Assembly: GCA_022651245.1 (NCBI GenBank)
Contig: JALCQM010000001.1
Location: forward strand, 1 to 64,000
Length of the DNA stretch: 64,000 bases
From: Lactobacillus sp.
GTDB lineage: Bacteria > Bacillota > Bacilli > Lactobacillales > Lactobacillaceae
Reading direction: 5' to 3'
Shown here: positions 1 through 64,000 of the stretch, in pieces
Layout: the number at the start of each line of letters is the position of its first letter
Position numbering within the stretch: position 1 is the first letter of the stretch
Program-made: the position numbers and the translations under genes
The notes under the pieces: model-generated
Told to the model about the DNA's origin: nothing
Database searches by the model: none
The model's input: the letters and a program-made list of their open reading frames with translations, nothing else

Positions 1-122
1 CTTACGTGACCTTCGACGATAACAAGAAGGAAGGTTCCTTTGTTCGTTTGCCACAACGCGACGAACTCGAACCAGAAATCGACGAAGCCCTCGTCGTTGA
101 ATACTACAACCAAGTGCTGTAA
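1..122 (+). CDS. rpsD: 30S ribosomal protein S4, C-terminal end (start outside window)
   Basis: The reading frame is open from the left edge to a TAA at 120-122 and encodes the last 39 residues of a protein. The tail contains [20 protein letters not shown] followed by YYNQVL. This matches the conserved C-terminus of bacterial ribosomal protein S4, where the RLPxRxEL and INExLIVEYY segments are diagnostic. S4 is a primary 16S rRNA-binding protein of the small subunit and often an autoregulator. Only the C-terminal tail is visible, so completeness cannot be judged. Two terminator-like inverted repeats follow it. Confidence 0.85.
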
Positions 123-156
123 TATTCATCCCTATCAGCTTTTGCTGTTATGGTTA

Positions 157-190
157 CAAAAAGCGCCGCGCAATTGTGTGGCGCTTTTTG
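157..190 (+). terminator. Rho-independent terminator of rpsD
   Basis: The arms CAAAAAGCGCC (157-167) and GGCGCTTTTTG (180-190) form an 11-bp stem ending in a T-run. It lies 35 bases after the rpsD stop. Confidence 0.85.
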
Positions 191-223
191 TTTTGCTGAC
201 GATTCACCTTGCACAATTGTCCA

Positions 224-273
224 TTAAAAGCGCCGTCGAAGTGGTATTGTGACCACTTTGACGGCGCTTTTAA
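224..273. terminator. Long bidirectional terminator between rpsD and the convergent oxidoreductase gene
   Basis: A 22-nt left arm (224-245) and a 22-nt right arm (252-273) pair with a single G-T wobble around a 6-nt loop. A-runs and T-runs at the outer ends let it work on both strands, closing the minus-strand gene that ends at 294. Confidence 0.85.
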
Positions 274-293
274 CCATTCGAACAATGATCTAC

Positions 294-1316
294 TTACTTC
301 CAGCCTAATGCTGGGGCAATGTCTTTCATAATGGTATCGAGAATATGCACGTTATAATCGAGGCCCAAAGTCGACGGCACCGTGATCAAGATCGTATCTG
401 CTTCTTGGATGGCCTCGTCTTCGGCGAGTTCCTTCACTAATTGGTCAGGTTCGCCAACATACATCTTACCGAAGATCGTCGGATTCTGATGGTAAGCGAG
501 GTAACCGACTTCATCTTGAGTTTGGCTGCCTTCGGCGAACAACTTCGCATCGAGGTCGTTGACGATCGGCATGATCGAGCGGGTCACTAATGTCCGCGGC
601 TTGAAATCATGGCCGGCTTTTTGCCAGGCGTCTTTGAACGCCCGCAGTTGCTTGGCTTGCTGAACGTGGAACGGCTCGTTGGTTTCGTAATTGACCAGCG
701 TGGACGATTGCAAGTTCATGCCGTGCTCGGCGGCCCAAATCGCGGTGGCCTGACTGCCGGCGCCCCACCAGATCCGCTGGTGCAGCGTTGGTGAGAATGG
801 CTCTAACCGCCGCAAACCAGGTTCTTGTGGGAACATCGGCTGCGCATTAGGCTGAGCGAACGGTTCGCCTTTCAATAAGTCCAAAAACTTCAAAGTCCGC
901 GCCCGGGCGATGTCTTTGATCTCCTCTTCGGAGTAGTCATAGCCCCAATAGCGCCAGCCGTCTTCAACTTGTTCAGGAGAGCCCCGGCCGACCCCAAGCT
1001 GCACCCGATTCTGCGACAAGACATCAGTGGACATCACGTTTTCCGCCATCATGAACGGATTCTCGTAGCGCATGTCGACCAAGCCTGTGCCGATCTCGAT
1101 CTTGGACGTCTTCGCCCCGACCGCGGCCATCAATGGATATGGTGTCCCGATTTGATCGGCAAAATGGTGCACCCGATACCAGGCGCCATCGATGCCGAGC
1201 TTCTCGGCTTCAACCGCCAAGTCCACGGATTCTGCGTAGCTTTGCGCGGCGCTGGTCACCATCGAGTTATTCTTCTGCCAAAAACCAAAACTCAAAAAAC
1301 CAATCTTCTTCGTCAT
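294..1316 (-). CDS. LLM-class flavin-dependent oxidoreductase (bacterial luciferase-like monooxygenase)
   Basis: A 340-residue protein of the luciferase-like TIM-barrel family, which uses reduced FMN or F420 for oxidation of small organic substrates; the substrate here cannot be told. The N-terminus MTKKIGFLSFGFW is the first beta strand of the barrel, and the segment GVGRGSPEQVEDGWRYWGYD corresponds to the conserved FMN-pocket region of LLM proteins. The ATG at 1316 is chosen because GAGGGG lies about 8 bases upstream; a longer frame reaches 1355 without a ribosome site. It is monocistronic, with the shared terminator at 224-273 downstream. In Firmicutes these enzymes are usually cytosolic and FMN-dependent. 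Confidence 0.8.
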   Translation of the reverse strand: MTKKIGFLSFGFWQKNNSMVTSAAQSYAESVDLAVEAEKLGIDGAWYRVHHFADQIGTPYPLMAAVGAKTSKIEIGTGLVDMRYENPFMMAENVMSTDVLSQNRVQLGVGRGSPEQVEDGWRYWGYDYSEEEIKDIARARTLKFLDLLKGEPFAQPNAQPMFPQEPGLRRLEPFSPTLHQRIWWGAGSQATAIWAAEHGMNLQSSTLVNYETNEPFHVQQAKQLRAFKDAWQKAGHDFKPRTLVTRSIMPIVNDLDAKLFAEGSQTQDEVGYLAYHQNPTIFGKMYVGEPDQLVKELAEDEAIQEADTILITVPSTLGLDYNVHILDTIMKDIAPALGWK

Positions 1317-1423
1317 CTGCTCAACCCCTCTACCGAAATATTCACAGCAAAACAAACTTTGACTCTATGCCGAGTATGACCAATATTGACAGGAACGTCA
1401 AGCCCGCGTTTTACGGTGCCGTA

Positions 1424-3604
1424 TCATGACCCTTTTTTAGGGTCGACCATCGTCAGCTGGATGCGCTCACGAGCCATGTCAACGGCATCGATCCAGACTT
1501 CTACGATGTCGCCGATCGCCACCACTGTCTTCGGATCACGCACGTACCGATCGGTCATTTTGGAGACGTGCACTAGCCCGTCATGCTTCACCCCGATGTC
1601 CACGAAAGCGCCGAAGTCGACCACGTTGCGGACGGTGCCTTCGAGCTTCATCCCCGGCTTCAAGTCCGCCATCGTCAAAACGTCTTGGCGCAAGAGCGGC
1701 GCCGCCATGCTATCCCGCAGGTCCCGGCCCGGCGTCTGCAGGCTCGCCACGATGTCGTGCACCGTTTCGGTGCCGACACCTTCATTGACCAGCGGCGCCA
1801 CGTCAACGGCGGCCACTTTGACCCGCGCCTCTTGCTCACCTAACGCCGTGGCTGCCACCCCGGCTGCGGCCAGGATCTGCTTGGCAACGGGGTAACTTTC
1901 CGGATGGATGTCGGTGTTATCTAGCGGATTCTTGCCACCGATGATGCGTAAAAACCCGACCGATTGCTCGAATGCTTTAGGGCCTAAACGCGGCACCTTT
2001 TTCAACTCCGCCCGACTGCTGTAGCGACCGTTGTCATCCCGATAACGGACGATGTTTTGCGCGATCGTCTTAGACAACCCGGAGATGCGCGCCAACAACT
2101 GATAACTGGCCGTATTCAGATTGACGCCGACTTGGTTGACGGCACGTTCGACCACGACGTCGACTTCACTCGCCAACGCTTTGGTCGGCAAGTCGTGTTG
2201 GTACTGCCCCACACCGACGGCACTGGGATCGATCTTGACCAACTCAGCCAACGGGTCTTGCAGGCGGCGGGCAATACTGATCGCGCTGCGCTGCTCAACG
2301 TGCAAGTCCGGGAACTCGTCGCGGGCTTCTTGGCTCGCCGAGTACACCGACGCTCCCGCTTCGTTGACGATCACATAGTAGACTTCCCGTGCCAACTGCC
2401 GCAAGGTCTCAGCCACGAACTGTTCAGACTCGCGGCTGGCGGTGCCGTTACCGATCGCAATCATTTCGACTTGGTACTGCTCGATCAATGCCAACAACTC
2501 TTTACCTGCCACCTTGCGTTTAGCTTCTGGGGCCGGCTTGTGCGGGTAAATCACCGCTTTGGCCAAGAACTTGCCATTTTCGTCAACAACGGCGAGCTTG
2601 CAGCCAGTCCGGTAGGCCGGATCGAAGCCCAACACGACCTTGCCTTTGATTGGCGCCTGCATCAACAAGTGATATAAGTTCTGCCCGAACACCTGGATCG
2701 ATTGGGCTTCCGCCGCTTCAGTCAAGGTGTTGCGAACTTCCCGCTCGATTGCCGGGCCGATGAAGCGCTTATAGGCATCTTGGTACGCGGCTTCGATAAA
2801 CGCCGTCGCTGCGCTTGCTGGCCGCTTACCGATCAGGCGGAAGTGGAGGTAGGCGTGGATCTCTTCTGGTGCTACTTTGACCTTCACCGTGAGGATCTTT
2901 TCTTTTTCCCCGCGATTCAGCGCCAAGGTGCGCGTTGCCGACAGCTTGCGGACGGGTTCGTCGAATTCATAATATTGCTGGTAAACACCTTTTTCGTCAA
3001 GTTCCTTACCTTTGGTTTTAACTCGGGCTTGGACGATACCTTTGCGTTGCGTGTATTGACGCACCCAGTTGCGGATCGTCGCCACTTCGCTGAACGTTTC
3101 CGCTAAGATCTCGTGGGCCCCAGCCAGCACGTCCGCGACGCTGGTGACTTCCTTGGCCGGGGCCACATAACGCCGCGCTTCTGTTTCCAAGGATCCTTTC
3201 GGAAACGTCAACAGCCAGCGGGCAAAAGGCTCAAGACCGTGTGCTTTGGCCACCATCGCCTTGGTTTGGCGTTTTTGCTTGTACGGCAGATAAATATCTT
3301 CCACATCTTGCAGTTTCGTCGTGGCGCGGATCTGTTGTTCCAGCTTGGGGGTAAGCTTGCCTTGTTCTGTGATTGCCTTGATCACCGCGGTTTGGCGGTC
3401 TTGCAACGCCGTGACCCGCTGATACGCGGCTTCGATTGCCTGGATCTGCACTTCATCCAGGCTGCCGGTCATTTCCTTACGGTAGCGGGCGATGAACGGC
3501 ACCGTGTTCCCGTCTTGCATCAAACTCAAAACGGTGTTGACCTGCCGGTTGGTGATGTCGGTCAGCTCCCGTTGAACGAGTTGAATCGTTTGCGCTTCAG
3601 CCAA
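1424..3604 (-). CDS. tex: Tex-family RNA-binding transcription accessory protein
   Basis: A 726-residue Tex protein of full family length. It shows the N-terminal Tex helical region (about 1-190), a YqgF/RNase H-like domain around residues 325-430 containing VVLGFDPAYRTGCKLAVVD, helix-hairpin-helix repeats around 490-560 (VNLNTASYQLLARISGLS), and a C-terminal S1 domain (about 640-715; GTVRNVVDFGAFVDIGVKHD). Tex associates with RNA polymerase and nucleic acids and influences transcription; its exact role in lactobacilli is not established. The start is a TTG at 3604 with GAGG eight bases upstream; another in-frame TTG at 3637 lacks a good ribosome site. It is divergent from the thiamine operon. 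Confidence 0.93.
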   Translation of the reverse strand: MAEAQTIQLVQRELTDITNRQVNTVLSLMQDGNTVPFIARYRKEMTGSLDEVQIQAIEAAYQRVTALQDRQTAVIKAITEQGKLTPKLEQQIRATTKLQDVEDIYLPYKQKRQTKAMVAKAHGLEPFARWLLTFPKGSLETEARRYVAPAKEVTSVADVLAGAHEILAETFSEVATIRNWVRQYTQRKGIVQARVKTKGKELDEKGVYQQYYEFDEPVRKLSATRTLALNRGEKEKILTVKVKVAPEEIHAYLHFRLIGKRPASAATAFIEAAYQDAYKRFIGPAIEREVRNTLTEAAEAQSIQVFGQNLYHLLMQAPIKGKVVLGFDPAYRTGCKLAVVDENGKFLAKAVIYPHKPAPEAKRKVAGKELLALIEQYQVEMIAIGNGTASRESEQFVAETLRQLAREVYYVIVNEAGASVYSASQEARDEFPDLHVEQRSAISIARRLQDPLAELVKIDPSAVGVGQYQHDLPTKALASEVDVVVERAVNQVGVNLNTASYQLLARISGLSKTIAQNIVRYRDDNGRYSSRAELKKVPRLGPKAFEQSVGFLRIIGGKNPLDNTDIHPESYPVAKQILAAAGVAATALGEQEARVKVAAVDVAPLVNEGVGTETVHDIVASLQTPGRDLRDSMAAPLLRQDVLTMADLKPGMKLEGTVRNVVDFGAFVDIGVKHDGLVHVSKMTDRYVRDPKTVVAIGDIVEVWIDAVDMARERIQLTMVDPKKGS

Positions 3605-3684
3605 TTTATTTTCCTCACAATCCCTTTCGTGATACAACTATGGTACCCGTAAACCCCGAAGCCGTCCAGATTAACGTTCAGCGC

Positions 3685-3713
3685 TTGCAACCCGGTGGCC
3701 GGCATGGTAAACT
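3685..3713 (+). promoter_or_regulatory. Predicted sigma-A promoter of the thiamine operon
   Basis: TTGCAA (3685-3690) and TAAACT (3708-3713) are separated by 17 bp. Transcription would start near 3720, just ahead of the TPP aptamer. Confidence 0.55.
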
Positions 3714-3730
3714 CAGCGCAATTGAATACG

Positions 3731-3805
3731 CGTATCTGGGGTGCTATTTAGCTGAGATTATACCCATCGAACCTGATCCAGGTAATGCTGGCGCAGGAAG
3801 ATCAC
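3731..3805 (+). ncRNA. TPP riboswitch (THI element)
   Basis: The canonical THI-box blocks occur in order: GGGGTGC (3738-3744), GCTGAGA (3751-3757), ACCC then GAACCTGATC (3762-3778), and GGTAATGCTGGCGCAGGAA (3781-3799). P1 can close through ATCT (3734-3737) with AGAT (3799-3802). This aptamer binds thiamine pyrophosphate. It lies between a promoter and a hairpin with a T-run, upstream of thiW-thiM-thiE, so repression by premature termination when TPP is plentiful is the likely mode. Confidence 0.95.
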
Positions 3806-3807
3806 AT

Positions 3808-3835
3808 GCTGTGCGTTGCGCACGGCGTCTTTTTT
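3808..3835 (+). terminator. Riboswitch expression-platform terminator
   Basis: GCTGTGCG (3808-3815) pairs with CGCACGGC (3819-3826, one U-G pair), followed by a T-rich run to 3835. It immediately follows the TPP aptamer, so it is the probable ligand-dependent terminator. Confidence 0.65.
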
Positions 3836-3894
3836 GCCGACTTAGTGCGATTGCCCTCCAGTTACTCTATTCAGAGAAAGTGGAGGTTTTTTGT

Positions 3895-4428
3895 ATGGGA
3901 AAAACAAGCGTGAAGAAACTCGCATTGTTGGCGATGATGATTGCTTTAGACGTGGTGTTGTCCCCGCTTTTTCGGATCGAAGGGATGGCCCCGATGTCCA
4001 GTGTCATGAACGTGCTCGCCGCGGTGGTGATGGGCCCGCTGTACGCCACCTTGATGGCGGTGATCTGCGCGCTCATCCGTATGGGGCTGATGGGGATCCC
4101 GCCGTTGGCCTTGACTGGCGCCGTGTTTGGCGCTTGCCTTGCTGGCTGGGGGTACCGCTTGACCCACCATTATTGGGGCGCCGTCTTGGGTGAGATCATC
4201 GGCACCGGGGTGATTGGGTCGCTATTGTCCTTTCCGGTGATGGTTTGGTTCACCGGCAGTACGCAGTCACTGTATTGGTTCGTGTACACCCCGCGCTTTT
4301 TCGGCGGCGCAATTTCGGGTTCCGTGATCGCCTTAGTCGTGTTGTTCCAACTCGACCGACTGAAAATGACCACTAAACTGCAACAACTCTTCACGGAGGC
4401 CTTGTCACATGTCAAACCCACTCGTTGA
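3895..4428 (+). CDS. thiW: ThiW-type ECF transporter S component for a thiamine precursor
   Basis: A 177-residue, very hydrophobic protein with about five to six membrane segments, the size and layout of an ECF S component. The N-terminus KKLALLAMMIALDVVLSPL and the central RMGLMGIPPLALTGAVFGA fit ThiW, which is thought to import the thiazole moiety (hydroxyethylthiazole). It would work with an energising module (EcfA/A'/T) that is not in this window. The ATG at 3895 is preceded by GGAGG. It follows the TPP riboswitch and overlaps thiM by 20 bases, so it is the first gene of a translationally coupled operon. The specificity rests on the neighbouring thiazole kinase. Confidence 0.85.
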   Translation: MGKTSVKKLALLAMMIALDVVLSPLFRIEGMAPMSSVMNVLAAVVMGPLYATLMAVICALIRMGLMGIPPLALTGAVFGACLAGWGYRLTHHYWGAVLGEIIGTGVIGSLLSFPVMVWFTGSTQSLYWFVYTPRFFGGAISGSVIALVVLFQLDRLKMTTKLQQLFTEALSHVKPTR

Positions 4429-5251
4429 GTATTTTGCCACCGCCTTCGCGCAGCCACTGCCGTTGTCCACGCCACCGTTGGTTCAGTGTCTGACCAACGA
4501 GATCAGCGTCGAAGCCGTGGCCAACGCCTTGCTGGCAATCAACGCCAAGCCGGTAATGGCAGACGATCCCCGAGAATTAGGCGCTTTTCTTGCGCAAAGT
4601 GATGCCGCCTTATTGAACCTCGGTCACCTGTCAGAAACCCGCGAAGCCAGCCTCCGCCTCGCCAGCACCACCGCTTCGCAACAAGCAGTACCCGTCGTAG
4701 TCGACTTGGTTGGTATCGGCGCCAGTCCGATTCGTGACGCCCTTGGCCACCAGCTTCTGGGAGATGACCCCGCCGTGGTCAAAGGCAACCTGAGTGAAAT
4801 GCGCCACTTGGTCGGGCTCAAGAGTCGCGCTCGCGGGGTCGACAACGATCAAGCTGACAGCGATGCGGCAGCCTTAAGGGAGTTGGCCCACCACTTGCAG
4901 ACCATCAGTCGCGACTACCCGCACACGGTTTTCTTAGCCACCGGCCCGACCGATCTGGTGGTCAGTGCCACTGCTACCTGGCAACTGCACAACGGTGTCC
5001 CACAACTCGACCGCTTCACCGGCACTGGCGATATCGTCGGCGCGCTGATCGCCGCCGGTCTGGGCGCCGGCTTCGAGGCGCTGGCCGCGACGGTCCTCGC
5101 CGTCAGTTACTTCAATCGCTGTGGCGAGGCCGCGGACAGCTTATCTCCACAGGCCGGCCTCGCCACTTTCCGCCTGGCGGTGCTCGATCAGCTGTCCACC
5201 TTAGGGACGGCAGCTAATTGGGCGCAAGCGGTCAAAGGAGAAGAACTATGA
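4409..5251 (+). CDS. thiM: Hydroxyethylthiazole kinase
   Basis: A 280-residue ribokinase-like enzyme that phosphorylates 4-methyl-5-(2-hydroxyethyl)thiazole for thiamine salvage. Visible family features are [20 protein letters not shown] near the N-terminus (usually VHxITNxV in ThiM), [12 protein letters not shown] around residue 130 (the VxGNxxE motif), and [16 protein letters not shown] around residue 207, with the catalytic Cys/Asp loop position as GTGD. The start at 4409 has GGAGG upstream and overlaps the thiW end. Its stop overlaps the thiE start (ATGA). The neighbouring salvage genes support the assignment. Confidence 0.92.
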
Positions 5252-5895
5252 ACGCAGCAGATTTGACGCTTTACCTCGTCACCAATCGTTACCAAGACGA
5301 CACCAAGACGTTTCTCGCCAAGGTCGACGCCGCCTGCGCCAATGGCGTCACCATGGTGCAACTGCGGGAGAAGGCCCTCAGCACCCGGGATTACGACACG
5401 CTGGCGCTTCAGGTAAAAACGATCACCGATCGTTACCAGCTTCCCTTGATCATCGATGATCGCGTCGATATCTGCCTGGCTGTGGATGCCGCCGGCGTTC
5501 ACATCGGCGACTCGGAGTTACCCGTCGCCGTAACGCGACGCCTTCTAGGTCCCGACAAACTGCTCGGGGTCTCGGCTAAAACGGTCGCCACCGCCCAAGC
5601 TGCGGCCGCAGATGGCGCCGATTACCTTGGCGTCGGCGCCATCTACCCCACCCAAACCAAAGCCCACGCCCGCCGCACGTCGCTAGAAACGCTGATCGCG
5701 ATCACGACCGCAGTCACCGTGCCGGTGGTTGCCATCGGCGGGGTCAAAGCCGCCAATATTGCCAGCTTCCAAGGCAGCGGCATCGCTGGCGTCGCGATCG
5801 TTAGCGAGATCATGCAAGCGCCCGACATTGCCGGCAAGGTCCGAGAAATCCGGGCGCAACTTAAGGCGATTAAGGGACACCACCCCTCGGTTTAA
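5248..5895 (+). CDS. thiE: Thiamine-phosphate synthase
   Basis: A 215-residue TIM-barrel enzyme that joins HMP pyrophosphate and thiazole phosphate into thiamine monophosphate. Signatures are [14 protein letters not shown] (residues 31-44), the Mg/pyrophosphate-binding [20 protein letters not shown] (about 69-88), [10 protein letters not shown], and [14 protein letters not shown] (the VGPIFPTxTK motif). [12 protein letters not shown] near the C-terminus binds phosphate. The ATG at 5248 overlaps the thiM stop, and AAAGGAGAAG lies upstream. It ends the operon just before a terminator. No thiD or thiC is present here, so HMP-PP must come from elsewhere. Confidence 0.93.
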
Positions 5896-5914
5896 CCCAA
5901 CCGCGGGGCTTTTT
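5883..5914 (+). terminator. Terminator of the thiamine operon
   Basis: CCCCTCGGTT (5883-5892) pairs with AACCGCGGGG (5899-5908) with one mismatch, followed by CTTTTT. The thiE stop codon lies inside the loop and stem end. Confidence 0.85.
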
Positions 5915-5998
5915 GTTGGGTGCACGTGGTAAGAGCGTCTGGCTTGTTTGGCAAAAGGCCAACATGATACGGTGGAATTAAAGAAAGGAGGTAACCCT

Positions 5999-6508
5999 AT
6001 GCGCCTGCTGACGAAAATCGGCCTGGGCCTTTTCGCCTTCGTCATGCTGCTCGAAGCCGCGCTTGTCGCCGGTTACTGGTGGCCACTCGCCCCACTGCGC
6101 ACCGTCATGCATAGCTATCCGCAACTCGGCCGGTGGGTCATGTTGACGCTAGCGGCGCTCGTCGCTTTCGGCGGCCTAGTCATTTTACTAGTCGCCTTAC
6201 TGCGCCGTACCCATCACCGCCAGCTCACGCTCCCACAGAAGCGCGGTCAAGTGAGCGTCTCCCAGCAAGCCATCGAAAATGCGGTCACCCGGGCGGTCAA
6301 ACGCCAGCATGACCTGCGCGCCGTGGCGGTGCAAGTGGCCTTGAACCCACGCGATGGGGCGCGGGCCAAGATTATCGCTGAGCCGCGCCAGGCCACAGAC
6401 CTCATCGCCTTAGCCAAGGCAATCGAAGCCACCGCGAAACACCAGCTCACCAGCAGCTTGGGCGTTGACGCCAAGCAAGTCAAAGTCACCTTACGCCCGG
6501 CCCCTTAG
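5999..6508 (+). CDS. amaP: AmaP-type alkaline shock response membrane anchor
   Basis: A 169-residue protein with two N-terminal membrane segments (about residues 7-27 and 43-67) and a soluble C-terminal region ending in KQVKVTLRPAP. This is the layout of AmaP, which anchors Asp23 at the membrane in staphylococci. The ATG at 5999 follows a strong GAAAGGAGG; the frame is open further upstream but without a ribosome site. It is the first of four genes (amaP, DUF2273, two Asp23-family proteins) in the order seen in other Firmicutes. The operon is usually linked to cell-envelope stress; that role is taken from homologues. Confidence 0.85.
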   Translation: MRLLTKIGLGLFAFVMLLEAALVAGYWWPLAPLRTVMHSYPQLGRWVMLTLAALVAFGGLVILLVALLRRTHHRQLTLPQKRGQVSVSQQAIENAVTRAVKRQHDLRAVAVQVALNPRDGARAKIIAEPRQATDLIALAKAIEATAKHQLTSSLGVDAKQVKVTLRPAP

Positions 6509-6526
6509 AAGAAAGGAACGCTGACA

Positions 6527-6724
6527 ATGACAACAGGAAAAATCGGCGGCCTCACCGGGATTGTGATCGCGGCGGCGGCTTTGCAATGGGGCTGGTCTGG
6601 CTTACTGCTATTAGGATTGGCCGGGCTAGCCGGGTACGCAAGCGAACGCTGGTTGTGGCCCCAACGCCAAGCCTTGTGGCGGTGGTTGCGGGCCGGCAAA
6701 CAGCGCTTGAAAAAGGAGGATTGA
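6527..6724 (+). CDS. DUF2273 small integral membrane protein
   Basis: A 65-residue protein with two short hydrophobic stretches (about 8-22 and 24-41), a central conserved-looking GYASERWLW segment, and a basic tail (RAGKQRLKKED). It matches the small DUF2273 proteins that regularly sit between amaP and asp23. It has GAAAGGAA upstream and is 18 bases after amaP. The function is not established; the fixed neighbourhood suggests it helps place Asp23 at the membrane. Confidence 0.8.
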   Translation: MTTGKIGGLTGIVIAAAALQWGWSGLLLLGLAGLAGYASERWLWPQRQALWRWLRAGKQRLKKED

Positions 6725-6729
6725 CCATC

Positions 6730-7110
6730 GTGGATGAGTTAACGACATTGAAAGCAAACAGTCACTTAACCTTCGATGACCGGGTGCTCGAAAAGATCGC
6801 CGGGATCTGTGCCCAAGACATCGATGGCCTACTCGAAATGGACGGCAACATGCTCGACAGTCTCACTGAAACGCTGGGCAAAGATGCCCGGATCACTAAA
6901 GGCATCTCGGCTGAAGTCGGCGAAACCGACGTCACGATCGAAATGACCGCGATCGTCGCTTACGACACCGATACGCAAGCCCTATTTGAGACACTTTGCG
7001 AACGCATCAGCCGCGCTGTCACCCACATGACGGGCTTAAAATTGAATGAGTTGAACCTGCACATCCAAGACGTCTTGACGCGCAAGGAATGGAAGGCTGC
7101 CAAAGCCTAA
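6730..7110 (+). CDS. Asp23/Gls24 family envelope stress protein
   Basis: A 126-residue member of the Asp23/Gls24 (DUF322) family, starting at GTG 6730, which is 9 bases after AAAGGAGGA. An in-frame TTG at 6721 touches the ribosome site and is unlikely. Typical features are HLTFDDRVLEKIAGICAQDI, the GL(L)EMDGN turn, and a C-terminal VTHMTGLKLNELNLHIQDV. Asp23 proteins form abundant membrane-proximal assemblies through AmaP. It is followed 14 bases later by a second paralogue. Confidence 0.88.
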   Translation: MDELTTLKANSHLTFDDRVLEKIAGICAQDIDGLLEMDGNMLDSLTETLGKDARITKGISAEVGETDVTIEMTAIVAYDTDTQALFETLCERISRAVTHMTGLKLNELNLHIQDVLTRKEWKAAKA

Positions 7111-7124
7111 TGAGGAGGACTACT

Positions 7125-7535
7125 ATGACGACTGACCACACCCTGCATTTTGACGACCACGTGCTCGAAAAGATCGTGGCGCTGACTGCCCAAGATATCC
7201 CCGGCCTGTACCGCCTAGAAGGCAACTTGATCACTAACGTCACGGATAAACTACGCAAGACCCCTGACCAAACCAAAGGCGTCGCGATCGACATCGACGA
7301 CGATCAGCACGTGCAAGTGACCTTAGACGCCATCTTATATTACGGTCAAGCCGCACAAGACGTCTTCGCCGAAGTCACCGAAGCGATCACCGAACGCGTG
7401 CTGGAACTCACCGGCTTAACGGTCGATAAGATCGAAATGACCGTCAAAGACATGCTGACCGAAGACGAAATCGCCGCACAAACAGACAAGGACGCTGATG
7501 ACAAAGACGAGAAGCAAGCACCAGCGATGGCTTGA
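7125..7535 (+). CDS. Second Asp23/Gls24 family protein with acidic tail
   Basis: A 136-residue paralogue of the upstream gene. It shares the HFDDHVLEKIVALTAQDI start, the IPGLYRLEGN turn and the RVLELTGLTVDKIEMTVKDM end, but adds a very acidic and lysine-rich tail (residues about 112-136, with DKDADDKDEKQ). The ATG at 7125 follows TGAGGAGG. The tandem arrangement suggests heteromeric assembly or division of labour; this is inference. A terminator closes the operon. Confidence 0.88.
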   Translation: MTTDHTLHFDDHVLEKIVALTAQDIPGLYRLEGNLITNVTDKLRKTPDQTKGVAIDIDDDQHVQVTLDAILYYGQAAQDVFAEVTEAITERVLELTGLTVDKIEMTVKDMLTEDEIAAQTDKDADDKDEKQAPAMA

Positions 7536-7565
7536 ATTGGAATAAATTAACACTTTAGTGCAAAG

Positions 7566-7619
7566 AAAAGATGCCACATCATCGCAAGCTTCAAACGCGA
7601 TGTCGTGGCATCTTTTTTA
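7566..7619 (+). terminator. Terminator of the amaP-asp23 operon
   Basis: AAAAGATGCCAC...TCATCGC pairs with GCGATG...GTGGCATCTTTT around a short loop, ending in six Ts. The A-run on the left may make it bidirectional for the convergent dehydratase genes. Confidence 0.85.
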
Positions 7620-7653
7620 ATCGGAATGTTTATGAATTATCAACTCCTATTAT

Positions 7654-8184
7654 TCAGTTTTTGCTGTCTATAGGCTGAACGCGTAACTTAGCCATCCGCG
7701 CCTTCATAAGCGGTTTAATCCCACCTGCTTCAAGAATTTTCATTGCTTGATTACTTAGATTTTCCCCGTGCATTATCTCCCCAGTTTCCTCTATGGTCAC
7801 TGTGCCGGTTTTAATATCTACCGACAGATTTTGACCGTCAGCTACTCTCTGACTGATCCCCTTACAAACTATCAGCGGCATACCCAGGTTGATGGAATTT
7901 CGATAAAAGATTCGTGCAAAGGAGTCTGCAATGATAGCACTCGCACCCATATTAATCAGTGCAATCGGTGCGTGCTCACGACTCGAGCCACAGCCAAAAT
8001 TCTTACCTGCCACAACTAATCCATTTTTAGGGAAGTTTTCGGCAATTGTTTCATCAACACCTGCTAAACAATGACTCGCAATTTCCTTAGGATCAGTCAA
8101 TGCCAAAAAATGTCCCGGATAGATCTGATCTGTATCAATATTGTTACCAACAACGATGATCTGTCCTCTAAAGAAACTTTTCAT
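7654..8184 (-). CDS. LeuD-like small (swivel) subunit of an aconitase-family hydro-lyase
   Basis: A 176-residue aconitase swivel-domain protein. It has NNIDTDQIYPGHFLALT near the N-terminus (the DTDxIxPxxxL substrate loop), GKNFGCGSSREHAPIALINM (residues about 61-80, the conserved GxNFGCGSSREHA motif), and SFARIFYRNSINLGMPLIVC. With the large subunit it would isomerise or dehydrate a 2-hydroxy di- or tricarboxylate. The substrate loop, YPGHFLALTDPKEIASH, is not the form I know from leucine-pathway LeuD. There are no leuA or leuB genes nearby. Its start overlaps the large-subunit stop (ATGA). Confidence 0.8.
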   Translation of the reverse strand: MKSFFRGQIIVVGNNIDTDQIYPGHFLALTDPKEIASHCLAGVDETIAENFPKNGLVVAGKNFGCGSSREHAPIALINMGASAIIADSFARIFYRNSINLGMPLIVCKGISQRVADGQNLSVDIKTGTVTIEETGEIMHGENLSNQAMKILEAGGIKPLMKARMAKLRVQPIDSKN

Positions 8185-9452
8185 TGTCCCACCTCAACTA
8201 CTTCTCGCGGATCTGTGATTTTGCCTGCTAAAATACTTGCGGCAACCGTTGCCGGACTAGCCAAATAGATTTTAGCCTCAGTTGAACCCATTCGCCCTGG
8301 AAAATTTCGGTTAGTACTGCTAATACATACTTCGCCTGCAGCCAAAATTCCTTGGTGTGCTCCCAAGCAAGCCCCACAACCCGGCGTCGCAATGGTTGCA
8401 CCTGCCAAAATTAAATCTTTCATATATCCTTTCTCCATACATTCTTCCATTACTTCAGCAGAGGCAGGAACAACAATCAACTTCTTATACTTGGGAATTC
8501 GATGACCCTTCAAAATTCGCGCAGCCTCAGCGATATCTTCCGTTCTACCACCAGTGCAACTACCAACATACCCCTGATCAACTTCAACATCCCCTTGAGA
8601 CACAACATCGGATAATGTTGCAACATTATCGACGCTGTCAGGACAGGATAAAGTAGGACCAATGATTGAGACATCGAATTGATGACTTTCCTCATATTCG
8701 AAATCAGGGTCTGAATACTGTACTTCAAAAGGGCGTACCGCGCGAGCATTCACATAGTCTAAAACATCCTGGTTTGGCTGCATATATGCAGTTTTTGCAC
8801 CCATCTCAACTGCCATATTACAAATTGTCATCCGCCCAGCAACATTTAACTGATCAACATAGCTACCCGTAAAATCGATGGCTTTATAAACCGCGCCATC
8901 CGCTTTTAACTTACCTAACACTGTGAGAATAACATCTTTGGGATAAACCCCCTGAGAGGTCGTTCCATCTAAACGTACCTCGATTACCTCAGGAACCCTA
9001 AACCAAAGCTCACCAGTTAAAAGGATACTAGCCATATCCGTCGCCCCCACGCCAGTACCAAAAGCGCCAAAAGCGCCATGAGTGGTCGTATGACTATCGG
9101 TGGCTACTAAAATCATTCCAGGATAAGCCAACCCGGCTTCCGGCATCACCTGATGGCAAACCCCACAATTTGTATCAAAATGATATTTCAAATAATTTTT
9201 CTTCGCAAATTCACGCATTTCTTTATGATTTTGTGCACTTTTTATATCTGGCGTTGGTGCATAGTGATCAAACACAAAGGCACACCGCTCATTGTCCCAC
9301 ACCTTCTCACCGCCCATTTCATAGAAAGAATAAACGGTCTGTAAATACAAATCATTAATTTCAGCAAAATCAACTTTCGCTGTGACGATTTCACCAGCAT
9401 GAACTTCTTTTCGACCACTATTTTTGGCTAAAATCTTCTCAATTGCATGCAT
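8181..9452 (-). CDS. LeuC-like large catalytic subunit of an aconitase-family hydro-lyase
   Basis: A 423-residue large subunit, the length of the archaeal/clostridial-type isopropylmalate or dimethylmalate dehydratase group rather than the roughly 470-residue leucine-pathway LeuC. Iron-sulfur ligands are visible: Cys in YVGSCTGGRTEDIAEAARIL and two Cys in TPGCGACLGAHQGIL. Other family motifs are ATDSHTTTHGAFGAFGTGVG and ISSTNRNFPGRMGS. The ATG at 9452 has AGGAG 8 bases upstream; the frame can start at GTG 9461. It lies between the small subunit and a 2-hydroxycarboxylate transporter, so the likely substrate is an imported hydroxy acid (citrate, malate, citramalate or similar). Confidence 0.85.
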   Translation of the reverse strand: MHAIEKILAKNSGRKEVHAGEIVTAKVDFAEINDLYLQTVYSFYEMGGEKVWDNERCAFVFDHYAPTPDIKSAQNHKEMREFAKKNYLKYHFDTNCGVCHQVMPEAGLAYPGMILVATDSHTTTHGAFGAFGTGVGATDMASILLTGELWFRVPEVIEVRLDGTTSQGVYPKDVILTVLGKLKADGAVYKAIDFTGSYVDQLNVAGRMTICNMAVEMGAKTAYMQPNQDVLDYVNARAVRPFEVQYSDPDFEYEESHQFDVSIIGPTLSCPDSVDNVATLSDVVSQGDVEVDQGYVGSCTGGRTEDIAEAARILKGHRIPKYKKLIVVPASAEVMEECMEKGYMKDLILAGATIATPGCGACLGAHQGILAAGEVCISSTNRNFPGRMGSTEAKIYLASPATVAASILAGKITDPREVVEVGQ

Positions 9453-9479
9453 TTGATTCACTCCTAACTTAGGACACTA

Positions 9480-10805
9480 CTACGACATGATAAAGATTCG
9501 TGCTAAAATGCCCGAAAGAATCAAGATCACCGCACCCCCGATTCGAGTTGAAATTGCTGAGTATGGCAATAGTTCCATTCGGTGTGCAGCGCCCAAAATC
9601 GCTAAATCTCCAGTACCGCCCATATCTGTCGAGCAAAGTCCTGTTGTAATACCCGCCTCAATTGGATAAAAACCTAGTAATTTACCCATTGCCATTGCGG
9701 CGACGCAGCCCCCAACCACAGCAGCCAAAATCAAAATCACTCGAGTCGACGTCACTGCGTTCAAAACATCTGCCATCTTGACTTCTGAGACACCTAAGCA
9801 AACTAAAATCACGTTGCCAAAGTTCTTAATAAACAATTGTTGCCAGTTATAACAGGCCTCCTCAATATATGTAGGTAATTTTCCGCTCAACTTGAGAATA
9901 CAGCAAAGGATTATCATCCACGCAAATTCATGTATTAGCGGCACAAAGTGATTTAGCAACGTCCCAACACACATAAAGATAACGGAAACAAGGATACCAA
10001 CACCGAGTTTTTGATAATCATCAGTCTTAGATTCCATTTCAACATCTTGAATCTCTAATTTTCCTCGAGCAATCAATTTACCGTCACCCGACCAAGAGCT
10101 CTTCACTTTTCCCAGGCGATTCATTAGCCCGCCAAAAATAATGGCAAAAGCATTGGCTAAGGCAATACTAGAAGACATTTCTGCTAATAATGCACTGGAA
10201 GAGGTGTGCCAAGTTGAACTGATCATCTGAGACATCGGAATTGCGCCAGCACCGATGCCGCCGCCTAAAACGGGTAGTGCGACGAAAAACATAGCTTCAG
10301 TTGGATTAAAGCCAATAATCCAAGCAACAACATAAACTGCAACAATAGCCGCGGCCTGGCAGGCGATAATACACGGTAAATATCTGACAATTGCTGCCCT
10401 TAAACTGCCACGGTCAAGTCCCAAAAGACTTCCAGCAATCAAGACAACAATTCCATAGTTTAGGAAATTGATGGGATCACCGGTGAAGTCGCTGACCGCC
10501 TTAATCGTGGTTGTTGGCAGTACGTGCAGATAAACCAACAAAGAAGAACCAAACAAGGCGACAAATGCACTGCCACCAAAATAGCTTCGAATTATAGGTA
10601 AGCGCTTACCTATTTCGCTTAAAATTGCTGCCAGCGGAATTACAACTGCTAATCCACCAGTAATTCCTGCTGGCAGAACATCAAGATACATACAAACAAT
10701 AACGACAGCAAAAATAACTAAGAAGGATACCGGACTTAAGCCAATAATCTTATATTTCTTTTTCTTCTTCTCAATATCCTTTACACTTGTTGATACGTTT
10801 TGCAT
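9480..10805 (-). CDS. 2-hydroxycarboxylate transporter family (CitP/MleP/CitS type) permease
   Basis: A 441-residue membrane protein with about 11 hydrophobic segments. It carries the two reentrant-loop signatures of the 2HCT family: FVALPVLGGGIGAGAIPMSQ in the first half and EAGITTGLCSTDMGGTGDLA in the second half (GGxG motifs). 2HCT proteins move citrate, malate or other R1R2C(OH)COO- substrates by symport or by exchange with a product such as lactate. The ATG at 10805 has AAGGAG 8 bases upstream. It is the promoter-proximal gene of the three-gene hydro-lyase cluster and divergent from a GntR gene. Confidence 0.88.
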   Translation of the reverse strand: MQNVSTSVKDIEKKKKKYKIIGLSPVSFLVIFAVVIVCMYLDVLPAGITGGLAVVIPLAAILSEIGKRLPIIRSYFGGSAFVALFGSSLLVYLHVLPTTTIKAVSDFTGDPINFLNYGIVVLIAGSLLGLDRGSLRAAIVRYLPCIIACQAAAIVAVYVVAWIIGFNPTEAMFFVALPVLGGGIGAGAIPMSQMISSTWHTSSSALLAEMSSSIALANAFAIIFGGLMNRLGKVKSSWSGDGKLIARGKLEIQDVEMESKTDDYQKLGVGILVSVIFMCVGTLLNHFVPLIHEFAWMIILCCILKLSGKLPTYIEEACYNWQQLFIKNFGNVILVCLGVSEVKMADVLNAVTSTRVILILAAVVGGCVAAMAMGKLLGFYPIEAGITTGLCSTDMGGTGDLAILGAAHRMELLPYSAISTRIGGAVILILSGILARIFIMS

Positions 10806-11180
10806 GATCAACACTCCTTATTCTGTTCATAAGCAAATTAGACAAAAATATGGATAGAAGCAGGCCCCAAAAATTGTAAAAATTAAATATCGTATACAAT
10901 ATCCAATGTGAATGTACAACTCTTCTCAAACTATGTCAATCAAATAATATCTATTAAACCGCAGTCTAAGTTAAGTATGTATCCAAAAACAGCTTAACAT
11001 TGTGAATCATTAATTAATCAATGTTGTTCAATTCTTACTTTGAAAAGAAAACACTAATTTGTATTTTGCTTTCTATAAAGCGCTTTATTGCCACAGATTC
11101 TGATATAATGTATACGAAATACACAATTCCAAAACTGTATTACTTATTTCAGTTAAAAGATTTCAAAAGGTAGGATATCA
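10806..11180. promoter_or_regulatory. Divergent control region with two GTATAC palindromes
   Basis: This AT-rich 375-bp intergenic region separates the transporter and gntR. One palindrome (10887-10902, ATATCGTATACAATAT) is perfect except at one position pair and overlaps a TTGTAT/TACAAT promoter-like pair for the transporter (-10 at 10873-10878, minus strand). A second copy (core GTATAC at 11110-11115, flanks AAT and GAA) abuts the TATAAT at 11104-11109 of gntR. Both fit the short GT-N-AC palindromes bound by FadR-type GntR regulators. The stretch between them shows no ORF. Confidence 0.6.
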
Positions 11181-11825
11181 ATGCAACCAATTAAAATCGT
11201 TCCTGCAAGAGAAAGAATTACTGCCACACTCAGAAAAGCGATTCTCGCTGGCGAATATCAAAGTGGACAAGAGCTCAGTCTCACACAAATTGCCTCAGAT
11301 TTAGGCGTCAGCCGTACCCCCGTTCGTGAAGCTTTCCAAACACTAGCAGCAGAAGGCTTTATCGACCTGCGCATGAATAAAGGGGCTATTGTCAAAAACA
11401 TTGACGAAAAATTTGTGACAGACCATTTCGAAATGCGCATCTTACTAGAGGGTGAAGCTGTCTACCGCGCTACTAACCGCCATTATGATGTCTCGAAATT
11501 GCTAGCAGATTGCCAATATGCTGCTGACAACCCTCAGAAGTTTTCGCTACAGGACTATACAGCACTAAACCAACAAATTCATACGTCAATTTGGAAAGCT
11601 GCAGACAATCAGCGACTATACGAACTTCTCAAAAATTTTTGGAACGGCCCTAGTGTTAGCGACGGAAACGAACTTACTCATCACCTCATTTCTGTCCAGG
11701 AACATATTAAAATGTTAACCTTAATGAAATCCGGTAACGCAAAAGAAGCGCGTGAAGTGATGACAGACCATATCAAACGAAGTATGAATAACATTTTGCA
11801 AAGTTTTCAAGATCGAAAGCTTTAA
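11181..11825 (+). CDS. GntR family (FadR/FCD subfamily) transcriptional regulator
   Basis: A 214-residue regulator. The winged HTH occupies residues about 8-72, with LSLTQIASDLGVSRTPVREA as the recognition region. An all-helical FCD ligand domain follows, with FEMRILLEGEAVYRAT, LNQQIHTSIWKAADNQRLYE and the C-terminal DHIKRSMNN supplying the usual Asp/His metal-binding positions. FCD regulators generally sense small organic acids, which suits control of the divergent hydroxy-acid transporter and hydro-lyase. Start ATG 11181 with AAAGGTAGG upstream. Palindromic candidate operators lie in its own promoter, so autoregulation is likely (inference). Confidence 0.88.
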   Translation: MQPIKIVPARERITATLRKAILAGEYQSGQELSLTQIASDLGVSRTPVREAFQTLAAEGFIDLRMNKGAIVKNIDEKFVTDHFEMRILLEGEAVYRATNRHYDVSKLLADCQYAADNPQKFSLQDYTALNQQIHTSIWKAADNQRLYELLKNFWNGPSVSDGNELTHHLISVQEHIKMLTLMKSGNAKEAREVMTDHIKRSMNNILQSFQDRKL

Positions 11826-11892
11826 CTTATTTACCTCTATATAAGCTCGTGATTCGGAATACTTGTCTTGTTTATTTTTCTGACACAAAAAG

Positions 11893-11921
11893 TAGACACT
11901 CCCGTAGCTTTCATCTATTCT
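11893..11921 (+). promoter_or_regulatory. Predicted promoter of the amino-acid ABC gene
   Basis: TAGACA (11893-11898) and TATTCT (11916-11921) are separated by 17 bp. The coding start lies 56 bases downstream at 11977. Confidence 0.5.
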
Positions 11922-11976
11922 TAATGCAGTGAGGCGCGAATCACCTCAAATTCACAGTCTCCAGGGAGTTGTTTGC

Positions 11977-13443
11977 ATGAAAAAGAAACCCGCTTTATAC
12001 CTCGCACTTATTTTTGGTTTAGCCACGTTATTCACGACCTTCTTCACTCGGCCCGCCACGACGCAAGCCACAGAGAAGACCTACACCTTTTACACCGATG
12101 TGGGCTATGCCCCGTTCGAATTCGCCGATAAGAATAATAAGTACGTCGGCATCGATATTGATTTGATCCATGCAATCGCCAAAGCGGAAGGCTTCAAGGC
12201 CAGCGTCAAGCCTGTGGGCTTCAACGCGGCGGTGCAAGCGCTGGAAGCTAAGCAGATCGACGGCGTCATCGCCGGCATGACCATCACGCCGGAGCGGCAA
12301 CAAAAATTCGCCATGTCCAAGCCCTACTATCCGACCGGCCCTGTTGCCGCCGTCAAAAAAGGCGCCAATATCCACAGCCTCAAGGACCTGCGCGGCAAGC
12401 GCGTTGCGATCAAAACCGGGACTGCGGCGGCAGATTACGCCACGAGTATCCAAAAGAAGTACGGCTTCACCACCGTCACTTTCGATGATTCCAACAACAT
12501 GTACCAAGACGTGATCACCGGCAATTCGGTCGCCTGCTTCGATGACCAGCCGGTATTACAATATTCGATCGCAACTGGTATGAACCTCCAAATCGTCGCC
12601 AAGCCCGAAACCGTCAAGTATTACGGGATCGCCTTGAATAAGGGCCGCAACGACGACTTGCTGGCGAAGATCAACGCCGGGATCAAGAAGGTCAAAGCTG
12701 ATGGCACCTACGACAAGATCGTTGCCAAGTACCTTGGCAACGGCACCGTCGCCTCGCAGAAGAAGAAGAACGCTAAGACGCAAGAAAGTGATCGGAGCTT
12801 CTTCGGGTTGCTACGCGAAAACAAGACGACCTTACTGGACGGCTTGAAAGAAACCTTGTACCTGACGATTGTTGCGATCGTCTGCGCCACGGTCGTCGGG
12901 GTCTTAGTCGGCCTGCTCGGCGTGATGCCAAACCGCTTCGCACGCGGCGTCGCCACGACCTTCATCTACATTTTCCGGGGGTTGCCATTACTGGTGTTAG
13001 CCTTGTTCGTTTACACCGGGATCCCGAGTCTGACTGGGACCAAGATTCCCGCCTTCATCGCCGGGATCGTGACCTTGACTTTGAACGAAGGGGCGTACAC
13101 CGCCGCCTTCGTCCAAGGGGGGATCGATGCCGTCGAAGTCGGCCAAATGGAAGCCGCCCGTAGCCTAGGCTTGCCTTGGCGCAAAGCCATGCGCTATGTG
13201 ATCTTGCCGCAAGGGCTGAAGATCATGATCCCAAGTTTCATCAACCAGTTCATCATCACCTTGAAGGACACCTCGATCTTGAGCGTGATCGGCTTGATGG
13301 AACTGACGCAAACCGGGAAGATCATCATTGCCCGCAACATGGAAGGCTTCAAGATCTGGACGATGGTCGCCTTGATCTACTTGATCATCATCACCGTCCT
13401 CACTTGGCTCTCCCACTGGGTCGAACGCCGCGTCAAAGGCTAA
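11977..13443 (+). CDS. Polar amino-acid ABC transporter, substrate-binding/permease fusion (GlnP/GlnH type)
   Basis: A 488-residue fusion protein. Residues 1-33 form a signal peptide, about 34-270 a periplasmic-binding-protein-type domain (YTFYTDVGYAPFEFADKNNK, DGVIAGMTITPERQQKFAMS), and about 298-485 a HisM/GlnP permease domain with GLKETLYLTIVAIV and the ATPase-coupling loop EAARSLGLPWRKAMRYVILP. One polypeptide therefore supplies both receptor and membrane channel. The substrate is probably glutamine, glutamate or a similar polar amino acid. No ATPase gene is adjacent, so the GlnQ-type partner must be encoded elsewhere. The ATG at 11977 follows AGGGAG. A strong terminator follows. Confidence 0.9.
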   Translation: MKKKPALYLALIFGLATLFTTFFTRPATTQATEKTYTFYTDVGYAPFEFADKNNKYVGIDIDLIHAIAKAEGFKASVKPVGFNAAVQALEAKQIDGVIAGMTITPERQQKFAMSKPYYPTGPVAAVKKGANIHSLKDLRGKRVAIKTGTAAADYATSIQKKYGFTTVTFDDSNNMYQDVITGNSVACFDDQPVLQYSIATGMNLQIVAKPETVKYYGIALNKGRNDDLLAKINAGIKKVKADGTYDKIVAKYLGNGTVASQKKKNAKTQESDRSFFGLLRENKTTLLDGLKETLYLTIVAIVCATVVGVLVGLLGVMPNRFARGVATTFIYIFRGLPLLVLALFVYTGIPSLTGTKIPAFIAGIVTLTLNEGAYTAAFVQGGIDAVEVGQMEAARSLGLPWRKAMRYVILPQGLKIMIPSFINQFIITLKDTSILSVIGLMELTQTGKIIIARNMEGFKIWTMVALIYLIIITVLTWLSHWVERRVKG

Positions 13444-13448
13444 ACCGC

Positions 13449-13500
13449 AAACAGCGCACGACTAAACCTGATACAAAGGTTTGGTCGTGCGCTGTTTTTT
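13449..13500 (+). terminator. Strong terminator of the ABC fusion gene
   Basis: A stem of about 20 bp (left arm from AACAGCGCACGAC, right arm ending GTCGTGCGCTGTT) is followed by TTTTTT. It also faces the convergent lysR gene. Confidence 0.9.
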
Positions 13501-13511
13501 CACGAAAAGCG

Positions 13512-14435
13512 TTAATCTGCTACCGTAAACCCATAGTGGCGAATGTGGGCCTTCAACAGCACCAAATATCGCTGCGCCGTATCGCTTAACTCGATCTTCT
13601 TATGTTGCAAGTACCCCAGTGTCATCGAATCCTCAACGTCTAAAGGGATCGCCACGATCTTCTCGTCATTGAGCTCGCTAGAGATGATGCCACTGGAGAT
13701 CGTGTAGCCGTCTAGGCCGACCATCAAGTTGAAAATGGTAGCGCGGTCGGAGATCTGGATGTGCTTTTTATGTGGCAAAGTGCTTAAGATCTCTTCAGCA
13801 AAGTAAAACGAATTCGTATCCCCTTGCTCATACGACAAGTAGGGATACGGCGCCAAGTCCGCCAACGTTAGGCGGGCTTTTTTGGTCAGCGGGTTGTCGC
13901 GCCCAACGAAAACGTGCGGCAGGGCCGTAAACAACGGCGTAAAGACCAGGTCCTTCTCTGCAATCAGCCGGCGCATCACCGTTTCGTTGAAGTGGTTGAG
14001 GTACGTGACGCCGATCTCCGACTTGAAGTGCTGGATATCATCGAGCACGTTCTCAGTTTGGGTCTCGCGTAAGGTGAACTGGTATTCGGCCCCACCAATC
14101 TCCTTGACCAGCTGGACGAAGGCATGCACCACGAACGCGTAATGTTGCGCGGAAACGCTGAAGCTTTGCTTGCGGACCGTGTCTTGGCCAAAATGCTCGT
14201 TCAGCAAGTTGACTTGATCCAGGACCCCACGCGAATAGTTGATAAACTCGCGCCCGGCGTCCGTCAAGGTAATGCCTACCTTGCTGCGATAGAAAAGCTG
14301 GAGGTGGTACTCCTTCTCCAGCTCCTTCATCGCTTGGGATAGCGACGGTTGGCTGATGAAGAGTTGCTTGGCGGCCTCATTGATCGAACCGGTGGCGGCG
14401 ATTTTTTCAAGGTATTCGAGTTGTTGGATGCGCAT
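13512..14435 (-). CDS. LysR family regulator (CysR/CmbR-like), divergent from the MetE-like gene
   Basis: A 307-residue LysR-type protein. The N-terminal HTH (residues 1-60) contains LEYLEKIAATGSINEAAKQL and FISQPSLSQAMKELEKEY. The effector domain (about 90-300) includes KSEIGVTYLNHFNE and GLDGYTISSGIIS. LysR proteins of this kind in lactic acid bacteria control sulfur amino-acid genes. The neighbouring divergent methyltransferase-like gene and two matching palindromes between them suggest that role here (inference). Start ATG at 14435 with AAGGAGATCGCT upstream. Confidence 0.88.
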   Translation of the reverse strand: MRIQQLEYLEKIAATGSINEAAKQLFISQPSLSQAMKELEKEYHLQLFYRSKVGITLTDAGREFINYSRGVLDQVNLLNEHFGQDTVRKQSFSVSAQHYAFVVHAFVQLVKEIGGAEYQFTLRETQTENVLDDIQHFKSEIGVTYLNHFNETVMRRLIAEKDLVFTPLFTALPHVFVGRDNPLTKKARLTLADLAPYPYLSYEQGDTNSFYFAEEILSTLPHKKHIQISDRATIFNLMVGLDGYTISSGIISSELNDEKIVAIPLDVEDSMTLGYLQHKKIELSDTAQRYLVLLKAHIRHYGFTVAD

Positions 14436-14447
14436 AGCGATCTCCTT

Positions 14448-14492
14448 ATAGGTTTTACCTATTATAGCATCTAATTAATGGGTATTATCTAT
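14448..14492. promoter_or_regulatory. Tandem palindromic operator between lysR and the MetE-like gene
   Basis: Two related 15-bp palindromes are present: ATAGGTTTTACCTAT (14448-14462) and ATGGGTATTATCTAT (14478-14492). Their centres are exactly 30 bp apart, close to three helical turns, which is what a LysR tetramer would need. They lie in the 109-bp divergent gap. Confidence 0.6.
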
Positions 14493-14544
14493 TTTCTCAC
14501 CTTCCTGATAGACTAATCTCATTAAATCATTCGGAGGCAAGCTC

Positions 14545-15693
14545 ATGACACAATCTCGTTTTCAACTCGTTGGTTCCTTATTACGCCCCAGCGACTTACT
14601 CACCTACAAAGACCAAATCGAACACCGCGAAGACATTCAGTATCCCTTCTATCAAGACTTCGCCGGCTACCAAGCCACCGAGACCCAAGACATTACCCAC
14701 GTGATCGCCGAACAAAAGGCGCACGGGATCGACGTTTTGACCGACGGCGAATACTCCAAGTCGATGTGGCACCTAGATTTCATCTGGGGCTTTGGCGGCA
14801 TCGAACGCCATATTGCCGATCATGGATACACGTTCGAAGACCATGACGGCAGCAATTTCGAGACCCGCAAGGACATTGCCTTGACCATCACCGCCCCGCT
14901 TTCCGGTAAAAACCACCACTTCATCGATATTTTCAAAGAGGTTAAAGCCCAAGCCGGGGACACACCGGTGAAAACTACGGTATGGGGCGCGGCGCACGCT
15001 TACACTGAACTGGCTGTTTTCGATCATCTATATGGTGACGGTCAAGTCTACCAAACCGCCGCTGAGCTGAAAGCTGGCTTGATCAACGCCTACAAAGAAT
15101 TCCTGTTCGACTACCGGCAAGCTGGCGGCCAAGTCATCCAATTCGATGACTGCCTCTGGGAACTGTTCGCCGACGATAACCAAAAGAGTTTCTTCGCGGC
15201 TGGTAATGGCGGCGTCGCGGACCTCGCCGACGAATTCGTCGCCATCAACAATGCCGTCTGTGATTACGGCCACGAACTTGGGTTGAAAGTCTGGACCCAC
15301 AATTGCCGTGGCAACTACGCCTCGCGTCACGCCGCTGGGGGCAGTTACGCGGCAATCGCGACCAAGTTCCTCAAGGATCAACATTATGACCGCTTCTTCC
15401 TGGAATGGGACGACGACCGCGCCGGTGACATCTCGGCCCTCAAGGCGCTACAAGACCGGCCGAACGTCGAAGTCGTGTTGGGCCTCTTATCTAGCAAAAA
15501 CGCCGGCCTAGATGATGAACAGCGCGTCTTACGGCTGCTCGACCAGGCCAGCGCGATCTTGCCTAAGGAAAACCTCTACCTTTCCCATCAATGTGGGTTC
15601 GCCTCTTGCGACGGCGGGAACGAATTGAGTGCCGATCAAGAATGGGCCAAGATCGATCAAGGCCAGCAACTGGCCGCCGCTTACTGGGCCTAA
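14545..15693 (+). CDS. Cobalamin-independent methionine synthase-like protein (YxjG/YxjH type, C-terminal MetE domain only)
   Basis: A 382-residue protein corresponding to the catalytic C-terminal barrel of MetE, without the N-terminal folate half. It retains FQLVGSLLRP at the N-terminus, the zinc-ligand segment WTHNCRGNYAS (His and Cys), FLEWDDDRAG, and HQCGFASCDGGNELS with the distal Cys ligand. Such short proteins transfer methyl groups to thiols such as homocysteine; the methyl donor for this one cannot be read from sequence. ATG 14545 follows GGAGGC. Divergent control by the CysR-like protein fits sulfur metabolism. It is monocistronic with a strong terminator. Confidence 0.85.
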   Translation: MTQSRFQLVGSLLRPSDLLTYKDQIEHREDIQYPFYQDFAGYQATETQDITHVIAEQKAHGIDVLTDGEYSKSMWHLDFIWGFGGIERHIADHGYTFEDHDGSNFETRKDIALTITAPLSGKNHHFIDIFKEVKAQAGDTPVKTTVWGAAHAYTELAVFDHLYGDGQVYQTAAELKAGLINAYKEFLFDYRQAGGQVIQFDDCLWELFADDNQKSFFAAGNGGVADLADEFVAINNAVCDYGHELGLKVWTHNCRGNYASRHAAGGSYAAIATKFLKDQHYDRFFLEWDDDRAGDISALKALQDRPNVEVVLGLLSSKNAGLDDEQRVLRLLDQASAILPKENLYLSHQCGFASCDGGNELSADQEWAKIDQGQQLAAAYWA

Positions 15694-15701
15694 ACCATGT
15701 C

Positions 15702-15749
15702 AAAAAAGCCTCTGCAGCCCCGTACGCGGGTGTTGCAGAGGCTTTTTTA
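15702..15749. terminator. Bidirectional terminator between the MetE-like gene and citF
   Basis: AAAAAAGCCTCTGCA (from 15702) pairs with TGCAGAGGCTTTTTT (to 15749). The poly-A/poly-T ends serve both converging genes. Confidence 0.9.
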
Positions 15750-15753
15750 GTGG

Positions 15754-17307
15754 TCAAAATGTGAATGGCTTGACCTGCCGCACCACGTCTACGACCGAGC
15801 CGTCGCGGCCTTCGACCACGGCGACAACGCGATCTTCCCATTGCAGTGGATCCGGCGCGCCAACTAAAGCATACGCCTTGTCACGCAAGGCTTCGATCGT
15901 GACGTGTTTGATGCCTGCCGCGTCGAGTTGCGCGATGATGTCAGGGCGGGCAGGGTTGACCGCGATGCCGTAATCGGTCACTAGCACATCGACGGCATCC
16001 CCTGGCGTGGTGACGGTGACCACCGAATCACACACCGTAGGCATCCGCCCGCGCGTCAGCGGCGTTACGATGATGCAACACTTAGCCCCTGCCGCCGTGT
16101 CTGGGTGGCCGCCGGGTGCGCCGCGCAAAACGCCGTCGGAACCGGTGACCACATTAACGTTGAAATCGACATCCACTTCCAGCGCCGATAACACCACGAA
16201 ATCGAGGTTGTTCACGAACGCCCCTTTGTTCCCCGGGTTGGCATACTGGTCGAGGCTGCACTCCAAATGCCGCGGTTCGCTGGCAAAATGCGCAATCGCC
16301 CCTTGGTCAAAATCCTGGGTATCCAAGATATACTTCACAAGTCCCTTATCCTGCAGGTCACAAATCGCCTTGCTAGTGCCTCCTAAGGCAAAACTCATCT
16401 TGATTTGCCGCGCCGTCATCGCTTGTTCCAAAAACCGATTAACGGCCAACGACGGACCACCGACCCCGGTTTGAAACGAAAAGCCGTCTTTAAAATCCGG
16501 GCTGGCCGCGATTACCTTGGCCACATCTTGGGCCATCATCAGCTCGCGGGGATCTTGGGTCATGCGCGCTTCTTTCGTCGCGATCTTGCTGGCATCCCCG
16601 ACTTGGTCGATCACGCACACCGCATCGACGTCGACCGCATTGATCGCGGCCGGTTCGTTGGGAAAATCCGCCAAGGTATCGGTAACCACGATCACGTGAT
16701 CGGCATAATGGGCGTCATCGATCGCAAATCCGAGTGAGCCACAGTTATTCTTGCCGTTGATCCCACTGGCGTTACCGAACTCATCGCTTGACGCCGCCGC
16801 CAAAAAGGCGATGTCGATATGCACTTCACCCGCGGCGATGGCCCTTGGCCGCCCGCCATGGCTGCGGATGACCGCCGGCGTTTTTAACTTACCGGCCGAA
16901 ATGGCTTCACCGATCACGCCGCGCACCCCGCTGGTTTGGACACCGGTAATCTGGCCATTTTCGATGTATTGGGCGAAGTTTGCTTGCGCGTCGCCTAAAG
17001 ACGTCGCGGCAACGGTGATGTCCTTGAGCCCTAAGTCTTCGATCAAGACCTTCGCGGCCAGGGCGGCTACCTTGTCACCATTGCGGTACTCGGTGTGGAA
17101 AGAAAAGGTCATCCCGTCATGGGCCCCACACGCCTCACACGCGGCCTTAAGGGAAGCGTATAACTTAGTGGCTTTAGGCTTGATTGCTTGGGTGATCGTC
17201 GGCGCCGCCTTGTGCAGGCGCTGACCGTCTCGCGCATACTTACCTTGATAAACAGGGCGGCCGGCTAAAACCGCCTCTGGAATCTCTCGTTTCACAGCAT
17301 TTAACAT
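15754..17307 (-). CDS. citF: Citrate lyase alpha subunit (citrate CoA-transferase)
   Basis: A 517-residue CitF, full length for the family. It exchanges acetyl for citryl on the acyl-carrier subunit. Recognisable segments include TFSFHTEYRNGDKVAALAAK, the GVRGVIGEAISAGKL region, FQTGVGGPSLAVNRFLEQAM, and GGHPDTAAGAKCCIIVTPLT near the C-terminus. ATG 17307 follows AAGGAGGAAG. It is the last gene of citD-citE-citF, separated from citE by 89 bases. The complex cleaves citrate to acetate and oxaloacetate in the cytoplasm. citX and citG, needed for prosthetic-group synthesis, are not in the window. Confidence 0.95.
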   Translation of the reverse strand: MLNAVKREIPEAVLAGRPVYQGKYARDGQRLHKAAPTITQAIKPKATKLYASLKAACEACGAHDGMTFSFHTEYRNGDKVAALAAKVLIEDLGLKDITVAATSLGDAQANFAQYIENGQITGVQTSGVRGVIGEAISAGKLKTPAVIRSHGGRPRAIAAGEVHIDIAFLAAASSDEFGNASGINGKNNCGSLGFAIDDAHYADHVIVVTDTLADFPNEPAAINAVDVDAVCVIDQVGDASKIATKEARMTQDPRELMMAQDVAKVIAASPDFKDGFSFQTGVGGPSLAVNRFLEQAMTARQIKMSFALGGTSKAICDLQDKGLVKYILDTQDFDQGAIAHFASEPRHLECSLDQYANPGNKGAFVNNLDFVVLSALEVDVDFNVNVVTGSDGVLRGAPGGHPDTAAGAKCCIIVTPLTRGRMPTVCDSVVTVTTPGDAVDVLVTDYGIAVNPARPDIIAQLDAAGIKHVTIEALRDKAYALVGAPDPLQWEDRVVAVVEGRDGSVVDVVRQVKPFTF

Positions 17308-17396
17308 GTCTTCCTCCTTGAAAAGAGTGTGTGCCGGCGCGCTTTTAGGTGCGCCCGCTGTCTTGTAGGCGGCACCGTTGCACCGGAAAACCCACT

Positions 17397-18308
17397 TTAC
17401 AGCTCTCCGTGGTAAATCCCGATTTCTTTGGCCTGCGCCAACACGCGCCGGGCATCGTCGAAGAATGGGACATCGACTAACTTGCCATCCACGGTATAGA
17501 CGCCAACGCCGGAATCTTGCTGGGCGTTGAACGACCGGATCAATTTTTCGGCATAGGCGATTTCGGCCTTGGTCGGTTCAAATGTCTGGTGCACGAAGGC
17601 GATCTGCCGCGGGTTGATCAAGCTCTTGCCATCGAAGCCGAGCTTGCGGGCTTGCAAGGTTTCCGCTTCGAAGCCAGCTTGGTCGTCTAAATTCGGCCAC
17701 ATGGTATCAAAACACTGGACACCCGCTGCTCGTGCCGCCATCACCACTTGGGAGCGGGCCACGAACATTTCGAGGCCGCCTTGTTCGATCTTGACGTGGA
17801 GGCTTTTGCGCAAGTCCCCTGCGGAAATCGCGGCGCCAAATAAGCGCTTGGACGCCGTACAGATCTCGTAGGCATGCATGATGCCAATCGGGCTTTCCAG
17901 CGCCGCCATCAACAACGTCCGCCCTGGGGTGACGCCGAATTCTTTTTCCGCAGCAGCCACCGCGTCTTCGACGGCGTGCACGTCCGCGGCACTTTCACAC
18001 TTGGCGATCCGGATGCCATCGACCCCGGCGGCCACGCACACCCGGACGTCTTCTTGCCAGTGCGGCGTGTCCAACCCATTGATGCGCACGATCACTTCGG
18101 TATCGCCATAGTCGATGTGCTTCAAGGCGTTGAAAAGGGAAAAGCGCGCGCTGTCTTTTTGGTTTTCGGCGACGGCGTCTTCTAAGTCCATGATGATGCT
18201 ATCGACGCCATAGATGTAGGCGTCTTTCAACAGGTTCGGCTTTTGTGCGTTCATGAACATCATGCTGCGACGAATACGCACTTTTTGTGGGGTTGGTCGT
18301 GGTATCAT
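17397..18308 (-). CDS. citE: Citrate lyase beta subunit (citryl-ACP lyase)
   Basis: A 303-residue HpcH/HpaI-type barrel, the size of CitE. Motifs include RIRRSMMFMNAQKPNLLKDA at the N-terminus, DSIIMDLEDAVAENQKDSAR (acidic Mg-binding loop), VIVRINGLDTPHW and LMAALESPIGIMHAYEI with the catalytic/metal Glu. It releases oxaloacetate from citryl-ACP. The ATG at 18308 overlaps the citD stop as ATGA, so I prefer it to the frame opening at 18323. Its operon position between citD and citF is standard. Confidence 0.95.
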   Translation of the reverse strand: MIPRPTPQKVRIRRSMMFMNAQKPNLLKDAYIYGVDSIIMDLEDAVAENQKDSARFSLFNALKHIDYGDTEVIVRINGLDTPHWQEDVRVCVAAGVDGIRIAKCESAADVHAVEDAVAAAEKEFGVTPGRTLLMAALESPIGIMHAYEICTASKRLFGAAISAGDLRKSLHVKIEQGGLEMFVARSQVVMAARAAGVQCFDTMWPNLDDQAGFEAETLQARKLGFDGKSLINPRQIAFVHQTFEPTKAEIAYAEKLIRSFNAQQDSGVGVYTVDGKLVDVPFFDDARRVLAQAKEIGIYHGEL

Positions 18309-18604
18309 GCGAGCACCCCCCAAGCGATCCCGGCGGCGCTAAGATCGGCGCTGCGGTACACCGCCGTTTCGATCCGCGCTTTCAACGTGCAATCCAAAGC
18401 GCCTTTGTCCACGATCGCCACTTCACCGCTAGTCACGCCGAGTCGCGCCAAGGTCGCTTCAGCCACCGCCTTGATTTGGCGGCCATACTGATTCAAAACG
18501 CTACTTTGAATGTCCAGCGTCAACTCGGCGGCTGGCCGTACGGTCACTTGGGCGTCGCTCGACTCCAAGGTTCCTGCGAGTGCTTCATGTTTTAGTTCCA
18601 TCAC
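18305..18604 (-). CDS. citD: Citrate lyase gamma subunit (acyl carrier protein)
   Basis: A 99-residue CitD. The N-terminal segment LAGTLESSDAQVTVRPA contains the serine that receives the 2'-(5''-phosphoribosyl)-3'-dephospho-CoA arm, and ALDCTLKARIETAVYR lies in the C-terminal half. ATG 18604 follows GAAGGAGGAAC. It is the first gene of the operon and overlaps citE. The CitC ligase across the divergent promoter would acetylate its prosthetic group. Confidence 0.93.
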   Translation of the reverse strand: MMELKHEALAGTLESSDAQVTVRPAAELTLDIQSSVLNQYGRQIKAVAEATLARLGVTSGEVAIVDKGALDCTLKARIETAVYRSADLSAAGIAWGVLA

Positions 18605-18670
18605 GAGTTCCTCCTTCTTGCTACCCTTTTATCTAACGGCGTTGCCCGCCAGAAGTAAAAGTCGCAAAGC

Positions 18671-18698
18671 GCATGGCTGACCATGCCAATTCGGCATG
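18671..18698. promoter_or_regulatory. Overlapping palindromes in the citD/citR divergent promoter
   Basis: Half-sites GCATGG (18671-18676), CCATGC (18681-18686, overlapping CATGCC) and GGCATG (18693-18698) form two overlapping inverted repeats with 4- and 5-nt spacers. A TATACT -10 for citR follows at 18731-18736. The position suits binding by the adjacent LysR protein. Confidence 0.55.
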
Positions 18699-18770
18699 CA
18701 CCACTAGGTAAAATCGCCGGCCGGATGCGGTATACTGAACCTAAATCAGGCGTAAAAGGAATGATACTCA

Positions 18771-19619
18771 ATGGATGAACGCGATTTCACCTTATTGCTG
18801 ACGTTGGCGCAAACGCAAAACATCACGCACGCGGCGGAAAAGCTCTACCAATCTCAATCTTCGCTGTCCAAACGGCTGACCGCCTTGGAAACCCAGCTTG
18901 GCGCGACGCTATTCGTCCGCGACCGCAAAGGTATCCGCCTCACCGCCCAAGGCGACATCGTCGTACGGCGGATCCAGCAAGCACAACACCAACTAGACGA
19001 CATGCGCCGCGAATTGGCGCTTGCCGAGCACGTGGTCGCCGGGCACATTCGTCTCGGGGTGTCCGTCAACTACGCGCGCTACCTGTTGCCGGATGTCTTG
19101 GCCAGCTTCATGGCCGCCTATCCGCACGTCGCCGTGCACGTCACCAGCGGCGACTCGCGGGCGCTATACCGCCGCTTGCTGAACGGCGACTTAGACGGGG
19201 CGATCTTGCGCGGCGACTTCGCCTGGCCCGGCGTGAAACAATTGTTACAACGCGAGGCGTTGTGCGTGATCAAGCCGGTCCAAGCGTCACCCGACCTCCC
19301 TTACATCGGCCGCAAAACGGACTTGGGGATGGCGCACCAGATCAACCAATGGTTCCGCGAAAATGCCATCCCCCGTCCCGAACCTGAGCGGTACGTCGAT
19401 GACCTCGCGACCTGCGTGGCCTTGGTGCAACGCGGGCGCGGGTGGGCCTTGGTGCCAGAAATCGCGTTGGCAGACTTTACCGGCCAGGTGACTGCCGCGC
19501 ATTTTGCCAATGGGGAACCCTTCGAGCGCTCCACCTACTTGATGCTCCCAACGGCCTTGGCGGCGCAACCACAGATTAAGGCCTTCACGCAAACGCTGAC
19601 CCAAGCCAGAAAGGACTAA
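18771..19619 (+). CDS. citR: LysR family regulator of the citrate lyase locus
   Basis: A 282-residue LysR protein. The HTH lies at residues 1-60 (FTLLLTLAQTQNITHAAEKL, QSQSSLSKRLTALETQLGAT). The effector domain has GHIRLGVSVNYARYLLPDVL and LVQRGRGWALVPEIALADF. It is divergent from citDEF and only 5 bases from citC, so control of citrate fermentation is very likely. CitR is the name used for such regulators in lactic acid bacteria; the orthology is inferred from context. AAAAGGAATG precedes the ATG. Confidence 0.85.
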   Translation: MDERDFTLLLTLAQTQNITHAAEKLYQSQSSLSKRLTALETQLGATLFVRDRKGIRLTAQGDIVVRRIQQAQHQLDDMRRELALAEHVVAGHIRLGVSVNYARYLLPDVLASFMAAYPHVAVHVTSGDSRALYRRLLNGDLDGAILRGDFAWPGVKQLLQREALCVIKPVQASPDLPYIGRKTDLGMAHQINQWFRENAIPRPEPERYVDDLATCVALVQRGRGWALVPEIALADFTGQVTAAHFANGEPFERSTYLMLPTALAAQPQIKAFTQTLTQARKD

Positions 19620-19624
19620 TTGCG

Positions 19625-20659
19625 ATGCCTCCAGAAATCATGACGATCTATCCCAACGACCACCACGGGCTGGCCTTGGTCGACAGCTTGTTGGCCGCCG
19701 AAGGCATCACCCGCGACGGCAACCTCGATTACACCTGTGCCTTATTGCAAGGGTCGGTCATCGTCGCCACCGGCAGCCTATTCAAAAACACGTTACGCTG
19801 CGTGGCAGTCAGCGCGGCGCACCAAGGCGAAGGCTTGATGAACCAGTTGGTTTCCCACTTGATTGCCACCGCGCAAACTCGCGGCGCCACCCACCTTTTC
19901 GTCTACACCAAGGTCAAAGCGGCCAAGCACTTCGCCGACTTAGGCTTCCACGAAATCGCCCGCGTCGGGGAGCAGTTGGTGTTTTTGGAAAACCGACTGC
20001 ACGGCTTTGCGCAGTATCGCCAGGCGCTAACGCCTAGCGCCAAGCGGCCCGCCGCGGCCATCGTGATGAACGCCAACCCTTTTTCCAATGGGCACCGGTA
20101 CTTGATCGAACAAGCCGCAAAAGCTAATGCCGTCGTTCACCTCTTCATGGTGTCCGATGACGCCAGCTTGATTCCGTATGCTGTTCGCAAACAGCTGATC
20201 TTAGCCGGGATCGCAGACCTCCCCAACGTGATTCCCCACGACACCGGTGACTATTTGATCTCTAGCGCCACGTTCCCTAGTTATTTTCTCCAAGACAGCG
20301 AGTTGGTGATCCGCACCCAAGCCGCCTTAGACGCGCAGCTGTTCCTACAGATCGCCACCACTTTAAGCATCACCCGCCGCTATGTCGGCACCGAGCCGAC
20401 CAGCACCGTCACCGGCTTATACAACCAAGTCCTGCAAGCGACGCTGCCAGCTGCCGGCGTTGACTTAACGGTGGTCCCGCGGCTGACGCAAGCCGGCCAG
20501 CCGATCAGCGCGTCGAACATCCGCCAAGCGCTACACAACGGTGATCTCGCCGCGATCCGCCCCTGGGTGCCGGCCACCACCTACGCCTTTTTCGCCAGCG
20601 CCGCTGGACAGGCCGTGATCGCTAAACTCCAAGAGGCCAATGCGGTCAAGCATTACTAA
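19625..20659 (+). CDS. citC: [Citrate (pro-3S)-lyase] ligase
   Basis: A 344-residue CitC. An N-terminal GNAT-like domain (about 1-125; LRCVAVSAAHQGEGLMNQLV) is followed by a nucleotidyltransferase-fold ligase domain starting at IVMNANPFSNGHRYLIEQAA, where the NxNPFTxGHxYL motif binds ATP. The C-terminal SASNIRQALHNGD resembles the ISxSxVR motif of this superfamily. It acetylates the prosthetic thiol of CitD using acetate and ATP, activating the lyase. It follows citR with a 5-base gap and is probably co-transcribed with it. Confidence 0.93.
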   Translation: MPPEIMTIYPNDHHGLALVDSLLAAEGITRDGNLDYTCALLQGSVIVATGSLFKNTLRCVAVSAAHQGEGLMNQLVSHLIATAQTRGATHLFVYTKVKAAKHFADLGFHEIARVGEQLVFLENRLHGFAQYRQALTPSAKRPAAAIVMNANPFSNGHRYLIEQAAKANAVVHLFMVSDDASLIPYAVRKQLILAGIADLPNVIPHDTGDYLISSATFPSYFLQDSELVIRTQAALDAQLFLQIATTLSITRRYVGTEPTSTVTGLYNQVLQATLPAAGVDLTVVPRLTQAGQPISASNIRQALHNGDLAAIRPWVPATTYAFFASAAGQAVIAKLQEANAVKHY

Positions 20660-20704
20660 TCGCACTAGTGTATACTCAGCCCATATATAGGAGGGGTAAC
20701 TAAT

Positions 20705-21307
20705 ATGGGTAAATCTGTCATCACTGGTCTGTTGGCACTCAGCTTAAGCATGACTTTAGCCGCGTGCGGCAGCCAATCCGAGAACACCAGTAGCAGCACT
20801 CAAAACAGCCGCATCGTCAAAAAGGCAGACACGGTTTCTGGCCGCCAAAGTACCACGTCTGGTGAAAGCGCGACGGCCAGCAGCCAAGCAACGACACCAT
20901 GGAACGCGGCCAAAGCCTCGCAACTTGCCAGCTTCATGGCCAGTTGGGGCCAATCGATGGGCCAACAATACAAGTCGTACGCGCCTGGCAACAGCGTCGA
21001 TTTCTACGGGGTACAAGAACCCGATGACCTCACTCGCATGGCCCCAGCCGTCGACGAGCAAAAGATCAGCATCGCCTGGTCGAACACCGGTGAAATGGGG
21101 ACTGAGTATGCCTTAGTCGCAGTCTATTCGGACGCCGAAACGGCCCCGTATGCCGGAAAGCACCTTTACTTCTTCACCTTGCGCCACGGCCAGCCCGTGG
21201 TCTTGATTACCATGCAAAACCAAGGCAACGAAAACAATTGGCTATACTTCAAACCCACCGCCAACACCGACCTACAAAACGGCTTCGCTAAAATCGTCAA
21301 CAGTTGA
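20705..21307 (+). CDS. DUF4767-type lipoprotein
   Basis: A 200-residue predicted lipoprotein. The signal peptide (residues 1-21) ends in the lipobox LAAC. A Ser/Thr-rich linker spans about 22-62. The globular domain begins PWNAAKASQLASFMASWGQS and continues to YFKPTANTDLQNGFAKIVN, matching the DUF4767 proteins common in lactobacilli. The function is unknown; it should sit on the outer face of the membrane. ATG 20705 has TAGGAGGGG upstream. It stands alone between citC and a 355-bp intergenic region. Confidence 0.8.
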   Translation: MGKSVITGLLALSLSMTLAACGSQSENTSSSTQNSRIVKKADTVSGRQSTTSGESATASSQATTPWNAAKASQLASFMASWGQSMGQQYKSYAPGNSVDFYGVQEPDDLTRMAPAVDEQKISIAWSNTGEMGTEYALVAVYSDAETAPYAGKHLYFFTLRHGQPVVLITMQNQGNENNWLYFKPTANTDLQNGFAKIVNS

Positions 21308-21662
21308 GCGCGGTCAGCAGCTAGGCGCTACGGGTCGGGGATGGCGACTGGCGTATCGGACTACTTCCGCCCCATCATCGCGGAAGCAGTCCTAGCGCAC
21401 ATATTGGCCTCGTGCTCGTTCGCAAGTATTCAAGCGTTATTAACCATTTTTTAATCAGGTCCTCATGTGCCGGCCATCCCCGCCCCGGCAAAGAAGAAGC
21501 TTATTGGCGATGGTTGTGAATAAGTTAATTTCCGTGATATTGCTAGTTTTTAAGCCAAAACGGTCCCACAAGGAGACCAATTGCGTTACAATATTCTTGT
21601 AACCGCAAACATTCTAACGATCCGACACCCCAAGCGCCGGATCTCCCAAGGAGGAACTATGT
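21308..21662 (+). promoter_or_regulatory. 355-bp intergenic region with a strong hairpin and a promoter palindrome upstream of the aldehyde dehydrogenase gene
   Basis: No gene is supported here. At 21358-21392 the arms GGACTACTTCCGC and GCGGAAGCAGTCC (one A/C mismatch) enclose a 9-nt loop without a T-run. At 21581-21608 the arms TTGCGTTACAA and TTGTAACCGCAA form an operator-like inverted repeat containing TACAAT (21587-21592), a plausible -10 for the downstream gene. A further GATCCG/CGGATC pair lies close to the ribosome site. Confidence 0.45.
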
Positions 21663-23033
21663 ATGGCTTACAAGACCATTAACCCCTATACCAATGAAAC
21701 ACTGAAGACATATCCTAACGCGACGGATGCGGAACTTGAATCCGCCCTCGCGACGGGCCACGCGTTGTATCAAACCTGGCGCAACGAGACACCCGCCAGC
21801 CGCCAACCCGTTTTACACAAAGTGGCAGAACTAATGCGAGCGGAAAAAACGCCGCTAGCGGAAACCATCACCAAAGAAATGGGCAAGCTGATCGGTGAAG
21901 CTGAGGCTGAAGTCGACTTGTGTGCTGACATCGCAGATTACTTCGCTGAACACGGTGCCGACTTCCTCGCGCCGACGGACCTACCGACAGACGCCGGGAA
22001 AGCCTACTACGTCAAGCAAGCCGTCGGTGTTTTGGTCATGGTTGAGCCGTGGAACTTCCCTTACTATCAGATCATGCGGGTGTTTGCCCCGAACTACATC
22101 GTCGGTAACCCGATGATCTTGAAGCACGCCTCGAACACGCCAAGTTGTGCTGCGGCCTTCGCAGACCTAGTCTCCCGGGCTGGTGCCCCTGCAGGCAGCT
22201 TGACCAACTTGTTCATCAGCTACGACCAAGTCAGCAAAGCGATCGCCGACCCCCGTGTGGCTGGGGTCGCATTGACCGGGTCCGAACGCGGCGGCGCTGC
22301 CGTGGCGCAAGAAGCCGGCGCGAACTTGAAGAAGTCGACAATGGAACTCGGCGGTAACGACGCCTTCGTGATTTTGGATGACGCTGACTGGGATCTGGTC
22401 AAGTCTTTGGCCGTCGACGCCCGCTTATTCAACGCCGGCCAAGTTTGCTCGGCGTCCAAGCGCTTCATCGTGGCAGCAGACAAGTACGATGAATTCGTCG
22501 CCTTCATGACCCAAGAATTCGCCAAGGTCAAGCCAGGGGACCCGTTGGACCGCAACACTACCCTCGCCCCGCTGTCTTCAGCGAGTGCCAAGACCAAGTT
22601 GCAAAAACAAGTCGACGCAGCCGTGGCGGCAGGTGCCACTGTGGCATACGGTAACGAACCCGTCGACTTGCCTGGGCAATTCTTCCCGGCGACGATCCTG
22701 ACGAACATCACCAAAGACAACCCAGCTTATAATGAAGAAATGTTTGGTCCAGTAGCGGCAATCTACAAGGCCGACACCGAAGCAGACGCAATCGCTTTGG
22801 CCAACGACTCCAGCTACGGCCTAGGCTCCACCGTCTTTTCCAAAGACCCACAACATGCCGATGCCGTGGCGCGGCAAATTGAAGCGGGGATGACCACGAT
22901 CAACCGTGCTTGGATCACCGCACCAGAATTGCCATTTGGCGGGGTCAAGAACTCTGGTTACGGCCGTGAGCTTTATCAACTCGGCTTAGACGCTTTCGTC
23001 AACGAGCATTTGATCTTGAATGCAGAGGCCTAG
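21663..23033 (+). CDS. NAD(P)-dependent aldehyde dehydrogenase, succinate-semialdehyde dehydrogenase type
   Basis: A 456-residue aldehyde dehydrogenase. Motifs include VEPWNFPYYQIMRVFAPN, ALTGSERGGAAVAQEA (cofactor fold), the catalytic Glu in STMELGGNDAFVIL, and the catalytic Cys in FNAGQVCSASKRFIVA. The C-terminal PFGGVKNSGYGRELYQLGLD is typical of the short bacterial GabD/Sad group that oxidises succinate semialdehyde. The physiological aldehyde is not certain. ATG 21663 follows AAGGAGG; an out-of-frame ATG lies 4 bases before it. A palindrome overlaps the likely -10, suggesting repression. It is monocistronic. Confidence 0.88.
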   Translation: MAYKTINPYTNETLKTYPNATDAELESALATGHALYQTWRNETPASRQPVLHKVAELMRAEKTPLAETITKEMGKLIGEAEAEVDLCADIADYFAEHGADFLAPTDLPTDAGKAYYVKQAVGVLVMVEPWNFPYYQIMRVFAPNYIVGNPMILKHASNTPSCAAAFADLVSRAGAPAGSLTNLFISYDQVSKAIADPRVAGVALTGSERGGAAVAQEAGANLKKSTMELGGNDAFVILDDADWDLVKSLAVDARLFNAGQVCSASKRFIVAADKYDEFVAFMTQEFAKVKPGDPLDRNTTLAPLSSASAKTKLQKQVDAAVAAGATVAYGNEPVDLPGQFFPATILTNITKDNPAYNEEMFGPVAAIYKADTEADAIALANDSSYGLGSTVFSKDPQHADAVARQIEAGMTTINRAWITAPELPFGGVKNSGYGRELYQLGLDAFVNEHLILNAEA

Positions 23034-23343
23034 ACTTTTCATTACAATTATGATATTAGCATTATCTTTTCAGAAAATGCGGACAGGACGAGGCGAACGT
23101 GGTAAGCTGTAAGCGTGGTCCGTAATCTGCCACGTATTAATCAATTCGTCATTTCATGCGCGCCACCTCCAAGCCGGGAGGTGGCCTTTTTTTTGTATTT
23201 ACCCGCAAATACAACGAAATCGATTAAATTTACAGCCTAAACCAAAGCCTCACCAAATCGATACAGATGGTGAGGCGTTTTTTTACATGTGGCAGGTATC
23301 GTAGGAACTGTTCCAGAAAACAGCGACCTAAAGGAGAGTCATC
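23034..23343 (+). terminator. 310-bp intergenic region with two successive terminators
   Basis: The first hairpin pairs GCCACCTCC (23162-23170) with GGAGGTGGC (23177-23185), then eight Ts; it lies 130 bases after the dehydrogenase stop. An earlier ACGTGG/CCACGT pair (23097-23102 with 23130-23135) sits in that 3' region. The second hairpin pairs GCCTCACCA (23247-23255) with TGGTGAGGC (23268-23276), then seven Ts, and lies only 60 bases before phnD, so it could act as a leader attenuator. No ORF is evident. Confidence 0.8.
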
Positions 23344-24366
23344 ATGAAAAAGTTACCCCTTGCCTTCGCGGCATTCGCATTGATCACGACCGGTGTTTTA
23401 GCAGGCTGTTCGAGCAAAAAGGCCTCGGCTAAGGACCAAAAGCCGCTGACCATGGTCTTTTATCCCAATGAAAGTGCTAAGTCCTTCGCCCCATCGCGCC
23501 AAGCATTACAAAAGCAACTGGAAAAAGCGACCGGTCGCACCGTCAAGATGCAAACCACGACCGATTATAACGTGGCGATCCAAGCCTTGGCCTCTGGGAA
23601 GGCGCAGTTGGCGACCTTCGGGGCCAGCGGCTACATCCACGCCCACAGCCTCAACAAAAACGTGGTGCCGATCGCCGCGATTTCCGGCCCTAAAGGTACG
23701 TTAGATGGTGCCGCTTACCGCTCCTACTTGATGGTACCGGCGGACAAAGCGGCCCAATACAAAGTCGGTGACAAGTACAGCGTCGCCAAACTCAAAGGCG
23801 GCCGCTTCAGCTTCGTCTCCAATACTTCGACGTCTGGGTTTGCCATTCCTAGCACTAGCCTCAGCCGCGCCTTCGGGATCAAAGACACGCACCTGTTGGA
23901 GAAATCCGGCCCGTACTTCTCCAAAGTCTTGTACGGCGGCTCCCACCAAGGGAGTGCGGTGAACTTGTTCAAGGGCGATGTCGATGCCGCGGCGTTTGAC
24001 GACACCGACCTGCGTCCTTACCTGGACGTCACCAAAGGCGACTACGATACCGCTGGTTCCGAATTCACCGTCAAGCAAAACGCGCCAGAACCTTTCCAAG
24101 GGCTGGCCGGTAAAAAAGCCGTCGCGATCGCCGTCTTACCGGTGCAACGCGAACCGTGGGTAGTCAACACTAAGGCCTTAGATAAAGGCACGGTCACCAA
24201 GTTGAAGAAGCTCCTTTTCTCTAAGCAATTCAACAACGATAAGGACTTGTTCTCGCCTGAAGGGGCCAAGAACCCGAAGTTGTTCATCAAGGCGACGCCA
24301 GAAACTAAGCTGGTGCCGGTCGATGACAAGTGGTACCAACCAACTCACAAACTGATTGGGATGTAG
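23344..24366 (+). CDS. phnD: Phosphonate ABC transporter substrate-binding lipoprotein
   Basis: A 340-residue lipoprotein with signal peptide and lipobox LAGC (Cys21). The mature part has the PhnD/PstS-like fold features PLTMVFYPNESAKSFAPSRQ, QALASGKAQLATFGASGYI and RFSFVSNTSTSGFAIPS (anion-binding loop). It should capture a phosphonate, most likely 2-aminoethylphosphonate given the phnXW genes downstream. ATG 23344 follows AAAGGAG. It is the first of six tightly packed genes, phnD-C-E-E-X-W. Confidence 0.9.
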   Translation: MKKLPLAFAAFALITTGVLAGCSSKKASAKDQKPLTMVFYPNESAKSFAPSRQALQKQLEKATGRTVKMQTTTDYNVAIQALASGKAQLATFGASGYIHAHSLNKNVVPIAAISGPKGTLDGAAYRSYLMVPADKAAQYKVGDKYSVAKLKGGRFSFVSNTSTSGFAIPSTSLSRAFGIKDTHLLEKSGPYFSKVLYGGSHQGSAVNLFKGDVDAAAFDDTDLRPYLDVTKGDYDTAGSEFTVKQNAPEPFQGLAGKKAVAIAVLPVQREPWVVNTKALDKGTVTKLKKLLFSKQFNNDKDLFSPEGAKNPKLFIKATPETKLVPVDDKWYQPTHKLIGM

Positions 24367-24369
24367 CCT

Positions 24370-25119
24370 ATGCTCACGATCACAGGACTGAATAAAACCT
24401 ATCCAAATCACAAACGGGGCTTAAAAGACGTGACCCTCACCTTCACGCCAGGAGTGACCGCGATCATCGGTCCGTCTGGCGCCGGGAAAACCACCCTATT
24501 GCGCAGTATCAACCGTTTGATCACGCCAGAATCCGGCACCGTCGTCTTAGGCGACCAAGAGATCCGCACGGCCAACGCCAAGGCATTGCGCCGCGTCCGC
24601 CGGCAAATCGGGATGATTTTTCAAGATTACAACTTGATCGAAGAACTCGCCGCGATCGACAACGTCTTACACGGCTGCTTAGGCGCCAAATCCTGGTTGG
24701 CTGGGATCTTGGGGCGGTACACGGCCGCAGAACAAGAACGCGCCTTGCGCCTCTTGAGCGAAGTCGGACTGGCCGATTTTGCCACGCAGCGGTGTGCCGA
24801 CTTGTCTGGCGGTCAAAAACAGCGCGTCGGCATCGCCCGCGCCTTGATGCAAGAGCCGCAGGTGATTTTATGTGATGAACCGATCGCGTCCTTAGACCCG
24901 GCGTCGACGCAAGCGGTGATGACCCTGTTGACTGACCTCGCCAAGCGCGGCTTGATGATCATCGTCAACTTGCACCAAGTCGATATCGCGCGTGATTATG
25001 CCGACCACATCGTCGGCGTCAACCACGGACAAATCGTTTTTGACGGCCCGACCAGCGCCTTGGATGAAGTCGCTTTAGCCAAGATCTACCACAAAGAGGC
25101 GGTGGTCACAGATGCCTAA
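24370..25119 (+). CDS. phnC: Phosphonate ABC transporter ATP-binding protein
   Basis: A 249-residue ABC ATPase. Walker A is GPSGAGKTTLL (residues 35-45), the Q-loop is in MIFQDYNLIEEL, the signature is LSGGQKQRVGIARAL, and Walker B is VILCDEPIASLDP. The DYNLIEELAAIDNVL region is characteristic of PhnC. It energises the two permeases that follow. It starts 3 bases after phnD and overlaps the next gene by 8 bases. Confidence 0.93.
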   Translation: MLTITGLNKTYPNHKRGLKDVTLTFTPGVTAIIGPSGAGKTTLLRSINRLITPESGTVVLGDQEIRTANAKALRRVRRQIGMIFQDYNLIEELAAIDNVLHGCLGAKSWLAGILGRYTAAEQERALRLLSEVGLADFATQRCADLSGGQKQRVGIARALMQEPQVILCDEPIASLDPASTQAVMTLLTDLAKRGLMIIVNLHQVDIARDYADHIVGVNHGQIVFDGPTSALDEVALAKIYHKEAVVTDA

Positions 25120-25900
25120 CGTTTACTTGCGCCGCACGAACCGGCGGCGGTGGCTGGCCTTCGTGACGGCGTGCGCGTTGTTAGTCGCCGGTCAACTGTG
25201 GTTACACTTGGATAGCCGCCAAGCCTTCACCGGTGTTTGGGCCGGCCTCGCCTGGCTGTGGGACAACTTCATGCCGGATCAAGCCGCCTGGCACGACCTG
25301 CCCACGATCGCGTACCAACTGTGGCGCACGGTGGTGATCGCTATTGCCGCCACTAGCACCGCAGCGATCGTCGCCGTCGGGCTGGGCCTGGCTGGGGCCA
25401 CGACGACCGGGCGGGTACGCTGGTTGCGCGGCGGCGTGCGCCTGTTCGCGTCGGTGATGCGGAATTTTCCCTTCGTCGCCTGGGCGCTGATCTTATTGTT
25501 TTCCTTCAAGCAAAATGACTTCACCGGTTTCTTGGCCTTGTTCTTGATGACGATCGGCTATTTGACCCGGGCTTTCATCGAAACGCTCGAAGAAGTCGGC
25601 GGCGGCGCGATCGAAGCCTTAGAAGCCACTGGGGCCCGCTATTGGCCGATCGTTATCCAAGGCGTCTTACCCGCGGCGATCGGCGGCTTGTTATCTTGGG
25701 TGCTGTACATGATCGAAAACAATATCCGCGATGCCACCTTGGTCGGGATGCTGACAGGGACCGGCATCGGGTTTACCTTCGACTTGTATTTCAAAAGCTT
25801 CCGCTACCCTAGCGCCGGCTTGGTGGTGGTGGCCTTGATCATCACCACGATCGTTATCGAACTGTTAGCCACTCACTTAAGGCAGGTGTTGACCCATTGA
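25112..25900 (+). CDS. phnE: Phosphonate ABC transporter permease (first PhnE)
   Basis: A 262-residue inner-membrane permease with about six hydrophobic segments. It carries the binding-protein-dependent transport loop EALEATGARYWPIVIQGVLP and the PhnE-like end NNIRDATLVGMLTGTGIGF. The start overlaps phnC by 8 bases. Together with the next gene it would form a heterodimeric channel. Confidence 0.9.
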   Translation: MPNVYLRRTNRRRWLAFVTACALLVAGQLWLHLDSRQAFTGVWAGLAWLWDNFMPDQAAWHDLPTIAYQLWRTVVIAIAATSTAAIVAVGLGLAGATTTGRVRWLRGGVRLFASVMRNFPFVAWALILLFSFKQNDFTGFLALFLMTIGYLTRAFIETLEEVGGGAIEALEATGARYWPIVIQGVLPAAIGGLLSWVLYMIENNIRDATLVGMLTGTGIGFTFDLYFKSFRYPSAGLVVVALIITTIVIELLATHLRQVLTH

Positions 25901-26727
25901 TTGCAAAATCCCTTCCCATGACTCAAGCCCCACAACCGCCGGTTCGGCCGCTGCGCCCCGCGCAACGTGCCACTCGCGGCCTCTTGCTGACGCTGGCGGT
26001 GATCAGCATCTATGCCGGACTCACCATGCAAACCGACCACCTCGATTGGGGCGTGGCCGTCACCAGCTTCTGGCACAATCTCCAGTTGATGATCGCCCAC
26101 CCGCACCTCGGCCAAGACACCTGGCCGGCGCTGTGGCAAGCGTTCACCAATACCATCGCCTTGGCTTTGCTGACGACGCTGCTTGGCGCAGTGATCGCCT
26201 TTTTCCTCGCTTTGGCCACGGCGCGGCCTTTTGCCCCCCGACTGCTGGCCTTAGCGATGCGCAGCCTGATGGCCGTGATCCGCGCGATCCCCACGATCTT
26301 GTGGGTTCTAGTGTACGCGACGGTGATCGGGCTAGGCAATGAAGCCGCCGTGGTGGGGTTGACTTTCCACTCGGTCGCCTATTTGACCAAGGCCTTCGCC
26401 GAAGCGATGGAAACCGTGCCACCGGCGAAGTTAGCCGCCTTACGCGCCACCGGTTGCGGTTTTTGGCTGACCGTGCGGCACGCCTTGTGGCCGGAAGTCC
26501 GCGCTAGCCTCTTGAGCTGGACCTTCATCCGCTTCGAGATCAACTTTACCAACGCCGTTGCCGTAGGGGCAGCCGCGGGTACTGGCGGTATCGGCTACAA
26601 CTTGTTCATGGCCAGTGCGTTCAACTTCGATTTTCAAGAAGTTGGGCTGATTGTCTACCTCTTGTTAGCCTTCGCCATCGGCCTTGAGTTGATCGCGATC
26701 CGCATGCGCCGGCACCTCGCACATTAA
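25897..26727 (+). CDS. phnE: Phosphonate ABC transporter permease (second PhnE)
   Basis: A 276-residue permease paralogous to the preceding one, with loop LAALRATGCGFWLTVRHALWP and C-terminal TNAVAVGAAAGTGGIGYNLF. I chose the TTG at 25897, which overlaps the preceding stop and has AGG about 10 bases upstream. The ATG at 25918 is an alternative but lacks a ribosome site. The membrane segments begin at about residue 30, so either start gives an intact permease. Confidence 0.88.
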   Translation: MIAKSLPMTQAPQPPVRPLRPAQRATRGLLLTLAVISIYAGLTMQTDHLDWGVAVTSFWHNLQLMIAHPHLGQDTWPALWQAFTNTIALALLTTLLGAVIAFFLALATARPFAPRLLALAMRSLMAVIRAIPTILWVLVYATVIGLGNEAAVVGLTFHSVAYLTKAFAEAMETVPPAKLAALRATGCGFWLTVRHALWPEVRASLLSWTFIRFEINFTNAVAVGAAAGTGGIGYNLFMASAFNFDFQEVGLIVYLLLAFAIGLELIAIRMRRHLAH

Positions 26728-26743
26728 AAAAAGGAGTTCTCCA

Positions 26744-27538
26744 ATGACGATAGAAGCCGTGATTTTCGACTGGGCCGGCACCACCATCGATTATGGTAGC
26801 CGGGCCCCCCTGTTAGCCTTCAAACGCACCTTCGCCGATTATGGCGTGGTGGTTTCTGAAGACGCGATCCGCAAAGATATGGGCTTAGACAAGCGGGTAC
26901 ACATCCGCAAATTACTCGGCGACCCAGATGTGGCCGCCTACTTTCAAGAGCGGCACCAACAATTAGCCACAGACGAGTTAGTCGCCGAGATCTTCGCCCG
27001 CTTTAAAGCTACCTTGCTCCAGATCCTTCCTGAAACCGCGACCTTAAAACCGGGCGTCGCGTCACTGATCGCCTTTTTGACCGCTAACCATATTCCGTAT
27101 GGCACCACCTCGGGTTACGATGCCGACATGCTGGCGACGCTGTTACCGCTAGTGGCCACGCGCGGCTACCGCCCGCAAGTCAACATCACGTCTGAGCAAA
27201 CCAACGGCAACGGCCGCCCTGATCCAGCCATGAACCGCCTGGCGATGCTGCAGCTTGGCGTGCACGACCCGGCGCGCGTCTTGATCGTTGGCGACACCGT
27301 CAATGACGTTTTGGCCGCGCAAAATGCCGGCGCCAACGCCGTCGGGATCATCGAAGGCGCCAACTTGCTAGCCTTATCGCAACAAGAATGGGACGCCTTA
27401 CCGGCCACGGCGCAACAACAACACCGCCAAGCGGTCCGCACCGCCTACGCCAACGCCGGCGCCGATGTGATCGTCAACTCGGCGGCGGATTTACTGGAAC
27501 TGATCAAACGCGAATGTGATTTGGAGGCGGCGCAATGA
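26744..27538 (+). CDS. phnX: Phosphonoacetaldehyde hydrolase (phosphonatase)
   Basis: A 264-residue HAD-superfamily enzyme that cleaves the C-P bond of phosphonoacetaldehyde to acetaldehyde and phosphate. The nucleophile motif is IFDWAGTTIDYGS (Asp12 region; DWAGTT is specific to phosphonatases). The Schiff-base lysine lies in KDMGLDKRVHIRKLL, within the cap domain. Motif 2 is GTTSGYDADM and motif 4 is ILIVGDTVNDVLAAQNAG. It overlaps phnW by 4 bases. With phnW it completes AEP degradation. Confidence 0.95.
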   Translation: MTIEAVIFDWAGTTIDYGSRAPLLAFKRTFADYGVVVSEDAIRKDMGLDKRVHIRKLLGDPDVAAYFQERHQQLATDELVAEIFARFKATLLQILPETATLKPGVASLIAFLTANHIPYGTTSGYDADMLATLLPLVATRGYRPQVNITSEQTNGNGRPDPAMNRLAMLQLGVHDPARVLIVGDTVNDVLAAQNAGANAVGIIEGANLLALSQQEWDALPATAQQQHRQAVRTAYANAGADVIVNSAADLLELIKRECDLEAAQ

Positions 27539-28641
27539 CACCATATTTACTTTTAACTCCTGGCCCTTTGACCACCACTGATAGCGTCAAGGCGGCGATG
27601 CAACACGATTATTCGACTTGGGATGACGACTATAACGCGATCACGCAGCGTTTGCGGGCGGGACTGTTACGTTTGGGGCAAGCAGGCAGTGACACTTACG
27701 CCAGCATTTTGCTTCAAGGCAGCGGCACCTATGCCGTTGAAGCCACCCTGCAAACCGCAATTCCTCGCACCGGCGCCAGCGTCTTGGTCGGCGTCAACGG
27801 CGCATACGGCCGGCGGATCAGCGAGATGCTTGATTACCTCGAGATCCCCCATGTGGTCGTATCCGGCGACGAAACCGCGCCGCTGGCCTTGGCGGATCTA
27901 CTGGCTGCGGCCCAAGCACACCCGGAGCTGACGCATTTTGCCATGATCCACTGCGAAACCACCACCGGCGTCTTGAACCCGATCGAAACCATCGTGCCGG
28001 CGATGCATGAGCGCGGCTTGATTACCATTGTCGACGCGATGTCCAGTTTTGCCGGCATCCCCATCGCAACGGAAATGCTCGGCATCGACTACTTGATCTC
28101 CAGCGCCAACAAGTGCTTGCAAGGCGTCCCAGGCTTCGGCTTCGTGCTCGCCAAGCGGACCACGATCGCCCAAACTAAAGGCAACGCCCGTAGCCTGTCG
28201 CTCGACTTGTACGAGCAGCTCGCCTGCATGGAAGCCTTCAACGGCAAGTGGCGCTTCACCTCACCGACGCATGTGGTACTTGCCGCCGCGCAAGCCCTCG
28301 ATGAACTGATCGCAGAAGGCGGCGTGGCGGCGCGGTACCACCGTTACCGCGAGTGCCAGCACCTGTTGGCGACGGGGATGCAAGAACTCGGCTTTGACCG
28401 CATCGTGGCCCCAGCCGATCAAAGCCCGATCATCACCAGCTTCGCCTACCCAACCCCAGACTTCGATTTTCCCGCGTTTTACAACGCCTTAAAAGCGCGC
28501 GGTTTCGTGATCTACCCGGGGAAAGTGGCCGCGTTGCCAAGTTTCCGCATTGGTAACATCGGCGACCTCAACACCACCGATATCCAAGCGTTACTCGCCG
28601 CGATCCAAGTCGTTCAGCAAACGCTGACCGTGAGCGCGTAA
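27535..28641 (+). CDS. phnW: 2-aminoethylphosphonate--pyruvate transaminase
   Basis: A 368-residue class-V PLP aminotransferase. The N-terminus YLLLTPGPLTTTDSVKAAMQ is the family hallmark, followed by HDYSTWDDDYNAI. The PLP lysine is in ISSANKCLQGVPGFGFVLAK, and IVDAMSSFAGIP holds the PLP-ring Asp. It converts AEP plus pyruvate to phosphonoacetaldehyde plus alanine. It ends the operon before a strong terminator. Confidence 0.95.
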   Translation: MTPYLLLTPGPLTTTDSVKAAMQHDYSTWDDDYNAITQRLRAGLLRLGQAGSDTYASILLQGSGTYAVEATLQTAIPRTGASVLVGVNGAYGRRISEMLDYLEIPHVVVSGDETAPLALADLLAAAQAHPELTHFAMIHCETTTGVLNPIETIVPAMHERGLITIVDAMSSFAGIPIATEMLGIDYLISSANKCLQGVPGFGFVLAKRTTIAQTKGNARSLSLDLYEQLACMEAFNGKWRFTSPTHVVLAAAQALDELIAEGGVAARYHRYRECQHLLATGMQELGFDRIVAPADQSPIITSFAYPTPDFDFPAFYNALKARGFVIYPGKVAALPSFRIGNIGDLNTTDIQALLAAIQVVQQTLTVSA

Positions 28642-28672
28642 CTCACCGAATCTATATGACCAAAGGACAAGA

Positions 28673-28723
28673 GACGGCCCCTGTGACACCCGCATTTAGG
28701 GTTTTCACAGGGGCCGCTTCTTT
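28673..28723 (+). terminator. Terminator of the phn operon
   Basis: GGCCCCTGTGA (from 28676) pairs with TCACAGGGGCC, with an inner ACCC/GGGT pair, ending in CTTCTTTT. Confidence 0.85.
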
Positions 28724-28876
28724 TACGCTCAAGGCCGATTCCTATCCTGCTTTCAATCATTGCGCTCTTGTCGCCATTCCTGGCGTTTAAATTGTTTAGG
28801 TCATTGACCACTGTCATGTAAGGGATTACACTTTCACTAAAAGCATTTCCACCCGCCAATCCCTAGGAGGCAAGCG

Positions 28877-29071
28877 ATGATTCCCAAAACCAACCGCCAA
28901 GTCCGTTGGCTCGTCTATGGCATTCGCAGTGTGACTATTCTCGGCAGCATCACGATCTTGCTGGTGCCGGCATTTTTCAAAGGCTGGGTGCCGCTGTGGC
29001 TCCCTATTATGACGTTTGCACTCGGGGCCATCACGTACGCGGTTTGTCTGACGCAAAGTCGGCGCCCGTGA
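28877..29071 (+). CDS. Small two-helix membrane protein of unknown function
   Basis: A 64-residue protein. Residues about 13-33 (VYGIRSVTILGSITILLVPA) and 38-58 (LWLPIMTFALGAITYAVC) are hydrophobic, with a basic N-terminus and a short RRP tail. I do not recognise a family. AGGAGG lies 8 bases before the ATG, so translation is credible. It is 18 bases upstream of another membrane protein gene and probably co-transcribed with it. Confidence 0.6.
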   Translation: MIPKTNRQVRWLVYGIRSVTILGSITILLVPAFFKGWVPLWLPIMTFALGAITYAVCLTQSRRP

Positions 29072-29089
29072 CCAAGTGGAGGTATGAGT

Positions 29090-29470
29090 ATGAAGCAACT
29101 AATCGGTATTTTCTATGGGCTCGGCGGCTTGAGTATTGTGGTGCTGGCCGCGATCGATTTCACCGTGGGTGGCGCCCCTTGGCCGAAGCGAGTGGCAATG
29201 CTCGCCGGCCTGGTGATTTTTGGCGTCATGTATCTGGCGGCGTCCAGGGCTTGGCTACTGGGCAAGCTGCAACTCTCGGTGGTGGCCAACCGCCTTGCTA
29301 GGCCACTAACAACCGCCGCCTTGGTGGTGGGAAGCGTGATGATCGGGTGGTTCTTATCGCTGCATGCTCTCACGGCGCATGGGCTCGCCATGGCCGTGAC
29401 CGGGTTGACTTACCTGCTCTGTAGTTGGCTTGAGACCCTGCCGACTGGCCACGTAAAATCCAGATCATAA
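29090..29470 (+). CDS. Membrane protein of unknown function
   Basis: A 126-residue protein with four hydrophobic segments (about 4-24, 33-52, 73-95, 98-116) and a polar tail. I do not recognise the family. The ATG at 29090 is preferred to that at 29084 because TGGAGG is 7 bases away from the former and touching the latter. It follows the 64-residue gene in the same transcription unit. A weak imperfect hairpin with a T-run lies at 29482-29524. Confidence 0.55.
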   Translation: MKQLIGIFYGLGGLSIVVLAAIDFTVGGAPWPKRVAMLAGLVIFGVMYLAASRAWLLGKLQLSVVANRLARPLTTAALVVGSVMIGWFLSLHALTAHGLAMAVTGLTYLLCSWLETLPTGHVKSRS

Positions 29471-29591
29471 GCCAACTCATTCAGGCGTCATCACCTTTGT
29501 CTTAGTGAGGTGACGGCGCCTTTTACGTCTGAATTTGCGGGGTACACAAGGTTTCAGGTATACTTAACTTACTTTCGTTAAGGAGGAAACC

Positions 29592-30410
29592 ATGCGAGAT
29601 TGGCTATTCCGCTTCGTCAAGGGCGCCTTCATTGGGTCCGGCTTCATCTTACCAGGCGTTTCTGGCGGCGCACTGGCGGCAGTGTTTGGCATCTACGAGC
29701 GCTTGATCGGCTTCTTAGCCCACATCACCCGCGACTGGCGCGCCAACCTGCGCTTTTTCTTACCCGTCGGCTTAGGCGGGCTGTTCGGTGTTTTCACCTT
29801 GTCCTTTGCCGTCAGCTTCTTTTTAGGGGCTTATGAGGCCCAGATCCTGTGGTTTTTCGTCGGCTGTATCATCGGCACCATCCCCGCCTTGTGGCAACAA
29901 GCCGGCAAGGAAGGTCGCAGTGGTCGCCATCCATGGATCACGGCGATTGCCTTCGTCCTCAGCCTGGGCTTCTTATTATTCGGTGAAAAAGCCTTCGCTG
30001 GCGGCGTCACCCCCAGTTTCACCATGTGGGTCATCGCCGGTGGGCTGATCGCTTTGGGGATCATCGTCCCCGGCTTGAGCCCATCAAATTTCTTAGTGTA
30101 CATGGGGCTGTACAAAGCGATGGCCGATGGCATCAAAACCATCGACTTCGGCGTCTTACTCCCGTTGGCGTTAGGTGCTTTGTTATGTTTGATCTTGTTG
30201 GCGAAGTTGATGGATTGGGCCTTTGCTCGCGCCTATGCCGACTTATTCCACATCATTCTCGGCGTCGTGTTCGCTTCGACGGTCATGATCATCCCGCGCG
30301 ACTTCAACTACCTCAGCCTCGGCACCTTGGTCTGCGTGGCGACTTGCCTCGCCGGCATCGCCTTAGGCCACTGGATGAGTGCTTTGGAACAGCGCTATGG
30401 CGTCGCTTAA
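29592..30410 (+). CDS. DUF368 membrane protein, PopT-type polyprenyl-phosphate carrier
   Basis: A 272-residue integral membrane protein of the DUF368 family. The paired motifs FIGSGFILPGVSGGALAAVF (residues 14-33) and IALGIIVPGLSPSNFLVYMG (about 153-172) are the inverted-repeat PG-S signatures of the family. DUF368 members (PopT) have been shown in other bacteria to recycle undecaprenyl phosphate across the membrane; that this copy does so is inferred. AAGGAGG precedes the ATG. It is monocistronic with a bidirectional terminator at 30416-30464. Confidence 0.85.
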   Translation: MRDWLFRFVKGAFIGSGFILPGVSGGALAAVFGIYERLIGFLAHITRDWRANLRFFLPVGLGGLFGVFTLSFAVSFFLGAYEAQILWFFVGCIIGTIPALWQQAGKEGRSGRHPWITAIAFVLSLGFLLFGEKAFAGGVTPSFTMWVIAGGLIALGIIVPGLSPSNFLVYMGLYKAMADGIKTIDFGVLLPLALGALLCLILLAKLMDWAFARAYADLFHIILGVVFASTVMIIPRDFNYLSLGTLVCVATCLAGIALGHWMSALEQRYGVA

Positions 30411-30415
30411 ATTCA

Positions 30416-30464
30416 AAAAGCACGCGCAAGACTGGCTTTGGGCCGGCATTGCGTGTGCTTTTTA
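30416..30464. terminator. Bidirectional terminator between popT-like gene and lacI-type gene
   Basis: AAAAAGCACGCGCAA pairs with TTGCGTGTGCTTTTT around a 19-nt loop, with A-run and T-run ends. Confidence 0.9.
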
Positions 30465-30466
30465 GT

Positions 30467-31399
30467 TTACGGCGCGATAAACGTCGCCGGGACGGCATGT
30501 TGCCCGGTGGCCTCACCGGTCGCCAGCTGCACCGCTAATTCGCCAACTTGTTGAAAATGGTGATCGATCGTCGGAATCTTGAGCAATTGTCCGGACAGCT
30601 GGGCCTCTTGCCCCACGATCAACGGCACCGACAAGCCGTGGTCCTGATAATAACGCCAAGCATTGGCGGCGATGTCATCACCATTGGCAAAAATGCCATC
30701 AACCCCTGCTTGCGCCAACTTAGCGGCAGCTTGATAGCCGTCCGCATTCGCCATCACATCGTTGACTAACAGTTCTGGTTCCGGCGCACCCCCGAAGACG
30801 GTGCGGTAGGCGGCCACCATCGCCGCAGCGGTCGCCGAGATTCGCGGCGCTCGCGGCAAAAAGGAGCCAACCCTCTTGGCCCCTTTGGCTTTCAACCAGC
30901 GGTAGCCTTCGAGGTACGTCTCGCCCCGATCGGCATAGGCCGCTGGTAAATCGACCGCGCCTGGGTCGTGACAAATCACCACCGGCCCGTACTTTTGGTA
31001 AGGACACATCGCCGTCAACGGCAGCGCGTGCGAGGTGAAGATCAAGCCGTCGTAAGCCTTGCGCCGCAGCTGTTCCAAGTAGTGTTTCTCTAACGTTTCG
31101 TCGTAATTGGAAGGCAATAACACCACGTGGTAGCCGCGCGCAAAGGCCGCTTGGGTCAAGGCGTGAGTCAGCTCGGAAAAATACGGGTGCTCCCGCATCG
31201 GGGTCACGACGCCGATCCCCATCGTGTGGCCTGCACTTAAATCACGAGCCACAGCGTTAGGCACATAATCCAGCTGCCGCACCACTTTCATGACCGCGGC
31301 GCGAACAGGATCAGACACATAGGGGCGGTGATTGATCACGCGCGAAACTGTCGCGACCGAATAGCCGCTCAATCGCGCAATGTCGTGAATATTGGTCAT
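30467..31399 (-). CDS. LacI family transcriptional regulator
   Basis: A 310-residue LacI-type repressor. The HTH and hinge occupy residues 1-60 (IHDIARLSGYSVATVSRVIN, then YVPNAVARDLSAG). A periplasmic-binding-like effector domain follows, with MGIGVVTPMREHPYFSELTH and ATFIAP at the end. The ligand is unknown. It lies 33 bases downstream of a lone PTS IIA gene on the same strand. An AAGCGCTT palindrome upstream of that pair is a typical LacI-family or CcpA target. Confidence 0.88.
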   Translation of the reverse strand: MTNIHDIARLSGYSVATVSRVINHRPYVSDPVRAAVMKVVRQLDYVPNAVARDLSAGHTMGIGVVTPMREHPYFSELTHALTQAAFARGYHVVLLPSNYDETLEKHYLEQLRRKAYDGLIFTSHALPLTAMCPYQKYGPVVICHDPGAVDLPAAYADRGETYLEGYRWLKAKGAKRVGSFLPRAPRISATAAAMVAAYRTVFGGAPEPELLVNDVMANADGYQAAAKLAQAGVDGIFANGDDIAANAWRYYQDHGLSVPLIVGQEAQLSGQLLKIPTIDHHFQQVGELAVQLATGEATGQHAVPATFIAP

Positions 31400-31432
31400 T
31401 TTGCCAACACCTCCCCTCCCACTGTACCAGAT

Positions 31433-31867
31433 TTAGGCGAGTAATTGCCGGCGAATCTTCTCTAACGCCCCAGCACTCGCCTGGGCTTGGGTCAGGTCGG
31501 CTGCATGCGCCTGCACGGCATCCAAGGCCTGCGCCATGATGGCGTCAGTATCCGCCGTATCCGGTACGATTACCGCAACCACCATGTCAATCTGCTGATC
31601 GGTGCCCCACGCCAGCGGCTGAGCGAAACTCATCACCACGGTTTCCGGCACCTTGACACTGGCACTGGAGGCGTGGGTGACGGCGATGTGTTCAGCGAGC
31701 ACATGGGCGCCTAACGCTTCGCTGGCCAAGAACCCAGAGCGCAATTCTTGGGTCGCAAGGTCCAACTTCATTCCGGCAAAACCTGCCAGCTTCGCGATCG
31801 CCGTTAATTCAGATGGATCACTCAAGCTGTTATCAACGCTAACCTGCTTTTTTAATAATGCGAACAT
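31433..31867 (-). CDS. Stand-alone PTS fructose/mannitol-type IIA domain protein
   Basis: A 144-residue protein resembling EIIA(Fru/Mtl). The phosphorylatable His lies in LAEHIAVTHASS (about residues 57-68), where the usual IAIPH has Thr in place of Pro. VVMSFAQPLAWGTDQQIDMV matches the conserved region after the active site. No EIIB or EIIC gene is adjacent, so it either serves a distant permease or has a regulatory role with the downstream LacI protein (inference). ATG 31867 follows GGAGGAAA. Confidence 0.75.
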   Translation of the reverse strand: MFALLKKQVSVDNSLSDPSELTAIAKLAGFAGMKLDLATQELRSGFLASEALGAHVLAEHIAVTHASSASVKVPETVVMSFAQPLAWGTDQQIDMVVAVIVPDTADTDAIMAQALDAVQAHAADLTQAQASAGALEKIRRQLLA

Positions 31868-31936
31868 GATATTTTCCTCCTCTGGTGGTTGCCTAACTTC
31901 TTAACAAACCCAGCATAGATTCAGAAACGCGTTACA

Positions 31937-31950
31937 GGTCAAGCGCTTTC
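31937..31950 (-). promoter_or_regulatory. AAGCGCTT operator-like site upstream of the IIA-lacI pair
   Basis: The palindrome AAGCGCTT (31941-31948) overlaps a TTGACC -35-like hexamer on the minus strand, about 75 bases upstream of the IIA gene. It resembles a cre or a LacI-family operator core. Confidence 0.5.
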
Positions 31951-31960
31951 GCGAAAAAAA

Positions 31961-33469
31961 TCACAGACTTTTTTCAACTCGCTCTGAAGCCGCCGTGGGC
32001 GCGTAAAAAGCCTGGACTTGTTCAACGTCGTCGAAATGGTGCTTGGTCGTGCCGATGATCTGATAGTCCTCATGGCCCTTGCCGGCAATCAAGACCACAT
32101 CGCCAGCCTGCGCCTGTCCCAACGCATAGGCGATCGCCTGGCGCCGATCGCTCAAGCGCGTGTACGTTGCCGGGTCCAGGCCCGCCACCATCTGGTCGAT
32201 GATCGCTTCCGGATCTTCGGTACGCGGATTGTCGGCAGTGAAAATCGGATCGGTCGCCTGTTGCCATGCAATGGTCGCCATTTGCGGGCGCTTTTCGGCG
32301 TCGCGATCGCCACCACAGCCGACGACGCAAAACACGCGGCGCTTGGCAAAGGCGGTAATCGTCTGCAAGACATTCGCCAAGCCGTCTGGCGTGTGGGCAT
32401 AATCCACGATTACTGTGGCATTCACCGGCGTGGGCACGACTTGAAAACGGCCTGGCACGCCAGCCGCGCTTTCTAGCGCGCGAATGATCAGGCGTGGGGA
32501 CAAGCCGTGCACATAGGTGGCGCCAAAAGCCGCCAAGGCGTTGGCAACATTGAACGCCCCCATCAACTGTAAGTGCACCGGATAGCGGTGCCCAGCGATG
32601 GTGAGGAAAAACCGGGTGCCATCCGGGCCAACTTGGATGTCGCGGGCTTGTAAGTCCCCGCGGCCCTTGATCCCATAAGTCAGCACGTTGGCCGCCGTGC
32701 GGTCGAGCAAGCGGCGGCCATAGGGATCATCGATGTTGATCACCGCAGACTTCACCTTCCGGCCGTGATGGTAGGTATTGCCGAGTTGTTCAAACAACAA
32801 CGCCTTGGCTTCAAAATACGCCTCGAACGTGTGGTGATAATCGAGGTGGTCTTCGGTCAAGTTGGTGAATACCGCCGTGTCAAAATCGATCCCGCGCACC
32901 CGCCCTTGGGCCAAGCCGATCGACGAGACCTCCATTGCGCAAGCCTTTTTCCCTGCGGCCAACATCTCGTGCAAATACACTTGGTTAGTGTAACTATCAG
33001 GGGTCGTGTTCACCGCGGCGTGCGTTTCTTGGCCACCGGTAGCATACAGCGTGCCGATCACGCCGCAGTCGCGCTTCGCTGCCGCCAAGATTCGAGCGAT
33101 CAAGTGCGTCACGGTCGTCTTCCCGTTGGTGCCAGTGACGCCGAACATTTTCAGTTCAGCGCTCGGGTCGCCGTAAAACACAACGCTCAGTTGCGCCAAG
33201 GCTTGGTGCGTATCCGGTACCTGCACGATCATCGCCCCGCTAGCGGCAACGGGCTGCTGGACCACGACCAACACTGCGCCCTTGGCGATCGCCTCTTGGA
33301 CATGGGCGTGGCCGTCAAAATGCTGGCCTTTGATCGCGACAAAACACCCACCTGGTTGCACCTGCCGCGTATCCGGCGTCAGGCTGGTCACCACCAGCTT
33401 CTCCGTAGCCAGGCGCTGGCGGGTTTCTTGATCAAGATTTAATAACGACGCACACTCACTGATTCGCAT
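31961..33469 (-). CDS. murE: UDP-N-acetylmuramyl-tripeptide synthetase
   Basis: A 502-residue Mur ligase that adds the third amino acid to the peptidoglycan stem peptide. Motifs: MFGVTGTNGKTTVTHLIARI (ATP loop), TTPDSYTNQVYLHEML, MEVSSIGLAQGRVRGIDFD, NLTEDHLDYHHTFEAYFEAK, VDYAHTPDGLANVL, and FTADNPRTEDPEAIIDQM. The DNPR motif is associated with meso-diaminopimelate specificity in MurE. The ATG at 33469 has GGAAGG about 9 bases upstream; ATG 33478 is possible. Its promoter and first codons are duplicated at 37863-38044. The full-length copy here appears intact. Confidence 0.92.
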   Translation of the reverse strand: MRISECASLLNLDQETRQRLATEKLVVTSLTPDTRQVQPGGCFVAIKGQHFDGHAHVQEAIAKGAVLVVVQQPVAASGAMIVQVPDTHQALAQLSVVFYGDPSAELKMFGVTGTNGKTTVTHLIARILAAAKRDCGVIGTLYATGGQETHAAVNTTPDSYTNQVYLHEMLAAGKKACAMEVSSIGLAQGRVRGIDFDTAVFTNLTEDHLDYHHTFEAYFEAKALLFEQLGNTYHHGRKVKSAVINIDDPYGRRLLDRTAANVLTYGIKGRGDLQARDIQVGPDGTRFFLTIAGHRYPVHLQLMGAFNVANALAAFGATYVHGLSPRLIIRALESAAGVPGRFQVVPTPVNATVIVDYAHTPDGLANVLQTITAFAKRRVFCVVGCGGDRDAEKRPQMATIAWQQATDPIFTADNPRTEDPEAIIDQMVAGLDPATYTRLSDRRQAIAYALGQAQAGDVVLIAGKGHEDYQIIGTTKHHFDDVEQVQAFYAPTAASERVEKSL

Positions 33470-33551
33470 CACAACCATCCTTCCTTTTGTTCTCAATCAG
33501 TATCGCGAAGCAACCATAAAATTGCCTTAAATGGTGGCGAGTGTGCTACAA
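33370..33551. repeat. 182-bp direct repeat, copy A (murE promoter and first codons)
   Basis: This stretch covers the first 33 codons of murE plus about 80 bp upstream. It matches 37863-38044 over 182 bp in the same orientation with four mismatches that I can count. Identity stops at CTACAA, followed by GATTAG here and TATGAT in copy B. It marks the left border of the PTS cassette. Confidence 0.95.
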
Positions 33552-33821
33552 GATTAGACGAAGACAGCCCAATAACCGCAAATGAAAATATTTGACTAGT
33601 TTAGGCGCAGAACTATTTTTCAGAATACATTCACCAATTTCAGATATCGGTATAGTCCGATTTTTAATCGGCTTTGTTCACACGCAATACTCGTAAGTCT
33701 CTTCAGCTACTACCCCTAACGATTATCAAACTTAATAATGAGCTGATTCCAAACGCTTATACGGTCTACCTCAAACGAAAATAATAACAGGATATAATCA
33801 TAGATAATATTATTGATATGA

Positions 33822-33869
33822 TTGACAGGATTTTTAAAATGTTCTATGCTGTACTCGTAAGCGCTTAAC
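33822..33869 (+). promoter_or_regulatory. Promoter and catabolite-response element of the PTS cassette
   Basis: TTGACA (33822-33827) and TATGCT (33845-33850) are 17 bp apart. The site CGTAAGCGCTTAAC (33856-33869) closely resembles a CcpA cre and covers the expected transcription start, so carbon catabolite repression is likely. Confidence 0.7.
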
Positions 33870-33915
33870 AAGAACCATCTGTTTGTCACTCTAGTTATAT
33901 TTTTTGGAGACCACA

Positions 33916-34770
33916 TTGAAAATTCTACAAGTATTGAATAACAACGTTTTACTTGTGGAAGATGGCGACGACAAGCAGCAGATTATCTGGGGTAAGGGCA
34001 TTGGATTTAAGTCAACCGCTGGAACTGATTACGTTCCTCAAGCTGACGACCACATCTTCTTACCTGTATCACATGATGATGACGAGTGGATTGATTCATT
34101 CAAAGAACTGGCTAGCGAGATTCCGCGATCATACTTTGAACTTACGGATATGCTTGTTGGCATTGCCCAGCAAGATATTCAAAAAGATTTCGACGGCCAT
34201 CTCCTAGTTCCGCTTACTGACCACATTTATTTTGCCGTTCAACGCATGCGCAATGGCACTATCCTCAGGAATCCAATGCTGTTCGATATTCAGCGATTCT
34301 TTCCCAAGGAGTATGAGGTCGGAAAACAGGCTCTTAGAATGATTGAACATCTTTCTGGCATTATGCCACCTGATGACGAAGCAGCTTTTATTGCGATGCA
34401 CCTTATTGAGCACGAACTCAACGGTACTGATATGGCGGTTCACTCCGTCGCGGATTGTTTAGAAATCCTTGACGGTGTCAATCATATTATGGCTGAAGAC
34501 TTTGGCAACCGATTCTCAGAAAGTTCCGTCGCCACGTCGCGAATGGCAACTCACCTATACTACCTGTTGCTTAGTACCAAAGCCGATCACCGACGCCGTA
34601 TTCAAGCAAAGGCAGATGCAGCACTACTTCTGCAGATGTCCGCACAGTATCCAGCTGCTCGTCATACCTTGGATAGAATAGTCGTTTACTTGGAACGACA
34701 TATTAACTACCACTTCAACGATTCCGATCGACTCTTCCTCATCATTCACATCATTCATATCATCGATTAA
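33916..34770 (+). CDS. BglG/LicT family transcription antiterminator
   Basis: A 284-residue antiterminator. The N-terminal CAT RNA-binding domain (residues 1-55) begins ILQVLNNNVLLVED and contains IIWGKGIGFKSTAG. PRD1 (about 65-170) and PRD2 (about 172-280) follow, with the phospho-acceptor contexts HIYFAVQRMRNG, MHLIEHE and YLERHINYH. The TTG at 33916 is chosen because GGAG lies 6 bases upstream and MKIxxVLNNN is the usual family start. It would bind the RAT at 34772-34798 and prevent termination when its PTS sugar is present. Confidence 0.9.
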   Translation: MKILQVLNNNVLLVEDGDDKQQIIWGKGIGFKSTAGTDYVPQADDHIFLPVSHDDDEWIDSFKELASEIPRSYFELTDMLVGIAQQDIQKDFDGHLLVPLTDHIYFAVQRMRNGTILRNPMLFDIQRFFPKEYEVGKQALRMIEHLSGIMPPDDEAAFIAMHLIEHELNGTDMAVHSVADCLEILDGVNHIMAEDFGNRFSESSVATSRMATHLYYLLLSTKADHRRRIQAKADAALLLQMSAQYPAARHTLDRIVVYLERHINYHFNDSDRLFLIIHIIHIID

Positions 34771-34771
34771 T

Positions 34772-34850
34772 GGCTTGTGACATTAAGTTGGCAATACCTG
34801 TTCGATGCAAAAGGGAAAACTCTCTTTTGCGTTGCGGGTATTGCCTTTTT
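34772..34850 (+). promoter_or_regulatory. Ribonucleic antiterminator (RAT) overlapping a terminator
   Basis: The RAT-like element GGCTTGTGACATTAAG...GGCAATACC (34772-34798) shares the GGxTTGTxAC...GGCAAxACC pattern of LicT/SacT targets. Its last nine bases are the 5' arm of a terminator, pairing with GGTATTGCC (34837-34845) before TTTTT (34846-34850). Antiterminator binding would preclude the terminator ahead of the EIIA gene. Confidence 0.85.
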
Positions 34851-34940
34851 ACTTGTCATAAAGTCGGTATTCTTCCCCAGATGCTCTACTTGCTCGCTAA
34901 ATTCTACATCACTGCTATTATCACAATTTTGGAGGTTACT

Positions 34941-35420
34941 ATGTTTGGTTTAGGTAAAAAAGATTCCCGTATCGCTAGCCCTTGTGCTGGCGCGCTCTTA
35001 AATATCTCCGACGTCTCTGACGAAGTGTTCGCTTCAAAAACTATGGGAGACGGATTTGCCGTTGTTCCGATCGATGGCGTAATTACAGCACCGTTAGCTG
35101 GTACGATTCAGATGATTTTTCCAACAAAACACGCAATTTCCGTCAAGACTGCACAGGGTCTGAAGGTGCTTGTACACATGGGTTTCGATACCGTTGAGCT
35201 TGAAGGTGAGCCTTTTACTCTGGACGTCAAGGTTGGTGACAAGGTAAAACTTGGCACTCCTCTAGCTAAGATGAATCTGGACCAGATCAAAGAATCCGGG
35301 CGAGAAACGACAGTTGTCGTTATTTACACCAATATGGATCTACTATCCGATTTTCCAAAAATTCAGTCTGGTTCAACCGTCACCGATGCCCAAGTTCTGG
35401 GTGAACTTCTGTACAAATAG
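34941..35420 (+). CDS. PTS glucose-type EIIA component
   Basis: A 159-residue EIIA(Glc) domain protein. Visible signatures are DGFAVVPIDGVITAPLAGTI, PTKHAISVKTAQGLKVLVHM with the active-site His region (KHAI and VHMG, the two catalytic histidines), and FDTVELEGEPFTLDVKVGDK. It passes phosphate from HPr to the EIIB domain downstream. ATG 34941 follows GGAGG; the frame is open back to 34770 but that part covers the RAT. It is the first gene after the RAT-terminator. Confidence 0.92.
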   Translation: MFGLGKKDSRIASPCAGALLNISDVSDEVFASKTMGDGFAVVPIDGVITAPLAGTIQMIFPTKHAISVKTAQGLKVLVHMGFDTVELEGEPFTLDVKVGDKVKLGTPLAKMNLDQIKESGRETTVVVIYTNMDLLSDFPKIQSGSTVTDAQVLGELLYK

Positions 35421-35438
35421 AATATTGAGGAGATAACC

Positions 35439-36863
35439 ATGGAAAAATACGAGGAAATTAGTAAACAACTCATTGACGAGATGGGCGGTCTCGACAATGT
35501 TCAAAGTGTTGCGCGTTGCTATACTCGTCTGCGTCTACGCATTAAAGACGATTCAAAGGTGCAACTCGACAAAATCAGTACGCTCGATGGAGTTGTTCAA
35601 GCCACATCCGCTCAAGGTAAGCTACAGGTTGTCATGCCTGAATACTTGGACAAAGTCTATAACTACATGAGTGAACAAATGGGTGGCAGTTCAAACGCAG
35701 CTGCCAGTATCGAGCCAACAACCAAGGAACCGTGGACACCTAAGCGCGTTTTGAACAGCATCTTAGATGCCATTTCAAATTCCTTAACGCCAATGATTGG
35801 CGGCTTGGCTATGACGGGATTATTCCTGGCCCTGCTCAATCTGCTAACGGTCACTCATGTTATTACCCAAGGTAGCCAGACCTACGTCCTACTCCACATG
35901 ATGGGTAATTCACTCTTTTACTTTATGCCATTTATGGTGGCGTATGGTGCCTCGCGATACTTCAAAGCCAACCCAATTCTTAGCTTGATTCTGGCTGGTA
36001 TGCTCATGTCCCCTGAATTCACAAAGATGGTCGCAGCGGGCGGCTCTATTCACCTTTTTGGTTTGCCAGTCGCAGCACTGAATTATGAGACCACTCTAGT
36101 GCCAATTCTCGTCACAGTCTGGGTTCAATCTATGGTCGAAAAACTTTTCGATCGCCCATTCTTCAACAAATTTGGGCTCGTTAAGAACTTCCCTGTTCTG
36201 CTGATTATGGGGCCTCTTGCATTGCTTGTTACCGCACCAATTGGTGAAACTCTCGCCAGCTATATTGCCAACGGCGCATTATGGATTTATAACCAAGCAC
36301 CAGTCGTTGGTATCACCGCGCTTTCTCTCCTAATTCCATTTTTCATCATCACCGGATCTCACTGGGTATTTTTCCCAGTCGCTTTTGCCAGCCTAAAAAG
36401 TCTTGGCTACGACCCATTTCTCTGGGTTACCTTCGCGGTTTGGAACTTTGCCGAACTGGGTATGACTCTCGCCATTCTGCTTAGGGCGAAAAAACGCAGC
36501 ACGCGTAGTTTAGCAGCATCTTCTGCCTTCTCTATTGCCGCCTCTGGGATAACTGAGCCAGCCGTCTATGGCTTAATGTTAAAAATGAAAAAGCCAATTA
36601 TTCCGTCTGTTATCGCATCTGGCATCGGTGGCCTATTCTTTAGTCTCATGCACGTTAAAGTGTTTTCTCTAGTTACCGTTTCCCTCCTGAGTCTGCCACA
36701 GTTCATCGATCCTAAGGGGGGTAATAACTTTGTCGCAGCGCTTATAGGTGCACTTATCACAGTAGTTGCCGGTTTCGTACTCAACTACTTCTGGAAATTC
36801 GATGAATCTATGTTTGAGGATAACGACTCAGAGCCTATAGCCGAAGAAACTGTAAACAAATAA
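35439..36863 (+). CDS. PTS EIIBC component, glucose/beta-glucoside superfamily
   Basis: A 474-residue permease. EIIB is residues 1-80, with phosphorylation Cys in SVARCYTRLRLRIKD. EIIC is about 95-455, with about ten membrane segments, GGLAMTGLFLALLNLLTVTH and the substrate-loop motif ASGITEPAVYGLMLKMKKPI (usually GxTEPxxF/Y). It imports and phosphorylates a sugar; the specificity cannot be read. The EIIA is supplied by the adjacent gene. It starts 18 bases after EIIA with GAGGAG upstream. Confidence 0.92.
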   Translation: MEKYEEISKQLIDEMGGLDNVQSVARCYTRLRLRIKDDSKVQLDKISTLDGVVQATSAQGKLQVVMPEYLDKVYNYMSEQMGGSSNAAASIEPTTKEPWTPKRVLNSILDAISNSLTPMIGGLAMTGLFLALLNLLTVTHVITQGSQTYVLLHMMGNSLFYFMPFMVAYGASRYFKANPILSLILAGMLMSPEFTKMVAAGGSIHLFGLPVAALNYETTLVPILVTVWVQSMVEKLFDRPFFNKFGLVKNFPVLLIMGPLALLVTAPIGETLASYIANGALWIYNQAPVVGITALSLLIPFFIITGSHWVFFPVAFASLKSLGYDPFLWVTFAVWNFAELGMTLAILLRAKKRSTRSLAASSAFSIAASGITEPAVYGLMLKMKKPIIPSVIASGIGGLFFSLMHVKVFSLVTVSLLSLPQFIDPKGGNNFVAALIGALITVVAGFVLNYFWKFDESMFEDNDSEPIAEETVNK

Positions 36864-36882
36864 CACACAAGGAGAATACAAC

Positions 36883-37812
36883 ATGGTTAAACGACTTATC
36901 AACGCCAGTACAAGCGAAGCATTGCGTTTCACCGGAGCAGAACTTAAACAAAGCATTAAGGCCTCCGAGGGCCGTATCATCATGAGCGAGAATATCGTGA
37001 CACAAGAAAATCTAGACAGTATCACAACCGCTGAAATTGCAGCTGCATTTGGCGCCGATTTAATTCTCTGTAATCGATTAGATGTCTACAATCCTAAAAT
37101 TTTTGGGCTCTACCCTGGCGAACGTAATCTATATGCTGCGCCCGTTCATGACGGAAAAGAGAGTGCTGACCGACTGCGTGCATATACCGGCCGACCAATC
37201 GGGATTAATATTGAACCAATCGGTGACAATCCCGATATGCTCGAGAAACAGATCTCAATCAATGAGGGGTGTCGTGCAAGTGAAGCCGTTATTAAAAAAT
37301 CAGAGGAAATGGGCTTCCAGTTCATGGTTCTGACTGGTAATCCCGGTACGGGCGTAACTAATGAAGCCACAATTCACAGTATTCAACTGGCTAAAAAATA
37401 CTTCAGTGGTCTGATTGTTGCTGGTAAGATGCATGCCTCTGGTGTAGATGAACCCCTGATGACAGTTGAAACAGCTAAACAGTTTATTGAGGCCGGAGCA
37501 GATGTCATCTTGGCACCGGCGGTCGGCACAGTCCCTAGCTTCAATGAAACCGAAATGACTGCTGTTGTTAAACAGGTTCATAATATGGGTGGCTTGGTCA
37601 TGAGCGCAATTGGCACTAGCCAAGAAGGTGCTGGCCACAATGTACTACAACAAATCGCCATCCGTAACAAGATCTGCGGTGTCGACATGCAACATGTTGG
37701 TGACTCTGCCTGGGGCTTCGAATCCCCCGTCGAAAACCTCTACGCGGTTTCAAAAGCAATCCGCGGCGAGCGTCATACCATTCAGCGCATGGCACGTTCG
37801 ATTAACCGTTAA
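36883..37812 (+). CDS. Uncharacterised barrel-type protein in a PTS operon (often named PEP phosphonomutase-like or DUF7916-like)
   Basis: A 309-residue protein beginning MVKRLINASTSEALRFTGAE. It shows repeated strand-loop features of a TIM barrel: AAFGADLILCNRLDVYNP, GRPIGINIEPIGDNPDM, MVLTGNPGTGVTNEATI, FIEAGADVILAPAVGTVP and GLVMSAIGTSQEGAG. The phosphate-loop-like GNPGTGV and ILAPAVGTV patterns suggest a phosphorylated ligand (inference). I know similar proteins only as unassigned members of PTS operons. It replaces the phospho-glycosidase one would expect after EIIBC, and so is the candidate enzyme for the imported sugar phosphate. AAGGAG precedes the ATG. Confidence 0.6.
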   Translation: MVKRLINASTSEALRFTGAELKQSIKASEGRIIMSENIVTQENLDSITTAEIAAAFGADLILCNRLDVYNPKIFGLYPGERNLYAAPVHDGKESADRLRAYTGRPIGINIEPIGDNPDMLEKQISINEGCRASEAVIKKSEEMGFQFMVLTGNPGTGVTNEATIHSIQLAKKYFSGLIVAGKMHASGVDEPLMTVETAKQFIEAGADVILAPAVGTVPSFNETEMTAVVKQVHNMGGLVMSAIGTSQEGAGHNVLQQIAIRNKICGVDMQHVGDSAWGFESPVENLYAVSKAIRGERHTIQRMARSINR

Positions 37813-37822
37813 CTCATGAATG

Positions 37823-37860
37823 AGAACAACTCCCCCAAGAAAATTAGAGGGAGTTGTTCT
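37823..37860 (+). terminator. End hairpin of the PTS cassette
   Basis: AGAACAACTCCC (37823-37834) pairs perfectly with GGGAGTTGTTCT (37849-37860). The T-run is poor. The hairpin abuts the truncated murE copy, which begins at 37863. Confidence 0.7.
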
Positions 37861-37862
37861 TA

Positions 37863-38044
37863 TATCCGGCGTCAGGCTGGTCACCACCAGCTTCTCCGTA
37901 GCCAGGCGCTGGCGGGTCTGTTGATCAAGATTTAATAACGACGCACACTCACTGATTCGCATCACAAACATCCTTCCTTTTGTTCTCAATCGGTATCGCG
38001 AAGCAACCATAAAATTGCCTTAAATGGTGGCGAGTGTGCTACAA
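37863..38044 (-). pseudogene. murE: Truncated duplicate of murE 5' end (direct repeat copy B)
   Basis: On the minus strand this carries the murE ribosome site and codons for MRISECASLLNLDQQTRQRL and onward, then breaks off after about 33 codons into the cassette terminator. It is the second copy of the 182-bp repeat (33370-33551), with four mismatches. It also retains the plus-strand promoter element TACAAT for the following small gene. The encoded fragment cannot be a functional ligase. Confidence 0.93.
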
Positions 38045-38068
38045 TATGATTGAAGGGAGCGGTTGCAT

Positions 38069-38266
38069 ATGGTACAAACTAGTCTATTATTGGTTCTTAT
38101 TCTCGCACTTGTCGGCACCTTGGCGCTCTTTGTGGGGTTGACCCAGCGCGTCAGCGTTCGCCAGGAGTCGGTTGAAGCACAGCTTGCCTATTATCAACGG
38201 CTACTGCAAGCCGGCAAGATCACACCACAAAAGTACGCAGCAATCCGCCAAGAATTGTTACGCTAA
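38069..38266 (+). CDS. Small membrane protein with SHOCT-like C-terminal motif
   Basis: A 65-residue protein. Residues about 4-26 form one transmembrane helix (LLLVLILALVGTLALFVGLT). The C-terminal LAYYQRLLQAGKITPQKYAA followed by IRQELL resembles the SHOCT motif, a short oligomerisation helix pair. ATG 38069 follows AGGGAG at 9 bases. Its promoter lies in the duplicated segment, so before the insertion it was directly divergent from murE. The function is unknown. Terminator at 38290-38322. Confidence 0.65.
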   Translation: MVQTSLLLVLILALVGTLALFVGLTQRVSVRQESVEAQLAYYQRLLQAGKITPQKYAAIRQELLR

Positions 38267-38289
38267 ATTTAAAATTGAATAACATACTA

Positions 38290-38322
38290 AAATGGAGCAA
38301 GCCAGCTTGCCCCATTTTTTTG
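38290..38322 (+). terminator. Terminator of the small SHOCT-like gene
   Basis: AAAATGG-GCAAG pairs with CTTGC-CCATTTT and is followed by seven Ts. Confidence 0.85.
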
Positions 38323-38420
38323 TGTTTGACCACTGCCGGCGGTTCGGTTCCTTTCTCGTCAACATGCGACGCCCTAGTGGTGAGCGAATCTCTTAATTTG
38401 TAACATGCGTCTTCAAGAAT

Positions 38421-38470
38421 ACAAAAATAATGCCGTTACACCGACGACAGAATCGCGGTGTGGCGGCATT
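38421..38470 (-). terminator. Terminator of the candidate ncRNA
   Basis: On the minus strand AATGCCG-ACACCG pairs with CGGTGT-CGGCATT, with a small 2x2 internal loop, and then ATTTTTGT follows. The plus-strand side lacks a T-run, so it acts leftward. Confidence 0.75.
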
Positions 38471-39041
38471 CTCAATGGCTAATTTATAAGCAAAAATCGC
38501 ACTGAACTAAGGTGACCCCATCCCGAAAAATTGGAGGCCGAAGTCTATGTCCATTCACGCGGGTGAACGCCCCGCCTACTAATCTTACAGTCGTTAGCAG
38601 TGCAGGTGATCGGTGGTCGTAAAACGGTCGGGCCAGATTCTTACCTCTAGCGTGCGGCGTCACCGTCAATGCGGGAAGCAGGGATTCTTATCGCCATCGA
38701 CGCTGAGGACCTTCTCGCTGCCGGATTAAGGGCTAAGCGAACATCGGTGATATGGCGTACTGGGCGCAATTGAAGCGTGCTGTGGCATCGGGGTGAATCT
38801 ATATAGGACACGGTAGACAATGGAGTGGCAGCATTTCGGTGCGCCGCTTCTATGGAGCCCGCGTGAGCCGAGAAGGAGCATGTCCTGATTCTCGATCTCG
38901 ACGGGTACAACCCAGGAAATCCTGGGCGACTCAGCCAGTGTTTAGGCACCCCCGTGACTAACGTTGACACCAGCACCATGAGCAAACTCATGGCCCGACC
39001 TGAGTGCGGCGGTCGTCCAACTCGCCAGCTTGTGATCGGTA
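38421..39041 (-). ncRNA. Candidate large structured non-coding RNA (about 0.6 kb)
   Basis: This minus-strand unit has a promoter at its right end and a terminator at its left end, but no credible ORF: the open frames are short, arginine-rich and without ribosome sites. Several short-loop hairpins are visible, at 38976-38993 (CCATGAG/CTCATGG, 4-nt loop), 38911-38926 (CCCAGG/CCTGGG, 4-nt loop), 38553-38568 (GTTCAC/GTGAAT on the transcript, 4-nt loop) and 38996-39015 (CGACC/GGTCG). Size, ornate folding and host group recall the ROOL class of large RNAs known from lactobacilli, but I cannot confirm family membership. A decayed IS is the alternative, though I see no transposase residue pattern. 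Bases 38323-38420 show nothing. Confidence 0.5.
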
Positions 39042-39046
39042 ATTGT

Positions 39047-39074
39047 ATTATACCCCGATTTTTTGAAAGCGCAA
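39047..39074 (-). promoter_or_regulatory. Promoter of the candidate ncRNA
   Basis: On the minus strand TTGCGC (39074-39069) and a perfect TATAAT (39052-39047) are separated by 16 bp. The expected start is near 39040. Confidence 0.65.
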
Positions 39075-39107
39075 CCATTTATTTAGCATGTGCTCAAAAT
39101 CCCCTTG

Positions 39108-40535
39108 TTATTCGATGATCTCGCGGTTAGGATCGCGCCAGTTGAGTAGCCAGACAACGGCCAACAACACCAAGACCCCGATGAAGACGGCGTGCAGACC
39201 AGCTAGCAGGACCGCTTGCGCTTGCGTGGACCCGGCGCGACCGGCGACGACGCGATTCAACGTCGCCATGCTGACGGGGCCGCGCTGAGCGTTGAGGACC
39301 AGGTTCAAGACCGCGCCATAAACGCCGGTCATGACCGTTTGGCCTAGTGAGCGCCCCAGCGTCAACAAGGCCGTGGCGGAACCGATCAGGTCACTGGGGG
39401 CAAGGTGCTGACTCAACACCGTGTTCATGCTGATCACAATGCCCATGCCGGCGCCGTTCACCGCGGCGATCACGTAGAACCCCCAAGCAGGAAAAGCGCG
39501 CCCGGAGAAGACTAGGCTAGCGTAAAACAACCACTGCACGCTGACGACCACTAAGGTCAAGCGGCGCGGCACCACATGGCGCAAGAGCCAAGCCACGGCA
39601 AAAGACGACGCAAGCCACATGACCGAACTCGACGACACCACCAAACCCGCTTGCGTCGCGGCGAGATGGTACAGCGCCTGCAACCAAATTGGAAAATAGA
39701 CTTGGTAGGCGATCAACACCCCGCTCAAGATCGCGGCCGTCAGGATCTGGATGCTGAAGGTACGGCTGGTGAACAACGCCGGGGCGATCAAAGGCTCCTG
39801 GGCCTTTTTCTCCTGATGAATCAAGCCGACGAGGCCGCCACCGGCGATGACCGCTAAGCCCCCCGCCAGCCACAGATGCGTTGCCAAGGCCTGTACCGCC
39901 AACAATAAGCTGACCAGCGCCACGCTCAGCCAGGCGATCCCGCCGATATCCAAGTGCAGTTGCGCCGGATGTCGGGTCTCCTGGTACCCCCAAGCGATCA
40001 AGGCCAAGACCAAGACCAAGACCCCTAGTGGTACGTTGACGAAAAAGACCCAATGCCAACTCAAGGTATCCACCAAAAAGCCGCCTAACAGCGGCCCCAG
40101 TAAAGCCGATAGCCCCCAGGCGGTGTTGTTCAGCGCCAACACTTGCGCACGGTGCGCGTAATCAAAAAAGTCGGCGATGATAGTGAAGGTCAACGGCATC
40201 ACCGCACCTGCCCCGATACCTTGCACCGCCCGGGCGGCGATCAGCCATAAGATGTTCGGCGCCAGGCCGCTGCCCAGCGAGCCAAGCGTGAAAACAGCCA
40301 CGCCCCAGGCGAACACCGCCTTGCGCCCATAAGCATCTGCGAGCTTGCCATACACCGGCGTGGTCACCGCCGTCGTCAACAAATACGCCGCCATGATCCA
40401 ACTTTGCCAGGCAAGTCCGTGCAAGGCAGCGATGATCGCCGGCAGTGCGGTGGTAACGATGGTGACTTCCACCGAGGTCATAAAAGTAGCAATAAAAACC
40501 GCGAGCATCACCAGCCCGCGACGCGAAATCGACAT
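39108..40535 (-). CDS. DHA2-type MFS multidrug efflux transporter (EmrB/QacA family)
   Basis: A 475-residue protein with 14 predicted membrane segments. The N-terminal SVEVTIVTTALPAIIAALHG (motif D1), KLADAYGRKAVFAWGVAVFT (motif A) and RAVQGIGAGAVMPLTFTIIA (motif B), and LGPLLGGFLVDTLSWHWVFF (motif C, antiporter) place it in the 14-TMS drug:H+ antiporter family. The substrate is unknown. GAGGAGGAAC precedes the ATG. No regulator is adjacent. The candidate ncRNA promoter lies immediately downstream of its stop, and no terminator of its own is evident. Confidence 0.9.
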   Translation of the reverse strand: MSISRRGLVMLAVFIATFMTSVEVTIVTTALPAIIAALHGLAWQSWIMAAYLLTTAVTTPVYGKLADAYGRKAVFAWGVAVFTLGSLGSGLAPNILWLIAARAVQGIGAGAVMPLTFTIIADFFDYAHRAQVLALNNTAWGLSALLGPLLGGFLVDTLSWHWVFFVNVPLGVLVLVLALIAWGYQETRHPAQLHLDIGGIAWLSVALVSLLLAVQALATHLWLAGGLAVIAGGGLVGLIHQEKKAQEPLIAPALFTSRTFSIQILTAAILSGVLIAYQVYFPIWLQALYHLAATQAGLVVSSSSVMWLASSFAVAWLLRHVVPRRLTLVVVSVQWLFYASLVFSGRAFPAWGFYVIAAVNGAGMGIVISMNTVLSQHLAPSDLIGSATALLTLGRSLGQTVMTGVYGAVLNLVLNAQRGPVSMATLNRVVAGRAGSTQAQAVLLAGLHAVFIGVLVLLAVVWLLNWRDPNREIIE

Positions 40536-40713
40536 GAAGGTTCCTCCTCAAGTTACCTATTTATGCTACCGCACAAGCCGCCGCGAGACCAAACCCAATT
40601 CTGTCCACTTCCTTGTGAAAAGCGCGCCAACTGGCCTATATTCGCAAAATAAACTATACTTCCACCCCTTTTTCCCGGATAATGAGGCTATTACCTATGG
40701 AGGGGTGAATTGA

Positions 40714-41379
40714 ATGTCAACATATACCACACCAAAGCGGCGCCTCGTCTTAGGGCTCGTCGCCTTGGCCACGACAATGGGACTCGTGGGCTGCGGGAGC
40801 CAAAGCACGCTGTCCAAAGAACAGGCGACGACCAAGATCCGGTCCGCGCAAACCACCAAGGCGGCCTTAGCGACCCGCACCGACAAAGCAACAGCAAAGG
40901 CCAAGAAACTCAAGGTCCAAAAGGCCCTATTGTTGGCCGAAGTTGCCAAAGGCAAAAAGGCGCAAACCAAGGCCGAAAGTGATCGCGACGCCACCAGCAG
41001 CTCGGTTGCAGCGTCTTCAAGCAAAGCCGCAGTGGCCGCCAGTCAAGCGGCTAGCGCCAGTGCAGCCGCTGCCTCTAGCCGCGCGGTTGCGGCCAGCCAG
41101 TCGCAAGCTGCCGCCGCCAGTCAAGCAGCCGCAGCCGCCAGCCAAGCGGCCAGTGCCAGTCAGGCTGCGGCAGCCCAAGCCACAACCGCTGGCGGTACCG
41201 GGGCAACTAACGGTGGGGATCTGAACACCGCGGCGACCGGCCAGATTGTCGGCAATAAGAACTCGAAGATCTATCATGTGCCCGGCCAAGCCGGCTACAA
41301 CATGAACTCAGCCAATGCCGTGTATTTCAATTCGGAAGCCGAAGCGCAAGCAGCCGGTTACCGCAAGTCGTTACGCTAG
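40714..41379 (+). CDS. Lipoprotein with Ala-rich coiled linker and C-terminal sunset-type domain
   Basis: A 221-residue predicted lipoprotein. Signal peptide with lipobox LVGC (Cys at about 27). Residues about 30-165 are a Lys/Ala/Ser/Gln-rich low-complexity helical stretch. The C-terminal 45 residues contain GQIVGNKNSKIYHVPGQAGY and FNSEAEAQAAGYRKS, the small sunset/Ada-like module that often accompanies secreted nucleases and may bind metal or DNA. TGGAGGGG lies upstream of the ATG. It is 9 bases before a DNA/RNA nuclease gene with a similar lipoprotein start. Confidence 0.8.
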   Translation: MSTYTTPKRRLVLGLVALATTMGLVGCGSQSTLSKEQATTKIRSAQTTKAALATRTDKATAKAKKLKVQKALLLAEVAKGKKAQTKAESDRDATSSSVAASSSKAAVAASQAASASAAAASSRAVAASQSQAAAASQAAAAASQAASASQAAAAQATTAGGTGATNGGDLNTAATGQIVGNKNSKIYHVPGQAGYNMNSANAVYFNSEAEAQAAGYRKSLR

Positions 41380-41388
41380 GAGGCCCTG

Positions 41389-42270
41389 ATGAAAAAATTA
41401 CTGACCTTACTCGTCACCAGCGCCGCCTTACTGCTAGCTGCCGGTTGCGGCCAACAAAGCGACCAAGCGACAAAAACGCAACAAAGCCGCCTGACCGCTT
41501 TGACCAAGGCCAACAAGGCCACGGCCAAAGCCGTCAGCAGCAAAGAAAGCGCCAACCGCAAAACAGCCGCCAAGATCAGCAGCTTACAAGCAGCGCTGAA
41601 CAGCCAAAACCAGGCCGCAGAAGACGCTAAAAGTGACGCCAACGAACTCGCCGGCACCAAAACTACCGCCAAGTCAACGGCGACAGACACCAGCGCGACC
41701 TTAGCGGCCAAAGATTACAGCGGCCAACAAGAAATCACCGTCAACGGCGACAAGCCCGGCTTTTCTGCCAGTGAACTCAGCACCACCGCTGGGGCCTGGG
41801 AACGCTATAGCGACCTCGACGGCCACAATCGGGCAACAGACGCCAATGCGCTGCTCAATCAATCCTTGATGCCGACCAGCAAACGCGAGCCCCTTACCTG
41901 GGACCCGACCGGCTGGCATAATCGCCGCACCGCTCATGGTTGGCTGTACAACCGCAGCCACTTGATTGGTTTCCAATTATCGGGCGAAAATAATAACCCG
42001 AAGAACCTGATCACCGGCACTCAGTCGCTGAATAACCCGTTGATGCTGGCACACGAAATGGACATCGCCACATACCTCAAAGGCGATGCCAAACGCTACG
42101 TCCGCTACGAAGTACGCCCGATTTTCCGCGGCACTGAACTCGTCGCCCGCGGCGTGCAAATGCGCGCCCAAAGTATCGGCGACAACACGATCAGCTTCAA
42201 CGTCTACATCTTCAACATCGAGTCCGGTTACACGATCGACTACGCGACCGGCACCAGCACCGCGAGTTAA
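41389..42270 (+). CDS. Membrane-anchored DNA/RNA non-specific endonuclease (DNA-entry nuclease type)
   Basis: A 293-residue lipoprotein. Lipobox LAAGC (Cys20), coiled linker about 25-90, then the nuclease domain from about 125. NRSHLIGFQLSGENNNPKNL contains the beta-beta-alpha-metal catalytic motif with His (DRGH-type, here NRSH), and the metal-ligand Asn is in ITGTQSLNNPLM. It resembles the EndA/NucA-like nucleases of competent Firmicutes, which degrade extracellular or incoming DNA. It overlaps functionally with the sunset lipoprotein upstream, 9 bases away. AGGAGG precedes the ATG. Confidence 0.88.
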   Translation: MKKLLTLLVTSAALLLAAGCGQQSDQATKTQQSRLTALTKANKATAKAVSSKESANRKTAAKISSLQAALNSQNQAAEDAKSDANELAGTKTTAKSTATDTSATLAAKDYSGQQEITVNGDKPGFSASELSTTAGAWERYSDLDGHNRATDANALLNQSLMPTSKREPLTWDPTGWHNRRTAHGWLYNRSHLIGFQLSGENNNPKNLITGTQSLNNPLMLAHEMDIATYLKGDAKRYVRYEVRPIFRGTELVARGVQMRAQSIGDNTISFNVYIFNIESGYTIDYATGTSTAS

Positions 42271-42280
42271 ACATAGCACC

Positions 42281-42320
42281 ACGCAAAAAGGAGAGCGATC
42301 TTATGCTCTCCTTTTTGCGT
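42281..42320. terminator. Perfect bidirectional terminator
   Basis: A 16-bp perfect stem: ACGCAAAAAGGAGAGC (42281-42296) with GCTCTCCTTTTTGCGT (42305-42320). It separates the nuclease gene from the convergent phosphatase gene. Confidence 0.92.
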
Positions 42321-42338
42321 GTATTCGTGGCGATATCG

Positions 42339-42986
42339 TTACTCTGCTTGTTTACCAGCTTCGACGTATGCCAGTGAGTTGAACATATCGAATTTGAACT
42401 CGCCATCAGCGTATAGCGCGTGAGTGACGCTGGCGTTATGCAACGTACTTTGCCCGTGCAGTGGGTAACCCAGCGCTTCTAACCACAGTAAGATCACGGT
42501 GCCATGCGCAACTACCATGACGCGGCCGGCGTCTTGAGTTACGATCTGCCGGATTGCATGATCAAACCGTTGCTGAACCGCGACGTGATCTTCAGCGGCA
42601 ACATCGAGTTGGTGGACGCCGTCTGCAATTTGGGCTAACGTGGCCGTGCTGGGATCGGGCAAAATGTCGGCTAACGCGGTCGCCCGTTCACTGATCAAGC
42701 GCCCTTCAAACGACGCGTAGTTTTCCTCGCGCAGCCCTTTGGACACCTTCACTAACTGACTGGCTTGGTTATTGGCCGCCAATGCCAGCTGCGCCGTATC
42801 TTGAGCCCGCACCAAATCACTCGCGTAGGCCGTATTAAACTGAATCCCCGCTTGCCGAAACCCGCGTCCTAATGCTTGGGCGTCGGCGCGCCCTGCTGGC
42901 GTCAAGGCAGAGTCTGCCATGCCTTGCACGCGACGGGCAACGTTATATTCCGTTTGGCCGTGGCGGATCAAGTATAATTCTGTCAT
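42339..42986 (-). CDS. Histidine phosphatase family protein (phosphoglycerate mutase-like)
   Basis: A 215-residue histidine phosphatase. The catalytic motif LYLIRHGQTEYNVARRVQG is at residues 4-22, and the second catalytic His is in MVVAHGTVILLWLE (about 158-171). YASDLVRAQDTAQLAL supplies the conserved Arg. Such proteins are phosphatases for small molecules, such as sugar phosphates or alpha-ribazole phosphate; the substrate here is unknown. ATG 42986 follows GGGAGGG. The frame extends to 43202 but crosses a terminator hairpin. Confidence 0.9.
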   Translation of the reverse strand: MTELYLIRHGQTEYNVARRVQGMADSALTPAGRADAQALGRGFRQAGIQFNTAYASDLVRAQDTAQLALAANNQASQLVKVSKGLREENYASFEGRLISERATALADILPDPSTATLAQIADGVHQLDVAAEDHVAVQQRFDHAIRQIVTQDAGRVMVVAHGTVILLWLEALGYPLHGQSTLHNASVTHALYADGEFKFDMFNSLAYVEAGKQAE

Positions 42987-43048
42987 GCGTTTTCCCTCCC
43001 ATTTACAATGACGCCATTGTACCATACTGATGCGGCTTGGCCGGAACC

Positions 43049-43088
43049 AAAAAGCGGCCTTAAGCGTTTCGCGCTTAAAACCGCTTTT
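43049..43088 (-). terminator. Terminator downstream of the 64-residue membrane gene
   Basis: AAAAAGCGG-TTAAGCG pairs with CGCTTAA-CCGCTTTT around a 5-nt loop. On the minus strand it ends in a T-run, closing the gene at 43249-43443 before the phosphatase gene. Confidence 0.75.
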
Positions 43089-43098
43089 GAGTTGTCGA

Positions 43099-43240
43099 GC
43101 TCCGCTCTGGTTTCTTCGTCGAGCTGCGCAAGCCAACGCAATTGCGTGTAAGTCGTCCCGGTCCCGCCGCGTACCGCGACGCACCCAGGCCGCCTTACAC
43201 ACATTGCTATAACCGGCTTGCTCCGCTCTGGTTTTCTTCG
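43099..43240. repeat. Pair of 20/21-bp direct repeats in a non-coding gap
   Basis: GCTCCGCTCTGGTTTCTTCG (43099-43118) recurs at 43220-43240 with one extra T in the T-run. Both lie in the 262-bp gap between the phosphatase and the small membrane gene. No ORF with a ribosome site is present. Confidence 0.7.
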
Positions 43241-43248
43241 CTCTCGGT

Positions 43249-43443
43249 TTAGAAGACCATTAAGCTGATCCCAACCAGCAGTAAAATCACCGCGAAGTAG
43301 AAGCTCGAGCCTAGGCTAAAACCGATAAAAGATGAGGTGTGTTGATTCCCCTCTTTTTGCACCATGCGCAAGGTCTTGCGACTGATGTAAAACTGCCACA
43401 GCGCCAGTAAGATGATGACGGCGCCACCCAATCGTGTCCACAT
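43249..43443 (-). CDS. Small two-helix membrane protein of unknown function
   Basis: A 64-residue protein. Residues 5-22 (LGGAVIILLALWQFYISR) and about 43-64 (SLGSSFYFAVILLLVGISLM) are hydrophobic, with a basic/polar loop KTLRMVQKEGNQHTSSF between. GGAGGTAGGGTGT precedes the ATG. I do not recognise the family. It lies just downstream of the tetR gene on the same strand. Confidence 0.65.
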   Translation of the reverse strand: MWTRLGGAVIILLALWQFYISRKTLRMVQKEGNQHTSSFIGFSLGSSFYFAVILLLVGISLMVF

Positions 43444-43506
43444 ACACCCTACCTCCTTTATGCCCCAGGATACGCTTTCACCAAGGTATATTCAATGATA
43501 AGAATA

Positions 43507-44157
43507 CTAAGGGTGAAGGGCTTTCAAGAGCAGCTCAACGATTTCATCTGTGGCGTGCGCGCTGTCCAAGGTGGCGTCATTCGGCGGTAACATTACGACG
43601 GGCAAGGCATAACTCAAGACTGCCCCGGCGAAGGTCCGGAAAATACGGATCAGCGGCCAATCGACCAGCTCGCCTTGCTCCTGCAGCTGGTGGAAGATCG
43701 GGCCAAAGCCGTGATCGAACTGAGTAATCAACGCCTGCGCCGCATTTTGGACCAAACTCGTTTGCAGCAGCGCCTCTTGCACAAAGACGCGGATCACCGC
43801 CCGGTTGTCGAGCGCAAACTGTAGCCGATCGGCAACGATCAGGCGCAAGAAGGCCTCCAGGCTGGTGGCCGCATACGGGGCGATTTCCGCCACGAATTCT
43901 GAAGCCGCCGCAGGGACGACCAGGTTGCCCAGCGAACTCAAGATCGCATCGCGAATCTCCGCTTTGGTTTTAAAGTGCTTATAGACGGTGCCTTCCGAGA
44001 CGCCGGCGCGCTTGGCGATGTCTGCCGTGCTGGTGCGGTCAAAGCCTTGTTCGGAAAAAAGGGTCAAACAGGCACGCAATACCGCTTTTTGCTTAGCCGA
44101 CAGGTCTGAGTCTTCCAGGCTCTTGGCAAACAGCGTCTCGACATTATTCACTCCCAT
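43507..44157 (-). CDS. TetR family regulator of the adjacent ABC exporter
   Basis: A 216-residue TetR protein. The HTH lies at residues about 20-65: FSEQGFDRTSTADIAKRAGV then SEGTVYKHFKTKAEI. A longer helical ligand domain follows. The ATG at 44157 has GGAGG at 8 bases; ATG 44172 is less likely. It is the third gene of the ABC operon, 39 bases after the permease. Two identical-arm palindromes at the operon promoter are its probable operators, which would make it an autorepressor sensing an exported compound. Confidence 0.88.
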   Translation of the reverse strand: MGVNNVETLFAKSLEDSDLSAKQKAVLRACLTLFSEQGFDRTSTADIAKRAGVSEGTVYKHFKTKAEIRDAILSSLGNLVVPAAASEFVAEIAPYAATSLEAFLRLIVADRLQFALDNRAVIRVFVQEALLQTSLVQNAAQALITQFDHGFGPIFHQLQEQGELVDWPLIRIFRTFAGAVLSYALPVVMLPPNDATLDSAHATDEIVELLLKALHP

Positions 44158-44196
44158 GAGCTCGTCCTCCAATTCTGACTCTTAGTTTAACACAGC

Positions 44197-45348
44197 TCAC
44201 ACCTTGCGATAACGCCGCATCCCCCGCACATTCAGCGCTGTCAGCACCAGCAGGAACAACAGGAGCACGCCGATATCTAATCCGAGGCCGGACAACTTGG
44301 TGCCGTACATGATGATCTGCGTCATCGCGTTGCCGGCATAGGTCAGCGGCAAGACGTAAGAGATATCCTTGACCCAAGACGCCAACGAATCCAGCGGCAC
44401 GATGCCCGAGAAGAACACTTGTGGGATCACGATGATCGGAATGAACTGCATCATCTGGAATTCCGATTGCGCCAGCGTCGACATCAAGATGCCGAAGGCC
44501 AAGGCCACCAACGCCAACAAGAAGTTGATCACCATCACCGCCGCCAAGGTGCCGGTGATCTCAACGCCCATGAAGCCGACGGTACACAAGACGATGATCA
44601 CAGTTTGGATCAAGGCTAAGATCCCGTAGCTCAACATGTAGCCGAGCACGATCTCACCGCGCCGGACTGGGGTGGCCAATAACCGGTCCAAGGTGCCAGT
44701 CGTCCGCTCCTTCAATAAGGCCATGCCCGAAATCAAGAACACGAAGAAGAACACGAAGAAGCCCATCAAAATCGGCACGATCTTATCAAAAAAGCCGGTA
44801 TCCTTGTCGCCGTACTGATAATGGTTGGTGATTTTGGTGCTGGCCGCCGGTTTGGCTTGTGGGGCCTTGAGGATGGCAGCTGCTTGCGGTGACACCTTAG
44901 CCAAGGTCGCCGCCATTTGCGTCACCGTCTGACTCAGCTTGGTCGTGGTTTGCTTCAGGGTTTTGATCCCGTTAGCCGTCAACGCCGCGTTGAAGCCGAC
45001 CTTGACCAGGCTGGTTTTAGTCGCGTCGGTGTTGGCATAGGTCACGGTATAGTGGTTGGCGCTAGTTTCGTGGATCACCGCGTCGACTTTTTGGGCCTTC
45101 AACGCCTTTTGCGCGCTGTGGTTGGTGGCGCGCTTTTGCACCGTCACGTGCTTGACGTCGTTCAACGCGCTGCGCACCTGGCCGTCGACGCCGACGGTCG
45201 CCACCGTCACGCTGGTAGTCGCACTTTGGGTAAAGATCAGCTTCATCAAGAACATGATCAACACTGGGGCCACAAACATCATCGCCAACGTGCGCTTGTC
45301 CCGCACCAGTTCGCTGATCACGCGCCGGGCAATATAGATTGATCGCAT
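44197..45348 (-). CDS. ABC-2 type exporter permease (YhgE/NodJ-like)
   Basis: A 383-residue permease with one N-terminal membrane segment (about 20-38), an extracytoplasmic domain (about 45-175), and five C-terminal membrane segments. Conserved features are ERTTGTLDRLLATPVRRGEI (the ABC-2 coupling region) and VFFSGIVPLDSLASWVKDIS followed by YVLPLTYA. This architecture is typical of drug or bacteriocin exporters of the Yad/YbhR group. It begins one base after the ATPase gene ends, so the two are translationally coupled. Confidence 0.88.
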   Translation of the reverse strand: MRSIYIARRVISELVRDKRTLAMMFVAPVLIMFLMKLIFTQSATTSVTVATVGVDGQVRSALNDVKHVTVQKRATNHSAQKALKAQKVDAVIHETSANHYTVTYANTDATKTSLVKVGFNAALTANGIKTLKQTTTKLSQTVTQMAATLAKVSPQAAAILKAPQAKPAASTKITNHYQYGDKDTGFFDKIVPILMGFFVFFFVFLISGMALLKERTTGTLDRLLATPVRRGEIVLGYMLSYGILALIQTVIIVLCTVGFMGVEITGTLAAVMVINFLLALVALAFGILMSTLAQSEFQMMQFIPIIVIPQVFFSGIVPLDSLASWVKDISYVLPLTYAGNAMTQIIMYGTKLSGLGLDIGVLLLFLLVLTALNVRGMRRYRKV

Positions 45349-46071
45349 TTAAGCCACCCCTTCCGCTTTCAAAAAGACTTGTTCGATCGTCTGAACGTCG
45401 TACTGCGCCTCTAGCATCGATGGCGCCCCGTAGGCCATCACCTTACCGCCTAACAATAAGGCCACGTCATCGACTAGCTCCGCTTCATCCATCACGTGGG
45501 TCGTGATCAAGATCCCACGCCCGGCATCGCGCAACTTGTGCAGCTCACCCCAGATCTTGCGCCGCAACGCCGGGTCAATGCCGACGGTCGGCTCGTCTAA
45601 AATCAAGAGTTCTGGGTCGCCAAGCAACGCGATCGCCAGCGACAAGCGCCGCTTCATCCCCCCGGAATACCCGGAGACTGCCTTTTTCAAGTCCGGGGTC
45701 AAGTCGACCACCGCCGCAACATGGGCGATCTCCGTGGCCATATCGGCTTTAGCCACGCCTTTCATCCGGCCGAAGAAACGCAGGTTCTCTTCGGCGCTCA
45801 ATGCTTCATACAACGCGTCATCTTGGGCCATATAGCCGATCCGCCCGAGGAGCTGCCGGTTAGGCATCTGTGTGTTCAAGACGGCGGCCGAACCACCATC
45901 GGCCACTTCCATACCTAACGCCGTTTTGATCACGGTCGACTTCCCCGCCCCACTAGGCCCGATCAAGCCGAGGATCTCACCGCCTGCGACCGTTAGTGAG
46001 ACGTCCGCCAACACGGTTTGCTTGCCAAAACGCTTCTGTAGATGCTTTAACGCAATCAATGGTTCTGTCAT
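45349..46071 (-). CDS. ABC exporter ATP-binding protein
   Basis: A 240-residue ABC ATPase. Walker A GLIGPSGAGKSTVIKTALG (about 35-53), Q-loop GYMAQDDALYEALSAEENLR, signature GYSGGMKRRLSLAIALLGDP, Walker B LLILDEPTVGIDPALRRKIW. It pairs with the ABC-2 permease. ATG 46071 is chosen because the upstream frame crosses the operators; AAGGGTGGCAG lies before it. First gene of the TetR-controlled operon. Confidence 0.92.
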   Translation of the reverse strand: MTEPLIALKHLQKRFGKQTVLADVSLTVAGGEILGLIGPSGAGKSTVIKTALGMEVADGGSAAVLNTQMPNRQLLGRIGYMAQDDALYEALSAEENLRFFGRMKGVAKADMATEIAHVAAVVDLTPDLKKAVSGYSGGMKRRLSLAIALLGDPELLILDEPTVGIDPALRRKIWGELHKLRDAGRGILITTHVMDEAELVDDVALLLGGKVMAYGAPSMLEAQYDVQTIEQVFLKAEGVA

Positions 46072-46092
46072 TTTTCTGCCACCCTTCGCCTT

Positions 46093-46155
46093 AGTGAGTT
46101 CGCACTCACTTGATGAGGCTAGTGTACGCGTCGTCAAAGTGAGTGTCAACTCACT
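46093..46155 (-). promoter_or_regulatory. Promoter flanked by two TetR-type operators
   Basis: Two 18-bp palindromes with identical arms, AGTGAGT-N4-ACTCACT, lie at 46093-46110 and 46138-46155, centres 45 bp apart. On the minus strand TTGACA (46149-46144) is inside the upstream palindrome and TACACT (46126-46121) follows after 17 bp. The downstream palindrome covers the expected start site. Occupancy of either would block transcription. Confidence 0.8.
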
Positions 46156-46283
46156 TTTAACCCAAAATGCCCAAATTCTTCACAATTAGGCGCACCGTTA
46201 ACGAAACCTTAGGGCTTTGGACACACTTTCGCCACGACTATTAGCGATACTAGAAGCATCGACAAACGAAAGGAAGAGCGCCT

Positions 46284-46403
46284 ATGCACACCCTACAAAA
46301 CATCGTCGTGATCTCGTTATCGCTCAGTTTGATCGCCGCTTCCACCATCGTCGCCACCCGCAACAAGAAGCGGCAATTGATTCGCATCAGAAGCAGCCGG
46401 TGA
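46284..46403 (+). CDS. 39-residue single-pass membrane peptide
   Basis: ATG 46284 to TGA 46401-46403. The peptide begins MHTLQNIVVISLSLSLIAAS, continues TIVATRNKKR and ends in a basic tail. Residues 7-25 form one hydrophobic helix and the last 14 residues carry seven basic side chains. AAAGGAAG lies 8 bases upstream, a TTGGAC/TATTAG promoter-like pair precedes it, and a strong terminator follows at 46416-46461. The unit is therefore self-contained. It may be a small membrane regulator or a type I toxin-like peptide; neither is shown. Confidence 0.55.
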   Translation: MHTLQNIVVISLSLSLIAASTIVATRNKKRQLIRIRSSR

Positions 46404-46415
46404 GCGGTTGCGTAG

Positions 46416-46461
46416 TCGTCGCTTGGCCATTCACTCGAATCGGCAAGCGACGATTTTTTTT
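46416..46461 (+). terminator. Terminator after the 39-residue ORF
   Basis: TCGTCGCTTG (46416-46425) pairs with CAAGCGACGA (46444-46453), followed by eight Ts. Confidence 0.88.
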
Positions 46462-46527
46462 GCTGTGCATCGCCGCCTTCGCGCGTATACTGAAGATAGC
46501 GCTTAATCTGATTCACGGAGGCCTTTT

Positions 46528-47349
46528 ATGCAAACCATTCAGCACACCCTCACGACGCCACTCAGCCAGGGGGCCCAAGTGTCGGGCTACCTCTTGGACA
46601 ACAGCCCCGAAATCGCCCCAGACCGGTTGCGGCCGGCGATCGTCTTGTGTCCTGGCGGCGGCTACGCGATGACGTCTGATCGGGAAGCCGAGCCCGTCGC
46701 GATCCAATTCTTAGCGCGGGGCTGGCACGTGTTCGTGTTGCGCTACAGCGTCGGCCCTGCGCACCCTTTTCCCACGGCCTTATGCGAACTGGCGAGCACG
46801 GTCGCCTGGGTGCGCGCGCAGCATGACGCCTGGCACGTTGATCCTACGCAGATCGTCCTGGCGGGCTTCTCCGCTGGCGGCCACTTAGCGGCGACCCTCG
46901 GCACGCTTTGGGACCACCCGCTGCTGCAAGACTACGGTTTCTCTGCGGCGCAGATCCAGCCCAACGCCATGCTACTGGGCTACCCTGTGATCTCAAGCGG
47001 CGAATACGCCCATGCCGGCTCGTTTGCCAACTTGCTCGGGCCAGCGCCGACGCCAGCCGTACAGGAGTTGGTGTCCGCGGAAAAACAAGTCTCCGTGCAC
47101 ACCCCACCTGCCTTCATTTGGGGGACCTTCGCCGACCCTACTGTTCCCGTTGAAAATGGCCTGCTATTCGCTAACGCCTTACACGCCCACGGGATCGATT
47201 GCGAACTCCACCTATTTGCCCATGGTGGCCATGGCTTGAGCCTGGGTACCCGCGAAACCAGTGCGCCTGACGGCTGGGGCATCGAACCGCCAGTTCAGCC
47301 TTGGCTCGATCTTTTTGCCACGTGGCTGGGCACGGTGGTCGCAAATTAA
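46528..47349 (+). CDS. Alpha/beta hydrolase (BD-FAE/esterase-lipase type)
   Basis: A 273-residue alpha/beta-hydrolase. The oxyanion loop is in AIVLCPGGGYAMTSDREAEP, the nucleophile is in IVLAGFSAGGHLAATLGTLW (GxSxGG), an Asp lies in GTFADPTVPVENG, and the catalytic His is in ELHLFAHGGHGLSLG. It should be a cytosolic carboxylesterase acting on small acyl esters, possibly acetylated sugars. ATG 46528 follows GGAGG. It is convergent with the EamA gene and closed by the shared terminator at 47354-47395. Confidence 0.88.
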   Translation: MQTIQHTLTTPLSQGAQVSGYLLDNSPEIAPDRLRPAIVLCPGGGYAMTSDREAEPVAIQFLARGWHVFVLRYSVGPAHPFPTALCELASTVAWVRAQHDAWHVDPTQIVLAGFSAGGHLAATLGTLWDHPLLQDYGFSAAQIQPNAMLLGYPVISSGEYAHAGSFANLLGPAPTPAVQELVSAEKQVSVHTPPAFIWGTFADPTVPVENGLLFANALHAHGIDCELHLFAHGGHGLSLGTRETSAPDGWGIEPPVQPWLDLFATWLGTVVAN

Positions 47350-47353
47350 GCAT

Positions 47354-47395
47354 AAAAAAATACGCCTACCGTACGCGAGGATAGGCGTTTTTTTT
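47354..47395. terminator. Bidirectional terminator between hydrolase and EamA genes
   Basis: ACGCCTA (47362-47368) pairs with TAGGCGT (47382-47388), flanked by long A and T runs. Confidence 0.85.
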
Positions 47396-48302
47396 AGTGC
47401 TTCGCTGGTTTCAAGGCGTGTTTCGTCGGTAACACCTGGAGAAAGCTGGTGCTCAACACTAAAAGGCCGCCGACCACCTCGGCCAGGCCGAAGTGGCTGT
47501 GGAAACACAAGATGGCCACCACGGTCGCGGTCAGCGGTTCGAACACGTTGAGCATCCCCACCTGCGTCGGCCGCAACGCGGTCAAGCTTTGCAGGTACAA
47601 CAGATACGCGAACAGCGTCCCGAACACGGTCACATAGGCGATCCCTAAGATGATCGGCAAGGTGATGTGCGCCGGTGCCAGCCAGACGATCGCCGGTGAT
47701 AGGAGCACGCCGGCAAACAGCATCGCCCACGCGACCACGATCGGCGCGTCCACGACCCGTAAAATATGGATCGGCAACAATGTGTACAAGGCGGCCCCTA
47801 ACCCGGCGCCGATACCCCAGGCGAGGCCGGCCGGCGACAGGGCCAACGATCCCAAGTGCCCGTGCGTCACTAACAATAAGATGCCCATAAACGCGATTGC
47901 CAGTGACAACACGTCGATGCGCCGCGGCCAGTGCCAATGCTTCAACGCCAAGTACACCACGATGAATAGTGGGCCCAAGTACTGCAACACGGTGATCGTC
48001 GGGGCATTCGTCGCGGCCACCCCGGCAAAATAGGTGAACTGCGAGATCAACACGCCGAAAACCCCAAACGCCAAGGCTTGTCCCAGCAAGTGCGGTTGCC
48101 GCACCACCGCCAACGTTTCCGTGCGCCGGGTTGCCAGACACCAACCCATCAACAACGCCCCCGCCCCTAATAGGCGCACGGCGACTAACCAATCCGGCCG
48201 CAACCCGCAATCATCGAAGAGCCACTGAGCCACATTCCCTGACACGCCCCACAGGACCGGTCCCAAAATCGCGCAAACCAAGCCCTTTTGTTTTTCCGTC
48301 AT
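47394..48302 (-). CDS. EamA/DMT superfamily transporter
   Basis: A 302-residue protein with ten membrane segments in two EamA repeats; GLVCAILGPVLWGVSGNVAQ opens the first and GLAWGIGAGLGAALYTLLPI the second. ITVLQYLGPLFIVVYLAL and NVFEPLTATVVAILCF are the matching ends of the repeats. These carriers usually export amino acids or other metabolites; the substrate is unknown. The ATG at 48302 has GGAGG at 7 bases. It ends the GC-rich block; the DNA to the right becomes AT-richer. Confidence 0.88.
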   Translation of the reverse strand: MTEKQKGLVCAILGPVLWGVSGNVAQWLFDDCGLRPDWLVAVRLLGAGALLMGWCLATRRTETLAVVRQPHLLGQALAFGVFGVLISQFTYFAGVAATNAPTITVLQYLGPLFIVVYLALKHWHWPRRIDVLSLAIAFMGILLLVTHGHLGSLALSPAGLAWGIGAGLGAALYTLLPIHILRVVDAPIVVAWAMLFAGVLLSPAIVWLAPAHITLPIILGIAYVTVFGTLFAYLLYLQSLTALRPTQVGMLNVFEPLTATVVAILCFHSHFGLAEVVGGLLVLSTSFLQVLPTKHALKPAKH

Positions 48303-48417
48303 TACCACGCCTCCAACATCTGAGGCTATCCTACCGCGCCCAGCAGGCGGCCGCAATGGGCGGTTCAGATTTACGGGTGAAGACTGGGTGAATTGTCGGT
48401 TGGCCTACAGCCCAAAT

Positions 48418-49863
48418 TCAATCAAAGAATTCCTCTGGCTTCTGATCAGGGAAAAATTCGAAAAATCGATAGGCATTGTTGTAACTGATATCTTCAACAA
48501 TTTGGCCAAGATAGGCCTCATCATCCGGGACACGGCCGGCTGCTGCAAGTCTGCCATAGAAATCGCACAACACGCGGCGAAAATACTCGTGACGGGGATA
48601 TGACAAGAATGACCGCGAGTCTGTCAACATCCCAACGAAATTTGGCAACAAACTCTGCTGTGCAAATATTCTTAACTGAGTCGTCATTCCCTCCGCAGTA
48701 TCGTTGAACCACCAGCCGGCCCCCAACTGCAAGCGCTGAACACCTCCAGAAATAAAACACGGTATCATTGTTGCAATTGCCAGCCAGTCATTAGGATTCA
48801 AAGAGTAGAAGATGCTCTTAGGAATCGCATCCTCACTTTGCATCTTGGTGTATAACTTTTGAATTTGTAGAACGATATCTGCTTGCGTACCGACGGCATC
48901 GTAACCAGTATCTGGGCCAAGTGTGGCATACATCGGTCGATTTAAATCACGTGCTGAATTGATATGGAACTGCATAGTCCAACCAAACTCATGATTCAAT
49001 CGCATCAATTCTTCTAGTAACGCTGTCAAAAAGATATTACGATCATCGTTAGATAACGCCCGGCCTTTGACGGCTTTTTGCATGATGGTATTGACCTCAG
49101 ATTCTGAGGCATCAATGAATTGATACGTCAATAGACTATGATCAGACAAGCGCCCGCCCAACCCATGGAAAAACTCAAAGCGCTGATGTAATGCGCGTTT
49201 AAGACTGGAAAAATCGTCAATCATTACGCCCGCTTGAGTACCAAGTTCTTGCAAGTAATCATCAAAATTTGGCTTTTCGAGCTGCATCAGTTTGTCCGGC
49301 CGCATTGCTGGTAATGTACGGAACCCAGACTGATGTTCCTCGGCTTTTAATAACTTATGGTACCGCAAATCACTCGCAGGATCATCGGTAGTACAAACCG
49401 CCTGTACGCTGGAATTTTTGATCAGATTTCTTGGTTTGAAGGCGTCCGTCTGCAATAATGCGTTGGCCTTCTCCCAGATCTTGGGGGCAGAATGGGTATC
49501 AAAACGTCCATTAATGCCAAAAAAACGTCGCAGCTCCAAATGAGTCCATTCATACAAGGGATTGCCTGCTGCCTTTTCGACCGTCTTGGCCCATGCCAAA
49601 AACTTCTGATACTCATCCCCATCACCAGTGATTAACTCTTCCGGCACCCCGTTTGCGCGCATCAGACGCCACTTATAGTGATCGCCATACGTGCCTTCAT
49701 TCAACCATACACGGGTAATGTTCGGATAATTGTTGTTCTCGTAAATCTCTTTCGGATTAAGATGACAATGAAAATCAATGATTGGCATGGCCTTGGCGTG
49801 ATCATTGTAGAGTTTCTTTGCCATTTCATTACTGAGTAAAAAATCTTGATCAAGTAGTGCCAT
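48418..49863 (-). CDS. uxaC: Glucuronate/galacturonate isomerase
   Basis: A 481-residue UxaC of the amidohydrolase-like barrel family. The metal-binding IIDFHCHLNPKEIYEN (residues 28-43), VCTTDDPASDLRYH and the C-terminal MLTDSRSFLSYPRHEYFRRV are hallmarks. It converts D-glucuronate to D-fructuronate or D-galacturonate to D-tagaturonate. The rest of the pathway (uxuA/B, kdgK, kdgA) is not in the window. GGAGG precedes the ATG. It lies 176 bases downstream of the GH13 gene, with a CCCAG...CTGGG palindrome in the gap. Confidence 0.93.
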   Translation of the reverse strand: MALLDQDFLLSNEMAKKLYNDHAKAMPIIDFHCHLNPKEIYENNNYPNITRVWLNEGTYGDHYKWRLMRANGVPEELITGDGDEYQKFLAWAKTVEKAAGNPLYEWTHLELRRFFGINGRFDTHSAPKIWEKANALLQTDAFKPRNLIKNSSVQAVCTTDDPASDLRYHKLLKAEEHQSGFRTLPAMRPDKLMQLEKPNFDDYLQELGTQAGVMIDDFSSLKRALHQRFEFFHGLGGRLSDHSLLTYQFIDASESEVNTIMQKAVKGRALSNDDRNIFLTALLEELMRLNHEFGWTMQFHINSARDLNRPMYATLGPDTGYDAVGTQADIVLQIQKLYTKMQSEDAIPKSIFYSLNPNDWLAIATMIPCFISGGVQRLQLGAGWWFNDTAEGMTTQLRIFAQQSLLPNFVGMLTDSRSFLSYPRHEYFRRVLCDFYGRLAAAGRVPDDEAYLGQIVEDISYNNAYRFFEFFPDQKPEEFFD

Positions 49864-50039
49864 TGTTTGTGCCTCCTTAATACGTTGATTTCCCAGGTAT
49901 TATTGTACTGGGACGTTTATTATCAACATACGCGATTCATTAGAACCATCAGAAATTACTGTTTATGCTCAGATTTAACGCTTTGCGTTACTGCATCCAC
50001 TGCAAGATTCCAGATCAAACAATCTTAAAGCTCAACTAG

Positions 50040-51653
50040 CTAGGCTTCGAGTTCTACCACAAACGCCTCGTATGGTGCCAAATAAATATCTCCGGCATTG
50101 CTCAAATCACGTTTAATATTTTGGATAATAACCCGTGTTGGTACCTGCTTTAACGTATAGTAGTTTATATCTTTCGAAAGGTTAACGACGATGAGCCATC
50201 GTTGATTTTTATATCGGCGCGTATATGCGAATACGTTCGGTGCTGAATCCTCAAGGTTATATTCTCCCCAAACAATCAGTGGCGTCGTATGTCGTAAACG
50301 GATTAATCTTTGATAGGTAAAAAAAACTGATTCAGGGTCTGATAATGCTGCCTCAACATTTACATTCGAATAATTAGCGTTAATCGCTAACCAAGGCTTA
50401 CCTTTAGTGAAACCGGCACCTCTCGTGTCGTCCCACTGCATTGGTGTTCGCGCATTGTCTCGCCCCATAACATTAATGCGAGCGAGAATTTTTTTTACGT
50501 CTTCACCCGCGGCGACTTGCGAGGAGTAATAGTTTAGTGATTCGATATCAGCAACCTGTGTAATGCTAGAAAATGGGTAATTAGTCATCCCAATTTCTTC
50601 ACCTTGATAGACGTACGGCGTTCCTTTCATCAAATGCAGTAGAATAGCAAATGCTTTGGCGCTACGTACCCGATACTGCTTATCATCCCCCCACCTTGAT
50701 ACGATGCGAGGTTGATCATGATTATTCCAATAGAGACTATTCCATCCTTCAGCACCTAATTCAACCTGCCACTTACTCAATATTGACTTCAAATTTGGTA
50801 CGCTAAAGTTTTGAAGGTCAAACTTGCTTTCACCCTGATCTAACAGCATGTGTTCAAATTGGAAAACCATCGAGAGTTCTTGCCGGTTCTCACCAGAATA
50901 CAGCTTAGCAATGGCAGGTGTCGCACTACCAGTTTCACCAACTGTCAGCAAATCCTTATTGCCAAATGTTGCGCGATTCATTTCTTGAAGATAGTCGTGT
51001 AACTGGGGCCCATTAAAGACCAATGGCTTGTCTGGTAATTTTCCAATCGCATCAATAACGTCTAGACGAAATCCTCCGATTCCCATATCAATCCAATAAT
51101 TAATCATCTTGTATAAGGAATTACGCACGGCTGGATTTGTCCAATTGAGATCAGGCTGTTTTTTACTAAACAGATGTAAGTAATACTGATTAGTAACGGT
51201 ATCTAACTCCCACGCAGAATCATTCCACGCCGCCGGTAATCCATTAGGTGCGTGCCCATCAACGGCATCACGCCAAACGTAATAATCGCGATACGTGTTA
51301 TCCTTACCGCGACGAGATTCTACAAACCACGCATGCTCATCAGAAGTATGATTGAGTACCAAGTCCATCACAATTCGGATATGGTGTTTCTTTGCGGCAG
51401 CAATTAGCTCCCGCATATCTGCCATTGTCCCAAATTCGGACATAATTTGATAATAATCGCTAACATCATAACCGTTATCATCGTTTGGGGACTCATACAC
51501 TGGTGAAAGCCAAATGACATCAACACCGAGTTTTTCAAGATAATCCAAACGGCTAGTCACACCACATAAATCTCCAATACCGTCACCGTTACTGTCTTGG
51601 AAACTTCGAGGATAGACTTGGTACACTACCGCTGATTGCCACCAATGCCCCAT
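50040..51653 (-). CDS. GH13 alpha-glucosidase (oligo-1,6-glucosidase/dextran glucosidase type)
   Basis: A 537-residue cytosolic GH13 enzyme with no signal peptide. Conserved regions: DLVLNHTSDEHAWF (I), GGFRLDVIDAIGKLP with the nucleophile Asp (II), TVGETGSATPAIAK with the acid Glu (III), NHDQPRIVSRWGD (IV). N-terminal WWQSAVVYQVYPRSFQDSNG is typical of alpha-1,6/alpha-1,4-glucosidases. It would release glucose from an imported oligosaccharide. The ATG at 51653 follows AAAGGAGAG and lies 2 bases after the SGNH gene stop. Confidence 0.9.
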   Translation of the reverse strand: MGHWWQSAVVYQVYPRSFQDSNGDGIGDLCGVTSRLDYLEKLGVDVIWLSPVYESPNDDNGYDVSDYYQIMSEFGTMADMRELIAAAKKHHIRIVMDLVLNHTSDEHAWFVESRRGKDNTYRDYYVWRDAVDGHAPNGLPAAWNDSAWELDTVTNQYYLHLFSKKQPDLNWTNPAVRNSLYKMINYWIDMGIGGFRLDVIDAIGKLPDKPLVFNGPQLHDYLQEMNRATFGNKDLLTVGETGSATPAIAKLYSGENRQELSMVFQFEHMLLDQGESKFDLQNFSVPNLKSILSKWQVELGAEGWNSLYWNNHDQPRIVSRWGDDKQYRVRSAKAFAILLHLMKGTPYVYQGEEIGMTNYPFSSITQVADIESLNYYSSQVAAGEDVKKILARINVMGRDNARTPMQWDDTRGAGFTKGKPWLAINANYSNVNVEAALSDPESVFFTYQRLIRLRHTTPLIVWGEYNLEDSAPNVFAYTRRYKNQRWLIVVNLSKDINYYTLKQVPTRVIIQNIKRDLSNAGDIYLAPYEAFVVELEA

Positions 51654-51655
51654 CT

Positions 51656-52327
51656 TTATCTCTCCTTTGGTGTATGCTGCCACTTAAGATCGATGGCATT
51701 TAAAAAAGTACGTGCAACAAGAAAATGTCCATACTCATTGGGATGTACGCGATCTAAAGATAGCGTATAGCTAGATTCAATAGTCAGAAACTGATCAATA
51801 ACCGACTGAACATCAATCATTCGAACATGGTTGCTTTGGGCTAATATTTCAACCACTTCTTGATACGCCGACAACCGCCTCCGCATAGGATCCTGTATAT
51901 TTTTTTCGAACATAAACGGACTCATTAGTACTGGTGTGGCCTTTGCCGACCTTGTCATATCAATTAAAAGCTGATAATTATTGCCAAATTGTTCAGTTGT
52001 TATAGCCTGTTTACTTCGTTGAAACCGTTGATCGTACCACCGCCATACATCATTAATCCCGATGAGGATACAGACAATCTGTGGACAATACGTCAACACA
52101 TCTGCTTCGAAACGTTCTAATAACTGCGCGCTATCATCTCCACTTACCCCAGCATTCACCACCATATTGGCAAATTCCGGATAAGTCGTCACTAGTGCCT
52201 GACTAATGAAACGAACGTAGCCTTGACCCATTCCCGCAAAAGCACCAGCGGGTATGCTTTTATCACGTCCTGCATCAGTGACTGAGTCCCCAGCGAAGAC
52301 GATGACGTCATTTTCATGAATTAGCAT
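51656..52327 (-). CDS. SGNH/GDSL hydrolase, probable carbohydrate esterase
   Basis: A 223-residue SGNH hydrolase. Block I VIVFAGDSVTDAGRD (Ser15 region), block II Gly in NAGVSGDDSAQLLERF, block III IGINDVWRWYDQRF, and block V SLDRVHPNEYGHFLVA with the catalytic Asp and His. There is no signal peptide. Its place inside a glycosidase operon suggests deacylation of an acetylated oligosaccharide (inference). AGGAG lies 5 bases before the ATG. Confidence 0.88.
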   Translation of the reverse strand: MLIHENDVIVFAGDSVTDAGRDKSIPAGAFAGMGQGYVRFISQALVTTYPEFANMVVNAGVSGDDSAQLLERFEADVLTYCPQIVCILIGINDVWRWYDQRFQRSKQAITTEQFGNNYQLLIDMTRSAKATPVLMSPFMFEKNIQDPMRRRLSAYQEVVEILAQSNHVRMIDVQSVIDQFLTIESSYTLSLDRVHPNEYGHFLVARTFLNAIDLKWQHTPKER

Positions 52328-52335
52328 CTTTGCTC

Positions 52336-55300
52336 CTAACGCGTTAATCGCAATGTCTGAATTCCATAGGGTGTCATTGGTACGACAATTTTTTGATTCT
52401 TAATTGGCAATTCAGTTAAGGCCGTCTTTTCGTCGAGCTGTACTAGTTGTACACGCGTTACAGGAAAATGAAGCTGAAGTGGCAGCGATTCACTACTGCC
52501 ACTTTCATCATGGAAACGAACAATAATTGCTTGACCATCCTCACTCAGTTTAATCGTATCCAATGCAGTTGCCTGCTTGGTCTCAAAAGTCATCAATGGC
52601 GGAAGCTTTCCAGACACAGGCAATAGTGATTGATTCAATTCAGTTGCATGTTTAATGACTGAACCTTCCAAAAAATCACCAGCATGTGGAAGCAACGAGT
52701 ACGTAAAGTCATGTCCACCTAAGTCCGCAGACTCATCTGGGTATTCCCCTGCCTTAAGTAAAGTCAGGGATAACTGTTTGTCTTTAACGCGGTAGCCGTA
52801 CTTACTATCATTAAGCAACGCCAAACCATAGTCATGTTGTGACAAATCAGCCCATTTATGTGCAACTGTTTCAAACTTTGCCTGATCCCAGCTAGTATTA
52901 TCAGTCGTTGAACGCAGAACATTGCCATACTGAATATCGAAGCGCGCATTATCTGCCAGAATATTCGTGTTAAATGCGACACGAAGCAATTGTCTCCGCG
53001 CTTTCCAATCAACATGCGTTACAAAATCAATTCTTGGTGATCCAGCATAAACAATCATCGTTTGTGTTATCGTCGAACTCGCAATGTGGTAACGAAACTC
53101 AATTGCGGCGTGGGCTTCGTCGTTTACAGCTATTCTCATCTCATCAGCGGTTACTTCAGTAGCTTTTTCAGAATAATCCCTGTCAATATTCCAGTTTTCA
53201 AAATCTAGAGGTCGGTCTTCGTAACAAGTAATTACATTTCCCCCACGAGTATCATCTAAATAGTTCCGTCCATTATGCCGATCTTGAATCTGTAATATTA
53301 TCCCGTTGGAATTAAATTCGATGATGTAATCGGTCGTGATTATTTCTTTGTCTGTTATCTTTGCCATCGGAGAATCAGCAATTGTTCCCGATGGTAGTGT
53401 CTGCGTGCTTAGCGCTGGAACCGTAACAAGAGCCTCATGCCCACCAACCGAAACTAATTCTTTCACAGGCCACGCCAGCGAATTATACAAGCCATGTATT
53501 GGTGGAAGCTGGGAATCTAATTGCTGATTTAGTTTGGATATCTCCCCAAACAATCGCTCAAATTCAGTATTTGCATCCTGATAAACCTCATGAATCGATG
53601 ACCCCGGCAATATGTCGTGAAATTGATTGCGCAATAAAATCTCCCAAAGTGATTTTATTTCAGCAGTAGGGTAGTCTACATCATAGGTCACCATTGCTGT
53701 CGTATAACGAATTTCCAGTGCACGTAATGCCCATTCGGCGCGCCGATTGCTTTGTTTTATTTTTGCTTGAGAGGTATAAGTACCCCGATGATATTCTAAA
53801 TATAATTCTCCTCGCCAAGTCGCAATCAAATCTGGCTCTTGTTTTACCGTTTGATTCAGTCGATCAAAGTAATCATCAACACGTCCCTGGCGGACATGTG
53901 GCATCCCTGGCAATTCATCAAGAATCGCAACATTACGAATCTGCTCGCGAGTTGGTCCACCACCGCCATCGCCAAAGCCATAACTCAATAAAATATCCGA
54001 GTTAATTATTTTATCTGCATAAACACGGTAGCTTCCCGTAATAGACTGTGGCGTAATCTGACCATTGTAGGTATACATCCAGTTATCATTACGCTGCTGC
54101 TCTAAGCCATCGTCTACTGTGGTAACAAAATGCGTCAGCACAGTAGAGCCATCAATGCCTTGCCAGTAAAAAGTATCATGCGGCATACGATTGGTGTCAT
54201 TCCAACTGATTTTAGTCGTCATAAAGTTTTGTATACCAAAGCCTCGCATAATCTGCGGTAACGCTGCTGAATATCCAAACACATCTGGCAGCCACAAAAC
54301 ATTCTGCTTAGCTCGAAAATGATTCCAAAAATATTGACCACCGTATAGGAATTGGCGCGTTAATGATTCCCCATTAGGGATATTAGTGTCTGGTTCTAAC
54401 CATGTTCCCCCGTTTGCCTCCCAACGGCCTTCAGCAATACGCTTTGAAACTTTGGCAAATAATTCGGGGTAATCATTTTCTAAAAATACATAGTCTTGTG
54501 GTGTACTCTGAAAAAAATGATACTCTGGGAATTCATTCATTAATCGTAAGACTGTCGAAAACGAACGGGCAATCTTCTCGTGAGTATGCCGTAACCGCCA
54601 TAACCATGCGACATCAATATGTGTATGACCGACTGCCGTAATTTGGTAATTGGGTTTTTCCTGCGCATGAGCAGCAATGAATTCCTTAACTTGAGCAGTA
54701 ATTTCTACGCTAATATTTCGTACCCGTACAGGTGTGACATTAGCCCAATCGTACTGCTGCAAACAACGCTTAAGCAACTTGATATAGCCGTACTTTAGTG
54801 GTTCGGTCTCGGGCAGAACTTTGACGACACCAGCTATATTTGACAGATATGCATACGCATCAACCACCTCCTGCGCTACCATACCAGCACTCAATTTCCG
54901 TAAAGTATATTGTTGGCGCTGAGGATGCCCACCTCCCTCCAGTCCAGTCCACAACTTAATTGCTACCTCTAATTTTTGCCCACTAAATGAATCATCTAGA
55001 TACATCGTCTCATGATTACTATCGACGGCTTGATAGGGCTTGTGATCAAGAAAGACTAAGCCTTCAAAGCCACTATTACCACCTGCCCCAGTTCGTCCTA
55101 ACACCATATGCACGGCATAATGAGCTGGGGCAGAAAAAGCGGGTACTGATAAAGCAAATCGAAGCCAGTAATAGCTATCACGGCCTTCCCAGGTATCTCC
55201 AATTGCTATTGGTTTAGGATCATCGCTTGATGGTTCCCACCGCTTATCTTCTCTTAGATCTTCTGAGATGGTCAGATTGGTGATAGTCTTGAAATCTGCA

Positions 55301-55371
55301 TAAACATACTCATGTAAAATACCTATTTGCTGATCTATCCGTCGCAAAAATATTTCATCCGCTACTGTCAT
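52336..55371 (-). CDS. GH38 alpha-mannosidase
   Basis: A 1011-residue GH38 enzyme with no export signal. The zinc site begins AVGHTHIDVAWLWRLRHTHE (about residue 255). The nucleophile Asp is in VLWLPDVFGYSAALPQIMRG, and SYGFGDGGGGPTREQI follows. The C-terminal 450 residues form the beta-sandwich domains typical of the MngB-like bacterial group. It should remove alpha-mannosyl residues. The ATG at 55371 has GGAGAG at 7 bases; the frame opens at TTG 55377. It begins 2 bases after the GH78 stop. Confidence 0.9.
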   Translation of the reverse strand: MTVADEIFLRRIDQQIGILHEYVYADFKTITNLTISEDLREDKRWEPSSDDPKPIAIGDTWEGRDSYYWLRFALSVPAFSAPAHYAVHMVLGRTGAGGNSGFEGLVFLDHKPYQAVDSNHETMYLDDSFSGQKLEVAIKLWTGLEGGGHPQRQQYTLRKLSAGMVAQEVVDAYAYLSNIAGVVKVLPETEPLKYGYIKLLKRCLQQYDWANVTPVRVRNISVEITAQVKEFIAAHAQEKPNYQITAVGHTHIDVAWLWRLRHTHEKIARSFSTVLRLMNEFPEYHFFQSTPQDYVFLENDYPELFAKVSKRIAEGRWEANGGTWLEPDTNIPNGESLTRQFLYGGQYFWNHFRAKQNVLWLPDVFGYSAALPQIMRGFGIQNFMTTKISWNDTNRMPHDTFYWQGIDGSTVLTHFVTTVDDGLEQQRNDNWMYTYNGQITPQSITGSYRVYADKIINSDILLSYGFGDGGGGPTREQIRNVAILDELPGMPHVRQGRVDDYFDRLNQTVKQEPDLIATWRGELYLEYHRGTYTSQAKIKQSNRRAEWALRALEIRYTTAMVTYDVDYPTAEIKSLWEILLRNQFHDILPGSSIHEVYQDANTEFERLFGEISKLNQQLDSQLPPIHGLYNSLAWPVKELVSVGGHEALVTVPALSTQTLPSGTIADSPMAKITDKEIITTDYIIEFNSNGIILQIQDRHNGRNYLDDTRGGNVITCYEDRPLDFENWNIDRDYSEKATEVTADEMRIAVNDEAHAAIEFRYHIASSTITQTMIVYAGSPRIDFVTHVDWKARRQLLRVAFNTNILADNARFDIQYGNVLRSTTDNTSWDQAKFETVAHKWADLSQHDYGLALLNDSKYGYRVKDKQLSLTLLKAGEYPDESADLGGHDFTYSLLPHAGDFLEGSVIKHATELNQSLLPVSGKLPPLMTFETKQATALDTIKLSEDGQAIIVRFHDESGSSESLPLQLHFPVTRVQLVQLDEKTALTELPIKNQKIVVPMTPYGIQTLRLTR

Positions 55372-55373
55372 TG

Positions 55374-58031
55374 TCAATCTCTCCTCCGATATGTGACTGT
55401 ATAGGTCCCAGATCCGATAGTTGCCTTTTTTTGGCGAGTTCCTGTAAATAGAATCTTGTCATGCTCCATTATCGTTGCGACATCATCAAGAATAACCGTT
55501 GCTGTTGTATTAGCGGGAATCTCTATCTGCATGTGCACTAAATGCTCGCTTATTTCCCAACGCATGCAGATCCGACCATACCCACTTTGATATCCGCCTT
55601 CGGCAAACCCCAATCGTGCGTCCAATCGTGGATGAATTAGAATATGCTGATAGCCAGGAGATTGCATTGTAATCCCTAAAACCCCCGCGTAAAGCCAAGA
55701 CCCAACTGCGCCATAGGCATAGTGATTAAAAGAGTTCATTTCGGGGCTCCAGAATGTGCCGTCTTGTTTAATGCCATCCCAGTGCTCCCAAATTGTGGTA
55801 GCGCCCGCCTTCACCTGATACAGCCACGATGGATAACTTGTTTGCAATAAAAGAGAATACGCCTCAGAACTCAAACCGTTATCACTAAGCGCTTGGCAAA
55901 AATACGGCGTTCCCAAAAATCCAGTAAGCAAATGGCCTCCTGAAGCTCGTAATAACGTCACCAATTGGTTTGCGATTTGTGCACGCCATTTTTTGGGAAC
56001 TAAATCAAATACCAGCGTAATGATATGCGCAGTCTGTGTTTGCTCTGACAAACGCCCGTCTTCCTCAAAGAAACGCTTCTGATACGCATCACGCACCCGC
56101 TGTGCGAGCGTCGCATATTCATCAGCCAAAGCGTGTTTTCCCAATACGCGACAAACGTATGAAAATATTCTAGTTGAATGGGCAAAATATGCAGTACTAG
56201 TCAGTACAGTGGGAGTCGCTCCAAAGTAGCTATCCGATTCAGAATCCAGTGCCACCCAGTCGCCAAACTGTAGCTTATAATCCAACAGATAATGACTTGC
56301 ATTTTTTGCCATACAGTCTACCCATCGCTTCATACTGCAAAATTGATGACGTAAAATTTGTACGTCACCATAGGTCTGATACAGTTGCCATGGCAGTAAC
56401 ACCGCGACATCAGCCCAACCAGAGGCTGAATCGGTGCCGTACTGCAATAAGGGGTCCTCTTGTATCTCTGGCTGATTGCTTAATATATCTGGTACCACAT
56501 CGGGAACCCCACCATCGGCACGCTGTGCTAATGACACATCCTGCAACCACTTTTTAAAGAAGGCATAGCCATTAGCCAAATAGTTGGCTGTTGACGAAAA
56601 AATTTGGGCATCACCAGTCCACCCCAGCCGTTCATCACGTTGCGGACAGTCCGTAGGAATATCGACAAAATTACTTTTTAGTCCCCACGCAATATTGTGG
56701 TGCAATTGGTTGACTAATGGTTGACCACACTTAAAATCGCTGGTAAATGACATATCAGAATGAATAACTAATGCTGTAAATGCCTCGGGATCAATAGCAC
56801 TCGGGAACTCAGTGACCTTGACATATCGAAAGCCTTGATAGGTAAACGTTGGATGATATGTTTCTTTTTCTTCGCCTCGACAATAGTAAACAATCTTGGC
56901 CTTTGCTGAGCGTAAGTTTTCTTGATAGACGTTTCCTTCAGAGTCTAATAGCTCGAAACATTCTAAGACCACTCGACTACCTGTTGGGGCTTGCACCTTA
57001 AACTCGACAAATCCTGCAAAGTTTTGCCCAAAATCTAATACAGTATCACCCTGTGGCGTAACGAATACCTTTTGCACCTGCAACCGTTCATGAACCATTA
57101 CTAGCGCCCCCGTTTGAGGCACCAGCTCTGCATCATTTACTACTGGTAATACGGCGTGCCAATCACTATACCGATCTGTTATCTCCTGACGAAGCCATTC
57201 ATGCCGCTCCAGACGTGCATCATAGACTTCACCATCGTACAAGTCAGCACCCGTAATCGGTCCATTAACAGCCATCATTGCCTTAGTGCTTCCCCACACC
57301 TTTGTACTACCGTCAACAAACCTCACCACGAGCTGTGCAATGAACGCTGTTTGCCCGCCATAATTCTTGCTGTGACCTAAAAACCCCACTCTTCCTTTAA
57401 ACCATCCTGGGGCAATAACTGCGCCCAAAATGTTCTTTCCTAATTTCAGGCTTTTTGTGACGTCAAAAGTTTGATAAAGGAAACGTTGGGTATACTCTGT
57501 CCATCCTGGCGTCAATTCAGCATTTCCGACACGATGACCATTAATATACGCTTGATACATCCCCATAGCTGATAAATGCACATACGCTTCGGCCACAGGC
57601 CTTTGTATTGTCATTGTTCCCTGTAATAATTTAGTTGTTAAATCATCTTCATCAGCACTTGTCTCACCTGATACCCACTGACCAAGCCACTCCCCCTTAG
57701 TCAGAATGCCGGTAACAAAGCTTGCTGTAGCACTCCATCTACTGGTTGTTCCCTTATCATCGATGATTCGTATCCTAATAAAGTATCGTTTGCTACTCTG
57801 TACAGGTGTCGTGGTTGAAGTTAATAAAATATTTTGCGACTGAGCCGATTCCTGCCAACCGCTGTCCAGTATCGTTTCTTCGAAATTTTTATTAACGGCA
57901 AGCTGTATCTGATAAGCGGTTTGCATGCAGTCACGATGATTTGCTGTAAACTGCCACGAAACCTGCGGTAGTTCAGTAACTCCCATCGGTTCCTGTAAAT
58001 GATTCAATTGCACTGCAGTAATTTTGACCAT
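55374..58031 (-). CDS. GH78 alpha-L-rhamnosidase
   Basis: An 885-residue GH78 enzyme. The N-terminal beta domains (about 1-330) include the Bac_rhamnosid_N segment YINGHRVGNAELTPGWTEYT. The (alpha/alpha)6 catalytic barrel contains DIPTDCPQRDERLGWTGDAQ with the general-acid carboxylates, and GATTIWEHWDGIKQDGTF with the general-base Glu. It has no signal peptide, so it acts on imported rhamnosides. It is translationally close to the GH38 gene. AGGGGGAC precedes the ATG. Confidence 0.92.
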   Translation of the reverse strand: MVKITAVQLNHLQEPMGVTELPQVSWQFTANHRDCMQTAYQIQLAVNKNFEETILDSGWQESAQSQNILLTSTTTPVQSSKRYFIRIRIIDDKGTTSRWSATASFVTGILTKGEWLGQWVSGETSADEDDLTTKLLQGTMTIQRPVAEAYVHLSAMGMYQAYINGHRVGNAELTPGWTEYTQRFLYQTFDVTKSLKLGKNILGAVIAPGWFKGRVGFLGHSKNYGGQTAFIAQLVVRFVDGSTKVWGSTKAMMAVNGPITGADLYDGEVYDARLERHEWLRQEITDRYSDWHAVLPVVNDAELVPQTGALVMVHERLQVQKVFVTPQGDTVLDFGQNFAGFVEFKVQAPTGSRVVLECFELLDSEGNVYQENLRSAKAKIVYYCRGEEKETYHPTFTYQGFRYVKVTEFPSAIDPEAFTALVIHSDMSFTSDFKCGQPLVNQLHHNIAWGLKSNFVDIPTDCPQRDERLGWTGDAQIFSSTANYLANGYAFFKKWLQDVSLAQRADGGVPDVVPDILSNQPEIQEDPLLQYGTDSASGWADVAVLLPWQLYQTYGDVQILRHQFCSMKRWVDCMAKNASHYLLDYKLQFGDWVALDSESDSYFGATPTVLTSTAYFAHSTRIFSYVCRVLGKHALADEYATLAQRVRDAYQKRFFEEDGRLSEQTQTAHIITLVFDLVPKKWRAQIANQLVTLLRASGGHLLTGFLGTPYFCQALSDNGLSSEAYSLLLQTSYPSWLYQVKAGATTIWEHWDGIKQDGTFWSPEMNSFNHYAYGAVGSWLYAGVLGITMQSPGYQHILIHPRLDARLGFAEGGYQSGYGRICMRWEISEHLVHMQIEIPANTTATVILDDVATIMEHDKILFTGTRQKKATIGSGTYTVTYRRRD

Positions 58032-58098
58032 AAAGTCCCCCTATCATCCAAAATCTTAAATATCGTAAGTGAATATGACAAAAAGTATCTCTAGGGTA

Positions 58099-59703
58099 TT
58101 AAATGGTAAACGGCTTAGCTGGACTCTCTGCCAACCTGGGACGCTCATACCAGTCGAAATGTTGCTCACCAGAATTAGTCTGCCAACGCTCAGGATAAAC
58201 ATTGTATTCCCAATCTATGGGGATGGCGGTGGTATCTGGTGAATTCACCAACTCAAAAGCGGCTTTCAATTCCTCAGTAATCGTATCCGTCATTTTAAGC
58301 GGATCGCACGAAACAAATAACGGTGTCGCACTTTGCGCCAGTAAATGTAACCATTGCTGATTGTCACGCCATGGAATATTCTCTGTGATTCCAACACAAT
58401 CCGCATCACACGTGTAAAAAATATTATTTTGTGGCAATCGGAACGCCAGTGAGTTCACACCCATCTGACGCGTTCTTGCAAAATTCACGCCACTAGTGTC
58501 GTCCCCAATACGCTGCGCTGCAAATATTCCAGCTGCCAGGTGACTAACGGTATTGCATCCCGTAACTATCGTATCCCCAGCAGCAGCTTGAATTGTTTTG
58601 TAGAAGGTAGTAATAATCTCCGCAGTTGTCTTAGTAGAATCATAGAATGAAGTATCAAAAGCAAAATAGTCAGAAACCATTTCAAAACCATTTGCGCCAA
58701 AAATATCAACAGTTGAGAAATCATGCTTAATCAATTCGAATCCCCAACGCTTAATCCGTCTCACATCTGCTGCAACCAGCTCTAACACCTTGGGATGGCT
58801 GGGATCAAGCACGACACTTTCACTATCATAGTCGCGCAATATCATATCAACATCTGTTACAGCTGAACGTCTTGTCAACAATGGTCGAAACCAAATTCCA
58901 GGGCGGACATCCATCGCTTTAATTATTTCGGCAATTTTGGCCATCCCATCAAAATCGGTATTTGATTGTTTCCAGGGACCGCCGTTATATGTATCCGACC
59001 ATTCCTGCTCCCAACCGTCATCAATCACCATAAACGGGCGATTAGTCATGCCATCTGTGACTGTGGCAATGTATGAACTGAGCGCTTCTACAGATTTCGC
59101 CGTGTTATGTCCGTACGCGTAATACCAATCATTGGCACCGTACAGTCTTGGCGTCTGTACATGTCGTGACCCAATTGCCAGCCGCTCACAAAATTCCCGC
59201 GCAAACGCAAAACAATTCTCATAGTGGTTACCTTTCATCCACACGACAGTTGCGCATTCTAGCTCCCGATTTGTTAACTGAAGTGCTTGAGTCCCATTAC
59301 GAACATCTAGCCACAAATCTACTGCGTTAGTATTCACTTGCCAATATCCAAGCGCAGTAGGCCCAATACGCAGACCCCACCCTTCAATTTGCGCATCATT
59401 ATTAGCTAAAAAGTACCACTGCATTCGCCTATCTGGATCAAGTGTTGAAAAATGCATATCACCGTAACTGCGCTCAAATTGATCACCAGAATATACCGTG
59501 TTTTGCTTAAATTGCTTATTCCAGGTTAGGTGTATCCGTTTAATTGCTGTCTCAGTAGCAGCCACGCTGACCGTCACTTCATCATTACCAACAGACTCAA
59601 TTAACACCTTTGCTGAACCATTCCAAACATTTTTGCAGACATGATCCAGCTGTTCCCAGCTATCATCTTTCGTCTGAATCTGGATATAATCGGGTGTTAT
59701 CAT
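58099..59703 (-). CDS. GH36-like clan-D glycosidase (alpha-galactosidase family)
   Basis: A 534-residue protein with a beta-sandwich N-terminus (about 1-170) and a TIM barrel. FMVIDDGWEQEWSDTYNGGP (DDGW motif), FELIKHDFSTVDIFG with the probable nucleophile Asp (KxDF/Y motif) and AAQRIGDDTSGVNFARTR with the probable acid/base Asp are clan GH-D features. It is shorter and more divergent than classical alpha-galactosidases, so alpha-galactosidase, alpha-N-acetylgalactosaminidase or alpha-glucosidase activity are all possible. The ATG at 59703 follows AAGGAG. Confidence 0.75.
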   Translation of the reverse strand: MITPDYIQIQTKDDSWEQLDHVCKNVWNGSAKVLIESVGNDEVTVSVAATETAIKRIHLTWNKQFKQNTVYSGDQFERSYGDMHFSTLDPDRRMQWYFLANNDAQIEGWGLRIGPTALGYWQVNTNAVDLWLDVRNGTQALQLTNRELECATVVWMKGNHYENCFAFAREFCERLAIGSRHVQTPRLYGANDWYYAYGHNTAKSVEALSSYIATVTDGMTNRPFMVIDDGWEQEWSDTYNGGPWKQSNTDFDGMAKIAEIIKAMDVRPGIWFRPLLTRRSAVTDVDMILRDYDSESVVLDPSHPKVLELVAADVRRIKRWGFELIKHDFSTVDIFGANGFEMVSDYFAFDTSFYDSTKTTAEIITTFYKTIQAAAGDTIVTGCNTVSHLAAGIFAAQRIGDDTSGVNFARTRQMGVNSLAFRLPQNNIFYTCDADCVGITENIPWRDNQQWLHLLAQSATPLFVSCDPLKMTDTITEELKAAFELVNSPDTTAIPIDWEYNVYPERWQTNSGEQHFDWYERPRLAESPAKPFTI

Positions 59704-59713
59704 CTCATTCTCC

Positions 59714-61042
59714 TTATACAATAAATGCACCTGATTTCTTCAAATATCGTCGCACCTGAGCCGCTTCAACCCGTTGGACCGCACGAGCTTGTGACGCAGC
59801 TAAAAATGCAACAACACCTGCCGCTTGTCCAATTGCTGCCACCGTCGGTGTTGTCCGCATTGAGGCTTGGGCTTCAAAGGTAGCTGAAATGCACCGCCCG
59901 CATACGATCAGATTGGTCACTGATTGAGGAAGTAAACATCTCAACGGAATCCCATAATACCCTCCCCACGACAGTCCTCTCAAATCAGTCCCATACCCAT
60001 TATTTTCATGGATATCAATGGGATAACCGCTGTACGCAATTGCGTCACTAAACTTTGTTTCTGCCAACACATCTTTATCAGTCAACGTATACAGACCGAC
60101 TAATTGACGTGAACTACGGCAGCCAATATTCGGGCCTGTTTCTGCTAACCATGATTCTTCGAAACCAGGAATATATTTACGCAAAAACATTTCTAATTCA
60201 TGGGCCTGAGCGCGACCAACCGTTTCGGCATCACTGAGACTAATCGCATTGGTCGCATCGTGATCAGCGACACGAGTCGTATTTAAGTAGAACTCCCCAG
60301 GATTACTAGACTCGAACATTAGCACATCATCACGCGGGATTGACCACTCACCGCGATGACGAGCGCGTGCAACTTCCTTAACAAATCCTTGTAACTGAAT
60401 TGAAGGTCTTTTAAAATCTAACTGCTCCATTCCAGGAAACGTATCTCGATGCGCAATAGCATACAGCTCGAGCTTCTTTTTATTCACATTCTCAAATCTT
60501 GCCATTAAAGTCAGCGGTTGCATTGGGCCGCCTGATCCGTGCCCTTTAGTAAAGGGGATACCCGCAGCTGCAACTACATCAGCATCACCAGTTGCATCAA
60601 TAAGCATGTCCGCATGGTAGGCATGCACCCCACTTTTATTACACAAATTGATCTGCTTAATTCGATTTTTTACCATCTCTACCGAAATCATCACCGTATG
60701 GTACAAAAGATGAACACCGCTCTGGATCAGCATAGTCTCCAATTCGAACTTGAGTGCCTCTTGGTCAAAAGGTGTAAACGACGTATTATCATCCTGAATA
60801 TGGCCTTTGCTTTTATGTGACTGCAATAATCTCGTGACAAGCTCTTGCGCAATGCCCAAGGAAACTTGCGTTCGCCCCGCATGAAAGGTCATCATTGGTT
60901 GAACACTATTCATAGTCAGACTACCACCCGGAAATGCCCCAGCCTCAACCAATAACACATCCAGGCCTTCCCTTGCTGCTGCTATAGCAGCAATACTCCC
61001 TGATAATCCGGCCCCAATAACGATTAACTGAAAATTAACCAT
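59714..61042 (-). CDS. FAD-dependent oxidoreductase in the glycan operon
   Basis: A 442-residue flavoprotein of the FAD_oxidored (PF12831-like) type. The N-terminal dinucleotide fold is LIVIGAGLSGSIAAIAAARE with LLVEAGAFPGGSLTMN. ADMLIDATGDADVVAAAG is the second FAD motif, and TTPTVAAIGQAAGVVAFLAA is near the C-terminus. It has no signal peptide. Members of this family occur in carbohydrate loci, but their reactions are mostly unassigned. Oxidation of a sugar ring hydroxyl as part of glycoside cleavage is a possibility (inference). It starts 5 bases after the permease gene. Confidence 0.82.
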   Translation of the reverse strand: MVNFQLIVIGAGLSGSIAAIAAAREGLDVLLVEAGAFPGGSLTMNSVQPMMTFHAGRTQVSLGIAQELVTRLLQSHKSKGHIQDDNTSFTPFDQEALKFELETMLIQSGVHLLYHTVMISVEMVKNRIKQINLCNKSGVHAYHADMLIDATGDADVVAAAGIPFTKGHGSGGPMQPLTLMARFENVNKKKLELYAIAHRDTFPGMEQLDFKRPSIQLQGFVKEVARARHRGEWSIPRDDVLMFESSNPGEFYLNTTRVADHDATNAISLSDAETVGRAQAHELEMFLRKYIPGFEESWLAETGPNIGCRSSRQLVGLYTLTDKDVLAETKFSDAIAYSGYPIDIHENNGYGTDLRGLSWGGYYGIPLRCLLPQSVTNLIVCGRCISATFEAQASMRTTPTVAAIGQAAGVVAFLAASQARAVQRVEAAQVRRYLKKSGAFIV

Positions 61043-61047
61043 AACCT

Positions 61048-61941
61048 TTACCCCTTCACGCCACCAGCAGTGGATCCACCCAAGAAACTCTTTTGCGCGG
61101 AGAAAAAGACGACTAGGGACGGGATTAAACCAATGATCGACATTGCCATCATGCGATTCCAGTTAAAATCGGCGCTAGTCGTATCCATTGCCATCCTTAA
61201 TGCAATGGATACGGGATATTTGTGGACAGACGAGATATAGATTAACGGGCCCTGAAAATCCGTAAACGTCCAAATAAATTGGAATAATCCCGCAGTAATC
61301 AGAGATGGTTTCAGGATCGGGACTAAAATTTTTGTCAATGTCATAAAGGAATTACAGCCATCCATTTTTGCAGCTTCATCGAGCTCTTTCGGCACGCTAC
61401 GGAAGAATTGGACGAGCATGTATACGAAAAAGGTATCGCACGCAAAGGCTGAATTGGCAATCAATGGAATATAAGTATCTAATAAGCCCATGTTCCTCCA
61501 AAAAATATACAGTGGGATTCTTGTTACGATCCCCGGAAGGAATAAAGTTGCCATCATAATCGGAAATAAAATTCGCTTAGCCGGAAACTCAAAACGTGCA
61601 AAGCCATACGCCGCCAATGTACACGAAACAAGCGTCAAGATAACCTTAGGGATTACGATCAGAAAAGAATTCAAGAAATAGGTGGCAAACGTATACTGAC
61701 TTGAAGTCTTCCACCCATCAATATAGGGCTGTATGTCAAAAGATTTTGGCATGAACCAGATCGTGTTAAAGATCTCAGTATTCGATTTGAAAGAGGCACC
61801 AAAAAGCCAGAGGATCGGGTACAACATAATCAAGGCGCCAATAACAAGAACAAGATATTTGATTCCATGGACAATCAACTTCTTACGTTCATTACGCTTT
61901 TGCATTTTAATGTATCGTGCTTCGTTATTTGTATTCTCCAT
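61048..61941 (-). CDS. Carbohydrate ABC transporter permease (MalG/MsmG type)
   Basis: A 297-residue permease with six membrane segments. The EAA loop is KELDEAAKMDGCNSFMTLTK, and YPILWLFGASFKSNTEIFNT near the N-terminus is typical of MalG-like proteins. It is paired with the MalF-like gene two bases upstream. No ATPase is in the window; a shared MsmK-type ATPase from elsewhere would be needed. Confidence 0.92.
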   Translation of the reverse strand: MENTNNEARYIKMQKRNERKKLIVHGIKYLVLVIGALIMLYPILWLFGASFKSNTEIFNTIWFMPKSFDIQPYIDGWKTSSQYTFATYFLNSFLIVIPKVILTLVSCTLAAYGFARFEFPAKRILFPIMMATLFLPGIVTRIPLYIFWRNMGLLDTYIPLIANSAFACDTFFVYMLVQFFRSVPKELDEAAKMDGCNSFMTLTKILVPILKPSLITAGLFQFIWTFTDFQGPLIYISSVHKYPVSIALRMAMDTTSADFNWNRMMAMSIIGLIPSLVVFFSAQKSFLGGSTAGGVKG

Positions 61942-61943
61942 AA

Positions 61944-62825
61944 TTACTTATTACCCCCATCTGCATAGAATACCCACTTCTTAGAGGTCTTAAACAAGAT
62001 TGCTGTAAAGATCATAATTAAGACGAAAAGCACCCAAGATAATGCACTGGAGTATCCCATATCAAAGGTTTTGAATGCGCTATCATAAATGTACATAGGA
62101 AGTAAGTACGTCGCACGCATTGGGCCGCCACCCGTCACTAAGAACGGTCCTTCAAATTCTTGAAATCCTTGCACTAACTGTAAAACTAAGTTGAAGAAAA
62201 TTACCGGCGAAAGCATAGGCAGCGTTACCGAAAAGAATTGACGGAATTTTGAGGCCCCGTCGATAGAAGCTGCTTCGTATAGCTCAGAAGGGATTTCAGC
62301 CAGGCCATTGAGAAAGATAATCATTGCTGAACCAAACTGCCAGACACGTAATAATACAATCGTGAACATCGCTCCTGTAGGACTTGAAAACCAACCAAAT
62401 CCCTGTAAGCCGACACGTTCCATTATCATGTTAATCAGACCGTCGTTTTTAAAGAGAAATTGCCATAACACCGCAATCGCGACGTTAGCGCCTAAGATTG
62501 AGGGGATGTAATATGCTGTCCGGAAAAAACCGATCCCCTTCAACTTGGCATTCATGATGTAGGCGATGAAAAGTGCGAACACCATTTTAGCCGGTACGGT
62601 CAATACAACAAATTTTACAGTCGCCCAGAAGGACTGCCAGAAATTTGGATCCACAAAGAACATCTTCTTGTAGTTTGCTAAACCTATAAATTGCGGAGAC
62701 GACAGCATGCTGTAATCCGTAAAACTATAGTAAAACGACATCGCAAATGGATAGATGACAAACACGACGATCCCAATAATCCAAGGAATTAAGTATATTA
62801 GGCTAAGATATCTCTCTTTCTTCAA
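61944..62825 (-). CDS. Carbohydrate ABC transporter permease (MalF/MsmF type)
   Basis: A 293-residue permease with six membrane segments. The EAA loop is SELYEAASIDGASKFRQFFS, and YSFTDYSMLSSPQFIGLANY near the N-terminus is family-typical. The TTG at 62825 is chosen because GGAGG lies 8 bases upstream; the frame extends to 62873 but that part runs through an intercistronic hairpin. It forms a heterodimer with the MalG-like partner. Confidence 0.9.
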   Translation of the reverse strand: MKKERYLSLIYLIPWIIGIVVFVIYPFAMSFYYSFTDYSMLSSPQFIGLANYKKMFFVDPNFWQSFWATVKFVVLTVPAKMVFALFIAYIMNAKLKGIGFFRTAYYIPSILGANVAIAVLWQFLFKNDGLINMIMERVGLQGFGWFSSPTGAMFTIVLLRVWQFGSAMIIFLNGLAEIPSELYEAASIDGASKFRQFFSVTLPMLSPVIFFNLVLQLVQGFQEFEGPFLVTGGGPMRATYLLPMYIYDSAFKTFDMGYSSALSWVLFVLIMIFTAILFKTSKKWVFYADGGNK

Positions 62826-62846
62826 TGAAAATCCCTCCAATCGTAA

Positions 62847-62880
62847 CCGGGGTATGAAGCGTTGTTGCCCCATACCCCGG
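62847..62880 (-). promoter_or_regulatory. Intercistronic stem-loop between the sugar-binding protein and permease genes
   Basis: A perfect 10-bp stem pairs CCGGGGTATG (62847-62856) with CATACCCCGG (62871-62880). It begins 10 bases after the binding-protein stop and has no T-run. Such hairpins commonly protect the upstream mRNA, so binding protein is made in excess over permease. Confidence 0.75.
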
Positions 62881-62890
62881 AGATAACAAA

Positions 62891-64000
62891 TTACTTAAAT
62901 TCTGATTCTTGCTCCTTGAATGCGTTATAGAGTAACGTAGCCGCACCATCGACATCCGTTTTGCCATAATCTAGCTGTGTAAAGGCATCGCTTGCGGCTT
63001 CCATGGTAGTCGGTTGATCCCACCGATAAACGTTTGCCATCTTGGTGTCAACTGTACCTTCAGCAATCTTCAATGACTTCTTCATAAGTGGCGTAATCAG
63101 ACCTGCTTTTTCTAACGTATTACGCGCAACCTTACTATCTGGGACACCATTTTCAACCTTCTGGAGTTTTGCGGCCGTTGGATCATTAAGCATAAAATTG
63201 ATTAACTTTGCAGCAGCCTGTTGGTGCTTACTAGACTTAGGAATTGAGTAGAATGCTGATGGCTTAGACAATTCACCTGTCGATTTGCCATTTTTCATCG
63301 TTAAAGCCGGTACGATATCCAATGTCGCCCCCATGTCCTCGAATTGCGTTGCGAAAACATTGATATCTGTGTTCCAAGAGAATAGTGAAAGCCATTTTTG
63401 ATTAACAATACCTGGGAACGGTGCACCTTCAACAATACCCGAGTTATCAATTTCTTTTTTGGATGGGGTGATTTTCTTATCTACTAACGATTTGTAATAT
63501 TTTACAGCCTTAGTGAAATCTTTCTTTGTGTACAATAATTTGTTATCTGCATTGCCTACTGGCTTCCCAGTTTGCTCAGCCATGATCTGTAAAAGCAGCA
63601 ACGACGTCACGCTTTTCGGTTGGTAATAACTATAAAACGGAAAAACGTCATTAGGTAACTTGGAACGTGCTGCAAATAGATCTTCCCAAGTCTTTGGCTC
63701 TGCCACCCCATATTTTGCTAACGCTGACTTATTGACAAACAACTGCCGATAAATCGTTGAGACTGGCATTCCTAGCTGCTTACCATCTACCTTAGCAGCA
63801 GCTAATTTATCTTTAGTAAAATTGCTGGCACCTAATTCTTTACCCATCGAAGACATATCCACTAACTGGTCTTTATACGTCGTAATCCAGTTGCCATCAA
63901 TACGCATGACATCAGGTGCTGTGCCTCCTGACAGTTGAGTCGTTAACTTTTCTTGATAGGAATCAAAACCACCAAATTCAGTCTTTACGGTTATATTAGG
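62891..64000 (-). CDS. Carbohydrate ABC transporter substrate-binding protein (5' end outside window)
   Basis: The frame is open from the right edge to the stop at 62891, giving at least 369 residues. The visible N-terminal part PNITVKTEFGGFDSYQEKLT and QLSGGTAPDVMRIDGNW is the bacterial extracellular solute-binding protein family 1 pattern (UgpB/MsmE/MalE). KLPNDVFPFYSYYQPKSVTS and PSAFYSIPKSSKHQQAAAKL follow. The signal peptide and start lie beyond the edge. An internal ATG at 63907 is not the start. It delivers the oligosaccharide to the two permeases downstream. Confidence 0.93.
   Translation of the reverse strand, partial: PNITVKTEFGGFDSYQEKLTTQLSGGTAPDVMRIDGNWITTYKDQLVDMSSMGKELGASNFTKDKLAAAKVDGKQLGMPVSTIYRQLFVNKSALAKYGVAEPKTWEDLFAARSKLPNDVFPFYSYYQPKSVTSLLLLQIMAEQTGKPVGNADNKLLYTKKDFTKAVKYYKSLVDKKITPSKKEIDNSGIVEGAPFPGIVNQKWLSLFSWNTDINVFATQFEDMGATLDIVPALTMKNGKSTGELSKPSAFYSIPKSSKHQQAAAKLINFMLNDPTAAKLQKVENGVPDSKVARNTLEKAGLITPLMKKSLKIAEGTVDTKMANVYRWDQPTTMEAASDAFTQLDYGKTDVDGAATLLYNAFKEQESEFK

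Follow-up and report, generated by a model that had tools for sequence, protein, structure and literature searches.

A dispersed DNA unit of 694 bp, found in a genome that probably belongs to Lacticaseibacillus, makes a good candidate for a family of noncoding RNA genes that is new and confined to one species; the models run did not identify it as a known giant RNA. One complete copy lies on the minus strand of the window, the whole stretch of 64,000 nucleotides that was analysed. The chances that the unit carries a species-restricted, multi-copy noncoding RNA gene are considered about even. The RNA gene is favoured by the presence of at least five copies with sharp ends, by a gap between two genes that measures 841 bp here and about 58 bp in two relatives, and by the lack of a coding signal. 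The uneven variation among copies (2 of 118 columns in a conserved core against 19 of 35 in a linker), the restricted range and a cre-like site in both full copies point in the same direction, as does a second family in the same genus, family B, which shows the same build with a constant body and a varying 3' linker. Against the RNA gene stand a poor -35 box, a body that folds barely below its shuffles, and almost no compensated pairs. A conserved tail of 36 bp beyond the predicted transcript suits a DNA element equally, and just two copies are complete, the other three being cut at contig ends.

The unit extends on the minus strand from its 5' end at 39080 to 38387 and is larger than the span first noted. 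In a search of 41 genomes it was found at no fewer than five places in its own genome, and elsewhere there was just a 39-bp match in G009. The copies in the window (C1) and in C16 are complete. Those in C21, C32 and C5 are each truncated at a contig end, so that the copy number of five is a lower bound. C16 is 93% identical to the window copy over the full length, and the alignment of the two begins sharply at AAATGG and stops sharply at AGAGATT, with unrelated flanks; these limits define the unit as 38387..39080. The 3' end is common to all five copies. In C21 and C5 the similarity extends past it because both run into an adjoining repeat. The tail of 36 bp located 3' of the terminator (38387..38422) is conserved in all five copies, though it falls outside the predicted transcript.

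The genomic setting of the copies was also compared. The gap from an MFS transporter gene to a 67-codon gene, counted on the sequence, is 841 bp in the window versus approximately 58 bp in G013 and G007, relatives in which the MFS protein is 66% identical. The closest relative, G002 (86%), has a truncated MFS gene next to a contig end, and the short gap is seen only in other species. On the 3' side the closest gene is, by eye, convergent in four of the five copies (window, C21, C32 and C5) and co-directional in C16, where the ORF on the 3' side has no Pfam match. Genes adjoining the copies include those for the MFS transporter, a 6-O-methylguanine DNA methyltransferase, a LuxR-type response regulator and a metallophosphoesterase. 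Those neighbours that could be assigned to a family are all cellular genes, and three nearby genes of the window match phrog families of unknown function. No tRNA gene was detected in the window or in four flank loci of the copies.

Promoter-like and terminator-like sites sit just within the unit ends, and it is this bracket inside the ends of a conserved repeat that lifts the unit above chance. The TTGCGC-N16-TATAAT site described in the initial annotation is present on the minus strand. Its -10 box TATAAT (39047..39052) is identical in C16 and would place the start of the RNA near 39040, and TTGCGC (39069..39074) stands at a spacing of 16 bases from it. This -35-like box is poor; it reads TTTCGC in the second full copy and fits just 3 of 6 consensus bases, for which reason the promoter scan does not include it, and the promoter is regarded as a candidate. 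Overlapping the -35 is a cre-like site for CcpA, TTGAAAGCGCAACCAT (39063..39078), which agrees at 15 of 16 positions with the cre consensus. The corresponding site of C16 likewise agrees at 15 of 16. Among 4000 stretches of 45 bp drawn at random from the window, 20 equalled or beat this score; the site was noticed after the fact. At the other end, the two-part hairpin and T-run reported earlier were recovered at 38423-38470 of the minus strand: an inverted repeat (38429..38470), in part on the terminator scan list, is followed by a run of five T (38423..38427). Terminator-type hairpins like this one also end other genes of the same genome. The match in G009 (L002:1500-1540) is a promoter-like stretch upstream of an unrelated small ORF, 85% identical to the unit promoter over 39 bp and bearing a cre-like site of 15/16. 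It was rejected as a copy of the unit.

Variation among the five copies is concentrated in one part of the unit. A core of 118 nt (38505..38622, minus strand) has two variable columns, and the linker between core and terminator (38470..38504, minus strand), whose final base also opens the hairpin, is hypervariable, with 19 of its 35 columns changed. Over all 118 columns 3' of the core, 33 vary. Fisher tests gave p values of 8e-13 for core versus linker and 4e-9 for core versus everything 3' of it, figures that take columns as independent, which those of related copies are not. Two linker types can be distinguished, one in C16 and C32 and the other in the window, C21 and C5.

The main rival to the RNA gene is a plain mobile DNA element, non-autonomous and MITE-like, in which promoter and terminator would be incidental and conservation would reflect recent spread together with a transposase recognising the ends in trans. 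This is possible, if well short of probable. Such an element would account for the sharp ends, for an insertion relative to G007 and G013 and for the tail conserved beyond the predicted transcript, and by eye some 15 nt at the two ends of the unit look loosely similar in inverted orientation. However, no clear terminal inverted repeats or target duplications, as expected of MITEs and insertion elements, were seen by eye in the two complete copies. Elsewhere in the genome the 3' end recurs only as matches of 14 and 17 bases (E above 1) and the 5' part only as a match of 16 bases (E 0.9), and the substitutions are strongly uneven rather than spread. The proximity of the copies to a second repeat also speaks for a mobile element. 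This repeat is a hairpin of about 125 nt with 71 matches in 38 clusters of the genome, often in short tandem arrays, and it occurs in the window at 43099-43238. Its stems change on both sides between units (by eye), and it was absent from 104 loci taken as other genomes. None of the five copies of the unit is more than about 4.1 kb away from a cluster, and C21 and C5 directly adjoin one. The probability that a random point falls as close is about 0.115, which gives about 2e-5 for five copies, or 2e-4 if C21 and C5 are counted once, in a calculation made after the fact.

It is improbable that the unit is the remnant of a decayed gene or transposase that had died before it was copied. The unit has long broken frames on both strands, as such a remnant would, and minus-strand ORFs of 143 and 61 codons exist in the stretch, a correction to the earlier annotation. 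The start of the 143-codon ORF lies upstream of the -10 box, and in C16 stops and a frameshift interrupt the frame. The longest frame open in both full copies, on either strand, measures 67 codons from stop to stop and contains the 61-codon ORF, in which four variable columns are synonymous and four non-synonymous. A protein or transposase remnant, which the initial annotation had named as grounds for refutation, was not detected among the frames tried: six frames gave no match in Pfam at E up to 10, five gave none in NCBIfam, and two gave none by tblastn against plasmids. The unit has no protein frame carrying a coding signal.

The large, ornate RNA that had been suggested for this stretch gains little from folding. 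The 617-nt stretch has a folding z of -3.0 (20 shuffles), and the body without linker and terminator reaches -1.16 in the window and -1.71 in C16. With the terminator included, the whole unit scores -2.25 (opposite strand -2.06) and C16 -2.42 (opposite strand -2.19), so both strands of the full-length units score alike. Among the cut copies with terminator, the values are -1.96 for C21 (opposite strand -2.10), -4.01 for C32 (-3.51) and -4.63 for C5 (-2.79). Since C32 and C5 hold the 3' part with the terminator and score -4.0 and -4.6, the 3' part is the one that folds better. The several hairpins with 4-nt loops reported before are, beyond the terminator, not clearly above chance. Compensatory changes, also proposed as a check, are few: of the 88 pairs in the five-copy consensus fold, 2 are doubly compensated, both in the linker, and the covariation term of +2.99 goes against this fold, in copies too similar to each other to settle the structure. 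An ornate fold is therefore unsupported.

ROOL RNA (RF03087) is about 0.6 kb long, lacks ORFs and is known in lactobacilli; GOLLD is a large ORF-less RNA of the Lactobacillales. The unit resembles both in being ORF-less, GOLLD in its occurrence in this order, and ROOL in its size of about 0.6 kb and its presence in lactobacilli. Of the proposal that the unit is a divergent ROOL or a new class, what is supported is an ORF-less, dispersed unit with promoter-like and terminator-like ends, located next to a recombination scar. Searched with the whole Rfam library at E up to 10, the stretch gave only psbT-asRNA (E 5.5) and ceN61 (E 9.7), each scoring well under its cut-off. At E up to 1, the loci of all five copies gave three sub-threshold matches, all in the flanks and none within the copies. 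The ROOL model matched none of four genomes, nor any of 14 control genomes, and because the controls were silent too, this whole-genome result alone proves little. That the unit is a divergent form of ROOL, GOLLD or some large RNA already described is thus rejected, within the reach of the Rfam models, as exceedingly unlikely, despite the length of about 610 nt, the missing ORFs and the lactobacillar host, since no Rfam large-RNA family was matched by the unit or its copies and tRNA genes are absent from the window and the four flank loci. The unit further differs from ROOL in its dispersed copies and in showing no sign of an ornate fold, and from GOLLD in being shorter than 800 nt. ROOL is encoded in phages and prophages, often near tRNA islands, in the account of PMC12286853. 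This setting, as given there, differs from that of the unit, which has no phage match, no pattern in viral_contigs and, among neighbours of known family, cellular genes.

The unit has a narrow range. BLAST against 397 genomes of the family found the unit's own genome and one promoter-like match of 35 bp in G009, in a search listing the best two candidates per genome, which recovered 2 of the 5 own copies and is not exhaustive. A covariance model of the unit without the terminator (R3) was run against the same number of genomes, with the best six candidates per genome listed under strict filters. It matched the own genome only and recovered all five copies. Distant BLAST with the unit found no relatives in plasmids and phages. 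Exact core patterns had no match in viral_contigs, nor was one found in genome_contigs, in exact-pattern collections from which records of the own species may be absent. A further model of the unit, R1, gave 21 matches in the own genome and 12 outside it among 30 genomes of the genus. Five of the 21 are the copies, eight further loci that were examined are all gene-end hairpins, and a further two come from the copies' own terminators read on the opposite strand. Six of the 12 matches in other genomes were examined: four proved to be hairpins at gene ends, and those in L016 and L023 fall on the margin of family B copies. One match to the unit model, in L049 (18 bits, E 1.4e-4), was discarded as a local hairpin with 138 model positions skipped. 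Within the window, positions 27454-27548 gave a 10-bit match to the unit model (E 0.08).

Family B was first met through two R1 matches in G007, at the edge of another ORF-less repeat. The two genomes in which it occurs are most likely those of L. manihotivorans (G007) and, by elimination, L. porcinae (G013). BLAST among the 30 genomes of the genus gave 23 matches in G007, 21 in G013 and none in the other 28. Among the best 21 of 48 and 42 candidates, respectively, at least about 21 places were counted in each genome, several of them partial. An exact family B pattern in genome_contigs was found at 17 places of L. porcinae, 15 of L. manihotivorans and one of a Verrucomicrobia MAG. The copies (L047 to L076, e.g., L053:1499-1892) represent an ORF-less RNA candidate of about 400 nt. 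Most of them carry CTTGACA-like and TATCAT-like boxes at a fixed distance (by eye), and a 3' hairpin region is present in all 30 aligned copies. Within G013 the bodies are near-identical and the promoters and 3' linkers differ. A family B model (R2) match in G078 (1.4e-5) was judged to be due to chance, with overlapping repetitive frames at that place. The copy in L023 is about 150 bp from a tRNA gene.

The structure of family B was derived from 21 of the 30 aligned copies. The consensus has 97 pairs, 24 of them doubly compensated, with 98.5% of cells paired. None of 500 shuffles reached the count of doubly changed pairs, and the pair-type count did not stand above the shuffles, 187 of the 500 attaining it. 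With slid structures 34 to 41% was paired, a control that is biased because the family B fold was derived from these same sequences. In Rfam, two copies gave only sub-threshold HOTAIRM1_3 (19 bits, cut-off 37, E 0.49), and two further copies had no match at E up to 10. The family B model did not match the window, and the unit model gave no convincing match in 14 loci holding family B copies. Unit and family B share the genus, the dispersed and ORF-less nature, the constant body, the variable 3' linker and the 3' hairpin. Family B differs in its length of about 400 nt, its at least about 21 places per genome and its strong covariation. No published account of either was found in titles and abstracts covering a small share of possibly many hundred papers.

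The nearest known kind of unit appears to be the Lactobacillus plantarum supermotifs (LPSMs, Wels et al. 2009), matched by description and not by sequence. As outlined in PMC5643018, these are long intergenic noncoding units of 800 to 1000 nt, present in many copies, species-specific and absent from other Lactobacillus species, cruciform, transcribed and stable, with unknown function. Judged by this outline, the unit is alike in being intergenic, in having five or more dispersed copies and in being limited to its own genome among 397 by R3. It differs in its length of 694 bp, with a predicted RNA of about 610 nt. For its body, no convincing fold, cruciform or other, was seen (z -1.16 and -1.71; 2 of 88 pairs compensated). 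Compared with the LPSMs as presented there, the unit has one promoter-like and one cre-like site, and its transcription is predicted whereas that of the LPSMs is reported.

If the unit is an RNA gene, RNA polymerase would start near 39040 on the minus strand, transcribe about 610 nt and stop at the T-run. On preferred sugars, transcription would probably be held down by CcpA sitting on the cre-like site that covers the -35. The RNA would act in trans through its core, with its dosage supplied from several loci. The bodies of the copies would be kept alike by selection or gene conversion, and linker and terminator would drift. A growth-phase or carbon-responsive riboregulator is the likeliest role, though doubtful in itself, function being the least certain step. 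We tentatively suggest that the unit founds a new RNA family and that, together with family B and the LPSMs, it may reflect a tendency of lactobacilli to evolve repeatedly their own multi-copy long RNA genes in each species group, with a body kept uniform like that of rRNA genes and, in this case, under carbon catabolite control. The multi-copy, species-restricted long RNAs of lactobacilli have no known function in the account of PMC5643018. Among them, the unit would be compact, conserved and probably subject to a carbon-control switch, in a harmless genus. Family B, which is supported by covariation and was counted at about 21 or more places in both of its species, is a far better object for work on structure and function.

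Other features of the window were also recorded. The recombination scar that had been placed next to the unit corresponds to a direct repeat of 185 bp, 97% identical, at 33370-33554 and 37863-38047, and is a duplication or integration scar. The repeat carries the start of a Mur-ligase-like gene (by eye), and its two copies flank a group of PRD antiterminator, PTS and DUF7916 genes. At 40714-42270, a lipoprotein-like gene and a nuclease-like gene both match phrog families of unknown function; the latter resembles a secreted DNA-entry nuclease in its motifs. A TPP riboswitch was identified at 3727-3816 with 66.8 bits.
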